The translations under genes and the position numbers were made by a program. A model generated the notes under the pieces. It saw only the letters and a program-made list of their open reading frames with translations. It had not been told where the DNA came from and ran no database searches. Of a DNA stretch of 64,000 nucleotides, positions 1 through 64,000 are shown piece after piece. Origin of the DNA: an uncultured Flavobacterium sp. (lineage in GTDB: Bacteria; Bacteroidota; Bacteroidia; Flavobacteriales; Flavobacteriaceae); NCBI GenBank assembly GCA_937773775.1, contig CALJVL010000024.1, forward strand, positions 1 through 64,000, in the 5' to 3' direction. Positions within the stretch are counted from its first letter, which is position 1. Each line of letters opens with the position of its first letter.

Positions 1-2
1 CT

Positions 3-527
3 GGAATTGAGATTAAAGAAAAAACGGGAGCCGATGAAAATGCCATTATCGACCAGTTACAAATCATTTTCAAAAACAAAATCGAGGTAAAAAACAGGGC
101 GCAACTTAATGATGCCCTATATAAAATGTTGAATACCGAGAATATTGCTGTGTATTTAATATTTACTTTGGTAATTGTCGTGGCGCTTTTCAACCTCATC
201 GGAGCATTGATTATGATGATTCTCGACAAAAAAGAAAACCTGAAAACACTTTTTAATCTAGGAACCGAAATTGGAGGCTTAAGAAAAATATTTTTGCTTC
301 AAGGAACGCTATTGAGTGTTTTTGGAGGAGTTATTGGATTGACTTTAGGAATAATTATTGTCTTGCTACAGCAACATTTCCAATTAGTTATGATCACACC
401 AACACTGGCTTATCCCGTTGTTTTTACCTTAGAAAACGTATTGATTGTAATGGGAACAATTGTTTGTCTTGGCTTTATTGCTTCATTGATTGCAAGTAGC
501 CGAGTGAGTAAGAAATTATTAGCCTAG
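3..527 (+). CDS. FtsX/MacB-like ABC transporter permease, C-terminal part (5' end outside window)
   Basis: The frame is open from base 3 (GIEIKEKTGADENAIIDQLQIIFKNKIEVKNRAQLNDALYKM...) into the 126..527 ORF; hydrophobic C-terminal TM segments of FtsX type. Confidence 0.75.
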   Translation, partial: GIEIKEKTGADENAIIDQLQIIFKNKIEVKNRAQLNDALYKMLNTENIAVYLIFTLVIVVALFNLIGALIMMILDKKENLKTLFNLGTEIGGLRKIFLLQGTLLSVFGGVIGLTLGIIIVLLQQHFQLVMITPTLAYPVVFTLENVLIVMGTIVCLGFIASLIASSRVSKKLLA

Positions 528-591
528 CGGAAATTTATACACTACAGTATATTTTTACAAGGAATAAAAAAGTCATATAAAAACACGAAAA

Positions 592-629
592 CCACTAATT
601 TACACGAATTAATTTGTGCAAATTAGTGG
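592..629. repeat. 38-bp near-perfect palindrome between convergent genes
   Basis: CCACTAATTTaCACGAATT/AATTTGTGcAAATTAGTGG; one mismatch and one G-T position, no loop. Confidence 0.75.
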
Positions 630-674
630 AACTTATGTTTAACTATTTTCTTCTGATTTATTTAAATCTAGCCG

Positions 675-1667
675 CTATGCAAACTCGTATGCTGCATAAG
701 CATCTTCAATCTCGTTAAGAGCCGCAAATAATTCCTCTGGGCGATCTAATGTCACTAGGTTTTGTTTGAATGGTTTAAACGAATGGATTCCTTTGAAATA
801 ATTAGTGTAATGAGGTCTTGTTTCTACAATACCTAATCTTTCTCCTTTCCATTCCATTGCCCAAGTCAAATGGTTGCGTACCGCTTCTACTCTATCAACG
901 ACAGTAGGCTTAGCTAAATGTTCTCCTGTTTCAAAGTAATGTTTGATTTCGTTAAAAATCCAAGGATACCCAATGGCGGCGCGACCAATCATGATTCCGT
1001 CGATACCGTATTCGTTTTTATATTGTAATGCTTTCTCTGGACTACTAATATCTCCGTTCCCAAAAATAGGCATGGTGATTCTAGGGTTGTTTTTCACTCG
1101 GGCGATATGTGACCAATCAGAATGCCCTTTATACATTTGGGCACGAGTTCTGGCGTGTATGCTCAAAGCAGCTACACCAATGTCTTGTAACCGCTCCGCA
1201 ACCTCATCAATGTTAATAGAATTATCATCCCATCCCAAGCGCGTTTTTACCGTTACAGGCAAATGTGTGCTATCGATAACTGCTTGTGTCAAGCGTATCA
1301 TTAAATCAACATCTTTCAAAACTCCGGCGCCGGCGCCTTTACACACAACCTTTTTTACTGGACAACCAAAGTTAATATCGATGATATCTGGATTTACTGT
1401 AGAAACAATTTTAGATGACATGGCCATTGCTTCCTCGTCTCCTCCAAAAATCTGAATACCCACAGGTCGTTCGTAATCGAAGATGTCTAATTTCATTCGG
1501 CTTTTGATAGCGTCACGAATTAGCCCTTCGGAAGAAATAAATTCAGAGTACATCATATCAGCACCATGCATTTTACACAACCTGCGAAAAGGCGGGTCGC
1601 TCACATCCTCCATAGGAGCGAGAAGTAAAGGGAAATCTGGTAATTCTATGTTGCCAATCTTAATCAT
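675..1667 (-). CDS. dusB: tRNA-dihydrouridine synthase (DusB type)
   Basis: LAPMEDVSDPPFRRLC, INFGCPVKKVVCKGAGAGVL, TVKTRLGWDD, IMIGRAAIGYPWIF motifs. Confidence 0.93.
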   Translation of the reverse strand: MIKIGNIELPDFPLLLAPMEDVSDPPFRRLCKMHGADMMYSEFISSEGLIRDAIKSRMKLDIFDYERPVGIQIFGGDEEAMAMSSKIVSTVNPDIIDINFGCPVKKVVCKGAGAGVLKDVDLMIRLTQAVIDSTHLPVTVKTRLGWDDNSINIDEVAERLQDIGVAALSIHARTRAQMYKGHSDWSHIARVKNNPRITMPIFGNGDISSPEKALQYKNEYGIDGIMIGRAAIGYPWIFNEIKHYFETGEHLAKPTVVDRVEAVRNHLTWAMEWKGERLGIVETRPHYTNYFKGIHSFKPFKQNLVTLDRPEELFAALNEIEDAYAAYEFA

Positions 1668-1766
1668 ATGGTTAAATTTTGTGCAAAATTACGCTTTTTT
1701 GATTAAAGGATGAAATAGTAATGATGAAAGACTTATTACTTAACCCATTAGTTTGCGATTTCTGAG

Positions 1767-1796
1767 TTTGAAACTGTTGAATTTAAACTATATTTG
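1767..1796 (+). promoter_or_regulatory. Bacteroidetes-type promoter for the lepA leader
   Basis: TTTG (1767-1770) - 18 nt - TATATTTG (1789-1796), matching the TTG-N~19-TAnnTTTG consensus. Confidence 0.65.
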
Positions 1797-1807
1797 CAGA
1801 TTAAAAT

Positions 1808-1932
1808 CCTTGCATGAGGGATGGCAGTGAAAAGCCCACAGTAAAGTGTAGCGATAGCGAAACTTTGCGAGGACTTGAAGCGAATAGCCCGACCTTGCTG
1901 AAACGATAGTGAAAGCAAAGTCATGCCCTAAT
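1808..1932 (+). ncRNA. Structured leader / candidate ncRNA upstream of lepA
   Basis: Terminal AGGG...CCCT pairing; hairpins AAAGTgtagcgatagcgaAACTTT and CTTGCT...AGCAaAG; lies just after a promoter; not explained by a plausible ORF. Confidence 0.5.
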
Positions 1933-1953
1933 AAAAATTGACATAAATAGAAG

Positions 1954-3750
1954 ATGAAACATATACGTAATTTTTGCATTATTGCACATATTGACCACGG
2001 GAAAAGCACGCTTGCTGACCGTTTACTTGCCGCAACACAAACTGTTACGGCACGTGAAGAAAAAGCACAGCTGCTTGACAGCATGGACTTAGAGCGGGAA
2101 CGCGGAATTACGATTAAGAGTCACGCCATACAAATGGAGTACACTTACAAAGGAGTAGAATACATCCTGAATTTGATTGACACTCCCGGACATGTCGATT
2201 TCTCCTATGAAGTTTCTCGATCAATTGCTGCCTGTGAAGGAGCGCTTTTGATTGTAGATGCAGCTCAAAGCATACAGGCACAAACCATTTCGAATTTGTA
2301 TTTGGCCTTAGAGAATGATCTTGAAATTATCCCAGTTTTAAATAAAGTAGATTTACCAAGTGCTAATCCAGAAGAAGTAAGCGATGATATTGTTGATTTA
2401 TTAGGTTGTAAACTGGAGGAAATCATACATGCATCTGGAAAAACAGGTTTAGGTGTCGAAAATATATTAGCAGCAATTATCGAAAGAATTCCGCCTCCAA
2501 AAGGAAATGTAGATGAGCCTCTACAAGCTTTGATTTTTGACTCCCATTACAATCCCTTCCGTGGTATTGAAGTTATTTTCCGTGTTATAAACGGGGAAAT
2601 AAAAAAGGGTCAGAAGATAAAATTCATGGCTACTGGAAACGAGTATTATGCTGATGAAATTGGAACTTTAAAATTAAACCAAGTTCCTAAAAAAGTGATT
2701 TCCACTGGTGATGTTGGCTATCTGATATCTGGTATTAAAGAAGCGAAAGAAGTAAAAGTGGGAGACACAGTGACTGATGCAAAAACTCCAACAACTAATA
2801 TGGTTAAAGGTTTTGAGGATGTGAAACCAATGGTTTTTGCTGGAATATATCCTGTTGATACCGAGGATTATGAAGACTTGAGAAACTCGATGGAAAAACT
2901 ACAACTGAATGATGCTTCACTTGTGTTTTTACCAGAAAGTTCTGCTGCTCTAGGATTCGGTTTCCGTTGTGGATTCTTAGGAATGTTACACATGGAAATC
3001 ATTCAAGAACGTTTAGAACGCGAGTTCAACATGACAGTAATTACTACAGTTCCCAACGTTTCTTATTTTGCTTACACCAAAAAAAATCCAGAAACTGCAT
3101 TAGTGGTAAACAATCCGACTGATTTGCCGGAGCCTTCCAAACTGGATCACGTAGAAGAACCGTTTATAAAAGCTACCATTATCACCAAATCAGATTTTGT
3201 GGGTAATGTAATGTCATTGTGTATCGAAAAACGTGGCCAAATCACAAATCAAACCTACTTGACTACTGATCGTGTTGAATTGAATTTTGACATGCCTCTA
3301 GCAGAAATTGTATTTGATTTTTACGACCGTTTGAAAACAGTTTCAAAAGGATATGCTTCTTTCGATTATGCTCCTATCGGCATGCGTACTTCAAACTTGG
3401 TAAAAGTAGATATACTATTGAATGCGACTATCGTTGACGCACTGTCTTTATTAATTCACGTAGATAACGCCTACCACATTGGTAAAAAAATGTGTGAGAA
3501 ATTGAAAGAATTAATTCCACGTCAACAATTTGATATTCCGATTCAGGCAGCGATTGGGGTGAAAGTGATTTCGCGTGAAACGATCAAAGCCTTACGTAAA
3601 GATGTTACCGCTAAATGTTATGGTGGTGATATTTCCCGTAAACGTAAACTACTTGAAAAACAGAAAAAAGGAAAGAAACGTATGAGACAAGTAGGTAATG
3701 TAGAAATTCCTCAAGAAGCCTTTATGGCCGTCTTGAAATTGAATGATTAA
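1954..3750 (+). CDS. lepA: Elongation factor 4 (LepA)
   Basis: [20 protein letters not shown], GTPase motifs, LepA C-terminal domain ([35 protein letters not shown]). Confidence 0.97.
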
Positions 3751-3777
3751 CTTTTTTTAGAAAAATAGAAAATAGAA

Positions 3778-3809
3778 CCCTGACGACTTAAAAATTATCA
3801 GGGTTTTTT
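3778..3809 (+). terminator. Intrinsic terminator after lepA
   Basis: CCCTGA...TCAGGG followed by TTTTTT. Confidence 0.75.
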
Positions 3810-3874
3810 GTTTAATATACTTTCAAAAATTCAATGCTTAAAATTTAAACTTTTTTTTTACTAAGTTTGTTCAC

Positions 3875-4096
3875 ATGGATTCTATAAAATTAAATATCGA
3901 TTTAAGTGTCAATCAATTGATTGAAGCGGTGAAGCAACTTTCGTCTAAAGACAAGTTAAAAATAAATGATGCTATATGGAATGAGGATCTTGACATTCCT
4001 ATGGAACATCAGAAAATTGTTTTGGAACGCATGGCTAAAGCAAAAGAAAATCCAGAGCGCCTTCTGGATTGGGATAAAGTCTCAAAAATGTTATAG
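3875..4096 (+). CDS. Antitoxin-like small protein (addiction-module type)
   Basis: 73 aa helical protein immediately upstream of a RelE/ParE-like reading frame. Confidence 0.5.
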   Translation: MDSIKLNIDLSVNQLIEAVKQLSSKDKLKINDAIWNEDLDIPMEHQKIVLERMAKAKENPERLLDWDKVSKML

Positions 4097-4101
4097 CTCA
4101 A

Positions 4102-4404
4102 TTGAATTATCATTTAAAAATAGATGTTGATGCTTTTAAAAACATTCAAGAAACTTATTGAATGGTATGAATTGCAATTAAAAGGTTTAGGTTCTCGTTA
4201 TAAAAATCAAACCCAGAAGCAAATAAATGCTCTTAAAAATGACCCCTATCTCTTTTCGGTAAAATACAAAACGATTCGGTGCAAAAAAATTGAAAAGTTT
4301 CCTTTTTTAATTCATTATCAAATAGATGAAAAAACAAAGACTGTTACTGTTTTTGCCGTTTTTCATACCCTCGAAATCCTGAAATTTGGAAACAGAACCA
4401 CTGA
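4102..4404 (+). pseudogene. ParE/RelE-family toxin, two frameshifts
   Basis: Three frame segments join as LNYHLKIDVDAFKNIQET / IEWYELQLKGLGSRYKNQ...IRCKKIEKFPFLIHYQIDEKTKTVTVFAVFHT / RNPEIWKQNH*. Confidence 0.75.
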
Positions 4405-4467
4405 CGATGCAAAATTATCATGCTATTTAAAACTCTGCAACTTTTAACCCTTAGACCTTCAAAAAAC

Positions 4468-5400
4468 CTATTTATCCTTCAACCATTCATACAAACGTTT
4501 CGCATCTTCCAATTTAAACAATTGGGTTCCTTCGTTCATTGTTGCGGCTGATCCACAGGCCACGCCCCAACGGATTACCTCTTTCAGGTTTTTATTTTGC
4601 GATAGCGCCCAGACCATTCCTCCTACCATACTATCGCCGGCACCCACCGTGCTTTTTTTCGCAACATTGGGAGCTGGAACATAATCACAGGAATCTTTAG
4701 TTACCAAAACTGCTCCTTGGGGACCAAGAGATACGACTACAATTTCGGCTCCCCCTTTTTCAATAATTTGTTTGGCGGCATGATTTACTTCTTCCATTTC
4801 TAGTCGCTCGACACCAATTAGCTTGGCCAGTTCGCCCACATTAGGTTTAATTAGATATACTCCGGTTTCTAATACTTTCTTGAACTCTTCACCTGCTGTG
4901 TCAACAATCAATTTTGTATTTGACTTTTTTGCAATTTCAGCAATCTCTTGATAAAAATTGACCGGTAAACCTTCCCTTAAACTTCCGCTTATAACAAGAA
5001 AATCTGATTCAAGTTCTTCAACTGCTTGAGTGATCTTGTTTTTCTCAGCGTCAGTAATTGAAGTTCCTGGAAAATTGAAACGATATTGAGAATTGGTATT
5101 GTCATCAACCGCAACAAAACTTTCCCTTGTCCAATTTTTAGTTTCAATAGAATGAAACGGAATTAATTCCTTGTTTAGAATTTCTTTTATCATTTCGCCT
5201 GAGGGCCCGCCAGAAGCTATTACCGCCAATGATGTTCCTCCTAGGCGAGATACTGCCTTAGAAACATTTATCCCGCCTCCTCCCGCGTCATACAACGGAG
5301 CCTGACACCTAATCTTATGTTCAGGCACGAGTCCAGAAAAATGAGCACTTTTATCTAGTGCAGGGTTTACAGTTAGGGTTACGATTTTGTATTTTTTCAT
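4468..5400 (-). CDS. pfkB: 1-phosphofructokinase-family hexose kinase (PfkB superfamily)
   Basis: TLTVNPALDKS, GGGGINVSKAVSRLGG, STVGAGDSMVGG motifs. Confidence 0.85.
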   Translation of the reverse strand: MKKYKIVTLTVNPALDKSAHFSGLVPEHKIRCQAPLYDAGGGGINVSKAVSRLGGTSLAVIASGGPSGEMIKEILNKELIPFHSIETKNWTRESFVAVDDNTNSQYRFNFPGTSITDAEKNKITQAVEELESDFLVISGSLREGLPVNFYQEIAEIAKKSNTKLIVDTAGEEFKKVLETGVYLIKPNVGELAKLIGVERLEMEEVNHAAKQIIEKGGAEIVVVSLGPQGAVLVTKDSCDYVPAPNVAKKSTVGAGDSMVGGMVWALSQNKNLKEVIRWGVACGSAATMNEGTQLFKLEDAKRLYEWLKDK

Positions 5401-5470
5401 ATTATAAATTTAATGATAAATGAAATAAGTTCTCCTACTTGCATCTGATATTTAAAAATTCTAAAAAATA

Positions 5471-5500
5471 AAAAGGCGAAGATCTTAATCTTCGCCTTTT
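5471..5500 (-). terminator. Terminator downstream of the ABC-permease/M1 gene
   Basis: AAAAGGCGAAGAT-cttA-ATCTTCGCCTTTT perfect 13-bp stem. Confidence 0.8.
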
Positions 5501-5514
5501 GTTAATTTAATAAA

Positions 5515-8500
5515 TTACAGTTTCTTTCTGTTGTCATCTGAATTCGTATCAATTAATTTATTGTACGGGTCAACTCCTACTTCTGTGGGTTTTTGATCTA
5601 CAATTATTGTTATTTTATTATCAATTTTCTCAATTTTATATTTCTTTAAATGTAATTCTTTTTCGGTTTTTTTGCCTTTGAGATTTTCTTCATTAAAAAC
5701 ACCAATCTCTATATAATCTTTTAGAGGAAAGGAGTTCGTTGCTATAGCATCTCCCTTTTTCTTGTATGACAGGGTTTGGCCTTTAACATCTTTAAAGATT
5801 CGTTTCCCTTGATCATCAGCACGATATTTTGCAACTTCAAACTCAATATCCACTTGGTATTTTCCATTGGCTAACTTTTTCGACGTCACTTTTTTGATTC
5901 TGTTATCATATAAAGTAATCGTTTCAAACATATCATTGATTACATATTTTAAAGAATCTGGAGAAGCTTCTTTTAAAAGCCCAACAAGTTCGACAGAAGT
6001 AGTATAAGGAGCATTTTGATAACCTACCTTTTGAATGTATGATTTCAAAACTCCGTTTAGTTTTTCTTCTCCTATATAATCACTTAATGCATAGAAAACT
6101 AGAGAGCCTTTGTTATAATGAATGTACTGTTGATTTTCATTATACATCAATGGTTTCTCCTTTTTCTTCTCCAACGTTCTTCCCCTTAAATAATTGTCTA
6201 GAGATACTTTCAAGAATTTACGCATTTGTGACTTACCATATTCATGTTCCAAAACCTTTAAAGAGCTATATTCCGAAAGGCTTTCAGATAACATTGTCGC
6301 ACCCTGAACATTTGCCCCAATAACTTGGTGTCCCCACCATTGATGTGCCATCTCATGGGATGTTACTGAAAAAGGATAATCTACCGCATCTTTATCTTCA
6401 TCATCAACAGAGGCAATAAAACCTATCGCCTCAGAAAAAGGAATTGTATTAGCGTAAGACTGCGCAAACTCACCCAAGGTTCTGGGATATTCCATAACTC
6501 GGACTTGCTTGTGCTGGTATGGACTAAAATTAGCAGCATAATAATCTAAGGATTTTTTTACCCCTGAAATCATTCTTTCCACATTGTATTCATGTCCTTT
6601 ATGGTGATAAATTTCAATATTTACATTTTTCCACTTATCACGTTTGATTTCATATTTAGCCGAATTATAAGCATAAAAATTAATCATTTTTTGATCCATT
6701 TTATAATGAAAATAATTCCTTCCGCACTTTTTCCATTGCTTTTGCAAATAACCCGGAGCAATTGCCGTCTGGTCGCCAGAAGTACTTACGGTAGTTTCAA
6801 AAGTAACCCAATCAGCATCACTACTGATATAGTTATTCTTCCTTGCAATTGAATCCATAGGACTAGCCATTCTTTCTTTTGCCTTCAAACCGTGTTTCTT
6901 TCTAATATCATCGTCACTCAATTCTCCGTTTTCACTATAACCGATAGACGGAAAAGAACTGTTGTTAATAAAGGTTCCGTTATTAATCACCGGGGAATTA
7001 TTCTTAAACAAATTATTTTCTTTGTTTTTCACTTCAAAAGACATCTGAATAGAATCTCCCGGAGCTAAAGCTTTAGCTAATTTATAAATATTGAAATTAA
7101 AAATGGTGTCTTTAGAAACCAGGTTTGCGGCTTTTGAAAACGAAATCTGCGTTTCATAGTTGTTATAATTTACAAAAACGGAATCAATACTTTCGCTACT
7201 TTTATTCTTTAAAACATAAGTTCCTCTAGCTATAAAATTTCGCTCTTCTGGAAACAAATCCAGATCAACTTTTATATCAGTGATTCTTGGCTGCGCCTGT
7301 TTTTGATACTTTTTATACTTCTTTTCCCAAGCTACCGCCAGATTTTCAGATTCTTGGTTTGTCCTGTATTCGTTTACAATGTTGTCCTGATAGTAAATCG
7401 TACTACCAAGAGCCAAAAACCCAATTAATGGGAGAACTACTAAAATTGCGGTATTTCTATTCCATCTTGCTTTAGCATCGGAAAATCGCGCCATTGCCGA
7501 CTGTCCTAATCCTCTTGTCCAGAACAGAAGTGTCATCCCAAAAAGAACAAGCCCCAGAAGGAACCAATATCCTTTGTACAAATAATACAATGCTAACCCA
7601 TTTCCGTATCCATTCATATCAGAATATTGAAAACCCGTGTCGCTATTGAATCCATAAATTCTTTGTTCTACTCCAATTTTTGGAAGAAAAACCAAACCTA
7701 TGGAAAGAATAAGCAGCACAAAAAACCCAAGCAGGTAATTTTTGAACAATGTTTGAATAAAAAGCGCCAAAAAGGCCCAAATCACAAAGTCTACAAGTTT
7801 CACCGCATACAGTTCAAATAGATAGTGTCCGATTTCAAAATTAAAATACCCCTTATAACATTGAATTGCTATTCCGCCAATCATTATGACCGCCAAAAGC
7901 AGCATTTGCATTTTAAATAATGCCAAAAATTTAGAAAACAACAAAACCCAGTTGGGAACTGGAGTAACGTCAATCAAATGATTCATTCTTGTACTTACAC
8001 CGCGATGGATTAAAATTCCAGCAAAAAGAAAGGTCAAAACATTTATAAAAAGACTAAATGTACTTCCAGGAATCAATAGCATTTGCCAGGTTACAGGATA
8101 GGTTTGTGTCCCGAAAATTTCACCCGCAGTCAATGATACAATTAAAATAAACATTAATCCAACTAGTACAATGCTAATAAAAATCCAGTTTTTCACAATG
8201 AATTTAAAATCGACTTTGGATAAATTCCAGGCAGTTTTTAAATTTTGTTTAGTCGAAAAATTGAGCTTTACCTCTGGCAAATTGACCCTTGTAATTCCGC
8301 CAAAATTATTTTTTGTAATTCGCTCTTCTTTTTTACTTCTTCCAATGGTTAAGGCATTTTGGGTAAACGAAAAATAACGATACAAAAAAACAAAAATCAG
8401 AAGTGAAACCCCCAGCCAAATCATTCTATTATATATGACTAATCCTTCAAAAGGAAGCAAGTTTACGTTTTTTTCTGAAACGGTCCAATACTGAGTATAG

Positions 8501-9168
8501 TATCGCAATGCATCACCTCCAAAAGGATTTAGAAGTCCTGCAATAAAGCGATTGTCAGCATCATTCGTAAAACTACTAACCATACTTTGAACAAACAATA
8601 ATAAAATCACAGTTATAAACCCAACGGAAATATTTCTGGTGATAGTTACAACGGCAAAGACAATTACACCGTAAAAAAACAAGTTGGGAATTACGAAAAT
8701 AAAATAAATCTGCAAATAAGCCATAATATTAACTGGCCCTAACAAATCTTGATTTACATATGGTAGAAAACTTGCAAAAAAAGCCCCCAAACCAATAGCC
8801 AAAACGATTAATATTACTACTGACAACGAACTCAAAAACTTACCTAATAAATAATCCATTTTTGTAAATGGATAAGAAAACAGAATCGTATGCATATTAT
8901 ACTTAAAATCCCTATATACCGATGCCCCGATTATCGAAGGCAACAGGAAATAAGTAAACACAGAGAGTACGTTGATAATTTCGTTTAATGCTATTGGCGA
9001 ATTCGCTAAAGCATTTGAGGACGTTGTGACGGTAAAATTGTCAAAAACACCCAAACTACTCGCCATCATCAACATCGAAAGAATAAAGAAAATGACAATA
9101 TATATGTAGAAAGATGGGTTTTTGAACCACCTTTTTAACTCAAAAGTAAATATAGTTCCTAACATCAT
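5515..9168 (-). CDS. ABC-2-type permease fused to M1-family (gluzincin) aminopeptidase domain
   Basis: N-terminal multi-TM ABC-2 permease region; C-terminal SHEMAHQWWGHQVIG zinc-peptidase motif with downstream SESLSEYS. Confidence 0.88.
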   Translation of the reverse strand: MMLGTIFTFELKRWFKNPSFYIYIVIFFILSMLMMASSLGVFDNFTVTTSSNALANSPIALNEIINVLSVFTYFLLPSIIGASVYRDFKYNMHTILFSYPFTKMDYLLGKFLSSLSVVILIVLAIGLGAFFASFLPYVNQDLLGPVNIMAYLQIYFIFVIPNLFFYGVIVFAVVTITRNISVGFITVILLLFVQSMVSSFTNDADNRFIAGLLNPFGGDALRYYTQYWTVSEKNVNLLPFEGLVIYNRMIWLGVSLLIFVFLYRYFSFTQNALTIGRSKKEERITKNNFGGITRVNLPEVKLNFSTKQNLKTAWNLSKVDFKFIVKNWIFISIVLVGLMFILIVSLTAGEIFGTQTYPVTWQMLLIPGSTFSLFINVLTFLFAGILIHRGVSTRMNHLIDVTPVPNWVLLFSKFLALFKMQMLLLAVIMIGGIAIQCYKGYFNFEIGHYLFELYAVKLVDFVIWAFLALFIQTLFKNYLLGFFVLLILSIGLVFLPKIGVEQRIYGFNSDTGFQYSDMNGYGNGLALYYLYKGYWFLLGLVLFGMTLLFWTRGLGQSAMARFSDAKARWNRNTAILVVLPLIGFLALGSTIYYQDNIVNEYRTNQESENLAVAWEKKYKKYQKQAQPRITDIKVDLDLFPEERNFIARGTYVLKNKSSESIDSVFVNYNNYETQISFSKAANLVSKDTIFNFNIYKLAKALAPGDSIQMSFEVKNKENNLFKNNSPVINNGTFINNSSFPSIGYSENGELSDDDIRKKHGLKAKERMASPMDSIARKNNYISSDADWVTFETTVSTSGDQTAIAPGYLQKQWKKCGRNYFHYKMDQKMINFYAYNSAKYEIKRDKWKNVNIEIYHHKGHEYNVERMISGVKKSLDYYAANFSPYQHKQVRVMEYPRTLGEFAQSYANTIPFSEAIGFIASVDDEDKDAVDYPFSVTSHEMAHQWWGHQVIGANVQGATMLSESLSEYSSLKVLEHEYGKSQMRKFLKVSLDNYLRGRTLEKKKEKPLMYNENQQYIHYNKGSLVFYALSDYIGEEKLNGVLKSYIQKVGYQNAPYTTSVELVGLLKEASPDSLKYVINDMFETITLYDNRIKKVTSKKLANGKYQVDIEFEVAKYRADDQGKRIFKDVKGQTLSYKKKGDAIATNSFPLKDYIEIGVFNEENLKGKKTEKELHLKKYKIEKIDNKITIIVDQKPTEVGVDPYNKLIDTNSDDNRKKL

Positions 9169-10043
9169 ATTGAATCATTTTTTAGTGCAACAAAATATAC
9201 ATCTTCAAGCTGTGGAGCAGAAGAGACAAAACTTTCATTTGGCTTCTCTGAGCTGTGAACTCTAATATTCAAAGTGTTATCTTGGTTGTAATTAGAAGAA
9301 ATAATATTGAACTCTTTTTCATTTTCTTCTAATGCCTCACGCTCTATAACTTTGGTCCAAATTGTTCCACTTAGCGAATCTGTAACCGCTTTTGGCGTTC
9401 CCTGAGTTAAAATTTTCCCTCCATTTAAAATGGCCATTTCATTACAAAGTTCTTTTACATCATCTACAATATGAGTAGAAAAAATCACAGTATGGTTCGT
9501 TCCTATTTCACGTAAAACATTCAAAAAACGATGCCTTTCAGCAGGGTCTAAACCGGCCGTTGGTTCGTCAACAATGATTAGCTTCGGATTATTTAACAAC
9601 AACTGCGCAATTCCAAAACGTTGCTTCATACCTCCGGAATAACCATTTACATCTTTCAACCTAACTTCATATAAATTAGTGACTTCCAGAACTTGCTTTA
9701 CAATTGCAGCTCTGTCCCCTTTTGAAGCAATTCCTTTTAACTGAGCGAAATAATCCAACAGTTTCTCGGCAGACATATTAGGATACACACCGAATTCCTG
9801 AGGCAAATAGCCTAAAATTTTGCGCAAAGCCATCTGATCCTCCAATATATTAATGCCATCAAATTCAATTGTTCCAGAATCTGGCTTTTGTAATGTAGCG
9901 ATGGTACGCATTAAGGATGATTTTCCGGCTCCATTTGGACCCAAAAGACCAAACATCCCAGTTCCGATTTCAAGATTGAAATTATCCAAGGCTTTCACAC
10001 CATTTTTGTAGGTCTTATTAAGGTTGTTTATTTTAAGCTTCAT
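9165..10043 (-). CDS. ABC transporter ATP-binding protein
   Basis: Walker A GPNGAGKSS, signature YSGGMKQR, Walker B LIIVDEPTAGLDP; 4-nt overlap with the permease gene. Confidence 0.95.
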   Translation of the reverse strand: MKLKINNLNKTYKNGVKALDNFNLEIGTGMFGLLGPNGAGKSSLMRTIATLQKPDSGTIEFDGINILEDQMALRKILGYLPQEFGVYPNMSAEKLLDYFAQLKGIASKGDRAAIVKQVLEVTNLYEVRLKDVNGYSGGMKQRFGIAQLLLNNPKLIIVDEPTAGLDPAERHRFLNVLREIGTNHTVIFSTHIVDDVKELCNEMAILNGGKILTQGTPKAVTDSLSGTIWTKVIEREALEENEKEFNIISSNYNQDNTLNIRVHSSEKPNESFVSSAPQLEDVYFVALKNDSI

Positions 10044-10191
10044 TCTATCTGGTTTAAATGGTTTCTTGATAAGTAGTTATTTAAATACAATTGTTACATA
10101 AATTTTAACGAAATCTTAATCGAAATCTTACAAAAGACAAGTTTCCGAAAATTAGCTTTTTACAAATTTCAGTAATTTCATTACACTCAAA

Positions 10192-10221
10192 TTTGACAAC
10201 CTAATTATCTTCGTACCTTTG
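10192..10221 (+). promoter_or_regulatory. Bacteroidetes-type promoter for thiL
   Basis: TTTG - 18 nt - TACCTTTG upstream of ATG 10241. Confidence 0.75.
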
Positions 10222-10240
10222 GCACTTTAAAATAAACATA

Positions 10241-11287
10241 ATGATTGAAGATAAAAACCCACAACGTACCAGTATTGCGCAATTAGGCGAATTTGGATTG
10301 ATTGACCATTTGACAAAAAACTTCGAAATTAATCAAGCTTCGACCATAAAAGGAATTGGAGACGATGCTGCCGTTCTTGACTTCAAGGATAAAAAAGTAG
10401 TTGTTTCCACAGATTTATTGATTGAAGGGGTGCATTTTGATTTGGCCTATATGCCTTTGAAGCACTTGGGTTACAAAGCAGTAACAACTAACATTTCTGA
10501 TATTTGCGCAATGAATGCCAAAGCAACTCAGATTACGGTTTCCATCGCTGTTTCAAATCGTTTCCCATTAGAAGCACTAGATGAATTATTTGCTGGAATT
10601 AACCATGCTGCTAAGGAATATAACGTTGATGTAATTGGCGGTGACACAACATCTTCTCAAAAAGGTTTAATCATAAGTATTACTGCAATTGGTGAAGCTG
10701 ACGAAAACGAAATTGTATACAGAAATGGCGCAAAACAAACCGATTTATTAGTAGTGACTGGTGATATAGGTGCAGCATACATGGGCTTACAAGTTTTAGA
10801 GCGCGAAAAACAGGTGTTTCAGGTAAACCCGAATTCGCAACCAGATTTAGATGCTTATACCTACTTAATCGAACGCCAACTCAAACCCGAAGCAAGAAAA
10901 GATGTTCGTACTTTATTTCATGCATTAGAAATAAAACCAACTTCAATGATTGACATTTCTGATGGACTCTCTTCTGAAATTATGCATTTGTGTAAGCAAT
11001 CAAATGTAGGCTGTAATCTATATGAAGATAAATTACCATTAGATCCTCAATTAATAAGTGTGTGTGAAGAATTTGATATCGATAGCACTACAGTTGCCAT
11101 AAACGGAGGGGAAGATTATGAATTACTTTTCACCATAGCCATGGATGATTTTGAAAAGATAAAAGCAAACCCAAATTTCTCCATAATTGGTCATATGACA
11201 CAAGAAAGCGAGGGCATTCATTTGGTTACTAGAGCAAACACTAAAATTCCTTTAAAAGCACGAGGCTGGGATTCTATAACTGAATAA
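10241..11287 (+). CDS. thiL: Thiamine-phosphate kinase
   Basis: GDDAAVLDF, STDLLIEGVHFDL, SDICAMNA, GGDTTSS, ISDGLSSEIMHL motifs. Confidence 0.93.
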   Translation: MIEDKNPQRTSIAQLGEFGLIDHLTKNFEINQASTIKGIGDDAAVLDFKDKKVVVSTDLLIEGVHFDLAYMPLKHLGYKAVTTNISDICAMNAKATQITVSIAVSNRFPLEALDELFAGINHAAKEYNVDVIGGDTTSSQKGLIISITAIGEADENEIVYRNGAKQTDLLVVTGDIGAAYMGLQVLEREKQVFQVNPNSQPDLDAYTYLIERQLKPEARKDVRTLFHALEIKPTSMIDISDGLSSEIMHLCKQSNVGCNLYEDKLPLDPQLISVCEEFDIDSTTVAINGGEDYELLFTIAMDDFEKIKANPNFSIIGHMTQESEGIHLVTRANTKIPLKARGWDSITE

Positions 11288-11290
11288 AAT

Positions 11291-11322
11291 AAAAAACGGC
11301 ATTTAGTAAAATGCCGTTTTTT
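11291..11322. terminator. Bidirectional terminator
   Basis: AAAAAACGGCATTT...AAATGCCGTTTTTT between convergent genes. Confidence 0.85.
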
Positions 11323-11335
11323 GTTCTTTGTTTTT

Positions 11336-12028
11336 TTAAAATAACAATCCGATGTTTCGGGCTTCTCGTACCAACTCTATGTCACTCGCTTCAGGTACTT
11401 TTAATAAAACCTTAAGGTTTAACTTTCGAACTTCGATTACGTTTAATGATATTGGAATATATTGAGGAATGTCTTTAGTTTTTGTTCCTTTAGATAAGTG
11501 GAACAAAATTTGTTTGTCAAATAAGTCAATTTCTACAGTCTGCTCTTGGGAATCCAACATTTTCAGAACAGATTCACTATAATATCGCTCATTTTTAATC
11601 ACTTTATCAAAAGCGAATAATAATTCATCGAATGTTAAGTCATTTTTGATCACTAAACCATGAGGATTAATGGTATTTAGAATGGTTTTTATTTTTAAAA
11701 ACTCAGTGAACATGGTGAGCAGAATAATTTTGCAGTTCGGCATCTTCTCCAAAATCACTTTTGCCAAATCTTCACCAGAATAAATCGCCTTCTCTTCATA
11801 AGGCGGCATACTGATATCTAAAAAAGCGATGTCAAAAGCCACGGTATCCGGATCTGTAACAACATTATATGCTGACTCGCAATCCTTAGCTTCAGATATT
11901 GAGAACTCATACTTACTAGGACTGTATCTAGTGATTGCATTCTTATATCCTTGTATAATAAAAGGATGGTCGTCTACAATTAGTATATTATTCTTTATTA
12001 TTGTTAGGCCAGCTGAGTCCATTGTCAT
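11336..12028 (-). CDS. Response regulator (receiver domain, divergent LuxR-like output)
   Basis: NILIVDDHPFIIQGYK, IAFLDISMPP, LVIKNDLTFDEL. Confidence 0.8.
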   Translation of the reverse strand: MTMDSAGLTIIKNNILIVDDHPFIIQGYKNAITRYSPSKYEFSISEAKDCESAYNVVTDPDTVAFDIAFLDISMPPYEEKAIYSGEDLAKVILEKMPNCKIILLTMFTEFLKIKTILNTINPHGLVIKNDLTFDELLFAFDKVIKNERYYSESVLKMLDSQEQTVEIDLFDKQILFHLSKGTKTKDIPQYIPISLNVIEVRKLNLKVLLKVPEASDIELVREARNIGLLF

Positions 12029-12029
12029 T

Positions 12030-14087
12030 TTATATTAGTATTTGTAACTGTTTTTGTTCTATTGGCAAAGTAACCATGATAACTGTACCTTCGCCTTTTT
12101 TAGATTTAATGCTAAATATACCGTTGCATTCTTTAGTTCTCGAGAGCATGTTTTGTATCCCTATCCCTTTTCTTTTCAAATTAGAATTAAATCCAACACC
12201 ATTATCACTAATCACTAACAACAAATCGTCTCCTTGTCTTTTTAATTCAACAATAATACAATCTGCATTGGCATACTTGTTAATGTTCTGAAACGACTCC
12301 TGAATGATTCGAAATAAATTAATCTTTACAGAGTTGGCCATTAACTCCCATTTTATCCTACTGTCTATGGTTGAGACTAATTTAGATTGAAATGTTTTTC
12401 TTTGCTCTTCAAACAGGTTATCAACGATGGCAACGAAGTTATTAATTAATTCTGATTTTTCTCTATTCAGATCATGAGAAATTTCGCGAATATCTTGTTC
12501 GATATTCTTTAATTCGGACAAATAATTAACTCTTTGATTGACAGCCATTTCATCCTTGAGCCCGTTTAAACCATCGAGATTCATCCTAACACCAAACATC
12601 CTGCCCAAGACACCATCGTGTAACTCTTGCGCCACTCTTTTTTTCTCCTTTACCCTACTTGTTTCAATTGTATTTTGCTGGGAGATCATTAAGTTATAAA
12701 TATCCTCATTGGCTTTTTGTTGCTGTTGTTTGTACAATAGTTCCCTGTTTTTGGTCTTCTGGGATTTTAGTATATATAAAAATAGCCCCAAGATAGCTAA
12801 TGCACTAAAAAGATATACTAGATTTCTGTTTTGAACCTCAAGGCTCGAGTTTTCAGTCTTAATTTTGTCCGTTTCATATTCAATACGGGAAAATTTATCT
12901 CCCATAGTACGCTCTGCTTTTTGTAGCTTTTCGTTAATTTGAATATATTCTTTTGTGTAAACAGCAGCGTTTTCGGGTTGAATTACCGCCTGATTCTTAA
13001 GTCCCAGCAATATATCTCGCGAACTATTAGTGCTTCGCGCAAGTAACAAAGCTTCTTTAGAATACTGTAACGCTTTGATCGAGTCTCCTTTTGAAGCAAA
13101 ATACTCTGATAAATGGACCTTGCTGATAAACATTCCATCTGCCAATTGTAGACTATCTCGTAGCTTCAAAGATTGGTAAAATAGTTTTGGGAGTCCCTCA
13201 GTCTCTTTTAACTTAAATTTGGAATACGCCAAGTTATCCAACAACATTGCATAAAGATGTGGTTTTTGAATAAGTAAATTTTTCTGCTGTAATCCTTTTT
13301 GATAATACTCCTTTGCAAGCAAATACTTTTTTGAATTGAGATAGAGAAATCCAATATTATTATAAGAAGTAGCCGTTGACTGAAACACCTCCGGTATTGC
13401 TTTATCATCACTAATTAGTAATGCTTTATTATGGTATGTAATTGCATTTTCATATTCCCCAAACTCCACATATATTACTCCCAAAAGGTTATAAGCATCG
13501 TACGAGATATTATTTGATTGCTTTTCTCCTTTAATTGTTCGCAACACACTGAAAACTGACTTTTCAGCACCAAAATAATCTCCAGCCTTAAACTGCAGAT
13601 TTGCTTTATTCATGAGTATTTTGCTTAAACTAAAGTTATCCCCTAAATTCTCAGCCATTTTTTCCGCTTTATAATAAAACTGGAAAGAACTGTCCATAAC
13701 TGATTGTGAATCATAATAATCCCCCAAGTAGGTATAAGCTTTTATAATATTTAAAGTATCCTGAGCATCCTCTGAGTTGGATAAGACGAGATTGACGGTA
13801 TTATTAAATTCCTTATAGTTGTTAATATTATAATATCTATTAGCAACTTTGAATAGATTTACTCGGTTTAGCGAATCATTCTCCTGATCCATTACGATAT
13901 TAAATGCTTTTTGAGTAAATAATAGCCTTTTACCACTATCCAAACTAAAATCATTTGCTAATGAAAAATAAGTCGACAAACTATCTGACGATGAAGTAAC
14001 AGGCACAGTTTCTATGTTTTTTTTGTTGCATCCAACAAAAACAAAAATTAGAAATGACAAGAGAAGTATGTAGTGTTTATTTTTCAA
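12030..14087 (-). CDS. TPR-containing sensor histidine kinase (HisKA_3/HATPase)
   Basis: N-terminal lipoprotein-like leader, TPR repeats, one TM, RVAQELHDGVLGRMFGVRMNL, ISDNGVGF...GIGIQNMLSRT. Confidence 0.88.
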   Translation of the reverse strand: MKNKHYILLLSFLIFVFVGCNKKNIETVPVTSSSDSLSTYFSLANDFSLDSGKRLLFTQKAFNIVMDQENDSLNRVNLFKVANRYYNINNYKEFNNTVNLVLSNSEDAQDTLNIIKAYTYLGDYYDSQSVMDSSFQFYYKAEKMAENLGDNFSLSKILMNKANLQFKAGDYFGAEKSVFSVLRTIKGEKQSNNISYDAYNLLGVIYVEFGEYENAITYHNKALLISDDKAIPEVFQSTATSYNNIGFLYLNSKKYLLAKEYYQKGLQQKNLLIQKPHLYAMLLDNLAYSKFKLKETEGLPKLFYQSLKLRDSLQLADGMFISKVHLSEYFASKGDSIKALQYSKEALLLARSTNSSRDILLGLKNQAVIQPENAAVYTKEYIQINEKLQKAERTMGDKFSRIEYETDKIKTENSSLEVQNRNLVYLFSALAILGLFLYILKSQKTKNRELLYKQQQQKANEDIYNLMISQQNTIETSRVKEKKRVAQELHDGVLGRMFGVRMNLDGLNGLKDEMAVNQRVNYLSELKNIEQDIREISHDLNREKSELINNFVAIVDNLFEEQRKTFQSKLVSTIDSRIKWELMANSVKINLFRIIQESFQNINKYANADCIIVELKRQGDDLLLVISDNGVGFNSNLKRKGIGIQNMLSRTKECNGIFSIKSKKGEGTVIMVTLPIEQKQLQILI

Positions 14088-14139
14088 TACTTGATATGAA
14101 TTTTATCAAAAATAGTAAAATAAAACTACTGACAAAAAA

Positions 14140-14165
14140 AAGGCTATCAAATAATTGATAGCCTT
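14140..14165 (-). terminator. Terminator downstream of repeat-peptide gene
   Basis: AAGGCTATCAA-ataa-TTGATAGCCTT with a flanking A-run (T-run on the minus strand). Confidence 0.75.
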
Positions 14166-14193
14166 ACTATATTTAATAAGAAAGAATTATGTT

Positions 14194-14466
14194 TCAATCA
14201 ACTTTCTTGTTCCCACCTGTACATTGGGATCCTCTAACATCAACTTTCATGTTTCCCCCAACCGACTGGGATCCTCTAACGTCAACTTTCATGTTTCCGC
14301 CAACTGACTGGGATCCTCTAACATCAACTTTTAAATTATCTCCAGTAGACTGAGATGCTGTACTGTTCGTGATATTGATATCATTGTTACTTGTTTCTGG
14401 CGTAGTGAATGAAGTTAAGATCATTACTAAGGAGAATAAACTGATTGTTAAAATTGCTTTTTTCAT
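14194..14466 (-). CDS. Small secreted protein with tandem 14-aa repeats (SVGGNMKVDVRGSQ)
   Basis: N-terminal signal peptide-like MKKAILTISLFSLVMILTSFT, then ~4 repeat units; GGATCC recurs every 42 nt at the DNA level. Confidence 0.7.
   Translation of the reverse strand: MKKAILTISLFSLVMILTSFTTPETSNNDINITNSTASQSTGDNLKVDVRGSQSVGGNMKVDVRGSQSVGGNMKVDVRGSQCTGGNKKVD
14208..14352 (-). repeat. 42-nt tandem repeat within the small secreted protein gene
   Basis: GGGATCCTCTAAC at 14226, 14268 and 14310 (plus strand), exact 42-nt spacing. Confidence 0.9.
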
Positions 14467-14646
14467 AATTGGGTGTTTTTATATGATTATATGAATGTAC
14501 ATTACTAGGTGACCTTTTAGTTATTGAAGTATCACGGTGTAAAACTACATAGCATCTCTGTTTTTTTCTTACAAAAAAAAGCATAAATGGTAGAATACGT
14601 CCATCTGGTAGTAGTTAGATGCCAAATTAATGTGAATGGCTGGATT

Positions 14647-15462
14647 TTAGATTTCTAGGTAATTTTCGTTTGAAAACTCACTAATGATAAGGTCAATATT
14701 TGCCTTATATGATTTAGAAAAGGGAAGTTTTGTTGTAGTGTTTTTAATATAACACACGGTATTGCCGCTGTGAATTCTAGAAATATAAGTCCGGTTTACA
14801 ATATAGCTGTTGTGAATTCTAATAAATGGATAGGTCAATACACTCTCAAAATGTTTCAATGTCTTGAACGCCGTGATCATCTCGCCATTACTTAGGTGTA
14901 TATCAGTGGAGTTATTATCCGCTTGCAGGTAAGCAATATCATTGGCATCAATATATCTATAGTCACCATAAGACTTTATACATAATATTAAAGGCTTTTC
15001 CTTATTGCTTATTTCCTGGTGTTCATCAGTTTTTGGGGGCTCATTCGCAATAACTAAAGGCTTCACAGAAGGGGTTCCAGACTCCTGATTTGATTTATTC
15101 AATTTTAAAATCAATTTAACGAAAGTAATTCGCTCTAGCGGCTTCAATATATAATCCGTAACCTCATATTGTATCGCTTCAAAAGCGAAATCACTTTTTT
15201 TCGTAGTAATAATAATCTTTGGAACAGTTTTTAAATAACGGTAGAGTTCATTGACTAGTGTTAATGATAAATTACTTTTTTTATCGGCAGGATCGATCTC
15301 AAGAAAAACCAATTGAGGAGTATGCTCTAATATAAGGTTTAGGCCGTCTTGATAGCTGTTGGCCGAAGCTATAAAATCCAGCTCCGAAAAACTATCAGCC
15401 ATGGCTTTTGTTTTCAAAACACTTTCTTGATCGTCGTCAATAATAATGTACGAATAGTTCAT
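14647..15462 (-). CDS. LytTR-family response regulator with atypical receiver
   Basis: YIIIDDDQES, LVFLEIDP, DYILKPLERI; C-terminal LytTR domain (IAYLQADNNSTDIHLSNGE...PFIRIHNSYIVNRTYI). Confidence 0.88.
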   Translation of the reverse strand: MNYSYIIIDDDQESVLKTKAMADSFSELDFIASANSYQDGLNLILEHTPQLVFLEIDPADKKSNLSLTLVNELYRYLKTVPKIIITTKKSDFAFEAIQYEVTDYILKPLERITFVKLILKLNKSNQESGTPSVKPLVIANEPPKTDEHQEISNKEKPLILCIKSYGDYRYIDANDIAYLQADNNSTDIHLSNGEMITAFKTLKHFESVLTYPFIRIHNSYIVNRTYISRIHSGNTVCYIKNTTTKLPFSKSYKANIDLIISEFSNENYLEI

Positions 15463-15938
15463 TAATGGCTTTTCCTAATTGTTAGGCATATTATCGGGTG
15501 CTTGAAGTGGGTATACGTCAAAGCATTAAAAATTGATGGTAGTTTTGGGAAACTAATTGCATAAGAATAGCCAATTATCAATTTAATGACGCATCGTTTA
15601 TCCTTATTTAACAAATTAAAAATACAGGTTTAGACTATTCTTTATGCAAGATGTTAATATGTTCTTTACAAATGTTAACACATTAAGATGAAGTGCAAAT
15701 AAGTCCGATAAAATGCATGAACAGCTGTTTTAAAACAAGTCAAAACTCACATTTATTTATTAATCGTACATTAAAAAACGTTGTGTTGCGTAACAAAAGA
15801 CATTTAACATCGCACTTATTTAAAATAGAAGAGAAAATTATATTACTAAAACTTTCCCCGAATTAACAAATATCAATTAGCTGTTAAAAGCATTATTCTT
15901 TTGCAAAAAATCTTACTTTTATAGAAAAAACTAATTCT

Positions 15939-16454
15939 ATGAAAAAATTATTTATTGTGTTGTGCTTAACTTCCTCTTTATTTGGCTTTAGCCAAGAAAA
16001 AGAAACAATTGATTTCAAGAGAAACGAGATCAAACTAAATGTTGCGTTTTTAGTTGCGGGTGCTTTCGAAGGCACGTTTGAAAGAATAATAAACGAAGAA
16101 TCCGCTTTTGGTGTTTCGGTATTTGTTCCAATAATTGAAGACATTGAACCAAGCTTTCAGCTAACACCTTACTACCGCTATTTTTTTGGTAAAAAACCCG
16201 CTGCAGGATTTTTTGCGGAAGGATTTGGTATGTTAAACTCCTATGAAAGCTACATTTATAGCAATACTAATAATTCAAATATAGAAAGCAGAACTGATTT
16301 TGCTCTTGGTTTTGGTTTAGGCTCTAAATGGATTACAAGTAAAGGTTTTGTTTTTGAAATAAATGCAGGCGTTGGAAGAAATTTATTCAATAGTAGTGAT
16401 ACCGATTATGAGATCGTTGGTCGTGGTGGAATAACTTTCGGCTATAGATTCTAA
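15939..16454 (+). CDS. Outer-membrane beta-barrel-like protein of unknown function
   Basis: Signal peptide MKKLFIVLCLTSSLFGFSQ; amphipathic strands; C-terminal GRGGITFGYRF. Confidence 0.65.
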   Translation: MKKLFIVLCLTSSLFGFSQEKETIDFKRNEIKLNVAFLVAGAFEGTFERIINEESAFGVSVFVPIIEDIEPSFQLTPYYRYFFGKKPAAGFFAEGFGMLNSYESYIYSNTNNSNIESRTDFALGFGLGSKWITSKGFVFEINAGVGRNLFNSSDTDYEIVGRGGITFGYRF

Positions 16455-16456
16455 AC

Positions 16457-16486
16457 AAAAAAGCTTCTCAATCGAGAAGCTTTTTT
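16457..16486. terminator. Bidirectional terminator
   Basis: AAAAAAGCTTCTC-aatc-GAGAAGCTTTTTT between convergent genes. Confidence 0.85.
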
Positions 16487-16506
16487 TAAATATAAATCAA
16501 AAATAA

Positions 16507-18048
16507 TTACATTTTCATCAACCAGTTTTTCATTGAAACCTCATTTTCTATAATGGCTTTCAATTCCGATATTTTAACACGATCTTGTTTCATCGTATCT
16601 CTATGACGAATTGTTACTGTTTGATCTTCTATAGTTTGATGATCTACAGTAATACAAAACGGAGTTCCTAACGCGTCCTGCCTTCTATAGCGACGGCCCA
16701 CTGCATCTTTCTCATCATAAGCGACACTGAAATCCCATTTTAAATCCTCAATGATTTTATGCGCTATATCAGGTAAACCATCTTTTTTAACTAAAGGCAA
16801 AACTGCTGCCTTTGTAGGAGCAAGAACTGATGGTAGTTTGAGAACCGTTCTAGTTGAGCCATCTTCCAATGTTTCTTCTTTCAACGAAGTTGCGAAAACA
16901 GCCAAGAACATTCTGTCTAATCCAACAGATGTTTCCACTACATAAGGCACATAGTTCTGATTCAACTCTGCATCAAAATACTGCAATTTTCTTCCAGAGA
17001 ATTTTTCGTGTGCTTTTAAATCAAAATCAGTACGAGAGTGAATCCCTTCCAATTCTTTGAATCCAAAAGGAAAATCAAACTCAATATCAGCCGCCGCATT
17101 TGCATAATGGGCTAATTTTTCGTGGTCATGAAAACGGTAGTTTTCTTTACCCAAACCTAACGACAAATGCCATTTTAGCCTTGTTTCTTTCCAGAATTCA
17201 TAATGTTTGATTTCATCTCCTGGACGTACAAAAAACTGCATTTCCATTTGTTCAAACTCACGCATTCGGAATATGAACTGTCTAGCAACAATTTCATTTC
17301 TAAATGCTTTCCCAGTTTGCGCAATTCCAAAAGGAATTTTCATTCTTCCCGATTTTTGCACATTCGCGAAATTGACAAAAATACCTTGAGCAGTTTCCGG
17401 ACGCAAATATAAATCCATCGCCGTATCTGCCGATGCTCCTAACTTAGTTCCGAACATTAGGTTAAATTGTCTCACTTCGGTCCAGTTTCTGGAACCTGAT
17501 TCAGGACAGGCTATTTCTAACTCTTCAATTAGCGCTTTTACATCTTCCAAATCTTCATTACCTAGAGAACGCCCAAGACGCTCCAGAATTTCTCTTTCTT
17601 TGGCTTTATATTCAACAACCCTAGTATTTGTAGTTACAAACTCCTGTTCGTTAAAGGCATCACCAAAACGAATCTTCGCTTTTTCAACTTCCTTAACTGC
17701 TTTGACATTTAACTTTTCAGCATAGTCTTCAATCAGAACGTCGGCTCTATACCTTCTTTTAGAATCTTTATTGTCAATTAACGGATCATTAAAAGCATCC
17801 ACGTGTCCTGACGCCTTCCAAGTAGTAGGGTGCATAAGTATCGATGCGTCTAAACCAACAATATTATCATTTAATTGAACCATTGATTTCCACCAATATT
17901 CACGTATGTTCTTTTTTAACTCCACTCCGTTTTGTGCATAATCATAAACTGCACTCAAACCATCGTATATTTCGCTTGACGGAAAAATAAATCCGTACTC
18001 TTTTGCATGCGAAATTACATTCTTAAATATATCTTCTTGTTTAGCCAT
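16507..18048 (-). CDS. glyS: Glycyl-tRNA synthetase (single-chain)
   Basis: EYGFIFPSSEIYDGLSAVYDYAQNGVELK, YLRPETAQGIFVNF, FRMREFEQMEMQFFV motifs. Confidence 0.95.
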   Translation of the reverse strand: MAKQEDIFKNVISHAKEYGFIFPSSEIYDGLSAVYDYAQNGVELKKNIREYWWKSMVQLNDNIVGLDASILMHPTTWKASGHVDAFNDPLIDNKDSKRRYRADVLIEDYAEKLNVKAVKEVEKAKIRFGDAFNEQEFVTTNTRVVEYKAKEREILERLGRSLGNEDLEDVKALIEELEIACPESGSRNWTEVRQFNLMFGTKLGASADTAMDLYLRPETAQGIFVNFANVQKSGRMKIPFGIAQTGKAFRNEIVARQFIFRMREFEQMEMQFFVRPGDEIKHYEFWKETRLKWHLSLGLGKENYRFHDHEKLAHYANAAADIEFDFPFGFKELEGIHSRTDFDLKAHEKFSGRKLQYFDAELNQNYVPYVVETSVGLDRMFLAVFATSLKEETLEDGSTRTVLKLPSVLAPTKAAVLPLVKKDGLPDIAHKIIEDLKWDFSVAYDEKDAVGRRYRRQDALGTPFCITVDHQTIEDQTVTIRHRDTMKQDRVKISELKAIIENEVSMKNWLMKM

Positions 18049-18142
18049 ACTGCAAAAATATAAAAAGGGAACTTAAAAAAAGAAGAATAGCTGAAGTTTG
18101 AAGCGTTGATTTTCATATTTTTATAAATAAATTACTAATTAT

Positions 18143-18826
18143 ATGTTCAAACACATAATAAATCTATTTTTCCCTGCCGTGTGCGCTGGCTGCAACTCTT
18201 TATTAACACCGAATGAAAAAGTGATTTGTACAATTTGCAGGCACAACATACCGCTAACTCATCAACACATCAGTCCAAATAACGAGGCCTTCAAAAAGTT
18301 TTACGGTAGAATTCCTTTAGAATACGCATCGGCGCTCCTCTATTTTCATAAAAAAGGAATAGCACAAGAACTAATTCACAAATTAAAATATAAAGGCCAT
18401 CAAGAAATAGGAACGGTTCTGGGAGACTGGTATGCTCAAGATTTAAAGGATGCAGTAATCCTAAAAACAGTAGATGCTATAATTCCAGTTCCTTTACACA
18501 AAAGAAAGTATAGAGAAAGAGGCTACAATCAAGTAACTACTTTTGGAAAAGCGCTTTCGTCTGAATTGAATGTTCCTTATAATGACTCTTTATTGAAACG
18601 AAAGGTCTATTCAAAAACACAGTCCAAAAAAAGCCTTTTGGGCAGGAACGAAGGTATTAAAACCATTTTTGACGTTTCCTTTACCGAGAACGATCATGGC
18701 AAACACTTTCTACTTATTGATGATGTAATCACAACTGGCGCAACACTTGAAGCTTGCTCCCGCGCTTTGCTTACAATCCCAGGATCAAAGATTAGCATTG
18801 TGTGCATGGCAATGGCACAATCTTAA
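18143..18826 (+). CDS. comF: ComF family phosphoribosyltransferase
   Basis: N-terminal CxxC pairs (CAGCN, CTIC), YNQ, PRPP loop LLIDDVITTGATLEAC. Confidence 0.88.
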   Translation: MFKHIINLFFPAVCAGCNSLLTPNEKVICTICRHNIPLTHQHISPNNEAFKKFYGRIPLEYASALLYFHKKGIAQELIHKLKYKGHQEIGTVLGDWYAQDLKDAVILKTVDAIIPVPLHKRKYRERGYNQVTTFGKALSSELNVPYNDSLLKRKVYSKTQSKKSLLGRNEGIKTIFDVSFTENDHGKHFLLIDDVITTGATLEACSRALLTIPGSKISIVCMAMAQS

Positions 18827-19121
18827 AATTGCATCATTAGTTGCACCTACTAAAATTGACCTCCGTTTTTCAGCGCTTAAAAGAAATCATTCTTCTACCT
18901 ACAAACTAAGTCTTTCTCGTGACTTAAAATAGGCGAAATAGCTCGTTTTATTGTTTATTATTTAAAAACGACATGGTTTTACCTGCATGAAAAGACAATT
19001 ATCAGCACAATTAATTACACTATAAATTTAATTAATAAAAATATAACGACATAGAATTTTCAATTCCAAACTTAATTGATTAAATTTGAATAAATTTTAT
19101 AAATCATTAAACAAAAATATT

Positions 19122-19730
19122 ATGGCTTTTGAATTACCTCAATTACCTTATGCGTATGACGCATTAGAACCTTATATAGATGCACGCACGATGGAAATTC
19201 ATCATACAAAGCATCATAATGCATATACTACAAACCTCAATGCGGCTACCGCTGGTACTGACATGGAAGGCAAGACGATAGATAATATTCTACTTAATCT
19301 AGACATGAAAAATACCGCTGTTCGAAATAATGGCGGTGGATTTTATAATCATAATCTGTATTGGAGTGTTATGACTCCAAATGGAGGCGGACTTCCTAGC
19401 GGAGATTTGCTAACTGCAATTGAAAGTGCTTTTGGATCTTTTGAAGAGTTCAAAGCTAAATTCAGCAAAGCGGGAGCTACGCAGTTCGGTTCTGGATGGG
19501 CTTGGCTTTGTGTTCACCCAGGTGGAAAATTAGATGTTTGTGGGACGCCAAATCAAGATAATCCATTGATGCCGGGAATCGGTTGTGGTGGTACTCCAAT
19601 TTTGGGTATGGATGTTTGGGAACATGCTTATTATTTGCATTACCAAAACAGAAGACCCGATTATATTGAGGCTTTTTTCAACACAATTAATTGGACGGAA
19701 GTTTCTAGAAGATATGCTTCTGAAAAATAG
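19122..19730 (+). CDS. sodA: Superoxide dismutase (Fe/Mn family)
   Basis: [54 protein letters not shown]. Confidence 0.93.
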
Positions 19731-19760
19731 TTTTTTATAGAAACGTAGATTAAAGAAAAA

Positions 19761-19807
19761 AGAATAGACAAATTGACTGAAAAGTTGATTTGTCTATTCT
19801 TTTTTTA
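19761..19807 (+). terminator. Terminator after superoxide dismutase gene
   Basis: AGAATAGACAAAT...ATTTGTCTATTCT followed by a T-run. Confidence 0.75.
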
Positions 19808-19915
19808 TGCCTAATCATTTCCTGCCTTTACTTAACTGATTCCAATAAAAAAACGAATAAACTCTTATACTATTCTATATTCCTCTATTCTCTTTTTATT
19901 TGACTTTATTCCAAT

Positions 19916-19945
19916 AAAAAAGGTGGAATTGCTTCCACCTTTTTT
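19916..19945. terminator. Second hairpin terminator in sod-purF intergenic region
   Basis: AAAAAAGGTGGAA...TTCCACCTTTTTT. Confidence 0.7.
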
Positions 19946-20074
19946 GCCCCAAATCTACCATAAACTTAACCTACTAATTTTATGGTTCTACAAATCTATG
20001 GCAGATGTATATTCTAACCAAATGTTTTAGGTGAATAACCCATAAAATCGTTTAATTACACAATTTCATGATTT

Positions 20075-21973
20075 TTAATACGCTCTTGCATCTTTTCCTT
20101 CATAAAAATTCATAAATGCACGACTCACAACCCTATTACCCCCAGGAGTTGGATAGTCTCCGGTAAAATACCAGTCACCCAAGTTTTTAGGGCAAGCGAT
20201 ATGCAAATCTTCAACGGTTTGAAAAATAATCTTCACTTCCGCTTTTATTTCAGGAGAGCTCAACATTTGAGCTATCTTATCAGAGACCTCTTGAGGTTTA
20301 AAAGGTTCATAAATTGCGGTAACATAATTTACCATTTCACTGTCTTTGAAGTTTTCTTGCCCTTTACAGTTAGCATAAACTTCATCAACAATATAGTACA
20401 AATTTCTTTCTTTCAACAATTCTAATGCCGCTTTGAACGCCACTAACCCTTCTAGTTTTGCCATGTCTATACCGTAGCAATCGGGGAATCGTATTTGAGG
20501 TGCCGAAGAAACAACAACTATTCTTTTTGGATTCAAGCGATCCATCATTTTGATAATACTCATCTTCAAGGTAGTCCCACGTACAATACTATCATCTATA
20601 ATTACTAGATTATCTGTTGGTTTTATAACACCATAAGTTACATCATAAATATGGGCTACTAAATCATCGCGACTACTGTCCTCTGTAATAAACGTCCTAA
20701 GTTTAGCATCCTTGATAGCAACTTTTTCAGTACGTATTTTTACCTTAAGAAGCTCTTGCAATGTTTCTTTGGTCAGTGTATTCCTATTTTCTAAAATAAA
20801 ATTATTTTTACGTTGGTTCAGGAAATCCTGAGCCGCTTCTACTAAACCGTAAAAAGAGGTTTCAGCAGTATTAGGAATATAAGAAAAAACAGTGTTATCA
20901 GTATCTTGATCAATAGATTCAAGAACTGCAGGCAGAATTAATCTACCCAAGTTTTTTCTTTCTTGGTATATTTCAGCGTCGCTACCTCTAGAAAAATAAA
21001 TTCTTTCAAATGAGCACGCTTTTTTTTCTGTTGGCTCAAGAATTTCTTCCATTGTAACAGTTCCGTTTTTCTTAATTATCAACGCATTTCCTGGTTCAAT
21101 TTCCTGCACTTTTTCGAATGGAACATTGAAAACAGTTTGAATAACGGGTCTCTCTGAAGCCACAACAACAACTTCATCATCTTGATAAAAATAAGCAGGT
21201 CGAATCCCTGCAGGGTCTCTAAACACGAATGAATCACCATGCCCCAAAAGTCCTGCCATAGCATAACCTCCATCTAAATTCTTTGACGAACGTCTCAAAA
21301 TTTTAGCAATATCTAATCTTTCGGCGATAACTGGAGATGCTTCTCTTTTTGACAAGCCTTCCTGCTTACAATCTTGATACAATTGCATTACTTCTTTGTC
21401 TAGAAAATGTCCTATTTTTTCCATAACCGTAACCGTATCTGCCATCTCTTTTGGATGCTGACCCAGTTCAACTAAGTTTTCGAATAGCTCTTTTACATTG
21501 GTCATATTAAAATTTCCAGCCAATATGAGGTTTCTATGCATCCAATTACTTTGCCGTAAAAAAGGATGAACACTTTCGATACTATTTTTACCAAAAGTAC
21601 CATAACGCACATGTCCTAAAAACAATTCTCCTATGTATGGAATATTTGTCTTTTGAAGAGATACATTATAAGCGTATTCAAGATGAGAACTCATTTCCTC
21701 GTTTATTCTGTCATTTATTTGCGCAAAAACATCTTGAATAGGCTGCGCGTGATTAGAACGCACTCTACTTATATACCTCTCTCCCGGTTCCATGTCTAAT
21801 TTTATACTTGCAAAACCTGCACCATCTTGTCCACGATTATGTTGCTTTTCCATAAGGAGATACATTTTTTGTATCCCGTAAAAAGCAGTTCCGTATTTTT
21901 CCTTATAGAATTCAAGCGGTTTAAGCAGTCTAACTAAGGCTATTCCGCATTCATGTTGTAACGCATCGCTCAT
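20075..21973 (-). CDS. purF: Amidophosphoribosyltransferase family (long Bacteroidetes-type PurF-like protein)
   Basis: HECGIALVRLL, QHNRGQDGAGFASI, GHVRYGTFG, PRPP loop NLVIIDDSIVRGTTLKMSI. Confidence 0.85.
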   Translation of the reverse strand: MSDALQHECGIALVRLLKPLEFYKEKYGTAFYGIQKMYLLMEKQHNRGQDGAGFASIKLDMEPGERYISRVRSNHAQPIQDVFAQINDRINEEMSSHLEYAYNVSLQKTNIPYIGELFLGHVRYGTFGKNSIESVHPFLRQSNWMHRNLILAGNFNMTNVKELFENLVELGQHPKEMADTVTVMEKIGHFLDKEVMQLYQDCKQEGLSKREASPVIAERLDIAKILRRSSKNLDGGYAMAGLLGHGDSFVFRDPAGIRPAYFYQDDEVVVVASERPVIQTVFNVPFEKVQEIEPGNALIIKKNGTVTMEEILEPTEKKACSFERIYFSRGSDAEIYQERKNLGRLILPAVLESIDQDTDNTVFSYIPNTAETSFYGLVEAAQDFLNQRKNNFILENRNTLTKETLQELLKVKIRTEKVAIKDAKLRTFITEDSSRDDLVAHIYDVTYGVIKPTDNLVIIDDSIVRGTTLKMSIIKMMDRLNPKRIVVVSSAPQIRFPDCYGIDMAKLEGLVAFKAALELLKERNLYYIVDEVYANCKGQENFKDSEMVNYVTAIYEPFKPQEVSDKIAQMLSSPEIKAEVKIIFQTVEDLHIACPKNLGDWYFTGDYPTPGGNRVVSRAFMNFYEGKDARAY

Positions 21974-22068
21974 TGTGTAGTTCTTTGTTGTGTTGTTGTT
22001 TCTAATTATAAATTCTTACAAATGAAAGGGATCTTTTTTTTTCACTCCCAACTTATTATAAATCAAAA

Positions 22069-22088
22069 AAACCCCGTTCCCGGGGTTT
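22069..22088 (-). terminator. Terminator downstream of sugar kinase gene
   Basis: AAACCCCG-ttcc-CGGGGTTT. Confidence 0.75.
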
Positions 22089-22094
22089 CAAATT

Positions 22095-23018
22095 TTACGA
22101 TACTATTTCAAACTGTGTCAACGACTTGAATTGCTTCAATCTTGACATCACCTCTTTCTTATCTAAATCAACCATTCTTTCAGTTCCAAATTTTTCTACA
22201 CAAAATGAAGCTAAATTTGAACCATATATTACCGCATTTTTCATGTTCTCAAATGAGACGTTTTCACTTTGCGTAATGAAACCTGCAAATCCGCCTGCAA
22301 AAGTATCACCAGCCCCTGTTGGGTCAAACACTTCTTCTAATGGCAATGCAGGCGCAAAGAACACTTCTTTATCGTGGAACAAAAGTGCACCATGCTCCCC
22401 CTTTTTGATTACTACATATTCTGGTCCCATCGCCTGAATTATCGCAGCAGCTTTCACTAAAGAATATTCTCCAGAAAGTTGTCTCGCTTCTTCATCATTG
22501 ATTGTTATAACGTCAACACGTTTTATTACCTCCAATAATTCTGGCAAAGCGCAATCCATCCAAAAATTCATAGTGTCTAAAACCACTAATTTTGGCTTCG
22601 TTTCCATTTGGTCCAAAACACTGCTTTGTACTAGTGGGTGCAAGTTTCCTAGCATCACCACATCAGCATCTTTAAAATCTTGAGGTACTTTAGGTTGAAA
22701 ATCAGCTAAAACATTCAATTGAGTATCAAGAGTATCACGTGAATTTAAATCGTTACGGTAGCGACCGCTCCAAAAGAAGGTTTTCCCACCCTTTACCACT
22801 TCAAGTCCAGAAATATCAACATTTCTTTCGGTCAACAAATCTAAATATTCTTGTGGAAAATCATCCCCAACTACAGAAACTATGGCGGATTGTAAATTAA
22901 AAAAAGAGGCGGACAAACCAATGTACGTTCCTGCACCACCTAAAATTTTATCTGTTTTGCCAAAAGGTGTTTCTATGGCGTCGAAAGCAACTGTTCCAAC
23001 AATCAATAATTTATTCAT
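22095..23018 (-). CDS. PfkB-family carbohydrate/nucleoside kinase
   Basis: LGGAGTYIGLSASFF, VDVITINDEEARQLSGE, FDPTGAGDTFAGGFAG. Confidence 0.88.
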   Translation of the reverse strand: MNKLLIVGTVAFDAIETPFGKTDKILGGAGTYIGLSASFFNLQSAIVSVVGDDFPQEYLDLLTERNVDISGLEVVKGGKTFFWSGRYRNDLNSRDTLDTQLNVLADFQPKVPQDFKDADVVMLGNLHPLVQSSVLDQMETKPKLVVLDTMNFWMDCALPELLEVIKRVDVITINDEEARQLSGEYSLVKAAAIIQAMGPEYVVIKKGEHGALLFHDKEVFFAPALPLEEVFDPTGAGDTFAGGFAGFITQSENVSFENMKNAVIYGSNLASFCVEKFGTERMVDLDKKEVMSRLKQFKSLTQFEIVS

Positions 23019-23042
23019 TTATTTGAGATTCTAATTAAGTCG

Positions 23043-23074
23043 CAAAGGTAGTTTATAAAGTATAAAATTGCAAA
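23043..23074 (-). promoter_or_regulatory. Bacteroidetes-type promoter for the sugar kinase gene
   Basis: Minus strand TTTG - 20 nt - TACCTTTG upstream of the 23018 start. Confidence 0.65.
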
Positions 23075-23124
23075 GACTGCTAATTGTAAAGTTTTGCTAA
23101 TTTACAAACCATTAAAATCAATAC

Positions 23125-23613
23125 CTACAGCAACTTACCGACTTCTTTTTCATAAAATAAATCGACAGAAAGTTCCTTTTGGGTGGAGGCCATAACCGCT
23201 AATTCGTCACACCTTTCATTTTGCACATGATTGTTGTGTCCTTTTATCCATTTGAAGTGTACTTTGTGCTTTCTATAAACAACTAAAAGACGTTTCCAGA
23301 GATCAGCATTTTTTCTATCAGCAAACCCCTTTTTTTCCCATCCCAAAACCCACTTCTTTTGAACTGAATCCACTACATATTTAGAATCAGAAATGACTAA
23401 AACTCTGGTATTTGAATTTTTTAGTTTTTCTAGACCGACAATTACGGCCAGTAACTCCATTCTATTGTTAGTAGTAAGTCTAAAACCTTCGTAAAATTCT
23501 TTTTTATAAGTATTACCAGCCACAACTGTTTCCATAACTACGCCATAACCTCCTTTTCCAGGATTTCCTTTTGCAGCTCCATCTGTGTATATTTGTACGT
23601 CGAAAATATCCAC
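23125..23613 (-). CDS. rnhA: Ribonuclease HI
   Basis: QIYTDGAAKGNPGKGGYGVV, NNRMELLAVI, SDSKYVVDSV, HNNHVQNERCDELA. Confidence 0.93.
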   Translation of the reverse strand: MDIFDVQIYTDGAAKGNPGKGGYGVVMETVVAGNTYKKEFYEGFRLTTNNRMELLAVIVGLEKLKNSNTRVLVISDSKYVVDSVQKKWVLGWEKKGFADRKNADLWKRLLVVYRKHKVHFKWIKGHNNHVQNERCDELAVMASTQKELSVDLFYEKEVGKLL

Positions 23614-24185
23614 TATTTTGAATTATCAGTTATCAATTTTTCGATTACAACTGGAAAAAATTCCTGTTCTAGTTCATGGATCCTTTCAGCTACGTCTTCG
23701 ACAGATTCGTTTCCAGTCAAAACTATTTTTTTTTGGAAAACAATGCCTCCTTCATCATAATCTTCATTAACATAATGAATAGTGATCCCGGTTTCCTTTT
23801 CATTATTATCGACAATTGCTTTATGAACGTTGCTGCCATACATGCCCCTGCCCCCATACTTAGGTAATAATGCTGGGTGAATATTTATTACTTTATTAGG
23901 GTAATCGGCAATAATATTTTCGGGAAATTTCAACAAAAACCCAGCGAGAACAATTAAATCCGGCTTGATCGCATTCAACTTTTGTGCTACTTTACCTTCA
24001 ATTAATTCTATTTTAGAAAAAATTTCGATTGGGATCTGATTATTTTTAGCTCGTTCAATCACTTTGGCGTTTGAATTGTTTGTAAAAACTGACACTACCT
24101 TCACCGTTTCATTTAAAGCGAAATGCTTTATGATGTTTTCAGCATTAGTACCTGATCCGGAAGCAAAAACGACTATTTTTTTCAT
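23613..24185 (-). CDS. purN: Phosphoribosylglycinamide formyltransferase
   Basis: IVVFASGSGTNAENII, AGFLLKFPENII, INIHPALLPKYGGRGMYG. Confidence 0.93.
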   Translation of the reverse strand: MKKIVVFASGSGTNAENIIKHFALNETVKVVSVFTNNSNAKVIERAKNNQIPIEIFSKIELIEGKVAQKLNAIKPDLIVLAGFLLKFPENIIADYPNKVINIHPALLPKYGGRGMYGSNVHKAIVDNNEKETGITIHYVNEDYDEGGIVFQKKIVLTGNESVEDVAERIHELEQEFFPVVIEKLITDNSK

Positions 24186-24302
24186 GATTTACCTAATTTA
24201 TATTACGCAAAAAAAGGCATAAAAAATTAAAAAAAACAACATTGGGAAGTCTTTGTTTAAATTTATTTTATAATTTAGTCATCACATTTATCAACTTATT
24301 CG

Positions 24303-24331
24303 TTGTTTTAAAATAAAGTTTTTTATTTTTG
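24303..24331 (+). promoter_or_regulatory. Bacteroidetes-type promoter for acpP
   Basis: TTG (24303-24305) - 18 nt - TATTTTTG (24324-24331). Confidence 0.65.
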
Positions 24332-24361
24332 CCAACAAATTAAATTCTAAAATTAAAGATT

Positions 24362-24598
24362 ATGTCAGACATTGCATCAAGAGTTAAAGCGATTATCGTA
24401 GACAAATTAGGCGTTGACGAAAACGAAGTTGTAACAGAAGCAAGCTTCACTAATGACTTAGGGGCTGATTCATTGGACACAGTTGAGCTTATTATGGAAT
24501 TCGAAAAAGAATTTGACATTCAAATTCCAGACGATCAAGCAGAAAACATTGCTACTGTTGGTCAAGCTATTTCTTACATCGAAGAAGCTAAAAAATAA
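24362..24598 (+). CDS. acpP: Acyl carrier protein
   Basis: 78 aa; phosphopantetheine site [12 protein letters not shown]. Confidence 0.97.
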
Positions 24599-24605
24599 TA
24601 ATTTA

Positions 24606-24637
24606 AACACCCGCTCGCAGCTTTGCACGCGGGTGTT
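24606..24637 (+). terminator. Hairpin between acpP and fabF
   Basis: AACACCCGC...GCGGGTGTT; weak T-run, so possibly an attenuating hairpin. Confidence 0.6.
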
Positions 24638-24777
24638 ATTATTATTCTAAAAAATTAAATTAAGATTGATTTTCAATCAAAAGATATTTATTGTAATACC
24701 CATGGCTCTTTTGTAATAAAAATACGGCAAAGAAAGCATGGGTTTTATTTGTTTGAAGATAACAAAATAAAATAGTT

Positions 24778-26031
24778 ATGGTATTAAGACGAGTTGTTGT
24801 TACGGGTTTAGGTGCTCTTACTCCTATTGGAAATAATGTTCAAGAATATTGGAACGCCCTTATCAGCGGTGTAAGTGGATCCGCCCCAATAACTTACTTT
24901 GACCCTACAAAGTTCAAAACTAAATTTGCTTGCGAATTAAAAAACTTTAATGTCGAAGACTTCTTGGACAGGAAAGAAGCTAGAAAAATGGATCGTTACG
25001 CTCAATATGCCATGGTTTCATCTGAAGAAGCGATAAATGATGCAGCTTTCAACTTTGAAAAATTAGATAAAGACAGAGCCGGAGTTATTTGGGGCTCAGG
25101 AATAGGTGGTTTAGAAACCTTTCAAATAGAAATGTTGAATTATTCTGCCGGCGATGGCACTCCAAAATTCAACCCTTTCTTTATACCAAAAATGATTTCT
25201 GATATCGCTTGTGGTCATATTTCAATTAAATATGGTTTTAGAGGGCCCAACTTCGCAACCGTTTCAGCTTGTGCTTCTTCTACAAACGCAATCATCGACG
25301 CATTCAACTACATCCGATTAGGACACGCAGATGTTATGGTAACTGGCGGGTCAGAAGCTGCGGTAACAATTGCGGGAATGGGTGGCTTTAACGCTATGCA
25401 TGCGCTATCCACAAGAAATGATGATCCAAAAACAGCTTCCAGACCTATGGACAAAGACAGAGATGGATTTGTATTAGGAGAAGGTGCAGGTGCCCTAGTT
25501 CTTGAAGAATACGATCATGCAGTAGCCCGTGGCGCTAATATTTACTGTGAAATTGGCGGTGGCGGTATGTCGGCTGATGCCTATCATATAACAGCTCCTC
25601 ATCCTGACGGCTTAGGTGCAAAAAACGTAATGTTGAACTGTTTGAGAGATGCTGGATTAAAACCAACTGATGTTGACGGTGTAAATATGCATGGAACTTC
25701 TACTCCTCTTGGAGATTTAGCAGAGTCCAAAGCAATTGAGCATGTTTTTGGTGAGCATGCCTACACCATGAACTTGAATTCAACAAAATCAATGACAGGT
25801 CATTTGCTTGGAGCAGCTGGAGCAGTTGAAACCATCTCATCCATTCTATCTATGAAATACGGAATCGTTCCACCAACCATCAACCATTTTACAGATGATG
25901 AAAATATTGATTCAAAACTAAACTTTACATTCAATGTTGCCCAAAAAAGAGATATGAAAGTAGTAATGAGTAATACTTTTGGTTTTGGCGGCCATAATGC
26001 TTGCGTATTAGTTAAAAAATTAGAATTCTAG
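24778..26031 (+). CDS. fabF: Beta-ketoacyl-ACP synthase II
   Basis: VTGLGALTPIGNNVQEYW, TVSACASSTNAI, MHGTSTPLGD, NTFGFGGHNACVL. Confidence 0.96.
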   Translation: MVLRRVVVTGLGALTPIGNNVQEYWNALISGVSGSAPITYFDPTKFKTKFACELKNFNVEDFLDRKEARKMDRYAQYAMVSSEEAINDAAFNFEKLDKDRAGVIWGSGIGGLETFQIEMLNYSAGDGTPKFNPFFIPKMISDIACGHISIKYGFRGPNFATVSACASSTNAIIDAFNYIRLGHADVMVTGGSEAAVTIAGMGGFNAMHALSTRNDDPKTASRPMDKDRDGFVLGEGAGALVLEEYDHAVARGANIYCEIGGGGMSADAYHITAPHPDGLGAKNVMLNCLRDAGLKPTDVDGVNMHGTSTPLGDLAESKAIEHVFGEHAYTMNLNSTKSMTGHLLGAAGAVETISSILSMKYGIVPPTINHFTDDENIDSKLNFTFNVAQKRDMKVVMSNTFGFGGHNACVLVKKLEF

Positions 26032-26036
26032 CTTAA

Positions 26037-26777
26037 ATGAATAGATTAAGAAAAATATTTACAAAATCCCGTTCTCCAGAAGACGGGATTTTTTTTGATG
26101 CTATCCAAACTATTTTAGGGTTTCCCCCTAAAAACTTAGATCATTATAGAAAAGCATTTACCCACCGTTCTTCCAGTAGACTTGACCAAGCGGGCAACGT
26201 AATAAACTATGAACGCCTAGAGTTCTTAGGCGACGCCATGTTGAGCTCGGTAATTGCAGCATATCTCTTTCGCGAAGCTCCTCACGGAGACGAGGGTTAT
26301 CTTACAAAAATGCGCTCCAAAATTGTAAGTAGAGAACACTTAAACGAATTAGGGAAAGACCTGAACTTAATCCAATTTATAGAAAGCAAGGTCCCCATAC
26401 AACATTTTGGAGAAAACATTCATGGTAACATTTTCGAATCTTTAATAGGCGCAATTTACCTTGATAGAAGTTATGTCTATTGCGAAAAGTTTATACAAAA
26501 AAGAGTTGTCGTCCCTTATGTTGACATTTCCAGATTAGAAGGCAAGGTAATTAGCTACAAAAGTTTGATTATAGAATGGTGCCAAAAAGAAAAGAAAATA
26601 TTCCATTATGATATTTTTGAAGACAACGCAATCGATGGGCAACGTCTATTTGGAGTAAAATTAAGCATCGATGGCAAAGTAATTGCAAAAGCTAGAGCGA
26701 CTTCAAAAAAGAAAGCAGAAGAGAAAGCATCCCAACGTGCCTTTTTTGCTTTTCAAGATAAAATGGATAAAAAATAA
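26037..26777 (+). CDS. rnc: Ribonuclease III
   Basis: NYERLEFLGDAMLSSVIA; C-terminal dsRNA-binding domain (ARATSKKKAEEKASQRAF). Confidence 0.95.
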   Translation: MNRLRKIFTKSRSPEDGIFFDAIQTILGFPPKNLDHYRKAFTHRSSSRLDQAGNVINYERLEFLGDAMLSSVIAAYLFREAPHGDEGYLTKMRSKIVSREHLNELGKDLNLIQFIESKVPIQHFGENIHGNIFESLIGAIYLDRSYVYCEKFIQKRVVVPYVDISRLEGKVISYKSLIIEWCQKEKKIFHYDIFEDNAIDGQRLFGVKLSIDGKVIAKARATSKKKAEEKASQRAFFAFQDKMDKK

Positions 26778-26891
26778 TATCCTTTTACTTAAAGCTACAA
26801 CGTTTTCGTTAGTAAATCAACTAAAACATGCTGGTTTAGTGCATCATACCTTCATTAGATATACTATATTTACAACTTATTTTATCATGAA

Positions 26892-27381
26892 ATGGCTATT
26901 CACAAACTGGATCTTGGCGACTTCGACGAAATAGATTACAATCTTATTGCTATTCATACTTCATTAGAAGATTTTCGATTAGCCTATTTCATCAATCAAA
27001 AACTGCCTATAAATTTAAGCAAAAGTAAGGATGAAGTTCAAATTAGTATAAAAGAAGGCGAGACAAATTTTTCCAGGTTTCATTATTATGACCTAGAAAA
27101 AGTAGTTTCTTGGAATTTGGTTCAGAATAAAAACGAAGTGTACCAACAAAAAAAAGAAACACTCCATAATTTATTTTCAAATATAACCATGGAAACTGCC
27201 ACAAAAGTATTCTTGCTACCAGAATTTAAAAAAGCAGATTTTTTTTTTAAAAATTGATAACACCGAAGACACTATAGATGTGTCAAAAATAAAGATAATA
27301 TTAAATACCATTGATCATATATCTGCTATATATACCGTAGATACCAATCAAATAAAATCGAAAAACAATTTAATTTTTTAA
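26892..27381 (+). pseudogene. IPExxxVDY-family protein, frameshifted at a T10 homopolymer
   Basis: First frame ends ...VFLLPEFKKADFFFKN*; with one T fewer it reads FFLKIDNTEDTIDVSKIKIILNTIDHISAIYTVDTNQIKSKNNLIF* to 27381. Lies between rnc and pyk, as expected for this family. Confidence 0.8.
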
Positions 27382-27386
27382 TACAA

Positions 27387-28817
27387 ATGATTACAAACAA
27401 AAAAACAAAAATTGTAGCCACACTTGGACCTGCATGTAGTACTAGAGAAATCATAAAAGACATGATTGACGCGGGTGTGAATGTGTTCAGGGTTAATTTC
27501 TCTCACGCAGATTATGCAGATGTTAAAGAAAAAATTCAAATCATCAGAGGCCTCAATGATGAATACGGCTATACGACAGCAATACTTGGAGATTTACAAG
27601 GACCAAAACTTCGCGTAGGAGTTATGGGTGAAGGGGTTGTAGTAAATGATGGAGATTTAATAACCTTCACTACCGCAGAAGACATTATTGGAACTGCCCA
27701 AAAAGTATTCATGAAATACAAGAATTTTCCAAATGATGTTAATCCGGGGGAGAGAATTTTATTGGATGACGGAAAGCTAATTTTTGAAATTGTTGAAACA
27801 GATAAGAAAACAGAAGTTGTTGCAAGAGTAATACAAGGTGGTGAACTGAAGTCTAAAAAAGGAGTTAATCTGCCCAACACAAAAATATCACTTCCTGCAA
27901 TGACAGAAAAAGATATTGCCGATGCTATTTTTGCCATTGAACAACAAGTCGACTGGATTGCCCTTTCCTTTGTAAAAACACCACAAGATTTAAAAGACTT
28001 GCAAGATTTGATTGCAGAGCATTCTGAACATAAAATTCCAATTATAGCTAAAATCGAAATGCCGGAAGCCTTGGAAAACATCGACAAGATAGTTGCTTAT
28101 TGTGATGCATTAATGGTTGCACGTGGAGATCTTGGTGTTGAACTTCCTGCTCACGAAGTTCCACTTGTTCAAAAAGAATTGATTCGCAAAGCCAAAATGG
28201 CTCGAATTCCTGTAATTGTGGCCACGCAAATGATGGAAACGATGATTACTAGTTTGACCCCTACAAGAGCTGAGGTAAATGATGTTGCCAACTCAGTAAT
28301 GGATGGTGCTGACGCGGTAATGCTTTCCGGTGAAACAGCTACTGGTAATTATCCTGTCCAAGTAATCGAAAAAATGACACAAATCATTAAAGCGGTTGAA
28401 GACTCTCCACTAATTACTGTACCGCAAAACACCCCACAAATAAAAACAAAACGTTTTATTACTAAAACAATTTGTCGCCACGCCGCACTTATGGCAAATG
28501 CCATTAACGCAAAAGCTATTTGTACCTTGACTAATAGTGGTTACACCGCTTTCCAAATTTCAGCGTGGAGGCCATCAGCTTATATCTTAGTTTTTACGTC
28601 TAATAAAAGAATCTTGACACAATTAAGTTTATTGTGGGGAGTGAAATCATATTACTACGACAAAGTAGTCAGTACTGACGCAACCGTCATGGATATAAAC
28701 GACATTGTAAAAGAAAAAGGATACGTAACTCAAGGAGACTTCCTTATTAATTTAGCGGCTATGCCTATTAAAGAAAAAGGAATGGTAAATACCATGAGAG
28801 TTTCGGAAATAGAATAA
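27387..28817 (+). CDS. pyk: Pyruvate kinase
   Basis: TKIVATLGPACSTREII, GDLQGPKLRVG, MVARGDLGVELP, VIVATQMMETMI. Confidence 0.97.
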   Translation: MITNKKTKIVATLGPACSTREIIKDMIDAGVNVFRVNFSHADYADVKEKIQIIRGLNDEYGYTTAILGDLQGPKLRVGVMGEGVVVNDGDLITFTTAEDIIGTAQKVFMKYKNFPNDVNPGERILLDDGKLIFEIVETDKKTEVVARVIQGGELKSKKGVNLPNTKISLPAMTEKDIADAIFAIEQQVDWIALSFVKTPQDLKDLQDLIAEHSEHKIPIIAKIEMPEALENIDKIVAYCDALMVARGDLGVELPAHEVPLVQKELIRKAKMARIPVIVATQMMETMITSLTPTRAEVNDVANSVMDGADAVMLSGETATGNYPVQVIEKMTQIIKAVEDSPLITVPQNTPQIKTKRFITKTICRHAALMANAINAKAICTLTNSGYTAFQISAWRPSAYILVFTSNKRILTQLSLLWGVKSYYYDKVVSTDATVMDINDIVKEKGYVTQGDFLINLAAMPIKEKGMVNTMRVSEIE

Positions 28818-28837
28818 GTTCAAGATAATCAAAATAC

Positions 28838-28876
28838 AATCCGTCTGTTTAATAACTAAACAAGACGGATTTTTTT
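28838..28876 (+). terminator. Terminator after pyk
   Basis: AATCCGTCT...AGACGGATT then TTTTTT. Confidence 0.75.
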
Positions 28877-28905
28877 GTACCTAATTTTTTTTTAATTTAT
28901 CTTTG
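28874..28905 (+). promoter_or_regulatory. Bacteroidetes-type promoter for Bax inhibitor-1-like gene
   Basis: TTTG (28874-28877) - 20 nt - TATCTTTG (28898-28905). Confidence 0.6.
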
Positions 28906-28926
28906 CGCAAAATAAATCCATCCACA

Positions 28927-29700
28927 ATGAGTTTCAAATCGAAGAATCCTTTTTTAACTAACAGATCTTTTTCTGCGACAACTACTTCCAGAAAAGAAGA
29001 GGCACATCAAGTATCTGTTATAGATTATAACCAGGAAATGACCTTGTCTGGCACCATCAATAAAACTTTAATTCTCTTTTTATTGCTTGCCGCATCAGCC
29101 ATGGTGATTTGGTGGATGACTTTTAATGGCACGAATCCTATTGTTCCAACGATCGGAGGTGCTATTGTAGGTTTAATTTTGGTAGTGATTGCTGCTTTCA
29201 AACCACAACACTCTCCTTACTTAGCACCCGGATACGCATTATTTGAGGGCTTGTTTATCGGCGGAATTTCGGCAATTTTCGAAACTATGTATCCTGGAAT
29301 AGTAATACAGGCAGTTGGAGCCACTTTTGTCACTTTTGTTGTCTGTTTAGGTCTGTATAGATATAGAATTGTAAAAGTAACCGAGCAGTTCAAATCAGTG
29401 GTAGTTGCGGCCACACTTGCTATTGCAACCTACTATCTAATTTCGTGGGTGTTTTCTATGTTTACAAGCTTCCAGCCAGTTCACCAAGGTAACTCCATGA
29501 TGAGTATCGGAATTAGTGTCTTTGTAATTATAATCGCCGCTTTAAATTTATTCTTAGATTTTGACAGAATAGAAAAAGGAGTTGAACAAAAAATGCCAAA
29601 ATTCATGGAATGGTACGGTGCAATGGGATTGATGGTTACCTTAGTTTGGCTATACATTGAGTTTTTACGTCTACTATCAAAACTGAATAATAAAAACTAA
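28927..29700 (+). CDS. Bax inhibitor-1/YccA family membrane protein
   Basis: Seven TM-like helices, LFEGLFIGGISAIFE, FDRIEKGVEQKMPKFMEWYGAMGLMVTLVWLYIEFLRLL. Confidence 0.88.
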   Translation: MSFKSKNPFLTNRSFSATTTSRKEEAHQVSVIDYNQEMTLSGTINKTLILFLLLAASAMVIWWMTFNGTNPIVPTIGGAIVGLILVVIAAFKPQHSPYLAPGYALFEGLFIGGISAIFETMYPGIVIQAVGATFVTFVVCLGLYRYRIVKVTEQFKSVVVAATLAIATYYLISWVFSMFTSFQPVHQGNSMMSIGISVFVIIIAALNLFLDFDRIEKGVEQKMPKFMEWYGAMGLMVTLVWLYIEFLRLLSKLNNKN

Positions 29701-29727
29701 TTAAAATACTAATCTGAAACCCTAAAA

Positions 29728-29757
29728 AACCTTTCTCAATCGGAAAGGTTTTTTTTT
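29728..29757. terminator. Hairpin terminator
   Basis: AACCTTTC...GAAAGGTT then T-run. Confidence 0.7.
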
Positions 29758-30295
29758 ATGCTGCCTTTTCAAAAGCTATATAGTGTCTGAGTCGCCCTTT
29801 TATATCAAAAACAGGATAACCCTTTATTAGACAAGCGTAAACCTCTCCGTTCTTTTTATAATTTAAAACCGTTTTTTCAAAAGATTGTTGTAATTTGATT
29901 GCAGCACTTATTTCCCTCGAAATAATGCTGTCGGTCACTTCACCTTGAAACATTTTTGGACTTTTCCCCATCACTTCAGTTGCCGAATAACCATTCATTT
30001 TCTTTATGTTCTGTGAAGCAAAAACGATAGTTAACTTAGCATCTGTGACTACTATTACATCTTCTTTTATAGGTGCTTCAATATCCCAATCTGAACAAAG
30101 TGCCCAATTATTTCTCAACGCCATACCTTTAAGGTCACGCAAATCACAAAGCGATTGCTTCAATTCATTTACAAATTGATAATGAAATTCTGAAGAAATA
30201 ACTGGAAGGGATTTAATTCGTAATTCCTTGTTATATTTAACAATAGCCTCTTCATATTGTTTTAAATCACTCATTTTATTTATTGTTTGGCTCAA
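29756..30295 (-). CDS. PAS domain-containing protein
   Basis: VVTDAKLTIVFASQNIKKMNGYSATEVMGKSPKMFQG...YACLIKGYPVFDIKGRLRHYIAFE. Confidence 0.8.
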   Translation of the reverse strand: MSQTINKMSDLKQYEEAIVKYNKELRIKSLPVISSEFHYQFVNELKQSLCDLRDLKGMALRNNWALCSDWDIEAPIKEDVIVVTDAKLTIVFASQNIKKMNGYSATEVMGKSPKMFQGEVTDSIISREISAAIKLQQSFEKTVLNYKKNGEVYACLIKGYPVFDIKGRLRHYIAFEKAA

Positions 30296-30368
30296 AAGTA
30301 ATTTTTTCTATATACAAAAAAAAAGAAATCAAGCGATTTAACCATTGTTGAACGATTATTTCACCAAA

Positions 30369-31451
30369 TTAAAAAGCGAACCTTAACTGCACAACCCGGA
30401 ATTTCTTTTCTTCTGTATTTAAGTTACTTAACGAAATCCCTAGTAGCCGTACAGAATCTTTCATGCGTTCTTGATACAAGAGCTCTTTTACTATCTCTAA
30501 AATTAGACCTTTATCTGAAATAAAATACGGAACTGTCTTACTGCGAGTTTGTTGTGCGAAATTACTGTATTTTATCTTTAAGGTAATCGTTTTGCCAGCG
30601 ACCTTGTGCTTACTTAATCTTTTTTCTAGTGTAATCGCAATGCTCTCTAATTTTTCTATCATAAATATTTCTGAGGAAAGATTGACATCAAAAGTATGCT
30701 CGGCAGCAACTGACTTTGTAATCCGATCTGATTTTACCTCGCTATTGTGGATTCCACGGACCACATTAAAGTAGAACTTCCCCGCCTTCCCAAAATGCTT
30801 TTCTAAAAATTCAAGCGACTTATTTTTCAACTCCACACCGGTGAAAATTCCGAGCTGGTACATTTTTTCTGTGGTAACTTTACCTACACCATAAAATTTG
30901 CGAATGGGCAACTCTTCCAGAAATGAAATAACTTCATCTGGATTAACTGTTTTTTGACCATTTGGTTTATTATAATCACTGGCTATTTTAGCAACGAATT
31001 TATTAATTGAAATCCCTGCGGAAGCCGTTAAACCAAGCTCGCTAAAAATTCGTCCCCTGATCTCTTCTGCCAATAAACTGGCACTAGGATTTCCTTTTCT
31101 ATTTTGGGTAACGTCTAAATATGCCTCATCAAGCGAGAGCGGTTCAACCAAGTCCGTGTACTCATGAAAAATTTCCTGAATCTTGCTTGAAATTTCCTTA
31201 TATCTATCAAACCTCGGCTTAACAAAAATAATCTCAGGGCAGTACTTTTTAGCCATCACACCACTGATAGCGCTCCTGACCCCAAACTTCCTTGCCTCAT
31301 AGCTTGCCGCAGCGACGACGCCCCTGCTCTCTGACCCACCTACTGCAACGGGCTTGCCACGCAATTTTGGATTGTCCATTTGCTCCACAGAAGCATAAAA
31401 AGCATCCATATCGATGTGAATAATTTTCCTATTTTTAGTGTTATCAGGCAT
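30369..31451 (-). CDS. dinB: DNA polymerase IV
   Basis: IIHIDMDAFYASVEQMD, SLDEAYLDVT, SAGISINKFVAKIASDYNKPNG. Confidence 0.95.
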   Translation of the reverse strand: MPDNTKNRKIIHIDMDAFYASVEQMDNPKLRGKPVAVGGSESRGVVAAASYEARKFGVRSAISGVMAKKYCPEIIFVKPRFDRYKEISSKIQEIFHEYTDLVEPLSLDEAYLDVTQNRKGNPSASLLAEEIRGRIFSELGLTASAGISINKFVAKIASDYNKPNGQKTVNPDEVISFLEELPIRKFYGVGKVTTEKMYQLGIFTGVELKNKSLEFLEKHFGKAGKFYFNVVRGIHNSEVKSDRITKSVAAEHTFDVNLSSEIFMIEKLESIAITLEKRLSKHKVAGKTITLKIKYSNFAQQTRSKTVPYFISDKGLILEIVKELLYQERMKDSVRLLGISLSNLNTEEKKFRVVQLRFAF

Positions 31452-31587
31452 GACACAAATTTAACCCCCTTTTATATATAATGAGAGCTCGTCCGTTAAA
31501 ATATTTGATATATTTGGAGAACTCCACCAGCACAAATGTAGACCAACGCTTTTGGAAATTCCTAATACGCCGCAAACTTAGCACCAT

Positions 31588-32058
31588 ATGATAGAAATAG
31601 AAAGAAAATTTTTGGTTAAAACCCATTCGTTCAAGACAGCTGCTTTTCGCCAAAACCGAATTGCACAAGGGTATTTGAGCTCAGTGCCGGAGCGAACAGT
31701 GCGAGTACGAATAAAGGGAGACAAAGGATATCTTACTATTAAAGGAATAACAAATAAGACCGGCATGTCCCGTTTTGAATGGGAAAAAGAAATTCCTATT
31801 GGTGAAGCCAAAAGCCTACTGCTTTTATGCGAAAAAGGAACCATCGACAAAACTCGATATGAAGTAAAAGTGGGCAAACATATCTATGAAATAGACGAAT
31901 TTTACAAAGAAAATGAAGGCTTAATCATAGCAGAAATAGAACTTCAATCTGAAGGAGAAGCTTTTGAAAAACCAAGCTGGCTTGGACAAGAAGTAACGAA
32001 TGACAAACGTTATTATAATTCTAACTTAAGTATGAATCCTTACACAAGCTGGCAATAA
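31588..32058 (+). CDS. CYTH domain-containing protein
   Basis: MIEIERKFLV, RVRIKGDKGYLTIKG, EIDEFYKENEGLIIAEIEL. Confidence 0.9.
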   Translation: MIEIERKFLVKTHSFKTAAFRQNRIAQGYLSSVPERTVRVRIKGDKGYLTIKGITNKTGMSRFEWEKEIPIGEAKSLLLLCEKGTIDKTRYEVKVGKHIYEIDEFYKENEGLIIAEIELQSEGEAFEKPSWLGQEVTNDKRYYNSNLSMNPYTSWQ

Positions 32059-32556
32059 CTATTTTTTAAATACCTCAATAGTTACATTCATTGCTCCTGC
32101 TCCTTTATTCTTAGCAATCTCCATAAAAGCTTTCTTTGAAAGATCAATTTCCCTTGATTTAACAAATGGCCCCCTATCAGTAACCTCTACGATTACGGAT
32201 ACTCCATTTGCCTCGTTGGTGATCTTTAATTTAGTTCCGAAAGCAAATTTTTTATGGGCAGCTGTATATTTATTCATGTCAAACAAAGTACCACTAGCCG
32301 TTCTTCTTCCATGGAATTTATCCGCATAATAGGAAGCGTGAACCCCTTTTTTGTAAGGAATTAGCTTCCCTATTTTTTCCTCTATAGTATCCTTTTTAAC
32401 TTCCTGCTGAAGTACGATCTCTTTTGTTTTTTTTACTGTGTCTTTAGCTACCACAGCTTTTTGAGTTGGAGATTTTTGATTATTTATAATATGACTTTGA
32501 CTACTTACCAATGCAACGATGGCAAATAGAAAAAGCGCTGTTATTGACTTTCTCAT
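32059..32556 (-). CDS. RlpA-like septal ring lytic transglycosylase family protein
   Basis: ASYYADKFHGRRTASG, FGTKLKITN, VIVEVTDRGPFVKSREIDLSKKAF. Confidence 0.9.
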   Translation of the reverse strand: MRKSITALFLFAIVALVSSQSHIINNQKSPTQKAVVAKDTVKKTKEIVLQQEVKKDTIEEKIGKLIPYKKGVHASYYADKFHGRRTASGTLFDMNKYTAAHKKFAFGTKLKITNEANGVSVIVEVTDRGPFVKSREIDLSKKAFMEIAKNKGAGAMNVTIEVFKK

Positions 32557-32608
32557 TATTAACTTTTTAATTATAAACCTCTTTAAGCAAAAACCATACC
32601 TAGATAAA

Positions 32609-32632
32609 AAAAGTCCTATTTCTAGGACTTTT
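32609..32632. terminator. Hairpin terminator
   Basis: AAAAGTCCTA...TAGGACTTTT between rlpA-like gene and membrane protein gene. Confidence 0.7.
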
Positions 32633-32640
32633 AGGTATTT

Positions 32641-33063
32641 TTAAAGCCACATCGACCATGGAATTTTACTCAAAATAAGCACCAAACCTAACCCATAAAA
32701 AACAGAAATAGCTTTAAATTTTGATTTAGATATTATCGATTTTTTATGCTTTGACCAACCAATGGTAATCAACACTATAGCGATAATATTAATTAATGGA
32801 TGTTCCAATGAAGTTAACCTTAATGCTTTGTCGGACATTTGTCCAAGAGAAGCAAAACCGAGTGGCGAAACAAAATACAATATCAATCCCACTACCAATT
32901 GGGTGTGTGTCCCTATTAGTCCGAACATCGCAATTTTTCTGTCTTTGGCAGTAAATTCCTTATTACCAACTAAGCCGACAACTGAATTTACAACCGTAAC
33001 AACCAATAATAAAAGTGCTAAATAAGCCCAACCAGAATGAAATTTTTGAATGAATTCGTACAT
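32641..33063 (-). CDS. Conserved small membrane protein (four TM)
   Basis: 140 aa with four hydrophobic segments; YEFIQKFHSGWAYLALL. Confidence 0.65.
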   Translation of the reverse strand: MYEFIQKFHSGWAYLALLLLVVTVVNSVVGLVGNKEFTAKDRKIAMFGLIGTHTQLVVGLILYFVSPLGFASLGQMSDKALRLTSLEHPLINIIAIVLITIGWSKHKKSIISKSKFKAISVFYGLGLVLILSKIPWSMWL

Positions 33064-33115
33064 GTAAAAGTATTTTTTGTTTTAACAAATATAAGTAAAA
33101 AAGGAATAAAAAAAA

Positions 33116-33141
33116 CGGCATTACACTTAAAGTGCATGCCG
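33116..33141 (-). terminator. Hairpin downstream of TonB-dependent receptor
   Basis: CGGCATtaCACTT...AAGTGcATGCCG. Confidence 0.6.
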
Positions 33142-33165
33142 CCTTTAAGTATTTAAAACTAAGCT

Positions 33166-35781
33166 TTAGAAGTTAAAACGCATAGAAGCATTCCAAGTTC
33201 TACCAAAGCCAAAGTAACCATTGTTCGATACGTTTATTCCTTTATAAGTTGCATCACCTTCTGCAGCAACATCAGCACTTGATAGTTCTGACAAATAAAT
33301 TTCGTCAAAAACGTTATTAACATTTATTCTAAAAACAACTGATCTGTTTTTATTTTCTCCTGTTAACATTTTGTATGAAATTCCAGCGTCAACTAAGTCA
33401 TAATTAGGTAGTTCGACGTTGTCTTTAATTGCTCCAACATTGGCATACAGTTTATCATAATTTCTCCAATCAGAATCAATAGAAAAACGAGTTGAAATCT
33501 CGTATTTGAAGCCTAAACCATATATAATTTGAGCAGCATCACCAACTTTACCACCATCAACATCCTCACTAGATAAACTGATAACATTTCTGTTATCATC
33601 TCTTACAGTTTTGACAGCATCACCGACATAGTGATAGTTCCCTAAGGATGCAAAACCCGTAAGATCTAACTTTTTAGTTGGTTTAGAAGTAAAGTCTAAT
33701 TCTAAACCTGAATGGAGTTGTTCAACACCTTCGTTTGTAGTAAAAAATAAATTACCAGCATCATCGGTATTTGATGTAGTAGTTACTCTATCTTTCCAAG
33801 AAGTTCTAAAAGCATTAAGACTACCACTAAAATAAGCTGACTTAAAGTTATAACCAGCCTCTAAACCTAATATTTTTTCATTTTTCGTCAAAGGGTTAAC
33901 TACATTTCCATAATCTAAATAAATATTATCATGATAAGGTTGACGTGAGTAAACACCTGTATTAACATATAATGAACTGCTTTCAGTAACTTGATAGCTA
34001 CCACCCAATTTTACATTATAACCGACGTTATTGACTGTTTCGGCATTTTTAAATTCTGGCAGATAATCATATCTATCCAATCTTTCGTGCTTTTGGTTAG
34101 AAACTGCTCCTTGGAAGAATACTGAAAAATCTTCATTGCTATATTCTATCTGACTAAAAACACCCCCGTATGAAATTGTTTCTGTATAGTCATAGTCAAT
34201 TCTTTGATTTTCGTCAATAGTATTAAACATAGCATTCCATGGATCTGCCTTCAAGCTTCTGTTGACTGTATTAGAAACATCACTACTAACAGGAGTACCT
34301 GTATTGTCTCTTAATTTTCTTGATTCACTCCAACTATTTAAACCTAAAAAATTAGCAACTTGTCTATAATGTGTACCCTTATATGTTCTTAAGTCAAGAC
34401 CTGCATTAAAAACTAAGTTTTCAGATAAATCTTTTTTCAGATTTGTAACTAAACCATACCAAGCATGATTATTCATTGATGATCTAATCAAATAATTTCC
34501 GTTAGAATCAGTCCCTTCACCATTTACTGCTTCTAAATTATTAGCAAAGATAGCGTCAAAATCAACTAGACCATCCGCAGTTCTTTTTCTAGAACCATAG
34601 TTACCAGTTCCCCCACCTTTACCTAAAGAGGCATATAAAACAGTAGATAATTGAGTATTATCATTGATATCATAGTCCCAGTTTAAGTTAGCAACTGGTT
34701 TATGATAAAAATTCCTTCTTTCACTTGTGTACTCACCATTTAAAGTACCCCAATTATTATTGTATTTTCTTCCTTTTTCTAAGTACGTAGAAATAGATTT
34801 AGTAAAATTTTGGTCATGCCATTGGGGAGCCCCTGTCAATAAAAAGTTGAAACTATGCTTGTCATTCGCTTTATACCCTATAGAAATAAAATAGTTTTGA
34901 CCCTGACCTTTACTTCCGTCATTGTACCCATCACCTTGCCAGTGAGAAAACAATACGCTTGTGCCCCATCCAGTTTTACTCATTCCTGTATTGTATGCTA
35001 TTGTAGATTTTAAATAGTTATCATTTGCAAGACTAAATGACGCTGAACCACCTTCTTTTTTATCAGTAGCCTTTGTAACAAAATTCACAGTACCCCCTAC
35101 AGAAGAAATAGCTAATTTAGAAGAACCTAATCCGCGCTGAATTTGAATCACATTTGCAATATCAGACATTCCTGACCAGTTAGACCAGTACATTTTCCCG
35201 TCCTCCATACCATTAATGGGCTGGCCATTTAATAAAAAAGCGGTGTTATCTTGAGCAAAACCGCGTACACTTATTCTTGAATCGCCATACCCCCCAGCTT
35301 GACCTGCAACGTATACAGATGGTGTATTTACAAGAGCCTGAATCACATCAGAAGTACCAATCTTTGCTCTAATTTCCTCGGCTTTAATAGTCGAAACAGC
35401 AATTGGAGTTTTTCTATCCTTCGCTAAATCAATAATTCCCCTACCAATTACAACTACTTCATCTAATTCATCAAAATTAGAGTTTAAGACAATCGTTCCA
35501 AAATCCTTTGTAGCACCATTTGCAACAGCAAACTTTATAGTCTTAGGCTCGAAACCTATGAAAGAAAGAATTATTTCTCCAGAGCTAACTGCAGTATTAA
35601 TTGAAAATTTACCTTCAAAATCCGCCGACACACCCGTGGCCGAACCTTTGATCGCGACATTCGCGCCCGGTAAAGAAACTTTACCATCAGTAATTATTCC
35701 GGTAATTTTACCTTGGGAAAAAACTGTTGAAACTACTAGAAAAAGTAATCCTGAGAGTAACCAATTTTTACTTGTTTTCAT
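33166..35781 (-). CDS. TonB-dependent receptor with carboxypeptidase-regulatory-like N-terminal domain
   Basis: GKITGIITDGKVSLPGANVAIKGSATGVSADFEGKF; plug domain DVIQALVNTPSVYV; beta-barrel C-term ending RTWNASMRFNF. Start reassigned to MKTSKNWLLSG. Confidence 0.9.
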   Translation of the reverse strand: MKTSKNWLLSGLLFLVVSTVFSQGKITGIITDGKVSLPGANVAIKGSATGVSADFEGKFSINTAVSSGEIILSFIGFEPKTIKFAVANGATKDFGTIVLNSNFDELDEVVVIGRGIIDLAKDRKTPIAVSTIKAEEIRAKIGTSDVIQALVNTPSVYVAGQAGGYGDSRISVRGFAQDNTAFLLNGQPINGMEDGKMYWSNWSGMSDIANVIQIQRGLGSSKLAISSVGGTVNFVTKATDKKEGGSASFSLANDNYLKSTIAYNTGMSKTGWGTSVLFSHWQGDGYNDGSKGQGQNYFISIGYKANDKHSFNFLLTGAPQWHDQNFTKSISTYLEKGRKYNNNWGTLNGEYTSERRNFYHKPVANLNWDYDINDNTQLSTVLYASLGKGGGTGNYGSRKRTADGLVDFDAIFANNLEAVNGEGTDSNGNYLIRSSMNNHAWYGLVTNLKKDLSENLVFNAGLDLRTYKGTHYRQVANFLGLNSWSESRKLRDNTGTPVSSDVSNTVNRSLKADPWNAMFNTIDENQRIDYDYTETISYGGVFSQIEYSNEDFSVFFQGAVSNQKHERLDRYDYLPEFKNAETVNNVGYNVKLGGSYQVTESSSLYVNTGVYSRQPYHDNIYLDYGNVVNPLTKNEKILGLEAGYNFKSAYFSGSLNAFRTSWKDRVTTTSNTDDAGNLFFTTNEGVEQLHSGLELDFTSKPTKKLDLTGFASLGNYHYVGDAVKTVRDDNRNVISLSSEDVDGGKVGDAAQIIYGLGFKYEISTRFSIDSDWRNYDKLYANVGAIKDNVELPNYDLVDAGISYKMLTGENKNRSVVFRINVNNVFDEIYLSELSSADVAAEGDATYKGINVSNNGYFGFGRTWNASMRFNF

Positions 35782-36649
35782 GTCTTTTTTGTTGATTGTT
35801 TTTGACAAAATTATAATATTATTACCACAATACGTTGATATAACGTTAAAAAGTGCCAATGCCTTACTTTCTTTTTTTTGCACTAAAATCAATAAACACT
35901 CTTTTTTTGATAATAAAAAAACAATTAATCACTGTTTATCACAATTAATTAAGAATTTACTAAAAATAAAGGAACTCAATAATCTAGGTTCGCACTCCTG
36001 CAAAACCTCCTTTCTCGCTATAAAAAAAGTCTGATACAACAAAATTATCTGGGGTTAGACAACGATTACCTAAAATAAACGTACAGAAGTTAAAATAACC
36101 TCAAGATCAGCCATAAAAAACAACAGTACTAATTACTTCCCTATTCTATTACAATTTTGATTATACTAATTATTTAGACCTTATGATTATCTATCCTTTA
36201 TATTAAGTTTTCAGAACAGTCCATAAAGTTTCGGATATATCGCTCGTATGTAAAGTCATAACAGGAAACTTAGCAATTGAAGCAGAAGAAGTAGCCGAGC
36301 TTGCTATTGCGCAATCGCTTTCTAAATCCTAAGCCAATATAATACTAGTAATTACGCAATTCTTTTTTACTTTGTTCTCTTAGTATAAATACACGAATTC
36401 TCAAAAATGGTGTCAAAATAATATTCACAAATCTCTTTGCTCCTAAAGCAGTCCATACTAAAGCTCGCGAAATATTTGAAGTCACTGCTTGTAAAGACAA
36501 TAAATTCAGTCGTAACTATCTAAGAAGCTATCAGTGCGTTAATAATTGCAATAACCACTAATAAGAGCAATGGATGAAGCGTACCATGAAAAAGCAAAAA
36601 TAATATGTTATGGTTTAGGTGTAATAACATATTAATAGAAGACATAAAA

Positions 36650-36675
36650 AAAACCACGTTTTTCAGCGTGGTTTT
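36650..36675 (-). terminator. Terminator downstream of second TonB-dependent receptor
   Basis: AAAACCACG...CGTGGTTTT. Confidence 0.65.
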
Positions 36676-36770
36676 GATGTTTGATTGATTTAGAAACTCA
36701 AATATGAATTAAGTTCGACATTCTAACTAAAGCTAGTTTCCATTAAAACATGGAAAAGAACACTTTTTGT

Positions 36771-39700
36771 TTAGAAAGAATACCTAGCTCCTACTTGAAG
36801 TCTCCAGGTTTGACTAAAGTTTGAGTTATAATCATATGTACTAACAGGATACTCGCCACTAACCTTATTAAATGAGTAAGACGGGACATTGCTAGCATCT
36901 TTGCCTTCATATTTTAAAATCTGACCTCTACCAGAAATAGTGTTGTTTTTATCAACACCCCATTCAGAATTTAGCATATTTCCTACATTAATGAAATCCA
37001 TACTAAATTGTAGCGTATTAGTTCTTCCACCTACTTTAAAATAATATTCACGTAGTAATCTTAAGTCAAAACTATTAACCCAAGGGCTGTTGGCAGCATT
37101 AGCCTCAGCATATTTACCTTTATTCGCTTTCAAATAGCTATCTTGTTCTATAAAGTTAAAGAATGCCTCTTCGCTAGCAGTGTTTATGAATTTGATATCC
37201 CCTTTGGCTTTTGGTATGTAAATTAAATCCGCTGCAATCCCATCTCCATTCATATCATTTGAATAAGTAAAACTATATCCGTTAGGAGAGTAACCTGAAT
37301 AGAACAAATTAATAAAAGAAGCCGATTTTAACATGTCGTTTGACCAAGGAAGTTTATAGGAAACGGATCCAATTACCTTGCTTGGGACAACATATTGAGA
37401 ACGTTGAAGGTCTGGCAAATGTGGCCCATTAACTGTAACTAATCCTGTATATGCCGATTGTGCATTACTACCGGGCATACCAGAAATCTCTTGAGATTCA
37501 GTATAATTATACGCTGCCATTAATTTCAAATCCTCTATTGGTTCTGAATTAACTGTAATATTTCCTATAGTACTAAAACCTTTACTTGTGTTTGATAACA
37601 CGTATGCATTTCTTCTATTATAACTAATATCGGCTTTAGCTGGGTAAATATACCTGTCATCAGCACCAGAAAAACGACCCCATGTACCATCTGGCTGTTC
37701 TAGATCATAATTTTTAAGCATGACTCCATTCATAGTTTTAGTATATATCCCTTCAACAGTGACTGATAACGGGAAAGAAACAGGAACTTGGTAATCTACG
37801 GCTAGAGAAGATTTCCATACTTGTGGCATTTTGAAATTAGGATCTATACCGTTAATATCAAATGGTAAAACACCATCCTCAGGAGTGATTGTATTTGGCA
37901 AATTCAATCTATCGATCATTTCATTTACATCAGTAATCATTGGGCCGGCTAAACTCGCTAAAGCAGGATCAACTTCTTTTACAGTACCATTGGAATTATA
38001 TGTAGTAGTGGCCTTATAATTCCCTTGTACCATACCTGAGTTGGTTGGCATGTTGGTGAAAAAAACCAATGGCAATCTTCCAGAAAAAATACCAGTTCCT
38101 CCACGAAGTTTCATTGATTGATCTCCTTTTATATCCCATGAGAAACCAACTCTTGGTGACAACTGAACATTGGCATCTGGGTATTTACCTGTATCAATTT
38201 TTCTTCCACCAAAATCTAGGTTGTAGATAGAGTTATTTCTTAGGAGATTATCTTCATACTTCAAATAATCGGCACGAATTCCGTAAGACAATTTAAAGTT
38301 AGGATTAACATTCCAATCATCCTGAAGGTAAACTCCAAATTGATTGAAAGCAACTTCAGCGGTTGGATTTAACTCACCATCGTAACCATAAGTCAGTGCA
38401 AAGTCCCTGGGAGCAGCTTGACTAATAAAATCATCAACACTAGCATAACGATAATAACCTGTACCATTTCTCATATAAGAATTGTTTGCCAACTGGTGCT
38501 CAAAACTTAGACCACCTGTTATTTTATGGTTATCTAAATAATAGGTCAAATTATCTGTAATTGTGAATGTGTTGTTGTTAACAGCATTATTCCAAGTAAA
38601 TAGCTCATAACCAGCAGACATATAAGGTTCAAGAATCTGTGCTCCAGCTGTTGTAACCCCATTCATGATATCAATAAACGGAAAAGGGGAAGAATTTGAA
38701 CCACGAGCATCTTCAATTTTTGAAGATGTAATGAGGAGTTGATTTGAAAACTTATCAGAAAACCTACTATTTAAATCTAATGAAAGTGAATTAACAATAT
38801 TATCCATAGAATAAATAGAATTAGAGAAAGCCATGGAATTTTCCGATATACGATTCATTACTCTGTTACGGAAACCAGCATCTGTTGAATTACCATTAGT
38901 AGGACTCCAACCTTGATTTTTAGTGTGGTTATAACGCACACTCAACTTGTTTGAGTCATTAATATTCCAGTCAATACGTACAAGAATTTTTTTGTTGGTT
39001 TCATCAGCAGGATAATCATTGTATGAACCTGCATCATAGCCATAATTAGTGCTTAAATGCTCTTTCACCCTCTCCATATCCGCAATACTAGTACGAGAAA
39101 GTAATAGATCAAGGTTGGCAACACCATCTTCTGAAGGTCTCCAATTAACAACCTGTCCTGGACGAACTATAGATTCTCCATTAACAAAAAAGAATAATTT
39201 ATTTTTAATAATTGGACCTCCAAAAGTGAAACCTTTAGTTGTAGTTGATGCCTTCGGACGTATTCCAAAATCAGCATCGCCAATTTTATTACCTCGCATA
39301 TCCTGGTTGGTAAAATAAGTATAAGCAGTACCTTTAAATTTGTTAGTTCCCGATTTAGTTATGGCATTGATACCACCTCCAATAAAATTAGATTGACGCA
39401 CATCAAAAGGAGCTATTACAACTTGAATTTCTTCAATAGCATCTATTGAAATTGGACTTCCTCCGCCTGGTAAGCTAGAACTCAACCCAAAGTTGTTATT
39501 AAAGTTAGCGCCATCAATTGTAAAGTTAGTCGAACGACCGTCTCCACCAGCAATACTCATTCCATTAGCATATGGAGAAAGACGAGCAATATCAGTAATG
39601 CTTCTATTAATAGTTGGCATAGCCGTTATTTGCTCATTAGATATATTGGTTGTTGCTCCTGTTTTATCTCCTGAAAACTTTGTCCTTTTTGTTGAGATAA

Positions 39701-40055
39701 CAACTTGATCTAAAAAAACATTTTCCTCATTTAAAACAACATTATGAAGATAAGCTGAACCTAGCCTAATCGTAATATTATTAGTTGTGTTTTTACCATA
39801 TCCAAGATACGATACTTCAACGCTGTAAGGGCCACCAACGCGCATCCCCGGTAAATTGTAATTTCCTTCGGAATTTGTTACACTTCCGTAGGTAGTGCCT
39901 GAAGGAGTATGAGTTGCAATTACTGTTACGCCTACAAGAGGACCTACAGCGTCTGTAACTCTACCAATCATACTAGATGAAGTTACCTGAGCCATCATAA
40001 CTGAAGAACATAATAATGTTACAGTCAGTAATAAAAACTGATTAATTTTTTTCAT
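36771..40055 (-). CDS. TonB-dependent receptor, Oar-like (carboxypeptidase-regulatory domain)
   Basis: SSSMIGRVTDAVGPLVGVTVIATHTPSGTTYGSVTNSEGNYNLPGMRVGGPYSVEVSYLGY; long beta-barrel ending QTWRLQVGARYSF. Confidence 0.9.
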   Translation of the reverse strand: MKKINQFLLLTVTLLCSSVMMAQVTSSSMIGRVTDAVGPLVGVTVIATHTPSGTTYGSVTNSEGNYNLPGMRVGGPYSVEVSYLGYGKNTTNNITIRLGSAYLHNVVLNEENVFLDQVVISTKRTKFSGDKTGATTNISNEQITAMPTINRSITDIARLSPYANGMSIAGGDGRSTNFTIDGANFNNNFGLSSSLPGGGSPISIDAIEEIQVVIAPFDVRQSNFIGGGINAITKSGTNKFKGTAYTYFTNQDMRGNKIGDADFGIRPKASTTTKGFTFGGPIIKNKLFFFVNGESIVRPGQVVNWRPSEDGVANLDLLLSRTSIADMERVKEHLSTNYGYDAGSYNDYPADETNKKILVRIDWNINDSNKLSVRYNHTKNQGWSPTNGNSTDAGFRNRVMNRISENSMAFSNSIYSMDNIVNSLSLDLNSRFSDKFSNQLLITSSKIEDARGSNSSPFPFIDIMNGVTTAGAQILEPYMSAGYELFTWNNAVNNNTFTITDNLTYYLDNHKITGGLSFEHQLANNSYMRNGTGYYRYASVDDFISQAAPRDFALTYGYDGELNPTAEVAFNQFGVYLQDDWNVNPNFKLSYGIRADYLKYEDNLLRNNSIYNLDFGGRKIDTGKYPDANVQLSPRVGFSWDIKGDQSMKLRGGTGIFSGRLPLVFFTNMPTNSGMVQGNYKATTTYNSNGTVKEVDPALASLAGPMITDVNEMIDRLNLPNTITPEDGVLPFDINGIDPNFKMPQVWKSSLAVDYQVPVSFPLSVTVEGIYTKTMNGVMLKNYDLEQPDGTWGRFSGADDRYIYPAKADISYNRRNAYVLSNTSKGFSTIGNITVNSEPIEDLKLMAAYNYTESQEISGMPGSNAQSAYTGLVTVNGPHLPDLQRSQYVVPSKVIGSVSYKLPWSNDMLKSASFINLFYSGYSPNGYSFTYSNDMNGDGIAADLIYIPKAKGDIKFINTASEEAFFNFIEQDSYLKANKGKYAEANAANSPWVNSFDLRLLREYYFKVGGRTNTLQFSMDFINVGNMLNSEWGVDKNNTISGRGQILKYEGKDASNVPSYSFNKVSGEYPVSTYDYNSNFSQTWRLQVGARYSF

Positions 40056-40227
40056 TGTCTTCGTTTTTTGTTTTGTTTAATATTTTTAGCAAAAGTATAA
40101 CATTTTTACATTAAAAAGTTAACTTATTGTTAACAAAAAACAAATTTGACGTTCGTTTTGTTAATGCAAAATCAACATAAACCGAGTTAAGGATAATAAA
40201 AATGGAATTCCGCAATGAACAAATGTT

Positions 40228-40265
40228 AAAAAAAACTCGAACTTAACTAAAGCTCGAGTTTTTTT
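40228..40265 (-). terminator. Terminator downstream of pgi
   Basis: AAAAAAACTCGA...TCGAGTTTTTTT. Confidence 0.7.
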
Positions 40266-40282
40266 AAAAGAAATTAAAACGA

Positions 40283-41926
40283 TTATTTATTTTTTAAAAA
40301 ATATTTTAATAAAAATTCCGTTGAACCATCATGATTTTTAACTGCTTCCGTATCTATCTCTGCCAATATCGAGTTTGCAAGCTGCTTTCCTAGTTCTACA
40401 CCCCATTGATCAAAACTAAAAATATTCCAAATGACACCTTGAACGAAAATCTTGTGTTCGTACAATGCAATAAGAGAACCTAACGATTTAGGAGACAATT
40501 TGTCGATAAGAATAGTATTAGTCGGTTTGTTGCCATTAAACACTTTGAAAGGAAGCAGAAGTTTTGCTTTATCAGCCGAAAGCCCTTCTTTATCAAATTC
40601 GGCTTGAACTTGGTCTGCTGTTTTACCGTGCATTAACGCTTCCGTTTGCGCAAAAAAGTTAGACATCAATTTGTCGTGATGATCAGTATCTCCGTACAGT
40701 GGCTTTACAAACCCTATAAAATCAGAAGGAATTAACTTAGTCCCTTGATGAATCAATTGGAAAAAAGCATGCTGCGCATTGGTACCGGGTTCTCCCCAAA
40801 TAATAGTTCCAGTTTGATAATCGACCGGTTTCCCATCTCTACCAACACTTTTTCCATTACTTTCCATCGTCCCTTGTTGTAGGTAAGGAGCCAATTTTTG
40901 TAAGTACTGACTGTAAGGTATTAATGCTTCGCTTTCGGCACCAAAGAAATTATTGTACCATATACTTAATAAAGCTAAAATTATGGGCATGTTCTTATCA
41001 AAATCAGTCGTTTTAAAATGCTCGTCCATTTCATTTGCACCATCTAGCAAATCGTCAAAATTATCAAAGCCTATCGCTAAACTGATAGTAAGTCCAACCG
41101 CACTCCATAAAGAAAAGCGGCCACCAACCCAATCCCACATTGGGAAAACGTTTTCTGGATCTATCCCAAATTCAGTTACCTTTTGTACATTGGTAGAAAC
41201 CGCAACGAAATGCTTAGCTATGTCCTCCTGATTTACTGATTGCAAAAACCATTTTTTAATGGTTTCAGAATTGGTCAATGTTTCTTGGGTTGTGAATGTC
41301 TTAGAGACAATAACAAAAAGCGTCGTCTCTGGATCTAACTTTTTAATAATTTCATTTACGTGATCCCCATCAATATTAGAAACAAAATGAACATTAAGAT
41401 GATTTGAATAATATTGTAGCGCCTCAACCGCCATCGCAGGACCCAAATCAGACCCTCCGATTCCTATATTTACAACATCTGTAAAAGCTTTTCCGCTATA
41501 GCCTTTTCTGTCTCCTGATACAATTTGATTTGTAAAGGCTTTTATTTTACTCTTTACCTCATATATTTCGGGAACTATATTGATGTCATTTACTTTGATA
41601 ACGGCTGACTCCTTAGCTCTTAATGCGGTATGAAGTACCGCTCTATTTTCAGTCTGGTTAATGATATCACCTTCAAAGTAATTTACTATCGCCTTTTCAA
41701 GGCCCATTTCATTTGCCAATTCAAGCAAAAGAGCAATCGTATCTTTATTAATGATGTTTTTTGAATAATCTATTAAAAAGTCATTCCATTTCAAGTTGAA
41801 TTTTTCAGTTCTTGTAATATCGGTTTGAAACATCTTCAACATTGAAGCATCTTGCATCTCATCAAAGTGCTTTTGTAATTTTTTCCAAGATTCTGTTTCT
41901 GTCGGATTTGTGGTGTTTAAGGCCAT
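40283..41926 (-). CDS. pgi: Glucose-6-phosphate isomerase
   Basis: VNIGIGGSDLGPAM, FVIVSKTFTTQETLTN, VGGRFSLWSAVGL, YEHKIFVQGVIWNIFSFDQWGVELGK. Confidence 0.97.
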   Translation of the reverse strand: MALNTTNPTETESWKKLQKHFDEMQDASMLKMFQTDITRTEKFNLKWNDFLIDYSKNIINKDTIALLLELANEMGLEKAIVNYFEGDIINQTENRAVLHTALRAKESAVIKVNDINIVPEIYEVKSKIKAFTNQIVSGDRKGYSGKAFTDVVNIGIGGSDLGPAMAVEALQYYSNHLNVHFVSNIDGDHVNEIIKKLDPETTLFVIVSKTFTTQETLTNSETIKKWFLQSVNQEDIAKHFVAVSTNVQKVTEFGIDPENVFPMWDWVGGRFSLWSAVGLTISLAIGFDNFDDLLDGANEMDEHFKTTDFDKNMPIILALLSIWYNNFFGAESEALIPYSQYLQKLAPYLQQGTMESNGKSVGRDGKPVDYQTGTIIWGEPGTNAQHAFFQLIHQGTKLIPSDFIGFVKPLYGDTDHHDKLMSNFFAQTEALMHGKTADQVQAEFDKEGLSADKAKLLLPFKVFNGNKPTNTILIDKLSPKSLGSLIALYEHKIFVQGVIWNIFSFDQWGVELGKQLANSILAEIDTEAVKNHDGSTEFLLKYFLKNK

Positions 41927-42039
41927 TTTTAGTTGGGTTCAAGTATTATTTTATATCTGCAAAAATACTACATTAAGTTTTAATCGATAAAGCGTTTAAA
42001 TTTTTATAAACAATTTAACGGAAATTGAAAGAGAAACGG

Positions 42040-42116
42040 TTTTACAAAGAAAAATAAAAGGGGTCACAATTATTTGTTTAAAATAATTGTGACCCCTTTT
42101 ATTTTTCTTTGTAAAA
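42040..42116. repeat. 36-bp perfect inverted repeat with 5-nt loop
   Basis: TTTTACAAAGAAAAATAAAAGGGGTCACAATTATTT-gttta-AAATAATTGTGACCCCTTTTATTTTTCTTTGTAAAA. Confidence 0.97.
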
Positions 42117-42145
42117 GACTCTTTTTATCGCATTTACATATCGAA

Positions 42146-43381
42146 TTATAAATTTCCAATACTATCTAGTTCAAATCTCAACGGCTCCATTGTCTTTAAA
42201 TATCTTGCTTTATTTTTGCTGTTCATTGGTTCTCCTCCTGGTAAATTTAGCTTCAATGCATCCACTTGCTTGCCGTTTTTCCAAAAGCGATAACACACGT
42301 GTGGTCCCGTCGCCAAACCAGTGCTGCCAACTCTACCGATAACATCCCCTTGATTCACGCGCTGGCCACGTCGAACTAAAATTTTTGACATGTGTAAGTA
42401 TTGAGTAGTATAGGTGTTATTGTGTTTTACTTTGACATAATTACCGTTTCCAGCCGTATAGCCAGTCCTAATGACGGTTCCAGCGGCCGTAGTCGTAATT
42501 GGAGTTCCTCTAGGCGCTGCATAATCAGTACCTTTGTGTGCTTTCCACCTGTGTTGCACAGGATGATATCTATTCATCGTAAATCTAGACGAGATTCTAC
42601 TAAATTTGATTGGTGTTTTAAGGAAAAAATTCTTCAACGTCCTTCCTTCTTCATCGTAATAGCTAATTTGTCCAGATGAAGGATCTTGGGCAAAGGAAAA
42701 GGCATAAATGATTTTTCCGTTGTATTCAAAAAACGCAGCTTCAAGACTGTCGACTCCATCGTAAACAGAATCATTTATGAATCGTTCCGCTAAAACGTGA
42801 CACCAAAGCGGTCGCCCTTTTTAACTTTAAAAACATCAATTGACCAAGAATAAATCTTTGTAATTTTATATGCTAAAGCTGCTCCAACACCTGCATTCCC
42901 TAAAGTTTCGGATAAAGAGCCTTTTAAAACCCCCGCAATCGTCTCTGCGCCTAATGGTGATGGGTCTTGTTTTTTTATAAGCGACAACTGTACTGTCGCG
43001 GAAATCAAAGACATAATAATTTACAGCACTTTGTTGATATATAAAAACCTGTAATTTATTAGTTTTATCCTTCGATCTGAGCACTGTATAGGGCTTCTCT
43101 GGTCTAATTACCCTAACATTAAAGGTGTCCTTTACACTTTTAACAATTTCATAAACCTTCCTATCGCCAATATTTTGTCTGTTAATGATGGTCCCAAAAG
43201 TATCCCCTCTTTTAACTGTATCCTCAACTACGTTAAAATCCGAATAATTAAATCCAAAATCTGAATTTTTTACAATCTGCTTTACAGGCTTGGCCTTAAT
43301 TGCCTCTTCAGTTTTATTACCCGCTTTATTACAAGATAGTACCGCTGCCAATACTATGATAACCATTAATACCTTCTTCAA
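42146..43381 (-). pseudogene. M23-family metallopeptidase, two frameshifts
   Basis: Three segments: MKKVLMVII...DSTVVAYKK / QDPSPLGAETIAGVLKGSLSETL...FKVKKGDRFG / VLAERFINDSVYDGVDSLEAAFFEYNGKIIYAFSFAQDPSSGQISYYDEEGRTLKNFFLKTPIKFSRISSRF...HKGTDYAAPRGTPI. Confidence 0.85.
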
Positions 43382-43406
43382 ACTTTGTTATTTTTCTGTA
43401 TTCAAT

Positions 43407-44339
43407 TTAATTTTCTACGCCCCAATTTGCTAATTCATCTGCATTCCATAATTCTGGAAAAAAGATTCTCCTTTGGTACTTTGGGTGCATGTATTTTTTC
43501 CAATCGCTTCCGCCGGTAGCTTCGCCTGTACCCTGTCCGCTATCGATATATTTCCTAGCGGCATTCAAATGACCCATGACCCAGGTTATATTTACCGTAT
43601 GGTCGTAATGACGCATCGCTTTTACCAATTGTGGATTATCCTGGTCTGAATCTGGAAGCTGCTTGAATTTCTGCCATATATTTATGGTGTTGTATTCCTC
43701 CATATGTCTTAGAAAACTTCCCTTATACTTTCGCTCAAATTCTTCTAGTAAGAAGGACTTTTTTCCAGTTTTATAATCTTTACCTGCAGCCTGCCAATAT
43801 AAATGCTCGAACGCATGCTCATAAGCAGTCTTCCTATCTATTGCGTCTCTATATCGGTGATCAATAAGGTTGATTAAATCAGTAGAAGAAAATTCTATTA
43901 AGCGATATTGCGCACTTTGAAAACCACTTGCAGGAGTTAGCGTATTTCTAAACTTCATGTATTGTTCCACCTCCATACCGTCGCCCATTATATCGAAAGA
44001 AGTGGTTAACATATCAAAATACCGACTGATTCTAATTAACCTCTCCGCGAAAAAGTCAGCTTTAATGTTTTTGCAATAAGAGATCTGATTTATTTCCCAC
44101 AGAATCATTTTAAACAGTAATTCATTCACCTGATGATACATGATAAAAACCATTTCATCAGGAAGTGTTGTTCTTTGAATCTGTAAATTTAAGAGTGCAT
44201 CAGTCTGAATATAATCCCAGTAATTTATAGGTTTTGACCAAAGCAAACCTTCCAAATGTGTATCTGTTTTTTGATTTATGGATTCGTACTTAAGCTCGAT
44301 TTCCTTCAAAACAGCTTCTCTATTTCCACTAATTTTCAT
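43407..44339 (-). CDS. Tryptophan 2,3-dioxygenase family protein
   Basis: DEMVFIMYHQVNELLFKMILWEI, NTLTPASGFQSAQYRLIEF, GTGEATGGSDWKKYMHPKYQRRIFFPELW. Confidence 0.88.
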   Translation of the reverse strand: MKISGNREAVLKEIELKYESINQKTDTHLEGLLWSKPINYWDYIQTDALLNLQIQRTTLPDEMVFIMYHQVNELLFKMILWEINQISYCKNIKADFFAERLIRISRYFDMLTTSFDIMGDGMEVEQYMKFRNTLTPASGFQSAQYRLIEFSSTDLINLIDHRYRDAIDRKTAYEHAFEHLYWQAAGKDYKTGKKSFLLEEFERKYKGSFLRHMEEYNTINIWQKFKQLPDSDQDNPQLVKAMRHYDHTVNITWVMGHLNAARKYIDSGQGTGEATGGSDWKKYMHPKYQRRIFFPELWNADELANWGVEN

Positions 44340-45109
44340 TGTAATTTTATTTTAAACGGATTATTCAATCCTTTAAACGCGTCTAAATCTGCTTTAATTG
44401 ACCCTACTGCAAGATCCGCCTTTATTCTAACAGGTAATCTATTTTTGTCATCTGATATCCAAACTGTTAAACTCTCCTGTTCCTTAAAAATACGCCCTGA
44501 TTGTACATAGGGCTTAAATACCATACAAGACACGATGCCAAATTTAGTCGTAATATCTTCACGGCCTACGAACTTTAACTTAAATTTTGTCGTTTCATCG
44601 TCAAAAAACATGTCGATTGCAATTGTTTCTCCTGGATTAATTTTGTCAATACTGGGATAGTTCCTCAGATAATAGAAAGAAGATAAAATATCTTGGGTGT
44701 TTTTTGGAATAACAAAGGTTTTTTCGTTTCCATGTTTATAATCTTTTACCAAAATACTATTGGCAGTTTGACTAAAAAAACCTTGCTGGTCTTTGGTATA
44801 ACCACCCTCATTAATTTTTCTTATAAATTGGTGCGGGTTACCAGATTCCCGATCGATATAACTTTCATATAAATCATCTACTTTAAAGAAAAATCGAGAC
44901 ATTCCAGTAGTATATCCTTTACCGACAACATGAAATGCTTTTTTGTTATTCACAACGGCATCTTTAACCTCTAGAGTAGCATAGCCTGCATTTACAAAGC
45001 CATAATGAATACGAAATTTAAACCATTCGCCAGTACCGTATGCTTCTTGCTTAGGTGTATCAAAACTTACGGTTACTATCAATAACAAGAATAGTATTAT
45101 TTTTTTCAT
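44336..45109 (-). CDS. DUF3108 domain-containing protein
   Basis: GEWFKFRIHYGFVNAGYATLEVKD, GYTTGMSRFFFKVDDLYESYID, IRIKADLAVGSIKADLDAFKGL pattern. Confidence 0.8.
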   Translation of the reverse strand: MKKIILFLLLIVTVSFDTPKQEAYGTGEWFKFRIHYGFVNAGYATLEVKDAVVNNKKAFHVVGKGYTTGMSRFFFKVDDLYESYIDRESGNPHQFIRKINEGGYTKDQQGFFSQTANSILVKDYKHGNEKTFVIPKNTQDILSSFYYLRNYPSIDKINPGETIAIDMFFDDETTKFKLKFVGREDITTKFGIVSCMVFKPYVQSGRIFKEQESLTVWISDDKNRLPVRIKADLAVGSIKADLDAFKGLNNPFKIKLQ

Positions 45110-45170
45110 AACTTACTTTACCTATTTATCGACTGCACTTGCAAATTTTGTTCCAAATATATTAAAACAA

Positions 45171-45201
45171 AAAAACTCAGTCAAACAATGACTGAGTTTT
45201 T
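45171..45201 (-). terminator. Strong hairpin terminator
   Basis: AAAAACTCAGTCA-aacaa-TGACTGAGTTTTT; T-run on the minus strand after the hairpin. Confidence 0.8.
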
Positions 45202-45399
45202 ATGCTATTAACTAACCAAAAAACTATAAATTATGAAATTTATATCAATTCGGAAGGAAACCACCCCCTCCTTTTTGCGTGTGCAAAGGTAGTCAACAAA
45301 ACTACATGTTTAAACTAAAAAACAAGTTTAACACAACATTGCTAAAATAACAAGCTGTTCATATATTATTTTTTTACATAATGTAAAAAAAATAGGCTT

Positions 45400-46560
45400 T
45401 TATAGCGTTCCTCGCAATGCCTGCTCTCTCTCAATAGATTCAAATAGAGCCTTAAAGTTCCCTGCACCAAAACCTTTGGCTCCCATTCTTTGTATAATTT
45501 CAAAAAACAATGTCGGTCTATCCTGTACTGGTTTTGTGAAAATTTGTAATAAATACCCCTCTTCATCTGCATCTACCATGATTGCCAATCTCTCTAATTC
45601 ATTTAAATCTTCTTTCATCATTTTCATATGCTCCCCGAGTCGTTCCGGAATCGCTTCATAATAGGTATGTGGGGGCGCCGACAAAAATTCGACTCCTCTG
45701 GCCTTTAATTGACTTATTGTTTTAATGATGTCGTCTGTTGCAATGGCGATATGTTGTATTCCAGGTCCGCCATAAAAGTCAAGATATTCCTCAATTTGAG
45801 ATTTCTTCTTTCCTTCTGCAGGTTCGTTGATAGGAAATTTAATTCTTCCGTTTCCGTTAGACATAACTTTACTCATCAAGGCCGAGTACTCTGTGTTAAT
45901 TTGTTTGTCATCAAAAGAAAGGAAGTTTACAAATCCCATTACCTCTTCATAGAACTTAACCCAGGTATTCATTTCATTCCAACCAACATTTCCTACCATG
46001 TGGTCAATGTATTTTAAGCCTGTTGTTTCAGGGTTATAGTCGGACTTCCATTCTTTATAACCAGGCAAGAAAATACCTTTATAGTTTTTACGCTCCACAA
46101 AAATATGAACCGTCTCTCCGTAGGTATAAATTCCCGAACGCACTACTTCTCCAAATTCATCTTTCTCGGTTGTAGGCTCCATAAACGAGCGAGCACCACG
46201 TTTCATTGTTTCCTCATAGGCACTTGTAGCGTCTTCAACCCAAAGTGCAGCTACTTTCACTCCATCTCCATGTTTTCTCAGATGTTCGTGTATAGGAGAA
46301 TCCTGTATTAATGGTGTTGTAATTACGATGCGAACTTTATCTTGTTTCAGTACATAAGAAGTCCTGTCTCTTACTCCCGTTTCTAATCCGGCATACGCTA
46401 ACGATTGGTAGCCGAAGGCAGTTTTGTAATAGTGTGCCGATTGTTTTGCATTACCTACGTAGAATTCTACATAGTCAGTTCCTAGTAAGGGAAGGAAATC
46501 TTGCGCTCCTTCAAATATTTTCTCTAGCCCGTATTCTACTGATTTTACTTCTTTTGACAT
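45400..46560 (-). CDS. hppD: 4-hydroxyphenylpyruvate dioxygenase
   Basis: VEFYVGNAKQSAHYYKTAFGY, GPGIQHIAIATDDI, LLQIFTKPVQDRPTLFFEIIQRMGAKGFGAGNFKALFESIEREQ. Confidence 0.95.
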   Translation of the reverse strand: MSKEVKSVEYGLEKIFEGAQDFLPLLGTDYVEFYVGNAKQSAHYYKTAFGYQSLAYAGLETGVRDRTSYVLKQDKVRIVITTPLIQDSPIHEHLRKHGDGVKVAALWVEDATSAYEETMKRGARSFMEPTTEKDEFGEVVRSGIYTYGETVHIFVERKNYKGIFLPGYKEWKSDYNPETTGLKYIDHMVGNVGWNEMNTWVKFYEEVMGFVNFLSFDDKQINTEYSALMSKVMSNGNGRIKFPINEPAEGKKKSQIEEYLDFYGGPGIQHIAIATDDIIKTISQLKARGVEFLSAPPHTYYEAIPERLGEHMKMMKEDLNELERLAIMVDADEEGYLLQIFTKPVQDRPTLFFEIIQRMGAKGFGAGNFKALFESIEREQALRGTL

Positions 46561-46758
46561 GGCATTTCTTTTTTGAATTGGAAAACCCGATTTTGAAACG
46601 CAGATAACGCGAATACTCACAGATTTACGCTGATTATATTAATTTAAAAAGTATTGTTGTTTACACAAAAGACATAGCCCTAATGAAAGCGAGATCCTTT
46701 TTATTCTACACTTTCAGAATAAAAAGATATAACGCACAGCAGGAAGCAGCTCCTTATC

Positions 46759-47916
46759 CTACTCAACCCAGGATTTATAGTATTTTCCGTCATCTAGTCC
46801 CATTGCAGTTTCTGTTACCATTAGGGGTCGAAATGTATCAACCATTACGGCTAACTCATGAGTTTCTTTATGACCGATGCTTCTTTCCATTGCTCCGGGA
46901 GCTGGACCATGAGGAATTCCTTTTGGATGCAGGGTGATGTGCCCCTGCTCTATATTATTGCGACTCATAAAGTCCCCGTCTACATAGTATAACACCTCAT
47001 CACTGTCAATATTGCTATGATTGTATGGAGCTGGAATTGATTTTGGATGGTAATCATATAGCCTAGGGACAAAGGAACAAACAACAAATGTTGACGTTTC
47101 GAATGTTTGATGTACTGGTGGCGGTTGATGTACTCGCCCGGTAATTGGCTCAAAATTGTGAATACTGAATCCGTAAGGATAATTGTAGCCATCCCAGCCA
47201 ACTACATCAAAAGGATGTGTAGCATAAACTACTTCATGTATCATACCTTCCTTTTTGATTTTAATTAAAAAATCACCCTTTTCATCATGGGTTTCTAGTT
47301 CCGTTGGCAAAATAAAATCGCGTTCGCAAAATGGAGAATGCTCCAGATGCTGTCCAGATTCATTTTTATAACGTTTAGGAGTATAAAATGGCGCAAAGGA
47401 CTCAACATAAAACAGTCTGTTTACAGATGTTTCAAAATCAATTTGATATATAATTCCTCTCGGAATGATTAGGTAGTCGCCATATTCAAAGGGTATGTTT
47501 CCCATCATTGTGCGTAATTTCCCTTTTCCCTTGTGAATAAAAATCATTTCATCCGCGTCGGCATTTTTATAAAAATATTCACGCAATGACTTTTGTGGCG
47601 CCGCCAGACCTATTGTACAGTCTTTATTTACCAACATAGCTTTGCGACTGTCCAAGAAATCATCTTCAGGGTTCAAGTCAAATCCTTTTAATAATAATGA
47701 TTTTATGTTTTTACCAATGGCAATTTTGGGTTCAACGGAATAGGACTTTGTGATTTCTTTTACCTGTGTTGGTCTGTGAACATGATACAATAGGGAGGAG
47801 TTTCCATGAAAACCTTCCGTTCCAAATAATTGTTCATAATAGAACCCTCCACTTGGTTTTTGAAATTGCGTATGTCTTTTTTGGGGGAAATCCCCTAATT
47901 TATGGTATACTGGCAT
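46759..47916 (-). CDS. hmgA: Homogentisate 1,2-dioxygenase
   Basis: LFGTEGFHGNSSLLYHVHRPTQV, DEMIFIHKGKGKLRTMMGNIPFEYGDYLIIPRG, HPKGIPHGPAPGAMERSIG. Confidence 0.92.
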   Translation of the reverse strand: MPVYHKLGDFPQKRHTQFQKPSGGFYYEQLFGTEGFHGNSSLLYHVHRPTQVKEITKSYSVEPKIAIGKNIKSLLLKGFDLNPEDDFLDSRKAMLVNKDCTIGLAAPQKSLREYFYKNADADEMIFIHKGKGKLRTMMGNIPFEYGDYLIIPRGIIYQIDFETSVNRLFYVESFAPFYTPKRYKNESGQHLEHSPFCERDFILPTELETHDEKGDFLIKIKKEGMIHEVVYATHPFDVVGWDGYNYPYGFSIHNFEPITGRVHQPPPVHQTFETSTFVVCSFVPRLYDYHPKSIPAPYNHSNIDSDEVLYYVDGDFMSRNNIEQGHITLHPKGIPHGPAPGAMERSIGHKETHELAVMVDTFRPLMVTETAMGLDDGKYYKSWVE

Positions 47917-48100
47917 GATTTTTTTATTTATAAGTTTAACAGTTTAAAGTTGAGATTACTTTATAACGATTTGCGTTAAATCAAAAAATAGTTGCTCACT
48001 CAGGATTTCTCTTGATGAGGAATTGAAGATAATCCAACAAACCGTTCCATTTCTTTTTCATTTTAACAAATATCGGAATTTTTATTGATATAGTTTGAAT

Positions 48101-50305
48101 TTAAAATAAAAATCCAACACTAAACATAGTATATCCCTCCTGATTTTCAGGTGACCAAGAATGTTTTATTTCGACAGGGCCTATTACCGTTTCAAGTCCA
48201 TATCCAATTGCATAACCCGAATATTTAGGCAGTGAAACCCAATTAACAGATTCAAAAATCCTGTCCCCTAGGTTCGCATAATTGGCAGAAAAATTAAGGT
48301 GATTGTTTTTATAGAACTCATAATCGAAGGTTAACGTAGACTTTACGTAACTATTGCCAGCAATACTTAAAAGATCATAGCCATAAAAATGTCTGAAGTT
48401 ATTTATAGTATTATACCCATATCCTCCCAGAACGAAATTAAAAAAACTTACACTATCATTGCCAAAAGAAAAACCAGCCTCTGTTTGAATTTTAATTGTA
48501 GCGTCTTTAAAAATTGTTGCGGCCACACCAAAGTCCGCCTTTGCGATAGAAAAAGTATTAAACTGCTTAGTATAGTTTGAGGAAAGCAAATAGGACTGTA
48601 TATCGCCAGAAAAATACCAGCCTTTTTTAGGAAAATATTTGTCATCAAATGAGTCATACTTCATATATCCAAAAACACTTAGATAATCGCTCCTATCTAT
48701 GATAGGGTCTATAGTAGCTAAGGTTTCCGACTTGATTTTTAAAAATTTATACTCAATGCCACCGCCTATCAAAAATTTCTGTACAAATAACGATTGAAAA
48801 TAAACCTGATTCGTTACATCCGAAAAGTCAATGTTAATTGCGTTTAAACCCAAAGACTCAAAATCTAAACTACTTATATCACTAGTAACATTTCTATTAA
48901 ATTGATTTAAAAATGATTTAAAACCAAAACTCAAATTGTATCCGTTTTCGATGTAGTAATCAAAATTATACCTAAAATTATCTCCCAACACTACATCTAA
49001 TGATGCGATGTCATTTTTAAACAATGTTCTCTTACGGGTTAAGTTTATTAACACACCACTTTTGAACAGTCCATCATAGTGCATTCCAAACTTCAAATAG
49101 GTTTTAATTGGATTCTCCTTCAAATAAAGGTTTAAGTCATCTCCCCCCTTGTTTGCGTCGAACAAATAATTTATGACGCTAAAGTTATTTGTTGAATTAA
49201 TGTTGTTAATCCCAACCTCCAACTGTTTATAACTAATTGTTGATCCTGGTTTAAATCTCAATTTCCCAAGAACATAGTCTTTTGTAAAGTTGTTTAATTG
49301 AGCAATATTTATATTCTTTATGTGTAAACTGTCCGGTTGAATTCTTAATTTAGGTTTTTTGTACTGTATTGAATCATTGCGCCCTAATTCTTTCATTCTC
49401 TCAAATACAGAAAAAGCAGCCTCTTCTCCTTTTTCAATAATTTCTTTTCCTTTATCGAACGATATCACTCCAAATTCTGTAATATCAGGCTTGATATAAA
49501 TATCAGTTTTAAGGACATCGCCTTTCATTTTTTCTATCGAATGCAGATTCGTAATTTGGACTAAAATTTTTGTGGCATCCTTAAGGGTAGATCTATCTCT
49601 TAAGTCATCTTGTACATCCACTCCAATAATAACATCTGCTCCCAGCTTCCTAACCTCGTCGATAGGATAGTTATTAGTGACACCGCCATCAACTAAAAGT
49701 TGCCCATCAATTTCAACTGGAGAAAATAACGACGGAAATGCAGAGCTAGCGAGTAGGGCCTCAGCCAAATTTCCTTTATTCAACATGACCTGTTTACCCG
49801 TTTCAATATCAGACCCTATGCATAAAAAAGGAATCGACAAATTATTGAAGTCTCTTACATGCCTTACATTCCTGGTGATCCTACTTAATAAATTAAAGTT
49901 ATAAAGTCCCTTTGATAAAGCTTGTGGTATACTAATGCTGAACTTATTGAAAGGTAAAACGAGTGCATACAGTTCATCGTTTCTTTTTTCATAAAAATTT
50001 TTTGAGGACCTTGGAATGAAATCATTTATCAATTCATTAAAGTTGGTCGTCTGGAAAATAGAATCAATTTGTGCAGCATTATATCCTGTAGCGTATAAAC
50101 CCCCTACAACAGCACCCATACTCGTTCCCCCTATATAATCAACCTTAACGCCTGCGTCTTCCAGTACTTTCAAAACTCCTATATGTGCAAATCCTTTTGC
50201 TCCACCACCGCTTAAAACTAAACCTACTTTTGGTTTGTCATACTCTTGTGAAAACATCGCCAAATAACTGAAAAATATAAGGGTTAGAAAGAAATGTCTT
50301 TTCAT
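48101..50305 (-). CDS. Patatin-like phospholipase with POTRA/Omp85-like C-terminal barrel
   Basis: VGLVLSGGGAKGFAHIGVLKVL, GGTSMGAVVGGLYATGY, VDGGVTNNYP; C-terminal surface-antigen-type barrel ending GYTMFSVGFLF. Confidence 0.9.
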   Translation of the reverse strand: MKRHFFLTLIFFSYLAMFSQEYDKPKVGLVLSGGGAKGFAHIGVLKVLEDAGVKVDYIGGTSMGAVVGGLYATGYNAAQIDSIFQTTNFNELINDFIPRSSKNFYEKRNDELYALVLPFNKFSISIPQALSKGLYNFNLLSRITRNVRHVRDFNNLSIPFLCIGSDIETGKQVMLNKGNLAEALLASSAFPSLFSPVEIDGQLLVDGGVTNNYPIDEVRKLGADVIIGVDVQDDLRDRSTLKDATKILVQITNLHSIEKMKGDVLKTDIYIKPDITEFGVISFDKGKEIIEKGEEAAFSVFERMKELGRNDSIQYKKPKLRIQPDSLHIKNINIAQLNNFTKDYVLGKLRFKPGSTISYKQLEVGINNINSTNNFSVINYLFDANKGGDDLNLYLKENPIKTYLKFGMHYDGLFKSGVLINLTRKRTLFKNDIASLDVVLGDNFRYNFDYYIENGYNLSFGFKSFLNQFNRNVTSDISSLDFESLGLNAINIDFSDVTNQVYFQSLFVQKFLIGGGIEYKFLKIKSETLATIDPIIDRSDYLSVFGYMKYDSFDDKYFPKKGWYFSGDIQSYLLSSNYTKQFNTFSIAKADFGVAATIFKDATIKIQTEAGFSFGNDSVSFFNFVLGGYGYNTINNFRHFYGYDLLSIAGNSYVKSTLTFDYEFYKNNHLNFSANYANLGDRIFESVNWVSLPKYSGYAIGYGLETVIGPVEIKHSWSPENQEGYTMFSVGFLF

Positions 50306-50355
50306 AAAGCTTTTTTTATTTGTGAGATTGCTATTTCTCATTATTTACCTTAAAG

Positions 50356-52155
50356 TCATTCCTTTATGGTTTTGTAAAAGTCGACTATTTTTTTCGCTTT
50401 TGACATGCCAATAACATCTGAAATTTCTTTTTCTGTTGCCAACTTTATTCTTTTAACACTTTTAAAATGTTGGATTAAAGCCAGCATCGTTTTTTCACCT
50501 ATTCCAGGAATGGATTCTATTGATGAATTTAATGCCGCTTTACTTCTCTGGTCTCTATGATGAGTTATCCCGAATCGATGCGCTTCATTACGCAATTGTT
50601 GGATTACCTTAAGCGTTTCTGATTTTTTATCTAAATATAACGGAATAGAATCTCCTGGATAGAACAACTCCTCAAGTCTTTTCGCAATACCAATGATGGC
50701 TATTTTACCCCTCAAATCCAATTCGTCAATACTTTTCAGCGCCGCTGACAATTGCCCTTTCCCTCCATCGATAATTATCAGTTGCGGTAAAGGCTGGTTT
50801 TCTTCGACAAGCCTTTTGTAACGACGATAAACAACCTCAGTCATAGACGCAAAATCATCCGGGCCCTCGACTGTCTTTATATTAAAATGACGATAATCTT
50901 TCTTACTTGGCTTTCCATCCTTGAAAACCACACAGGCCGCCACTGGGTTCGTACCCTGAATATTCGAATTGTCAAAACACTCGATATGCCTTGGTTCAAA
51001 TGGCAATCGCAAATCTTTCTGCATTTGTGTCATGATTCGATTAGTATGTCTGTCAGGATCTACAATCTGCAACTGTTTTAACTGCTCGATCCTGTAAAAT
51101 TTAGCGTTGCGAATAGAAAGATCCAAAATCTGCTTTTTATCCCCCAACTGCGGTACGGTAACTTTTATGTTTTCGCCTAAGTCTACTAAAAAAGGAACAA
51201 GAACTTCTCGAGACAATAATTGAAACCGTTCCCTCAATTCAATAATCGCCAGCTCTAATAACTCTTCATCCGTCTCTTCCAGTTTTTTCTTTATTTCCAT
51301 GGTGTGTGAGCGAATAATCGATCCATGGGAAATTTGTAAAAAATTCACATATGCAGCGCTTTCATCTGAAACTATAGAGAACACATCAATATTGGTGATT
51401 TTTGGATTTATGATTGTGGAACGCGATTGGTAATTCTCGAGCACCTCAATTTTCTCTTTTATTTTTTGAGCTTCTTCAAAATGCATATTTTGAGCCAACT
51501 CCGTCATCACCTTTTTAAAGTCTTTCATGCTTTCTTTAAAATTTCCTTTAAGAATTTCACGAATGGCATCGACTTGCTTTTGATAATTTTCTAAAGATTC
51601 ATAGCCTTCACATGGGCCTTTGCAGTTTCCAATATGATATTCAAGACAAACTTTAAATTTTCCCGTTTCTACATTTGACTTACTCAAATCATAATTACAA
51701 CTACGAAGCGGATACAATTCCTTTATAAGCTCTAATATGGTGTTAACAGTCTTAAAACTAGTATAAGGACCAAAATACTCAGAGCCATCCTTGACGACTC
51801 TTCTTGTGGCAAAAATGCGTGAAAAAGGCTCTTTCTTAATACACAACCAAGGGTAGCTTTTGTCATCACGCAACAACACATTGTAACGAGGCTGTAGCGT
51901 TTTTATGAGGTTGTTTTCCAATAAAAGTGCGTCTGTCTCTGTAGGCACTACTATATGCTTAATAGTAACAATCTTCTTTACAAGCACATTCGTTTTGGCC
52001 GTATCGTGAATCTTATTAAAATAGGAAGAAACTCTCTTTTTTAAATTTTTTGCCTTACCAACATACAATATTTTACCTTCCTTATCGTAATATTGATATA
52101 CACCAGGGCCGTCTGGTAAAGTCTTTATTTGGAGCTCGAGAGTTGGGTTTTGCAT
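50356..52155 (-). CDS. uvrC: UvrABC system protein C
   Basis: LPDGPGVYQYYDKEGKILYVGKAKNLKKRVSSYF, IECFDNSNIQGTNPVAACVVF, IIIDGGKGQLSAA, SIPGIGEKTMLALIQHFKSVKRI. Confidence 0.97.
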   Translation of the reverse strand: MQNPTLELQIKTLPDGPGVYQYYDKEGKILYVGKAKNLKKRVSSYFNKIHDTAKTNVLVKKIVTIKHIVVPTETDALLLENNLIKTLQPRYNVLLRDDKSYPWLCIKKEPFSRIFATRRVVKDGSEYFGPYTSFKTVNTILELIKELYPLRSCNYDLSKSNVETGKFKVCLEYHIGNCKGPCEGYESLENYQKQVDAIREILKGNFKESMKDFKKVMTELAQNMHFEEAQKIKEKIEVLENYQSRSTIINPKITNIDVFSIVSDESAAYVNFLQISHGSIIRSHTMEIKKKLEETDEELLELAIIELRERFQLLSREVLVPFLVDLGENIKVTVPQLGDKKQILDLSIRNAKFYRIEQLKQLQIVDPDRHTNRIMTQMQKDLRLPFEPRHIECFDNSNIQGTNPVAACVVFKDGKPSKKDYRHFNIKTVEGPDDFASMTEVVYRRYKRLVEENQPLPQLIIIDGGKGQLSAALKSIDELDLRGKIAIIGIAKRLEELFYPGDSIPLYLDKKSETLKVIQQLRNEAHRFGITHHRDQRSKAALNSSIESIPGIGEKTMLALIQHFKSVKRIKLATEKEISDVIGMSKAKKIVDFYKTIKE

Positions 52156-52280
52156 TTTATTGATCTTTCACAAAGACACACAGCAGCATTTAGTGATGCG
52201 TGGGGTTTTATTAAATTGAATTTGATTCCAAATTTACGAATTACAAATAATAATTTCTACATTTAGACTTTTTATTACCC

Positions 52281-53249
52281 ATGAAAAACACACGACCCAT
52301 CACTATTCTAGGAGAAGTGATCTTGCCTGGAGAAAGCAAAACCATCGATATGGAAATCGCCAAATTACACAACACGGCGAAACTTAAAATTCCGATCATT
52401 ATTCAACGGTCTAAAATTGAAGGTCCCACAGTTCTTTTTTCAGCTGGAATCCATGGCGACGAAATCAACGGCGTGGAGATAGTACGCCAACTGATCACAA
52501 AAAAAATCAACAAACCAAAAAAAGGAACTATAATTTGCATTCCTATAATCAACATGTTTGGTTTTATTAATATGTCACGACAATTTCCTGACGGCAGGGA
52601 TTTAAACAGGGTTTTCCCTGGAAGCAAAAAAGGATCGTTAGCTAGCAGATTTGCTTACCATATCTTAACTGAAATCATGCCACTTGTTGATTACGCAGTT
52701 GATTTTCACGCAGGAGGCGCTAGTCGCTTCAACGCGCCTCAAATTCGGCTTGCCCCAAACAGTCCTGAGCTAAAAGAATTAGCTGATGTTTTTAATGCCC
52801 CTTTTACCCTATTTTCTAAAAATATCACTGGGTCTTTCAGGAATTCGAGTCAGAAATTAAATGTGAAAATGTTGCTTTTTGAAGGAGGAAAATCGCTCGA
52901 CATCAACGAATCAGTTGCCGATGCAGGAGTGAATGGTGTGAAACGAGTTTTAGCACACCTTGACATGCTCGACCCGAAACAGCTTATCGAAAAACAAGGC
53001 TCTAACACTATTTACATTGAAAAATCAGGATGGATTAGAGCTAAGTGCTCTGGCTTATTGCATGATCAAAACACCATTGGCAGCTTTGTAAAAAAAGGAA
53101 CTATTCTGGCTATTATTACTGACCCTTTTGGAAAATTTGAAAGAAAAATAAAAGCCCCAAATGACGGATATATAATCAATGCAAATCTTTCTTCTATTGT
53201 TTACCAAGGTGATGCTATTTACCATATATCAAAAACTTTAGAAAAATAA
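52281..53249 (+). CDS. Succinylglutamate desuccinylase/aspartoacylase family protein
   Basis: SAGIHGDEINGVEIVRQL, SRQFPDGRDLNRVFPGS, VDYAVDFHAGGASRFNAPQIRL. Confidence 0.9.
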   Translation: MKNTRPITILGEVILPGESKTIDMEIAKLHNTAKLKIPIIIQRSKIEGPTVLFSAGIHGDEINGVEIVRQLITKKINKPKKGTIICIPIINMFGFINMSRQFPDGRDLNRVFPGSKKGSLASRFAYHILTEIMPLVDYAVDFHAGGASRFNAPQIRLAPNSPELKELADVFNAPFTLFSKNITGSFRNSSQKLNVKMLLFEGGKSLDINESVADAGVNGVKRVLAHLDMLDPKQLIEKQGSNTIYIEKSGWIRAKCSGLLHDQNTIGSFVKKGTILAIITDPFGKFERKIKAPNDGYIINANLSSIVYQGDAIYHISKTLEK

Positions 53250-53318
53250 AAACTAACATGAATCGTGTAGAAATAGTCCCTTTGAGTACTTTTATGCCTG
53301 ATTTAAAAAATAGCATTC

Positions 53319-53882
53319 ATGCAAAAAAAAGAATTACGCTCGAAGTATAAAACACTGAGAACCCAACTATCTGAAAATGAGTTGGAGGAAATGAGTTTGA
53401 CTATTGCAAATAAATTGATGCTACTGCCTATTTGGGAGAAGACCTACTTTCATGTTTTCTTGCCTATAGTCGAACATAAAGAAGTCGATACTGAAATCAT
53501 CTTACATCTTCTTTCAGGAAAGGATAAAGAAATCGTCATCTCTAAATCTGATTTTGAGACCCGTAATATGACTCACTTTCTATTAACAGACAATACCCAA
53601 ATCAAGAAAAACAAATATAATATCCCCGAACCTGTTGACGGAATCGAAGTCCCTTCTAATAAAATCGAAGTAGTTTTTGTTCCGCTTTTGGCCTTTGACA
53701 AAGAAGGACATCGCGTTGGTTACGGCAAAGGCTTTTATGATGTCTTTTTATCTGAGTGCAAACCTGAAACAATTAAAATCGGACTCTCTTTTTTTGAAGC
53801 TGAGGGATTGATTGCCGATAATTGTGAAACTGACGTGAAATTAGATTACTGCGTTAGTCCGAATATTATTTATGAGTTCTAA
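53319..53882 (+). CDS. 5-formyltetrahydrofolate cyclo-ligase
   Basis: VVFVPLLAFDKEGHRVGYGKGFYDVFLSE. Confidence 0.92.
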   Translation: MQKKELRSKYKTLRTQLSENELEEMSLTIANKLMLLPIWEKTYFHVFLPIVEHKEVDTEIILHLLSGKDKEIVISKSDFETRNMTHFLLTDNTQIKKNKYNIPEPVDGIEVPSNKIEVVFVPLLAFDKEGHRVGYGKGFYDVFLSECKPETIKIGLSFFEAEGLIADNCETDVKLDYCVSPNIIYEF

Positions 53883-53924
53883 TTTTAAAAACTTTAATTT
53901 TACCTTCAATTTATTTTAAAAACC

Positions 53925-54125
53925 ATGAAAAAAATTAAATGCCCAAGATCTTTAGTGGCAATTCTAGTTCTTCTGTTTGCCGTTTCATTGTCAAACTGTA
54001 GTGTTAACTGGAGAACGAAGCGAGCTACTCATAGTCACAAAGCTAAAAAACTTCCTCCCGGACAAGCTAAAAAACTGCACGGAGACAAAAGCGCAAAACG
54101 ATATGCTCCAGGACATAATGTCTAG
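53925..54125 (+). CDS. Small basic lipoprotein-like protein, 3' end formed by IS terminus
   Basis: Lipobox-like SLSNC; KKLPPGQAKKLHGDKSAKRYAPGH. The stop codon TAG falls inside the IS left TIR. Confidence 0.65.
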   Translation: MKKIKCPRSLVAILVLLFAVSLSNCSVNWRTKRATHSHKAKKLPPGQAKKLHGDKSAKRYAPGHNV

Positions 54126-54171
54126 TCCTGAAAAAACGATACAGGATTAATAAAAAATAAAAGTACAATTA

Positions 54172-55038
54172 TTAAACAGTAGTAAGCAAAAGTTTACTGC
54201 TGTTTTTTGTTTTATAAGTTCTCATTTTAATTTGGTTTTGTGAGTGCATTTGATTTGGAGTCAGCATATAATTAGAATAATGGGGTCGCTGTTGGTTATA
54301 TGTATTAATTGCTTCTTTAACGATACACTTCATTATTTTTAAATCTTGACTGTATTTATGAATCATAAATTCTTGTTTTAATATCCCATTAATTCTTTCA
54401 GCCACTGCATTTTCGTACGGGTCAGAGTTTTGCGTCATACTTGGGAGTATCCCGTTTTTACTTAAAATGCTTTGGTAATCATTGGCACAATATTGCAATC
54501 CCCTATCTGAGTGATGAATCAATGGTATTTCCTTGTCTTTCCTTTGTTGGATTGCCATCTTAAGGGCCATAACACTACTTTGTGTATTCATATTATCCGC
54601 AACATAATGCCCCATAATTTTCTTGGAATAGGCGTCTGTAATAATGCTTACGTAGCAGGGTTTTTCTCTTTTTCCGATATAGGTAATATCCGATACCCAG
54701 ACTTGCTCAGGTCTATTTATTTCCAAATCAAGGATTTGATTTTGATATTTTCTAAACCGATGGTGAGAGTTCGTAGTTATATGATAACTACGTTTTGGCT
54801 GTATTAATAGATGGTTGGCTCTAAGTATATCAAAAAACATATCTCTTCCGATGTGCATCAATTGGAGTTTGTCTGCTAAAAGATAATAAAGCTTCCTAGT
54901 TCCCAATCTAGGCATTGATTTTCTGATTTCAATTACCATAGCAACCACTTCTATGGCTTTGCTTTGTTTACTCCTCTTTCTACTAATTTTGCGATAATAA
55001 ACGGGTCGATTTACCCCGGACAAATAACAGGCGAACAC
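54172..55038 (-). CDS. IS3-family transposase OrfB (DDE integrase core)
   Basis: VWVSDITYIGKREKPCYVSIITDAYSKKIMGHYV, HSDRGLQYCANDY, ENAVAERINGILKQEF. Confidence 0.95.
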   Translation of the reverse strand: MFACYLSGVNRPVYYRKISRKRSKQSKAIEVVAMVIEIRKSMPRLGTRKLYYLLADKLQLMHIGRDMFFDILRANHLLIQPKRSYHITTNSHHRFRKYQNQILDLEINRPEQVWVSDITYIGKREKPCYVSIITDAYSKKIMGHYVADNMNTQSSVMALKMAIQQRKDKEIPLIHHSDRGLQYCANDYQSILSKNGILPSMTQNSDPYENAVAERINGILKQEFMIHKYSQDLKIMKCIVKEAINTYNQQRPHYSNYMLTPNQMHSQNQIKMRTYKTKNSSKLLLTTV

Positions 55039-55466
55039 TAGTGTTTGTTGTTCTTTTTGTCTAAAATGGTCGATTGTTCGGGTGGAGCATTTTTTCGTAT
55101 ATCTATTTGATATTCTTCTTCAGCAATATCAATCATCATATCAAAAAATATTACTTTTTTATCTGCAACAAAAGCTTGTCGTTCCAAGAATGACTTCTGC
55201 TTCTCTAGAAGTTTTACTTTGGCTTCAAGCTCCATTATCTTTTGTTCCGGAGACTTTGACATATTAAATGGTGTTTGGTTTTCCCAATCAAAGTTACCAA
55301 ATTTTCTCAACCATTGAACAACCGTTGATCGTGATTGAATACCATATTGTTTCCTGGCTTCTGTAACAGACAAGCTACCCTTTTCAATCTCTCTGACGAT
55401 TTGAAGCTTTAATGACATACTGTAGTCACATTGACTACGCTTAACATAGTTCGTATTCTTTTCCAT
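55038..55466 (-). CDS. IS3-family transposase OrfA (HTH)
   Basis: SMSLKLQIVREIEKGSLSVTEARKQYGIQSRSTVVQWLRKFG; A-rich overlap with the -1 frame of OrfB. Confidence 0.92.
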   Translation of the reverse strand: MEKNTNYVKRSQCDYSMSLKLQIVREIEKGSLSVTEARKQYGIQSRSTVVQWLRKFGNFDWENQTPFNMSKSPEQKIMELEAKVKLLEKQKSFLERQAFVADKKVIFFDMMIDIAEEEYQIDIRKNAPPEQSTILDKKNNKH

Positions 55467-55515
55467 AACGATCTGTTTTGTGTATCGCTATTTCAGGACG
55501 GGACATATTTCAAAT

Positions 55516-55554
55516 AAAAAAAAGACCAATTCAAATCTGAATTGGTCTTTTTTT
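55516..55554. terminator. Hairpin terminator downstream of lspA
   Basis: AAAAAAAGACCAATTCA-aatc-TGAATTGGTCTTTTTTT. Confidence 0.85.
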
Positions 55555-55569
55555 ATCATAATTTAATAT

Positions 55570-56169
55570 CTAATTCTTATGAAAAGCTTTTTTGTTGAAA
55601 AAAATCAATATTCCTACGCCTGTCGATATGGCCATATCGGCAATATTAAAAATAGCATTAAAAAAGGTAAAATCGTTCCCGCCCCAAATCGGCAACCAAC
55701 TTGGTAAAGTACCACGCCAAAAAGGAAAGTAAAACATATCGACCACCTTACCGTGAAAGTATTTGCCATAAGGCTGGTCAGAAAATAATGTAGCTAATTG
55801 CGAATTACTATCGTCGAATATAACGCCATAAAATACAGAATCAATGATGTTTCCAAAGGCTCCTGCCAGAATTAATGCTATTGCTACAATTAAGTAATTA
55901 GAACTGTGTTTTCTTTCTACAGAATCCCACAACCAGTATCCAATCCCTCCAACTGCAATCAATCTAAAAACAGTCAAAAACAATTTACCATAAGTCCCTG
56001 GGATTTCGGTACCCCAAGCCATTCCTTCATTCTCTATAAAAAGAATTTTAAACCATCTGAAAACCTCAACTTCTTCTCCTAATATAAAATTAGTTTTTAC
56101 AAATATTTTCGAAACTTGATCAACGATTAATATGATGAATATAAGTAGATACGCTTTTCGTAATGACAT
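55570..56169 (-). CDS. lspA: Lipoprotein signal peptidase
   Basis: DQVSKIFVKTNF, ENEGMAWG, GAFGNIIDSVFYGVIFD, FNIADMAISTGVGIL. Confidence 0.95.
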   Translation of the reverse strand: MSLRKAYLLIFIILIVDQVSKIFVKTNFILGEEVEVFRWFKILFIENEGMAWGTEIPGTYGKLFLTVFRLIAVGGIGYWLWDSVERKHSSNYLIVAIALILAGAFGNIIDSVFYGVIFDDSNSQLATLFSDQPYGKYFHGKVVDMFYFPFWRGTLPSWLPIWGGNDFTFFNAIFNIADMAISTGVGILIFFNKKAFHKN

Positions 56170-56214
56170 TTTTAAAATTTTAAGTGGCGTAAAAGTAATA
56201 ATTTTATCAAAAAA

Positions 56215-56234
56215 AACGCTCCTAATGGAGCGTT
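56215..56234 (-). terminator. Terminator-like hairpin between lspA and DksA-like gene
   Basis: AACGCTCC-taat-GGAGCGTT. Confidence 0.65.
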
Positions 56235-56258
56235 AAATATTTATATAATGAGACAAGC

Positions 56259-56639
56259 TTATCGTTGTAGATTTTTGGCCTCTATACTCATGGTAGCGTG
56301 AGGAACGATTTTTAATCTTTCTTTGCTAATTAGTTTGCCTGTCATGCGGCATACGCCATAAGTTTTATTCTCTACACGGAATAATGCATTCTTCAAATCA
56401 CGAATAAATTTTTCTTGACGGATTGCCAACTGAGAGTTCGCTTCCTTAGACATACTTTCACTTCCCTCCTCAAATGCTTTAAATGTTGGCGACGTATCAT
56501 CCGTGCCATTATTTCCATCGTTCATATAGGCGCTCTTTATCAGTTCTAAGTCTGCTTGTGCTCTATTTATTTTATTTAAAATTATTTGTTTGAACTCAGC
56601 CAGATCGGCGTCGGAGTATCTTGTTGAGGCATCTACCAT
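56259..56639 (-). CDS. TraR/DksA family protein with degenerate zinc finger
   Basis: Coiled-coil N-term; ALFRVENKTYGVCRMTGKLISKERLKIVPHATMSIEAK aligns with the DksA C-terminal motif. Confidence 0.85.
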   Translation of the reverse strand: MVDASTRYSDADLAEFKQIILNKINRAQADLELIKSAYMNDGNNGTDDTSPTFKAFEEGSESMSKEANSQLAIRQEKFIRDLKNALFRVENKTYGVCRMTGKLISKERLKIVPHATMSIEAKNLQR

Positions 56640-56646
56640 ATCCTGA

Positions 56647-59600
56647 TTATTTAGTAATTTTTATTTTTGTTTTTATCTCGTCAAATTCAATTTCTGTACT
56701 ATTTTCTAAATTTTCTTCAAAAACCAATTCCTCTGTTAGCGTTTCTGATTTAATATATTCTTCATTTGATTTTACTGCCTCCTCTAAAGTATCATTTTTT
56801 TGCAAATGAACCTTTATTTTATCTGTCACTTCAAATCCAGAATCTTTTCTTATATTTTGAATTCTGTTTACTAATTCTCTAGCTATACCCTCTTTTTTCA
56901 ATTCTGGAGAAATAACTATATCAAGGGCTACGGTTATTCCGTTTGAATTAGCAACCAACCATCCTTCGATATCTTGGGATGAAATCTCTACATCTTCCAC
57001 AGATAAAGTTATGCTTTTTCCACTAATAATGACATCAAGAGTTCCCTTACTCTCCAATTGACTGATTTTTTCTTTAGAAAACCCTTTTATAGTACTGGAT
57101 ATCAAACCTATATCTTTTCCGAAACGGGGCCCTAGCGTTTTAAAATTAGGTTTTATTTGCTTAACTAAAACTCCAGAAGCATCGTCTAAAAGTAAGATTT
57201 CTTTAACATTTACCTCAGCTTTTATCAGGTCAGAAACTGCCTCAATTTCAAGCTTCTGATTCTCGTCAAGAACCGGTATCATTACCTTTTGCAATGGTTG
57301 ACGCACCTTAATCATTTCTTTTTTTCGGAGTGATAATACTAATGAAGAAATAGTCTGCGCTTTCTGCATTTTACTCTCTAACTTCTTATTAACATAGTTT
57401 TCAACCGAAACTGGAAACTTGGCCAAATGTACACTGTCATGTTTTTCTGACTGTGTTGTTAAAGTTAAGTCTCTGTAAAGCTTATCCATAAAGAACGGGG
57501 CGATTGGAGCAGCTAGTTTACTTACCGTCAATAAGCAGGTATAAAGCGTCTGATAAGCCGCAATTTTGTCTTGTGCATATTCCCCTTTCCAAAAGCGTCT
57601 TCTGCACAAACGAACGTACCAGTTGCTCAAATTCTCCTGAACGAATTCAGATATCGCACGAGCAGCTTTTGTAGGCTCATAATCAGCATAAAAACCATCG
57701 ACGTCCTTTATCAAAGTATTTAGTTCAGAAATAATCCATTGATCAATTTCGGGTCTTTCATTAATTGGGATTTCGGCTTCCTCGTATTTGAATCCATCGA
57801 TATTAGCATATAAACTAAAGAATGAGTAGGTGTTGTACAAGGTTCCGAAGAATTTTCTACGCACTTCTGCGATTCCTTCTAGGTCAAATTTTAAATTGTC
57901 CCAAGGATTGGCATTTGATATCATATACCATCTTGTGGCGTCCGGACCATATTCCCCTAATGTGTCAAAAGGATCTGCTGCATTTCCTAAACGTTTGGAC
58001 ATTTTTTGTCCGTTTTTATCCAAAACTAAACCGTTTGAAACTACATTTTTATAAGCTACTTTATCAAAAACCAAAGTGGCTATAGCGTGCAGGGTATAAA
58101 ACCACCCACGTGTTTGATCCACTCCTTCTGCAATAAAATCTGCCGGGAAATCTTTATTCTCGTCGATTTTATCTTTGTTTTCAAAAGGATAATGCCATTG
58201 CGCATAGGGCATTGAACCCGAATCAAACCAAACATCAATTAAATCAGCTTCCCTTGTCATTGGTTTGCCCGAAGCAGAAACTAAGGTAATCGCATCAACT
58301 ACATTTTTATGTAAATCTACTAAATCATAATTCTCTTCTGCCATATTCCCAATTTCAAAACCTTTAAAAGGATTTTCCTTTTGGAATCCAGCTGCAACCG
58401 ATTTTTCGATTTCGTTGTATAATTCTTCTATCGAACCTATCAGGATCTCTTCTGTTCCTTCTTCATTTCTCCAAATCGGTAAGGGTATCCCCCAATACCT
58501 TGAACGCGATAAATTCCAGTCGTTGGCATTCTTTATCCAGTTTCCAAAACGCCCTTCTCCTGTCGATTTTGGTTTCCAGTTGATGGTTTCGTTAAGTTCG
58601 AACATTCGGTCTCTAACTTCCGTGATTTTTATGAACCAAGAGTCCAGAGGGTAGTACAAAATAGGCTTATCTGTTCTCCAGCAATGTGGATAACTATGCA
58701 CATATTTCTCTACTTTAAATGCTTTATTTTCTTCTTTTAATCGAATGGCAATTTCAACATCTACAGAACGTTCAGGTGCTTCGCCGTCGTTATAATATTC
58801 GTTTTTCACGTATTTACCGGCATACTCTCCCACGTGTGAAGTAAACCTTCCTTGCAAATCCACTAACGGAACCGGAAAGTCATTTTCATCCAAAACTAAC
58901 ATTGGCGGCACTTCTGGAGTAGCTTCTTTAGCTACTTTCGCATCGTCTGCACCAAAAGTCGGTGAAGTATGCACAATTCCTGTTCCATCTTCAATGGTCA
59001 CAAAATCCCCAGAAATTACTCTAAAGGCATTTTCTGCATTTTGATATGGAAGAACCAAAGGCATTAGTTGTTCATAACGAATTCCAACTAAATCTTTCCC
59101 TTTACATTCAGCAATAACTTGATATGGAATTTTTTTATCTCCTACTTTAAAATTTTCGAAATCGGCAACCTCTTTACTTTCGAAAAAGCCTTTTCCGAAT
59201 TGTTTTCCAACTAAATTTTTAGCCAAAACTACATTTGTAGGAAGAAAAGTATACTGATTAAATGTTCTCACTACAACATAATCAATTTTTGGCCCTACGG
59301 TCAAAGCGGTATTTGAAGGTAAAGTCCAAGGAGTCGTTGTCCAAGCCAAGATAAGGATATCTCCAAACCCTTGTAATGCAAGCGGAAGTGTCTCGTTTAT
59401 TGCTTTGAACTGTGCAACAACCGTAGTGTCAGTTACATCGCGGTAACTACCTGGCTGATTCACTTCATGCGAAGACAATCCTGTTCCTGCTTTTGGAGAA
59501 TAAGGCTGAATGGTATAGCCTTTATACATCAGATCCTTGTTGTAGATTTGTTTCAACAACCACCAAACGGTTTCCATGTATTTGGGCTTGTAAGTCACAT

Positions 59601-60048
59601 ACGGATCTTCCATATCAACCCAGTACCCCATTTTTTCGGTCAAATCATTCCAAACATGCGTATAACGCATTACGGTTTTTTTACACGCTTCGTTATAGTC
59701 CTCTACAGATATTTTATTTCCTATGTCTTCTTTTGTAATTCCTAATGCTGCCTCTGTTCCTAGTTCTACAGGTAAACCGTGGGTATCCCAACCGGCTTTA
59801 CGCTTTACTTGGAATCCTTTTTGTGTTTTATACCTGCAAAAAATATCTTTAATGGCGCGTGCCATAACATGGTGAATTCCTGGTAAGCCGTTTGCCGAAG
59901 GTGGCCCCTCAAAAAACACGTATGGTGGATTCCCTTCACGAGTCGTTATGCTCTTTTCAAATATGTTCTCTTTCTTCCAAAAATCAAGTACTTCTGACGC
60001 TACTGTTGGTAAGTCAAGTCCTTTGTATTCAGTAAATTTTGTGCTCAT
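56647..60048 (-). CDS. ileS: Isoleucyl-tRNA synthetase
   Basis: FFEGPPSANGLPGIHHVMARAIKD, GWDTHGLPVE, DLIDVWFDSGSMPYAQWHYP, GQKMSKRLGNAADP. Confidence 0.97.
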   Translation of the reverse strand: MSTKFTEYKGLDLPTVASEVLDFWKKENIFEKSITTREGNPPYVFFEGPPSANGLPGIHHVMARAIKDIFCRYKTQKGFQVKRKAGWDTHGLPVELGTEAALGITKEDIGNKISVEDYNEACKKTVMRYTHVWNDLTEKMGYWVDMEDPYVTYKPKYMETVWWLLKQIYNKDLMYKGYTIQPYSPKAGTGLSSHEVNQPGSYRDVTDTTVVAQFKAINETLPLALQGFGDILILAWTTTPWTLPSNTALTVGPKIDYVVVRTFNQYTFLPTNVVLAKNLVGKQFGKGFFESKEVADFENFKVGDKKIPYQVIAECKGKDLVGIRYEQLMPLVLPYQNAENAFRVISGDFVTIEDGTGIVHTSPTFGADDAKVAKEATPEVPPMLVLDENDFPVPLVDLQGRFTSHVGEYAGKYVKNEYYNDGEAPERSVDVEIAIRLKEENKAFKVEKYVHSYPHCWRTDKPILYYPLDSWFIKITEVRDRMFELNETINWKPKSTGEGRFGNWIKNANDWNLSRSRYWGIPLPIWRNEEGTEEILIGSIEELYNEIEKSVAAGFQKENPFKGFEIGNMAEENYDLVDLHKNVVDAITLVSASGKPMTREADLIDVWFDSGSMPYAQWHYPFENKDKIDENKDFPADFIAEGVDQTRGWFYTLHAIATLVFDKVAYKNVVSNGLVLDKNGQKMSKRLGNAADPFDTLGEYGPDATRWYMISNANPWDNLKFDLEGIAEVRRKFFGTLYNTYSFFSLYANIDGFKYEEAEIPINERPEIDQWIISELNTLIKDVDGFYADYEPTKAARAISEFVQENLSNWYVRLCRRRFWKGEYAQDKIAAYQTLYTCLLTVSKLAAPIAPFFMDKLYRDLTLTTQSEKHDSVHLAKFPVSVENYVNKKLESKMQKAQTISSLVLSLRKKEMIKVRQPLQKVMIPVLDENQKLEIEAVSDLIKAEVNVKEILLLDDASGVLVKQIKPNFKTLGPRFGKDIGLISSTIKGFSKEKISQLESKGTLDVIISGKSITLSVEDVEISSQDIEGWLVANSNGITVALDIVISPELKKEGIARELVNRIQNIRKDSGFEVTDKIKVHLQKNDTLEEAVKSNEEYIKSETLTEELVFEENLENSTEIEFDEIKTKIKITK

Positions 60049-60182
60049 TTTATCCTTTTCTTTAATCGAAGTGCGAAAGTAAGGAATTTTCAATAATTAA
60101 ACGAAAATTTCACGAATTGACGCCGAATTTGTTTATTAAAACTCTTTAATAACTAGAATTTCTTCAGAACACATTCTATCGA

Positions 60183-60392
60183 CTACTGTTTTTTATCCTC
60201 CTCGTCTAACTCGAAAAATTCATTAACTGATTTCCCAAATAACAATGATAATTTTAAGGATAATAAAGTAGATGGCACAAACCGATTTGTTTCAATTGAA
60301 TTAATCGTTTGACGAGAAACGCCTATTTTCTCAGCCAATTGCTCTTGCGTAATGTTTAAAATGGCACGTTCAATTTTTAGTTTATTCTTCAT
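60183..60392 (-). CDS. XRE-family transcriptional regulator
   Basis: ITQEQLAEKIGVSRQTINSIETNRFVPSTLLSLKLSLLFG HTH. Confidence 0.9.
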   Translation of the reverse strand: MKNKLKIERAILNITQEQLAEKIGVSRQTINSIETNRFVPSTLLSLKLSLLFGKSVNEFFELDEEDKKQ

Positions 60393-60840
60393 TGTACGCT
60401 CTTTTTAACCTCCTGAAAACAAGAATCTGTATTGTAAGCATTAACGATAAAACAGCAACGTCCTTGCTGCCTTCCATTTTTGGAGCGTATGTGGAACTAA
60501 AATAAAGAGCATCCGTTAATGGATAAATTAAGTATGTTACCACAGTTCCCACAACAGCATAATTATACGATTGCATTCGGATTTTTGCAATTAACTCATC
60601 TTCTATTTTTTCTTTTGAAATTGAAATAATAAGCAAACCTAAAACCAATATAGACTGGGAAATTCTATTTAGCAAACCATAGAATCTTGAGTTTTCAAAA
60701 TAATATGCAAATACGATAATTAAGAGAATTGCTATTATAAACATTACCAAACCCAAAGCTTTAAATTTATTGGGAAGTTGAAAACCAGTAAATTTGTTGA
60801 TTTTCTCGATAGCCTCTTCTTGTTCTGATTTTATTTTCAT
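60382..60840 (-). CDS. Small multi-TM membrane protein paired with XRE regulator
   Basis: Four hydrophobic segments; overlaps the start of the regulator gene. Confidence 0.65.
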   Translation of the reverse strand: MKIKSEQEEAIEKINKFTGFQLPNKFKALGLVMFIIAILLIIVFAYYFENSRFYGLLNRISQSILVLGLLIISISKEKIEDELIAKIRMQSYNYAVVGTVVTYLIYPLTDALYFSSTYAPKMEGSKDVAVLSLMLTIQILVFRRLKRAYNEE

Positions 60841-60944
60841 AGGTAAAATAATTAAAGTTCACTTTCCTTAAAGAACAATGAACTTGATTAAAAGACAAAT
60901 ATACTTTACTTTTAAATGCAAAACATAATTTACTGTAAAATTTT

Positions 60945-61676
60945 CTAGTCTAAGAAAAAACTTCCTTTAAAACCTCTAGCGATTTTGGTTTTTTTGAAGC
61001 CATCAAGATGAAAACTGTAGTAATCAATCAGAATTTTAAGAACAATTTGTCTTTCAATGACATGAAAAGTTTTTTGGTCGTTTTCAAATTTCAAGCTGAT
61101 GAGTTTCCGGAACAAATTCGTTTCATGCTCAGTCAAAGAACTTATGGCATGAAACGGGGTGAAGACACCTTCTGTCATTTCGAAAAAAGGCATCTCTATG
61201 TCTGAAATGTCAGGGTAAAAACCGAGATATTTAGTGGTTTCAAGTAATAAAATGAGGTGGAAGTTGGCTATTTCATCATGATGGTCCAGCCAAAGCAATG
61301 CCGTTTCTAGAAAGCTGAAAAGGGACTCATTTTTCTCTTCCTCGTGAATCGAATGATGCAGAATTTCAGAAATAAACATAACGATCGTACTCTTATAAAT
61401 ATCCGAATGGATGGACTGAAATGGTGTGCTAATCTTTATTTCCTTGAAGTTTTCTAAGGTCCCTTTGTTCTTATGCACGGCTTCAATTTCAAGAATAGTC
61501 AGCGGCTGAAAATAAGCGATTTTTGTCCCGAGACTTCGGGAAGATTTACTGCCCGAAAAAGCATTCCTGACAAAATAGGATTTCAAGCCATCAGATTGAG
61601 TGAAACATTTCACAATCAAACTTTTTTCTTGAAATTTTATCGATGAAATAACGATGGCTTTGGTTTTGACTTGCAT
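60945..61676 (-). CDS. recO: DNA repair protein RecO
   Basis: TKAIVISSIKFQEKSLIVKCFTQSDGLKSYFVRNA; RecO OB-fold and C-terminal region; next to porZ. Confidence 0.88.
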   Translation of the reverse strand: MQVKTKAIVISSIKFQEKSLIVKCFTQSDGLKSYFVRNAFSGSKSSRSLGTKIAYFQPLTILEIEAVHKNKGTLENFKEIKISTPFQSIHSDIYKSTIVMFISEILHHSIHEEEKNESLFSFLETALLWLDHHDEIANFHLILLLETTKYLGFYPDISDIEMPFFEMTEGVFTPFHAISSLTEHETNLFRKLISLKFENDQKTFHVIERQIVLKILIDYYSFHLDGFKKTKIARGFKGSFFLD

Positions 61677-61732
61677 TATTTTAATTTAAAGATTGAAAAA
61701 TTTAAGATTGAAAAATTAATTCATTCTTTAAA

Positions 61733-63989
61733 TTACCTTACGATCATCACTTTTTTTACTATGGTTTCCAGCCCATCTTGTGCCGAAATAAAAATCATAT
61801 AGACTCCAGAAGCTACTTTATATTTCCCAAAAGCATAGGTATCCCATTCTAATGTGCCTCCTTCGGAAGTGGCTTCGTAAAGCAAATCACCTTCAATGTC
61901 AGTGATTTTTACGTTGGCTCTATCTATCAAACCTGCGATTTTTACGGTGCCTTCATATTCTGGCCGAACCGGATTTGGATATACATAAGCTTTACTTAGA
62001 TCCTCACTCGCTTATGTAGCGATTCCTCTAAAAGAAACTAATCCTTTGTCTGTGGCAATAAAAACCTCTCCTGTCGAACTATTTATATCAATATCGTTGA
62101 TGACATTACTAGGCAAAGGGGAATTGTTTATAGTAAGATGATACAGTGTTTCCTGACCGTTGGGAGAAACCAGAAACAAACCAGAATCTGCAGTACCAAT
62201 CCACTTATTATTGGTTCCATCAACAACAATGTCAGTAATAAATTGCTCATATAATAATTCTTGAGCCAGGTTGTCTTCTAATATAATAATCGAATTCGTT
62301 GTCAATTGATTTTCGGTTTGAAAATTACTCACATTAGATAATACACGCAGCCCTTTTGTGGTGCCAATCCAAAGCTGGTTTCTATTATCTATAGCAATTG
62401 CCCTTACGTCTGAAGTAGGCAAGTTTCCTGTATCAGGTCCAAATGTGATTTTTTTTGAACGAATTATTACTTTCATTAAAACCAACAACACCATCTCGAT
62501 TTGTCGCCATCCATTTTGTTCCGTTTTTATCAATCGCCATCCTACCGAAACTATTGTCTTGACTTGCATCTAATACGTTATCCATCGAATAACTTTGCCA
62601 CTGTCCATTTGTCACCAATGCCTTTAAGCCATTTTTTACCCTGCTATTTGTGACCCAAAGATTTCCAGACTTATCAAACGCAGCTCCATTTATCCTCACA
62701 TCAAAATAATCCGGACCAGCGAAGGTTAAGGTTTCCAAACCGCTATTAGTTTGATTATACAAAAGTGTAGGTTCGTCATTTTCTATCTTTAACAACCCAG
62801 AAAAGAACGAACTGGCATACACGGTGTTTTCATTATTTGGATTAACAATTATCCTACTTATTGATTTTGCCCCGAGAACTGATTCGTAAGGAATATTTAA
62901 CCAACCTGTTGAAGTAAACTTACTGATGCCATAATTATCTAATGGATAAGGATTATATTCAACTGAATAATCTCCATAAACTGCCCAAACTGTACTAAAC
63001 GTCGCCTGAAGCGCAAAAATATTATTTCTCGAAGGTCCTGATGGAGTTGTGTTTTCAAAATCCGAAACAGCAACAACTGTAGTCTTAAATAGGCCATCTT
63101 CTTTTGTCCCAATGTATATTAGGTCCCCTACAGTTGCGGCACAGCTAAATGCAGGGTTACTTTCTGGGATTTGATTGCTATTTATTTGACGTACTAACTG
63201 CATTTGTTTATTGTAGACATAAACTGTGCTCGAGCTTGTAATAATCAAGTAAGTGTCATTTGCCCTCATGTCGAAAGTCGGTTGACCGAGAGCTAAAAAA
63301 CTGGTAAAGGAATTTGTACTTGTATTGTATCTATGTATATTTCCTGAAGTATTAATCGCCACCAACTCCATGTCAAAAGTTTCTATACTGGACCAAGTCC
63401 CAGCTGCAATTTGTTCCCATTGATTAAAGTCATTTAAATTTTGGCTAGACACAGATGCTCGCCGAATACCATCATTTGTGGCTGCATACATAAATCCGTT
63501 ATAAACTGCCGTTTGTCTAATACTGATTTCAGCACCATTATTTCCTATGAAATAAGTATCTCCAAAAAGCATCGTGCTTAAATTGAATTGGACTATGCCA
63601 AAATCACAAGAAACATAGACAATGCCTTCATATTCCATGAAATGATTTATTTTTTTCACGTTAGAAGGGAGTTGATTATTGATAATATCAATCACATTTA
63701 ACATACTCCCGTCAGCCTCGTTGATAACAATAATCAATCCGTTTTCGTAACCAACAAGTGATTTGTTAAACTTAGAGCTATAATAAAGTGAACTAATGGT
63801 TTGACCTGAAAGCCCATCTATAGTATTGGTTGTCTTTATTTGGTTGCTAATTGAATTTATAGAAAATAAGGCGTTTTCTGAAGCCGCAAAAATTCCGGCT
63901 GCCGATACTGACACATCCTTGATTTCATTGTATGAAAAATAGCCTTGCCAAGACAAATTAGTTTGAGCAAAACTCATTTGAATGATCAA
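61733..63989 (-). pseudogene. porZ: PorZ-like T9SS component (two-component-regulator-type propeller plus C-terminal sorting domain), disrupted
   Basis: N-part ...VVGFNESNNSFKK, frameshift at A8, then ITFGPDTGNLPTSDVRAIAIDNRNQLWIGTTKGLRVL...VSFRGIAT, in-frame TAA, then ASEDLSKAYVYPNPVRPEYEGTVKIAGLIDRANVKITDIEGDLLYEATSEGG...VMIVR. Confidence 0.8.
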
Positions 63990-64000
63990 TAGAAGCAGCA

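Follow-up and report, generated by a model that had tools for sequence, protein, structure and literature searches.

Lesions in porZ and porQ of an uncultured Flavobacterium suggest recent loss of an attachment module of the type IX secretion system

Background

The described proteins closest to the one considered here are PorZ of P. gingivalis (PDB 5m11) and Fjoh_0707 of F. johnsoniae, members of the same family which combine two beta-propellers with a type A C-terminal domain. Deletion of porZ in P. gingivalis leads to a loss of cargo processing and anchorage, and an intact C-terminal domain is required there for the outer-membrane translocation of cargo (PMC5121618). It has been shown in the same organism that PorZ hands anionic LPS to the PorU sortase inside a PorU-PorV-PorQ-PorZ complex (PMC8545088), with PorQ as the outer-membrane anchor of PorZ (PMC8545088, PMC10202324). 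A porZ deletion in F. johnsoniae results in poor surface colonization, much less biofilm and the absence of zorbs (PMC10936215), while the type B cargo of this species is independent of PorU and PorV (PMC9143113).

The attachment components have also been found to be missing from entire systems. PorQ, PorU and PorZ were lost together in the Sphingobacteriia (PMC7323717), and the Flavobacteriaceae strains Aa_F7 and DN50 are without PorU and PorQ (PMC7440613). In all of these the export core of the type IX secretion system (T9SS) is kept without the attachment components, as it probably is in the uncultured Flavobacterium analyzed here (GenBank assembly GCA_937773775.1). Its porZ lies in the window, the 64,000-nucleotide stretch of contig CALJVL010000024.1 that was analyzed, and whereas P. 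gingivalis PorZ and Fjoh_0707 are encoded in single open frames, the frame of this gene is broken twice.

The porZ locus

The minus-strand gene at positions 61733-64000 is porZ, readable only as three pieces. These match the NCBIfam profile NF052228 (T9SS_PorZ) at profile positions 11-517, 523-664 and 667-757 (E 2e-143, 6e-64 and 1e-42) and together span 11-757, which bears out the original prediction of a PorZ from end to end. NF052228 is an equivalog profile with a curated cut-off of 260 bits, exceeded by the N-terminal piece alone (479 bits). This piece (62433-64000, minus strand) encodes the signal peptide, the first propeller and most of the second; it contains the Pfam domain PF21544 (PorZ_N_b_propeller, E 1.4e-25, 90.8 bits, cut-off 27) and matches the P. 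gingivalis PorZ structure 5m11 in a phmmer search (E 7e-13). At an A8 tract (62456-62449 on the minus strand, T8 on the plus strand) the reading frame is lost, and the remainder of the second propeller is found in a different frame in the middle piece (62015-62455, minus strand). A TAA that is in frame with the downstream pieces (62014-62012, minus strand) then separates the propellers from the type A C-terminal secretion/sorting domain (61733-62011, minus strand), which in addition matches TIGR04183 (E 5e-7, 29.7 bits, cut-off 23). This domain is thus still encoded, but behind the TAA and out of frame with the N-terminal piece, and the gene as assembled does not give a single protein that ends in it. 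Judged by its sequence, the gene as assembled is a broken member of the PorZ family.

The start codon lies at contig base 64022, outside the window, and this is where the profile match begins; position 63989, at which the original prediction placed the upper boundary, is a mere internal TTG. The gene order at the locus is glutamate dehydrogenase gene, porZ, recO (60945-61676, minus strand), and the same two neighbours flank an empty site of 105-326 nt in six of the ten sampled genomes without PorZ. A second, intact porZ had been named as an observation that would speak against a loss; a profile search of the assembly revealed none, the other matches being weak propeller matches.

Elsewhere in the window, two adjoining ORFs at 54172-55466 (minus strand) resemble an IS3-type transposase pair and are located beside an lspA-like gene.

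porQ and the remaining T9SS genes

A search of the genome for the PorV family located porQ on contig C54 at 17.6-18.6 kb. Its match to NF033711 (T9SS_PorQ) halts at profile position 240 of 335, at an in-frame TGA, and beyond this an in-frame deletion of 75 nt removes the conserved C-terminal end of PorQ. In a relative, short direct repeats are present where the two ends of the deletion lie. Among 237 other genes, a single in-frame deletion of at least 15 residues was found.

All other T9SS genes of the genome that were inspected are open. PorU is encoded in an open frame of 1279 aa and SprA in one of 2394 aa; PorV and GldJ are open, as is a porV2-like gene, GldM scores above its profile cut-off, and open frames are present at the places of gldK, gldL, gldM and gldN. 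The decay that was to be looked for in porU, porV, sprA and gldK-N is therefore not seen. As porQ and porZ are broken in the assembly, a complete attachment complex of intact PorU, PorV, PorQ and PorZ is not encoded, while the genes of the export core (SprA, GldK-L-M-N and PorV) are all there and secretion of cargo is predicted from them. It had also been suggested that loss of PorZ may impair secretion or gliding. Relatives without PorU, PorQ and PorZ keep SprA, which does not support this suggestion, and a loss of gliding finds no support either, since flavobacteria without PorQ and PorU have been reported to glide (PMC7440613).

Strong matches to type A cargo, obtained with a profile built from seven domains of the window's own genome, number 3 in 0.84 Mb of that genome and 2 in 1.2 Mb of G017, a close relative without PorU. 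One type A C-terminal-domain match (contig C18:36885-40106) contains two TAA and is located beside a transposase-like ORF pair; it is possibly a T9SS cargo gene that was interrupted by an insertion element.

Probable assembly errors and the weight of the lesions

porZ is a single open frame in 98 Flavobacterium relatives, and in one more it ends at a contig boundary. At the position of the A8 tract 70 of the 99 relatives have A7, so that the tract in the window is one base too long; at the position of the TAA the relatives carry sense codons (GAA, AAA, GAT, GCN and similar). Both breaks are present as originally described. They had been taken as two independent pieces of evidence, and in this they are not of equal weight, the A8 break belonging to a class that is prone to error in this assembly and the TAA to a rare one.

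This was concluded from a comparison of 0.84 Mb of the genome with 1.2 Mb of G017, whose IleRS is ~89.5% identical. Frameshift-type breaks were found 20 times, in 14 of 235 conserved genes (contigs C24, C6 and C9), versus none in 240 G017 genes in the reverse comparison. Almost all consist of a single base inserted within or next to a short homopolymer. One falls into a gene read as sufB (C24:117356-118802), an iron-sulfur assembly gene that a living cell is very unlikely to carry in broken form. The breaks in porZ exceed chance, yet the class of the A8 break is common in this assembly. Because such insertions recur, even in sufB, the A8 break is probably an assembly error and provides weak evidence of decay. 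More generally, a frameshift from a single assembly says little as long as it has not been measured how error-prone that assembly is.

Nonsense codons, in contrast, occur in only 1 of the 235 conserved genes, which has four of them together with a frameshift, and the other 234 conserved genes that were tested contain no isolated ones. For this reason the TAA, by which the secretion signal domain is cut off, is more likely to be real, and it is backed further by the two lesions in porQ. Two of three nonsense-bearing genes are among the eight T9SS genes examined (p ~0.003 if random, a rough figure framed after the fact which can serve as a guide only). Assembly completeness is 91%; substitution errors may also occur, and the lesions in porZ and porQ are known from this one assembly.

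Taken together, the TAA and the two porQ lesions suggest a real and recent loss of an optional attachment module. We therefore favour, with a probability of roughly 0.55, the reading that one arm of the PorU-PorV-PorQ-PorZ complex, made up of PorZ and PorQ, recently lost its function while the export core was kept. The porU gene, which is still open, speaks against a real loss.

All breaks in porZ and porQ could instead be errors of a poor assembly, with both genes intact in the organism. The 20 frameshift-type breaks and their absence from the reverse comparison would fit such an explanation, as would the intact porZ of the nearest species in our tree and the purifying selection that is still visible in the gene: the porZ pieces carry 4 nonsynonymous and 17 synonymous private changes, within the range of five relatives, and relaxed selection in the form of an excess of private amino-acid changes was not seen. 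The known error class, however, consists of one-base insertions and not of nonsense substitutions or a repeat-bounded deletion of 75 nt, and a coincidence would be needed for such rare classes to strike two partner genes. We regard this explanation as rather unlikely. The lack of excess private amino-acid changes does mean that porZ is either intact in the organism or was lost very recently, and the loss, if real, must be recent.

A slightly more doubtful explanation is that both porZ breaks are real mutations, two independent hits in a dead gene. The rarity of the TAA class is in line with it, a dead gene is free to gather further lesions, and homopolymer tracts are natural hot spots, here an A7 in most relatives; on the other hand, a real A8 break is made less credible by the fact that 14 of the 235 conserved genes contain one-base insertions and that sufB is one of them. 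Continued production of a functional PorZ, through A8 slippage together with read-through of the stop or in the form of separate subunits, seems highly improbable even though A8 tracts can slip in transcription and the pieces lie in otherwise intact frames under constraint, as slippage would not bypass the TAA, a codon that acts here as a normal stop and also ends porZ itself, the C-terminal piece has no signal peptide and the arrangement occurs in none of the 98 full-length relatives.

Two further genes of the window are interrupted. The minus-strand gene at 42146-43381 is divided between two ORFs and has four stops within a brief stretch that is out of frame; its counterpart in G017 is an intact frame of 406 aa and resembles an M23-type peptidase. 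A conserved gene of ~164 aa at 26892-27378 (plus strand) has a frame change at a T10 tract close to its end.

Expected consequences of a loss of PorZ and PorQ

Under the favoured loss of PorZ and PorQ, the TAA terminates PorZ directly before its C-terminal domain, and a PorZ without this domain would presumably not be exported and would stay inside the cell or be degraded. PorQ without its C-terminal strands would be unable to hold PorZ, the attachment complex could then not provide the PorU sortase with its ligand, and the processing and anchorage of type A cargo would no longer proceed properly. Export by way of SprA should continue, as should the type B cargo, including the gliding adhesin, and an impairment of general secretion or of gliding is not expected. 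Type A cargo would be expected to suffer in its attachment and processing, and the cell in its colonization of surfaces, as does the porZ deletion mutant of F. johnsoniae (PMC10936215).

Probable repeated loss within Flavobacterium

PorZ is present in 150 of 160 sampled Flavobacterium genomes and absent from 10. To a divergent PorZ hidden in these ten we give little credit, as rescoring at E 0.001 gave weak partial matches, nearly all to long propeller proteins. SprA is present in all ten, PorQ scores above its cut-off in none, and for PorU there is nothing beyond weak tail matches. Matches to the PorV/PorQ family number at most one per PorZ-less genome versus typically three in the other genomes, suggesting that PorV2 is gone as well. 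In G005, the only genome whose porU locus was read, gldJ adjoins porV and porU is missing. These sequence comparisons indicate that several other lineages of Flavobacterium probably lost the same module as one unit.

In a tree of RecO and IleRS, some nodes of which are weak, the state of PorZ changes at least 4 times. The window's genome is nested in it among species that have PorZ, F. frigoris and F. degerlachei being two of them, and its lesions are therefore its own. A single ancient loss common to the six near PorZ-less genomes is not preferred but also not firmly rejected (p-AU 0.08), whereas the test rejects placing G017 together with the G066 group (p 0.027).

The loss of the module as such is already known from the Sphingobacteriia and, for PorU and PorQ, from Aa_F7 and DN50, and the window's genome is probably one more case, caught midway. 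It differs from these in having an open porU and in carrying porQ and porZ in damaged form instead of lacking them, which would be expected early in the same process of loss. No description of a repeated syntenic loss inside Flavobacterium, or of a possible halfway stage, was found in the literature searched. We tentatively propose that PorU, PorQ and PorZ constitute a dispensable cassette that is shed repeatedly as a unit, with the PorQ-PorZ arm going before the PorU sortase and the window's genome standing midway. If true, this would show the order in which the T9SS module is shed, PorQ and PorZ first and PorU later with the export core kept, and one could test which T9SS cargo depends on the module in organisms other than Porphyromonas.

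Interrupted genes of the module were also seen in two other genomes. In G019 (C25:15620-18928) porU is spread over three frames and porZ is intact; in G143 (C57:42363-44638) porZ lies in two frames and porU and porQ are open. These may be other intermediate stages, or errors. Finally, two tandem glutamate dehydrogenase genes are found beside the empty porZ site of G017 (C17:387000-405000), and they are 67% and 82% identical to the one of the window's genome.
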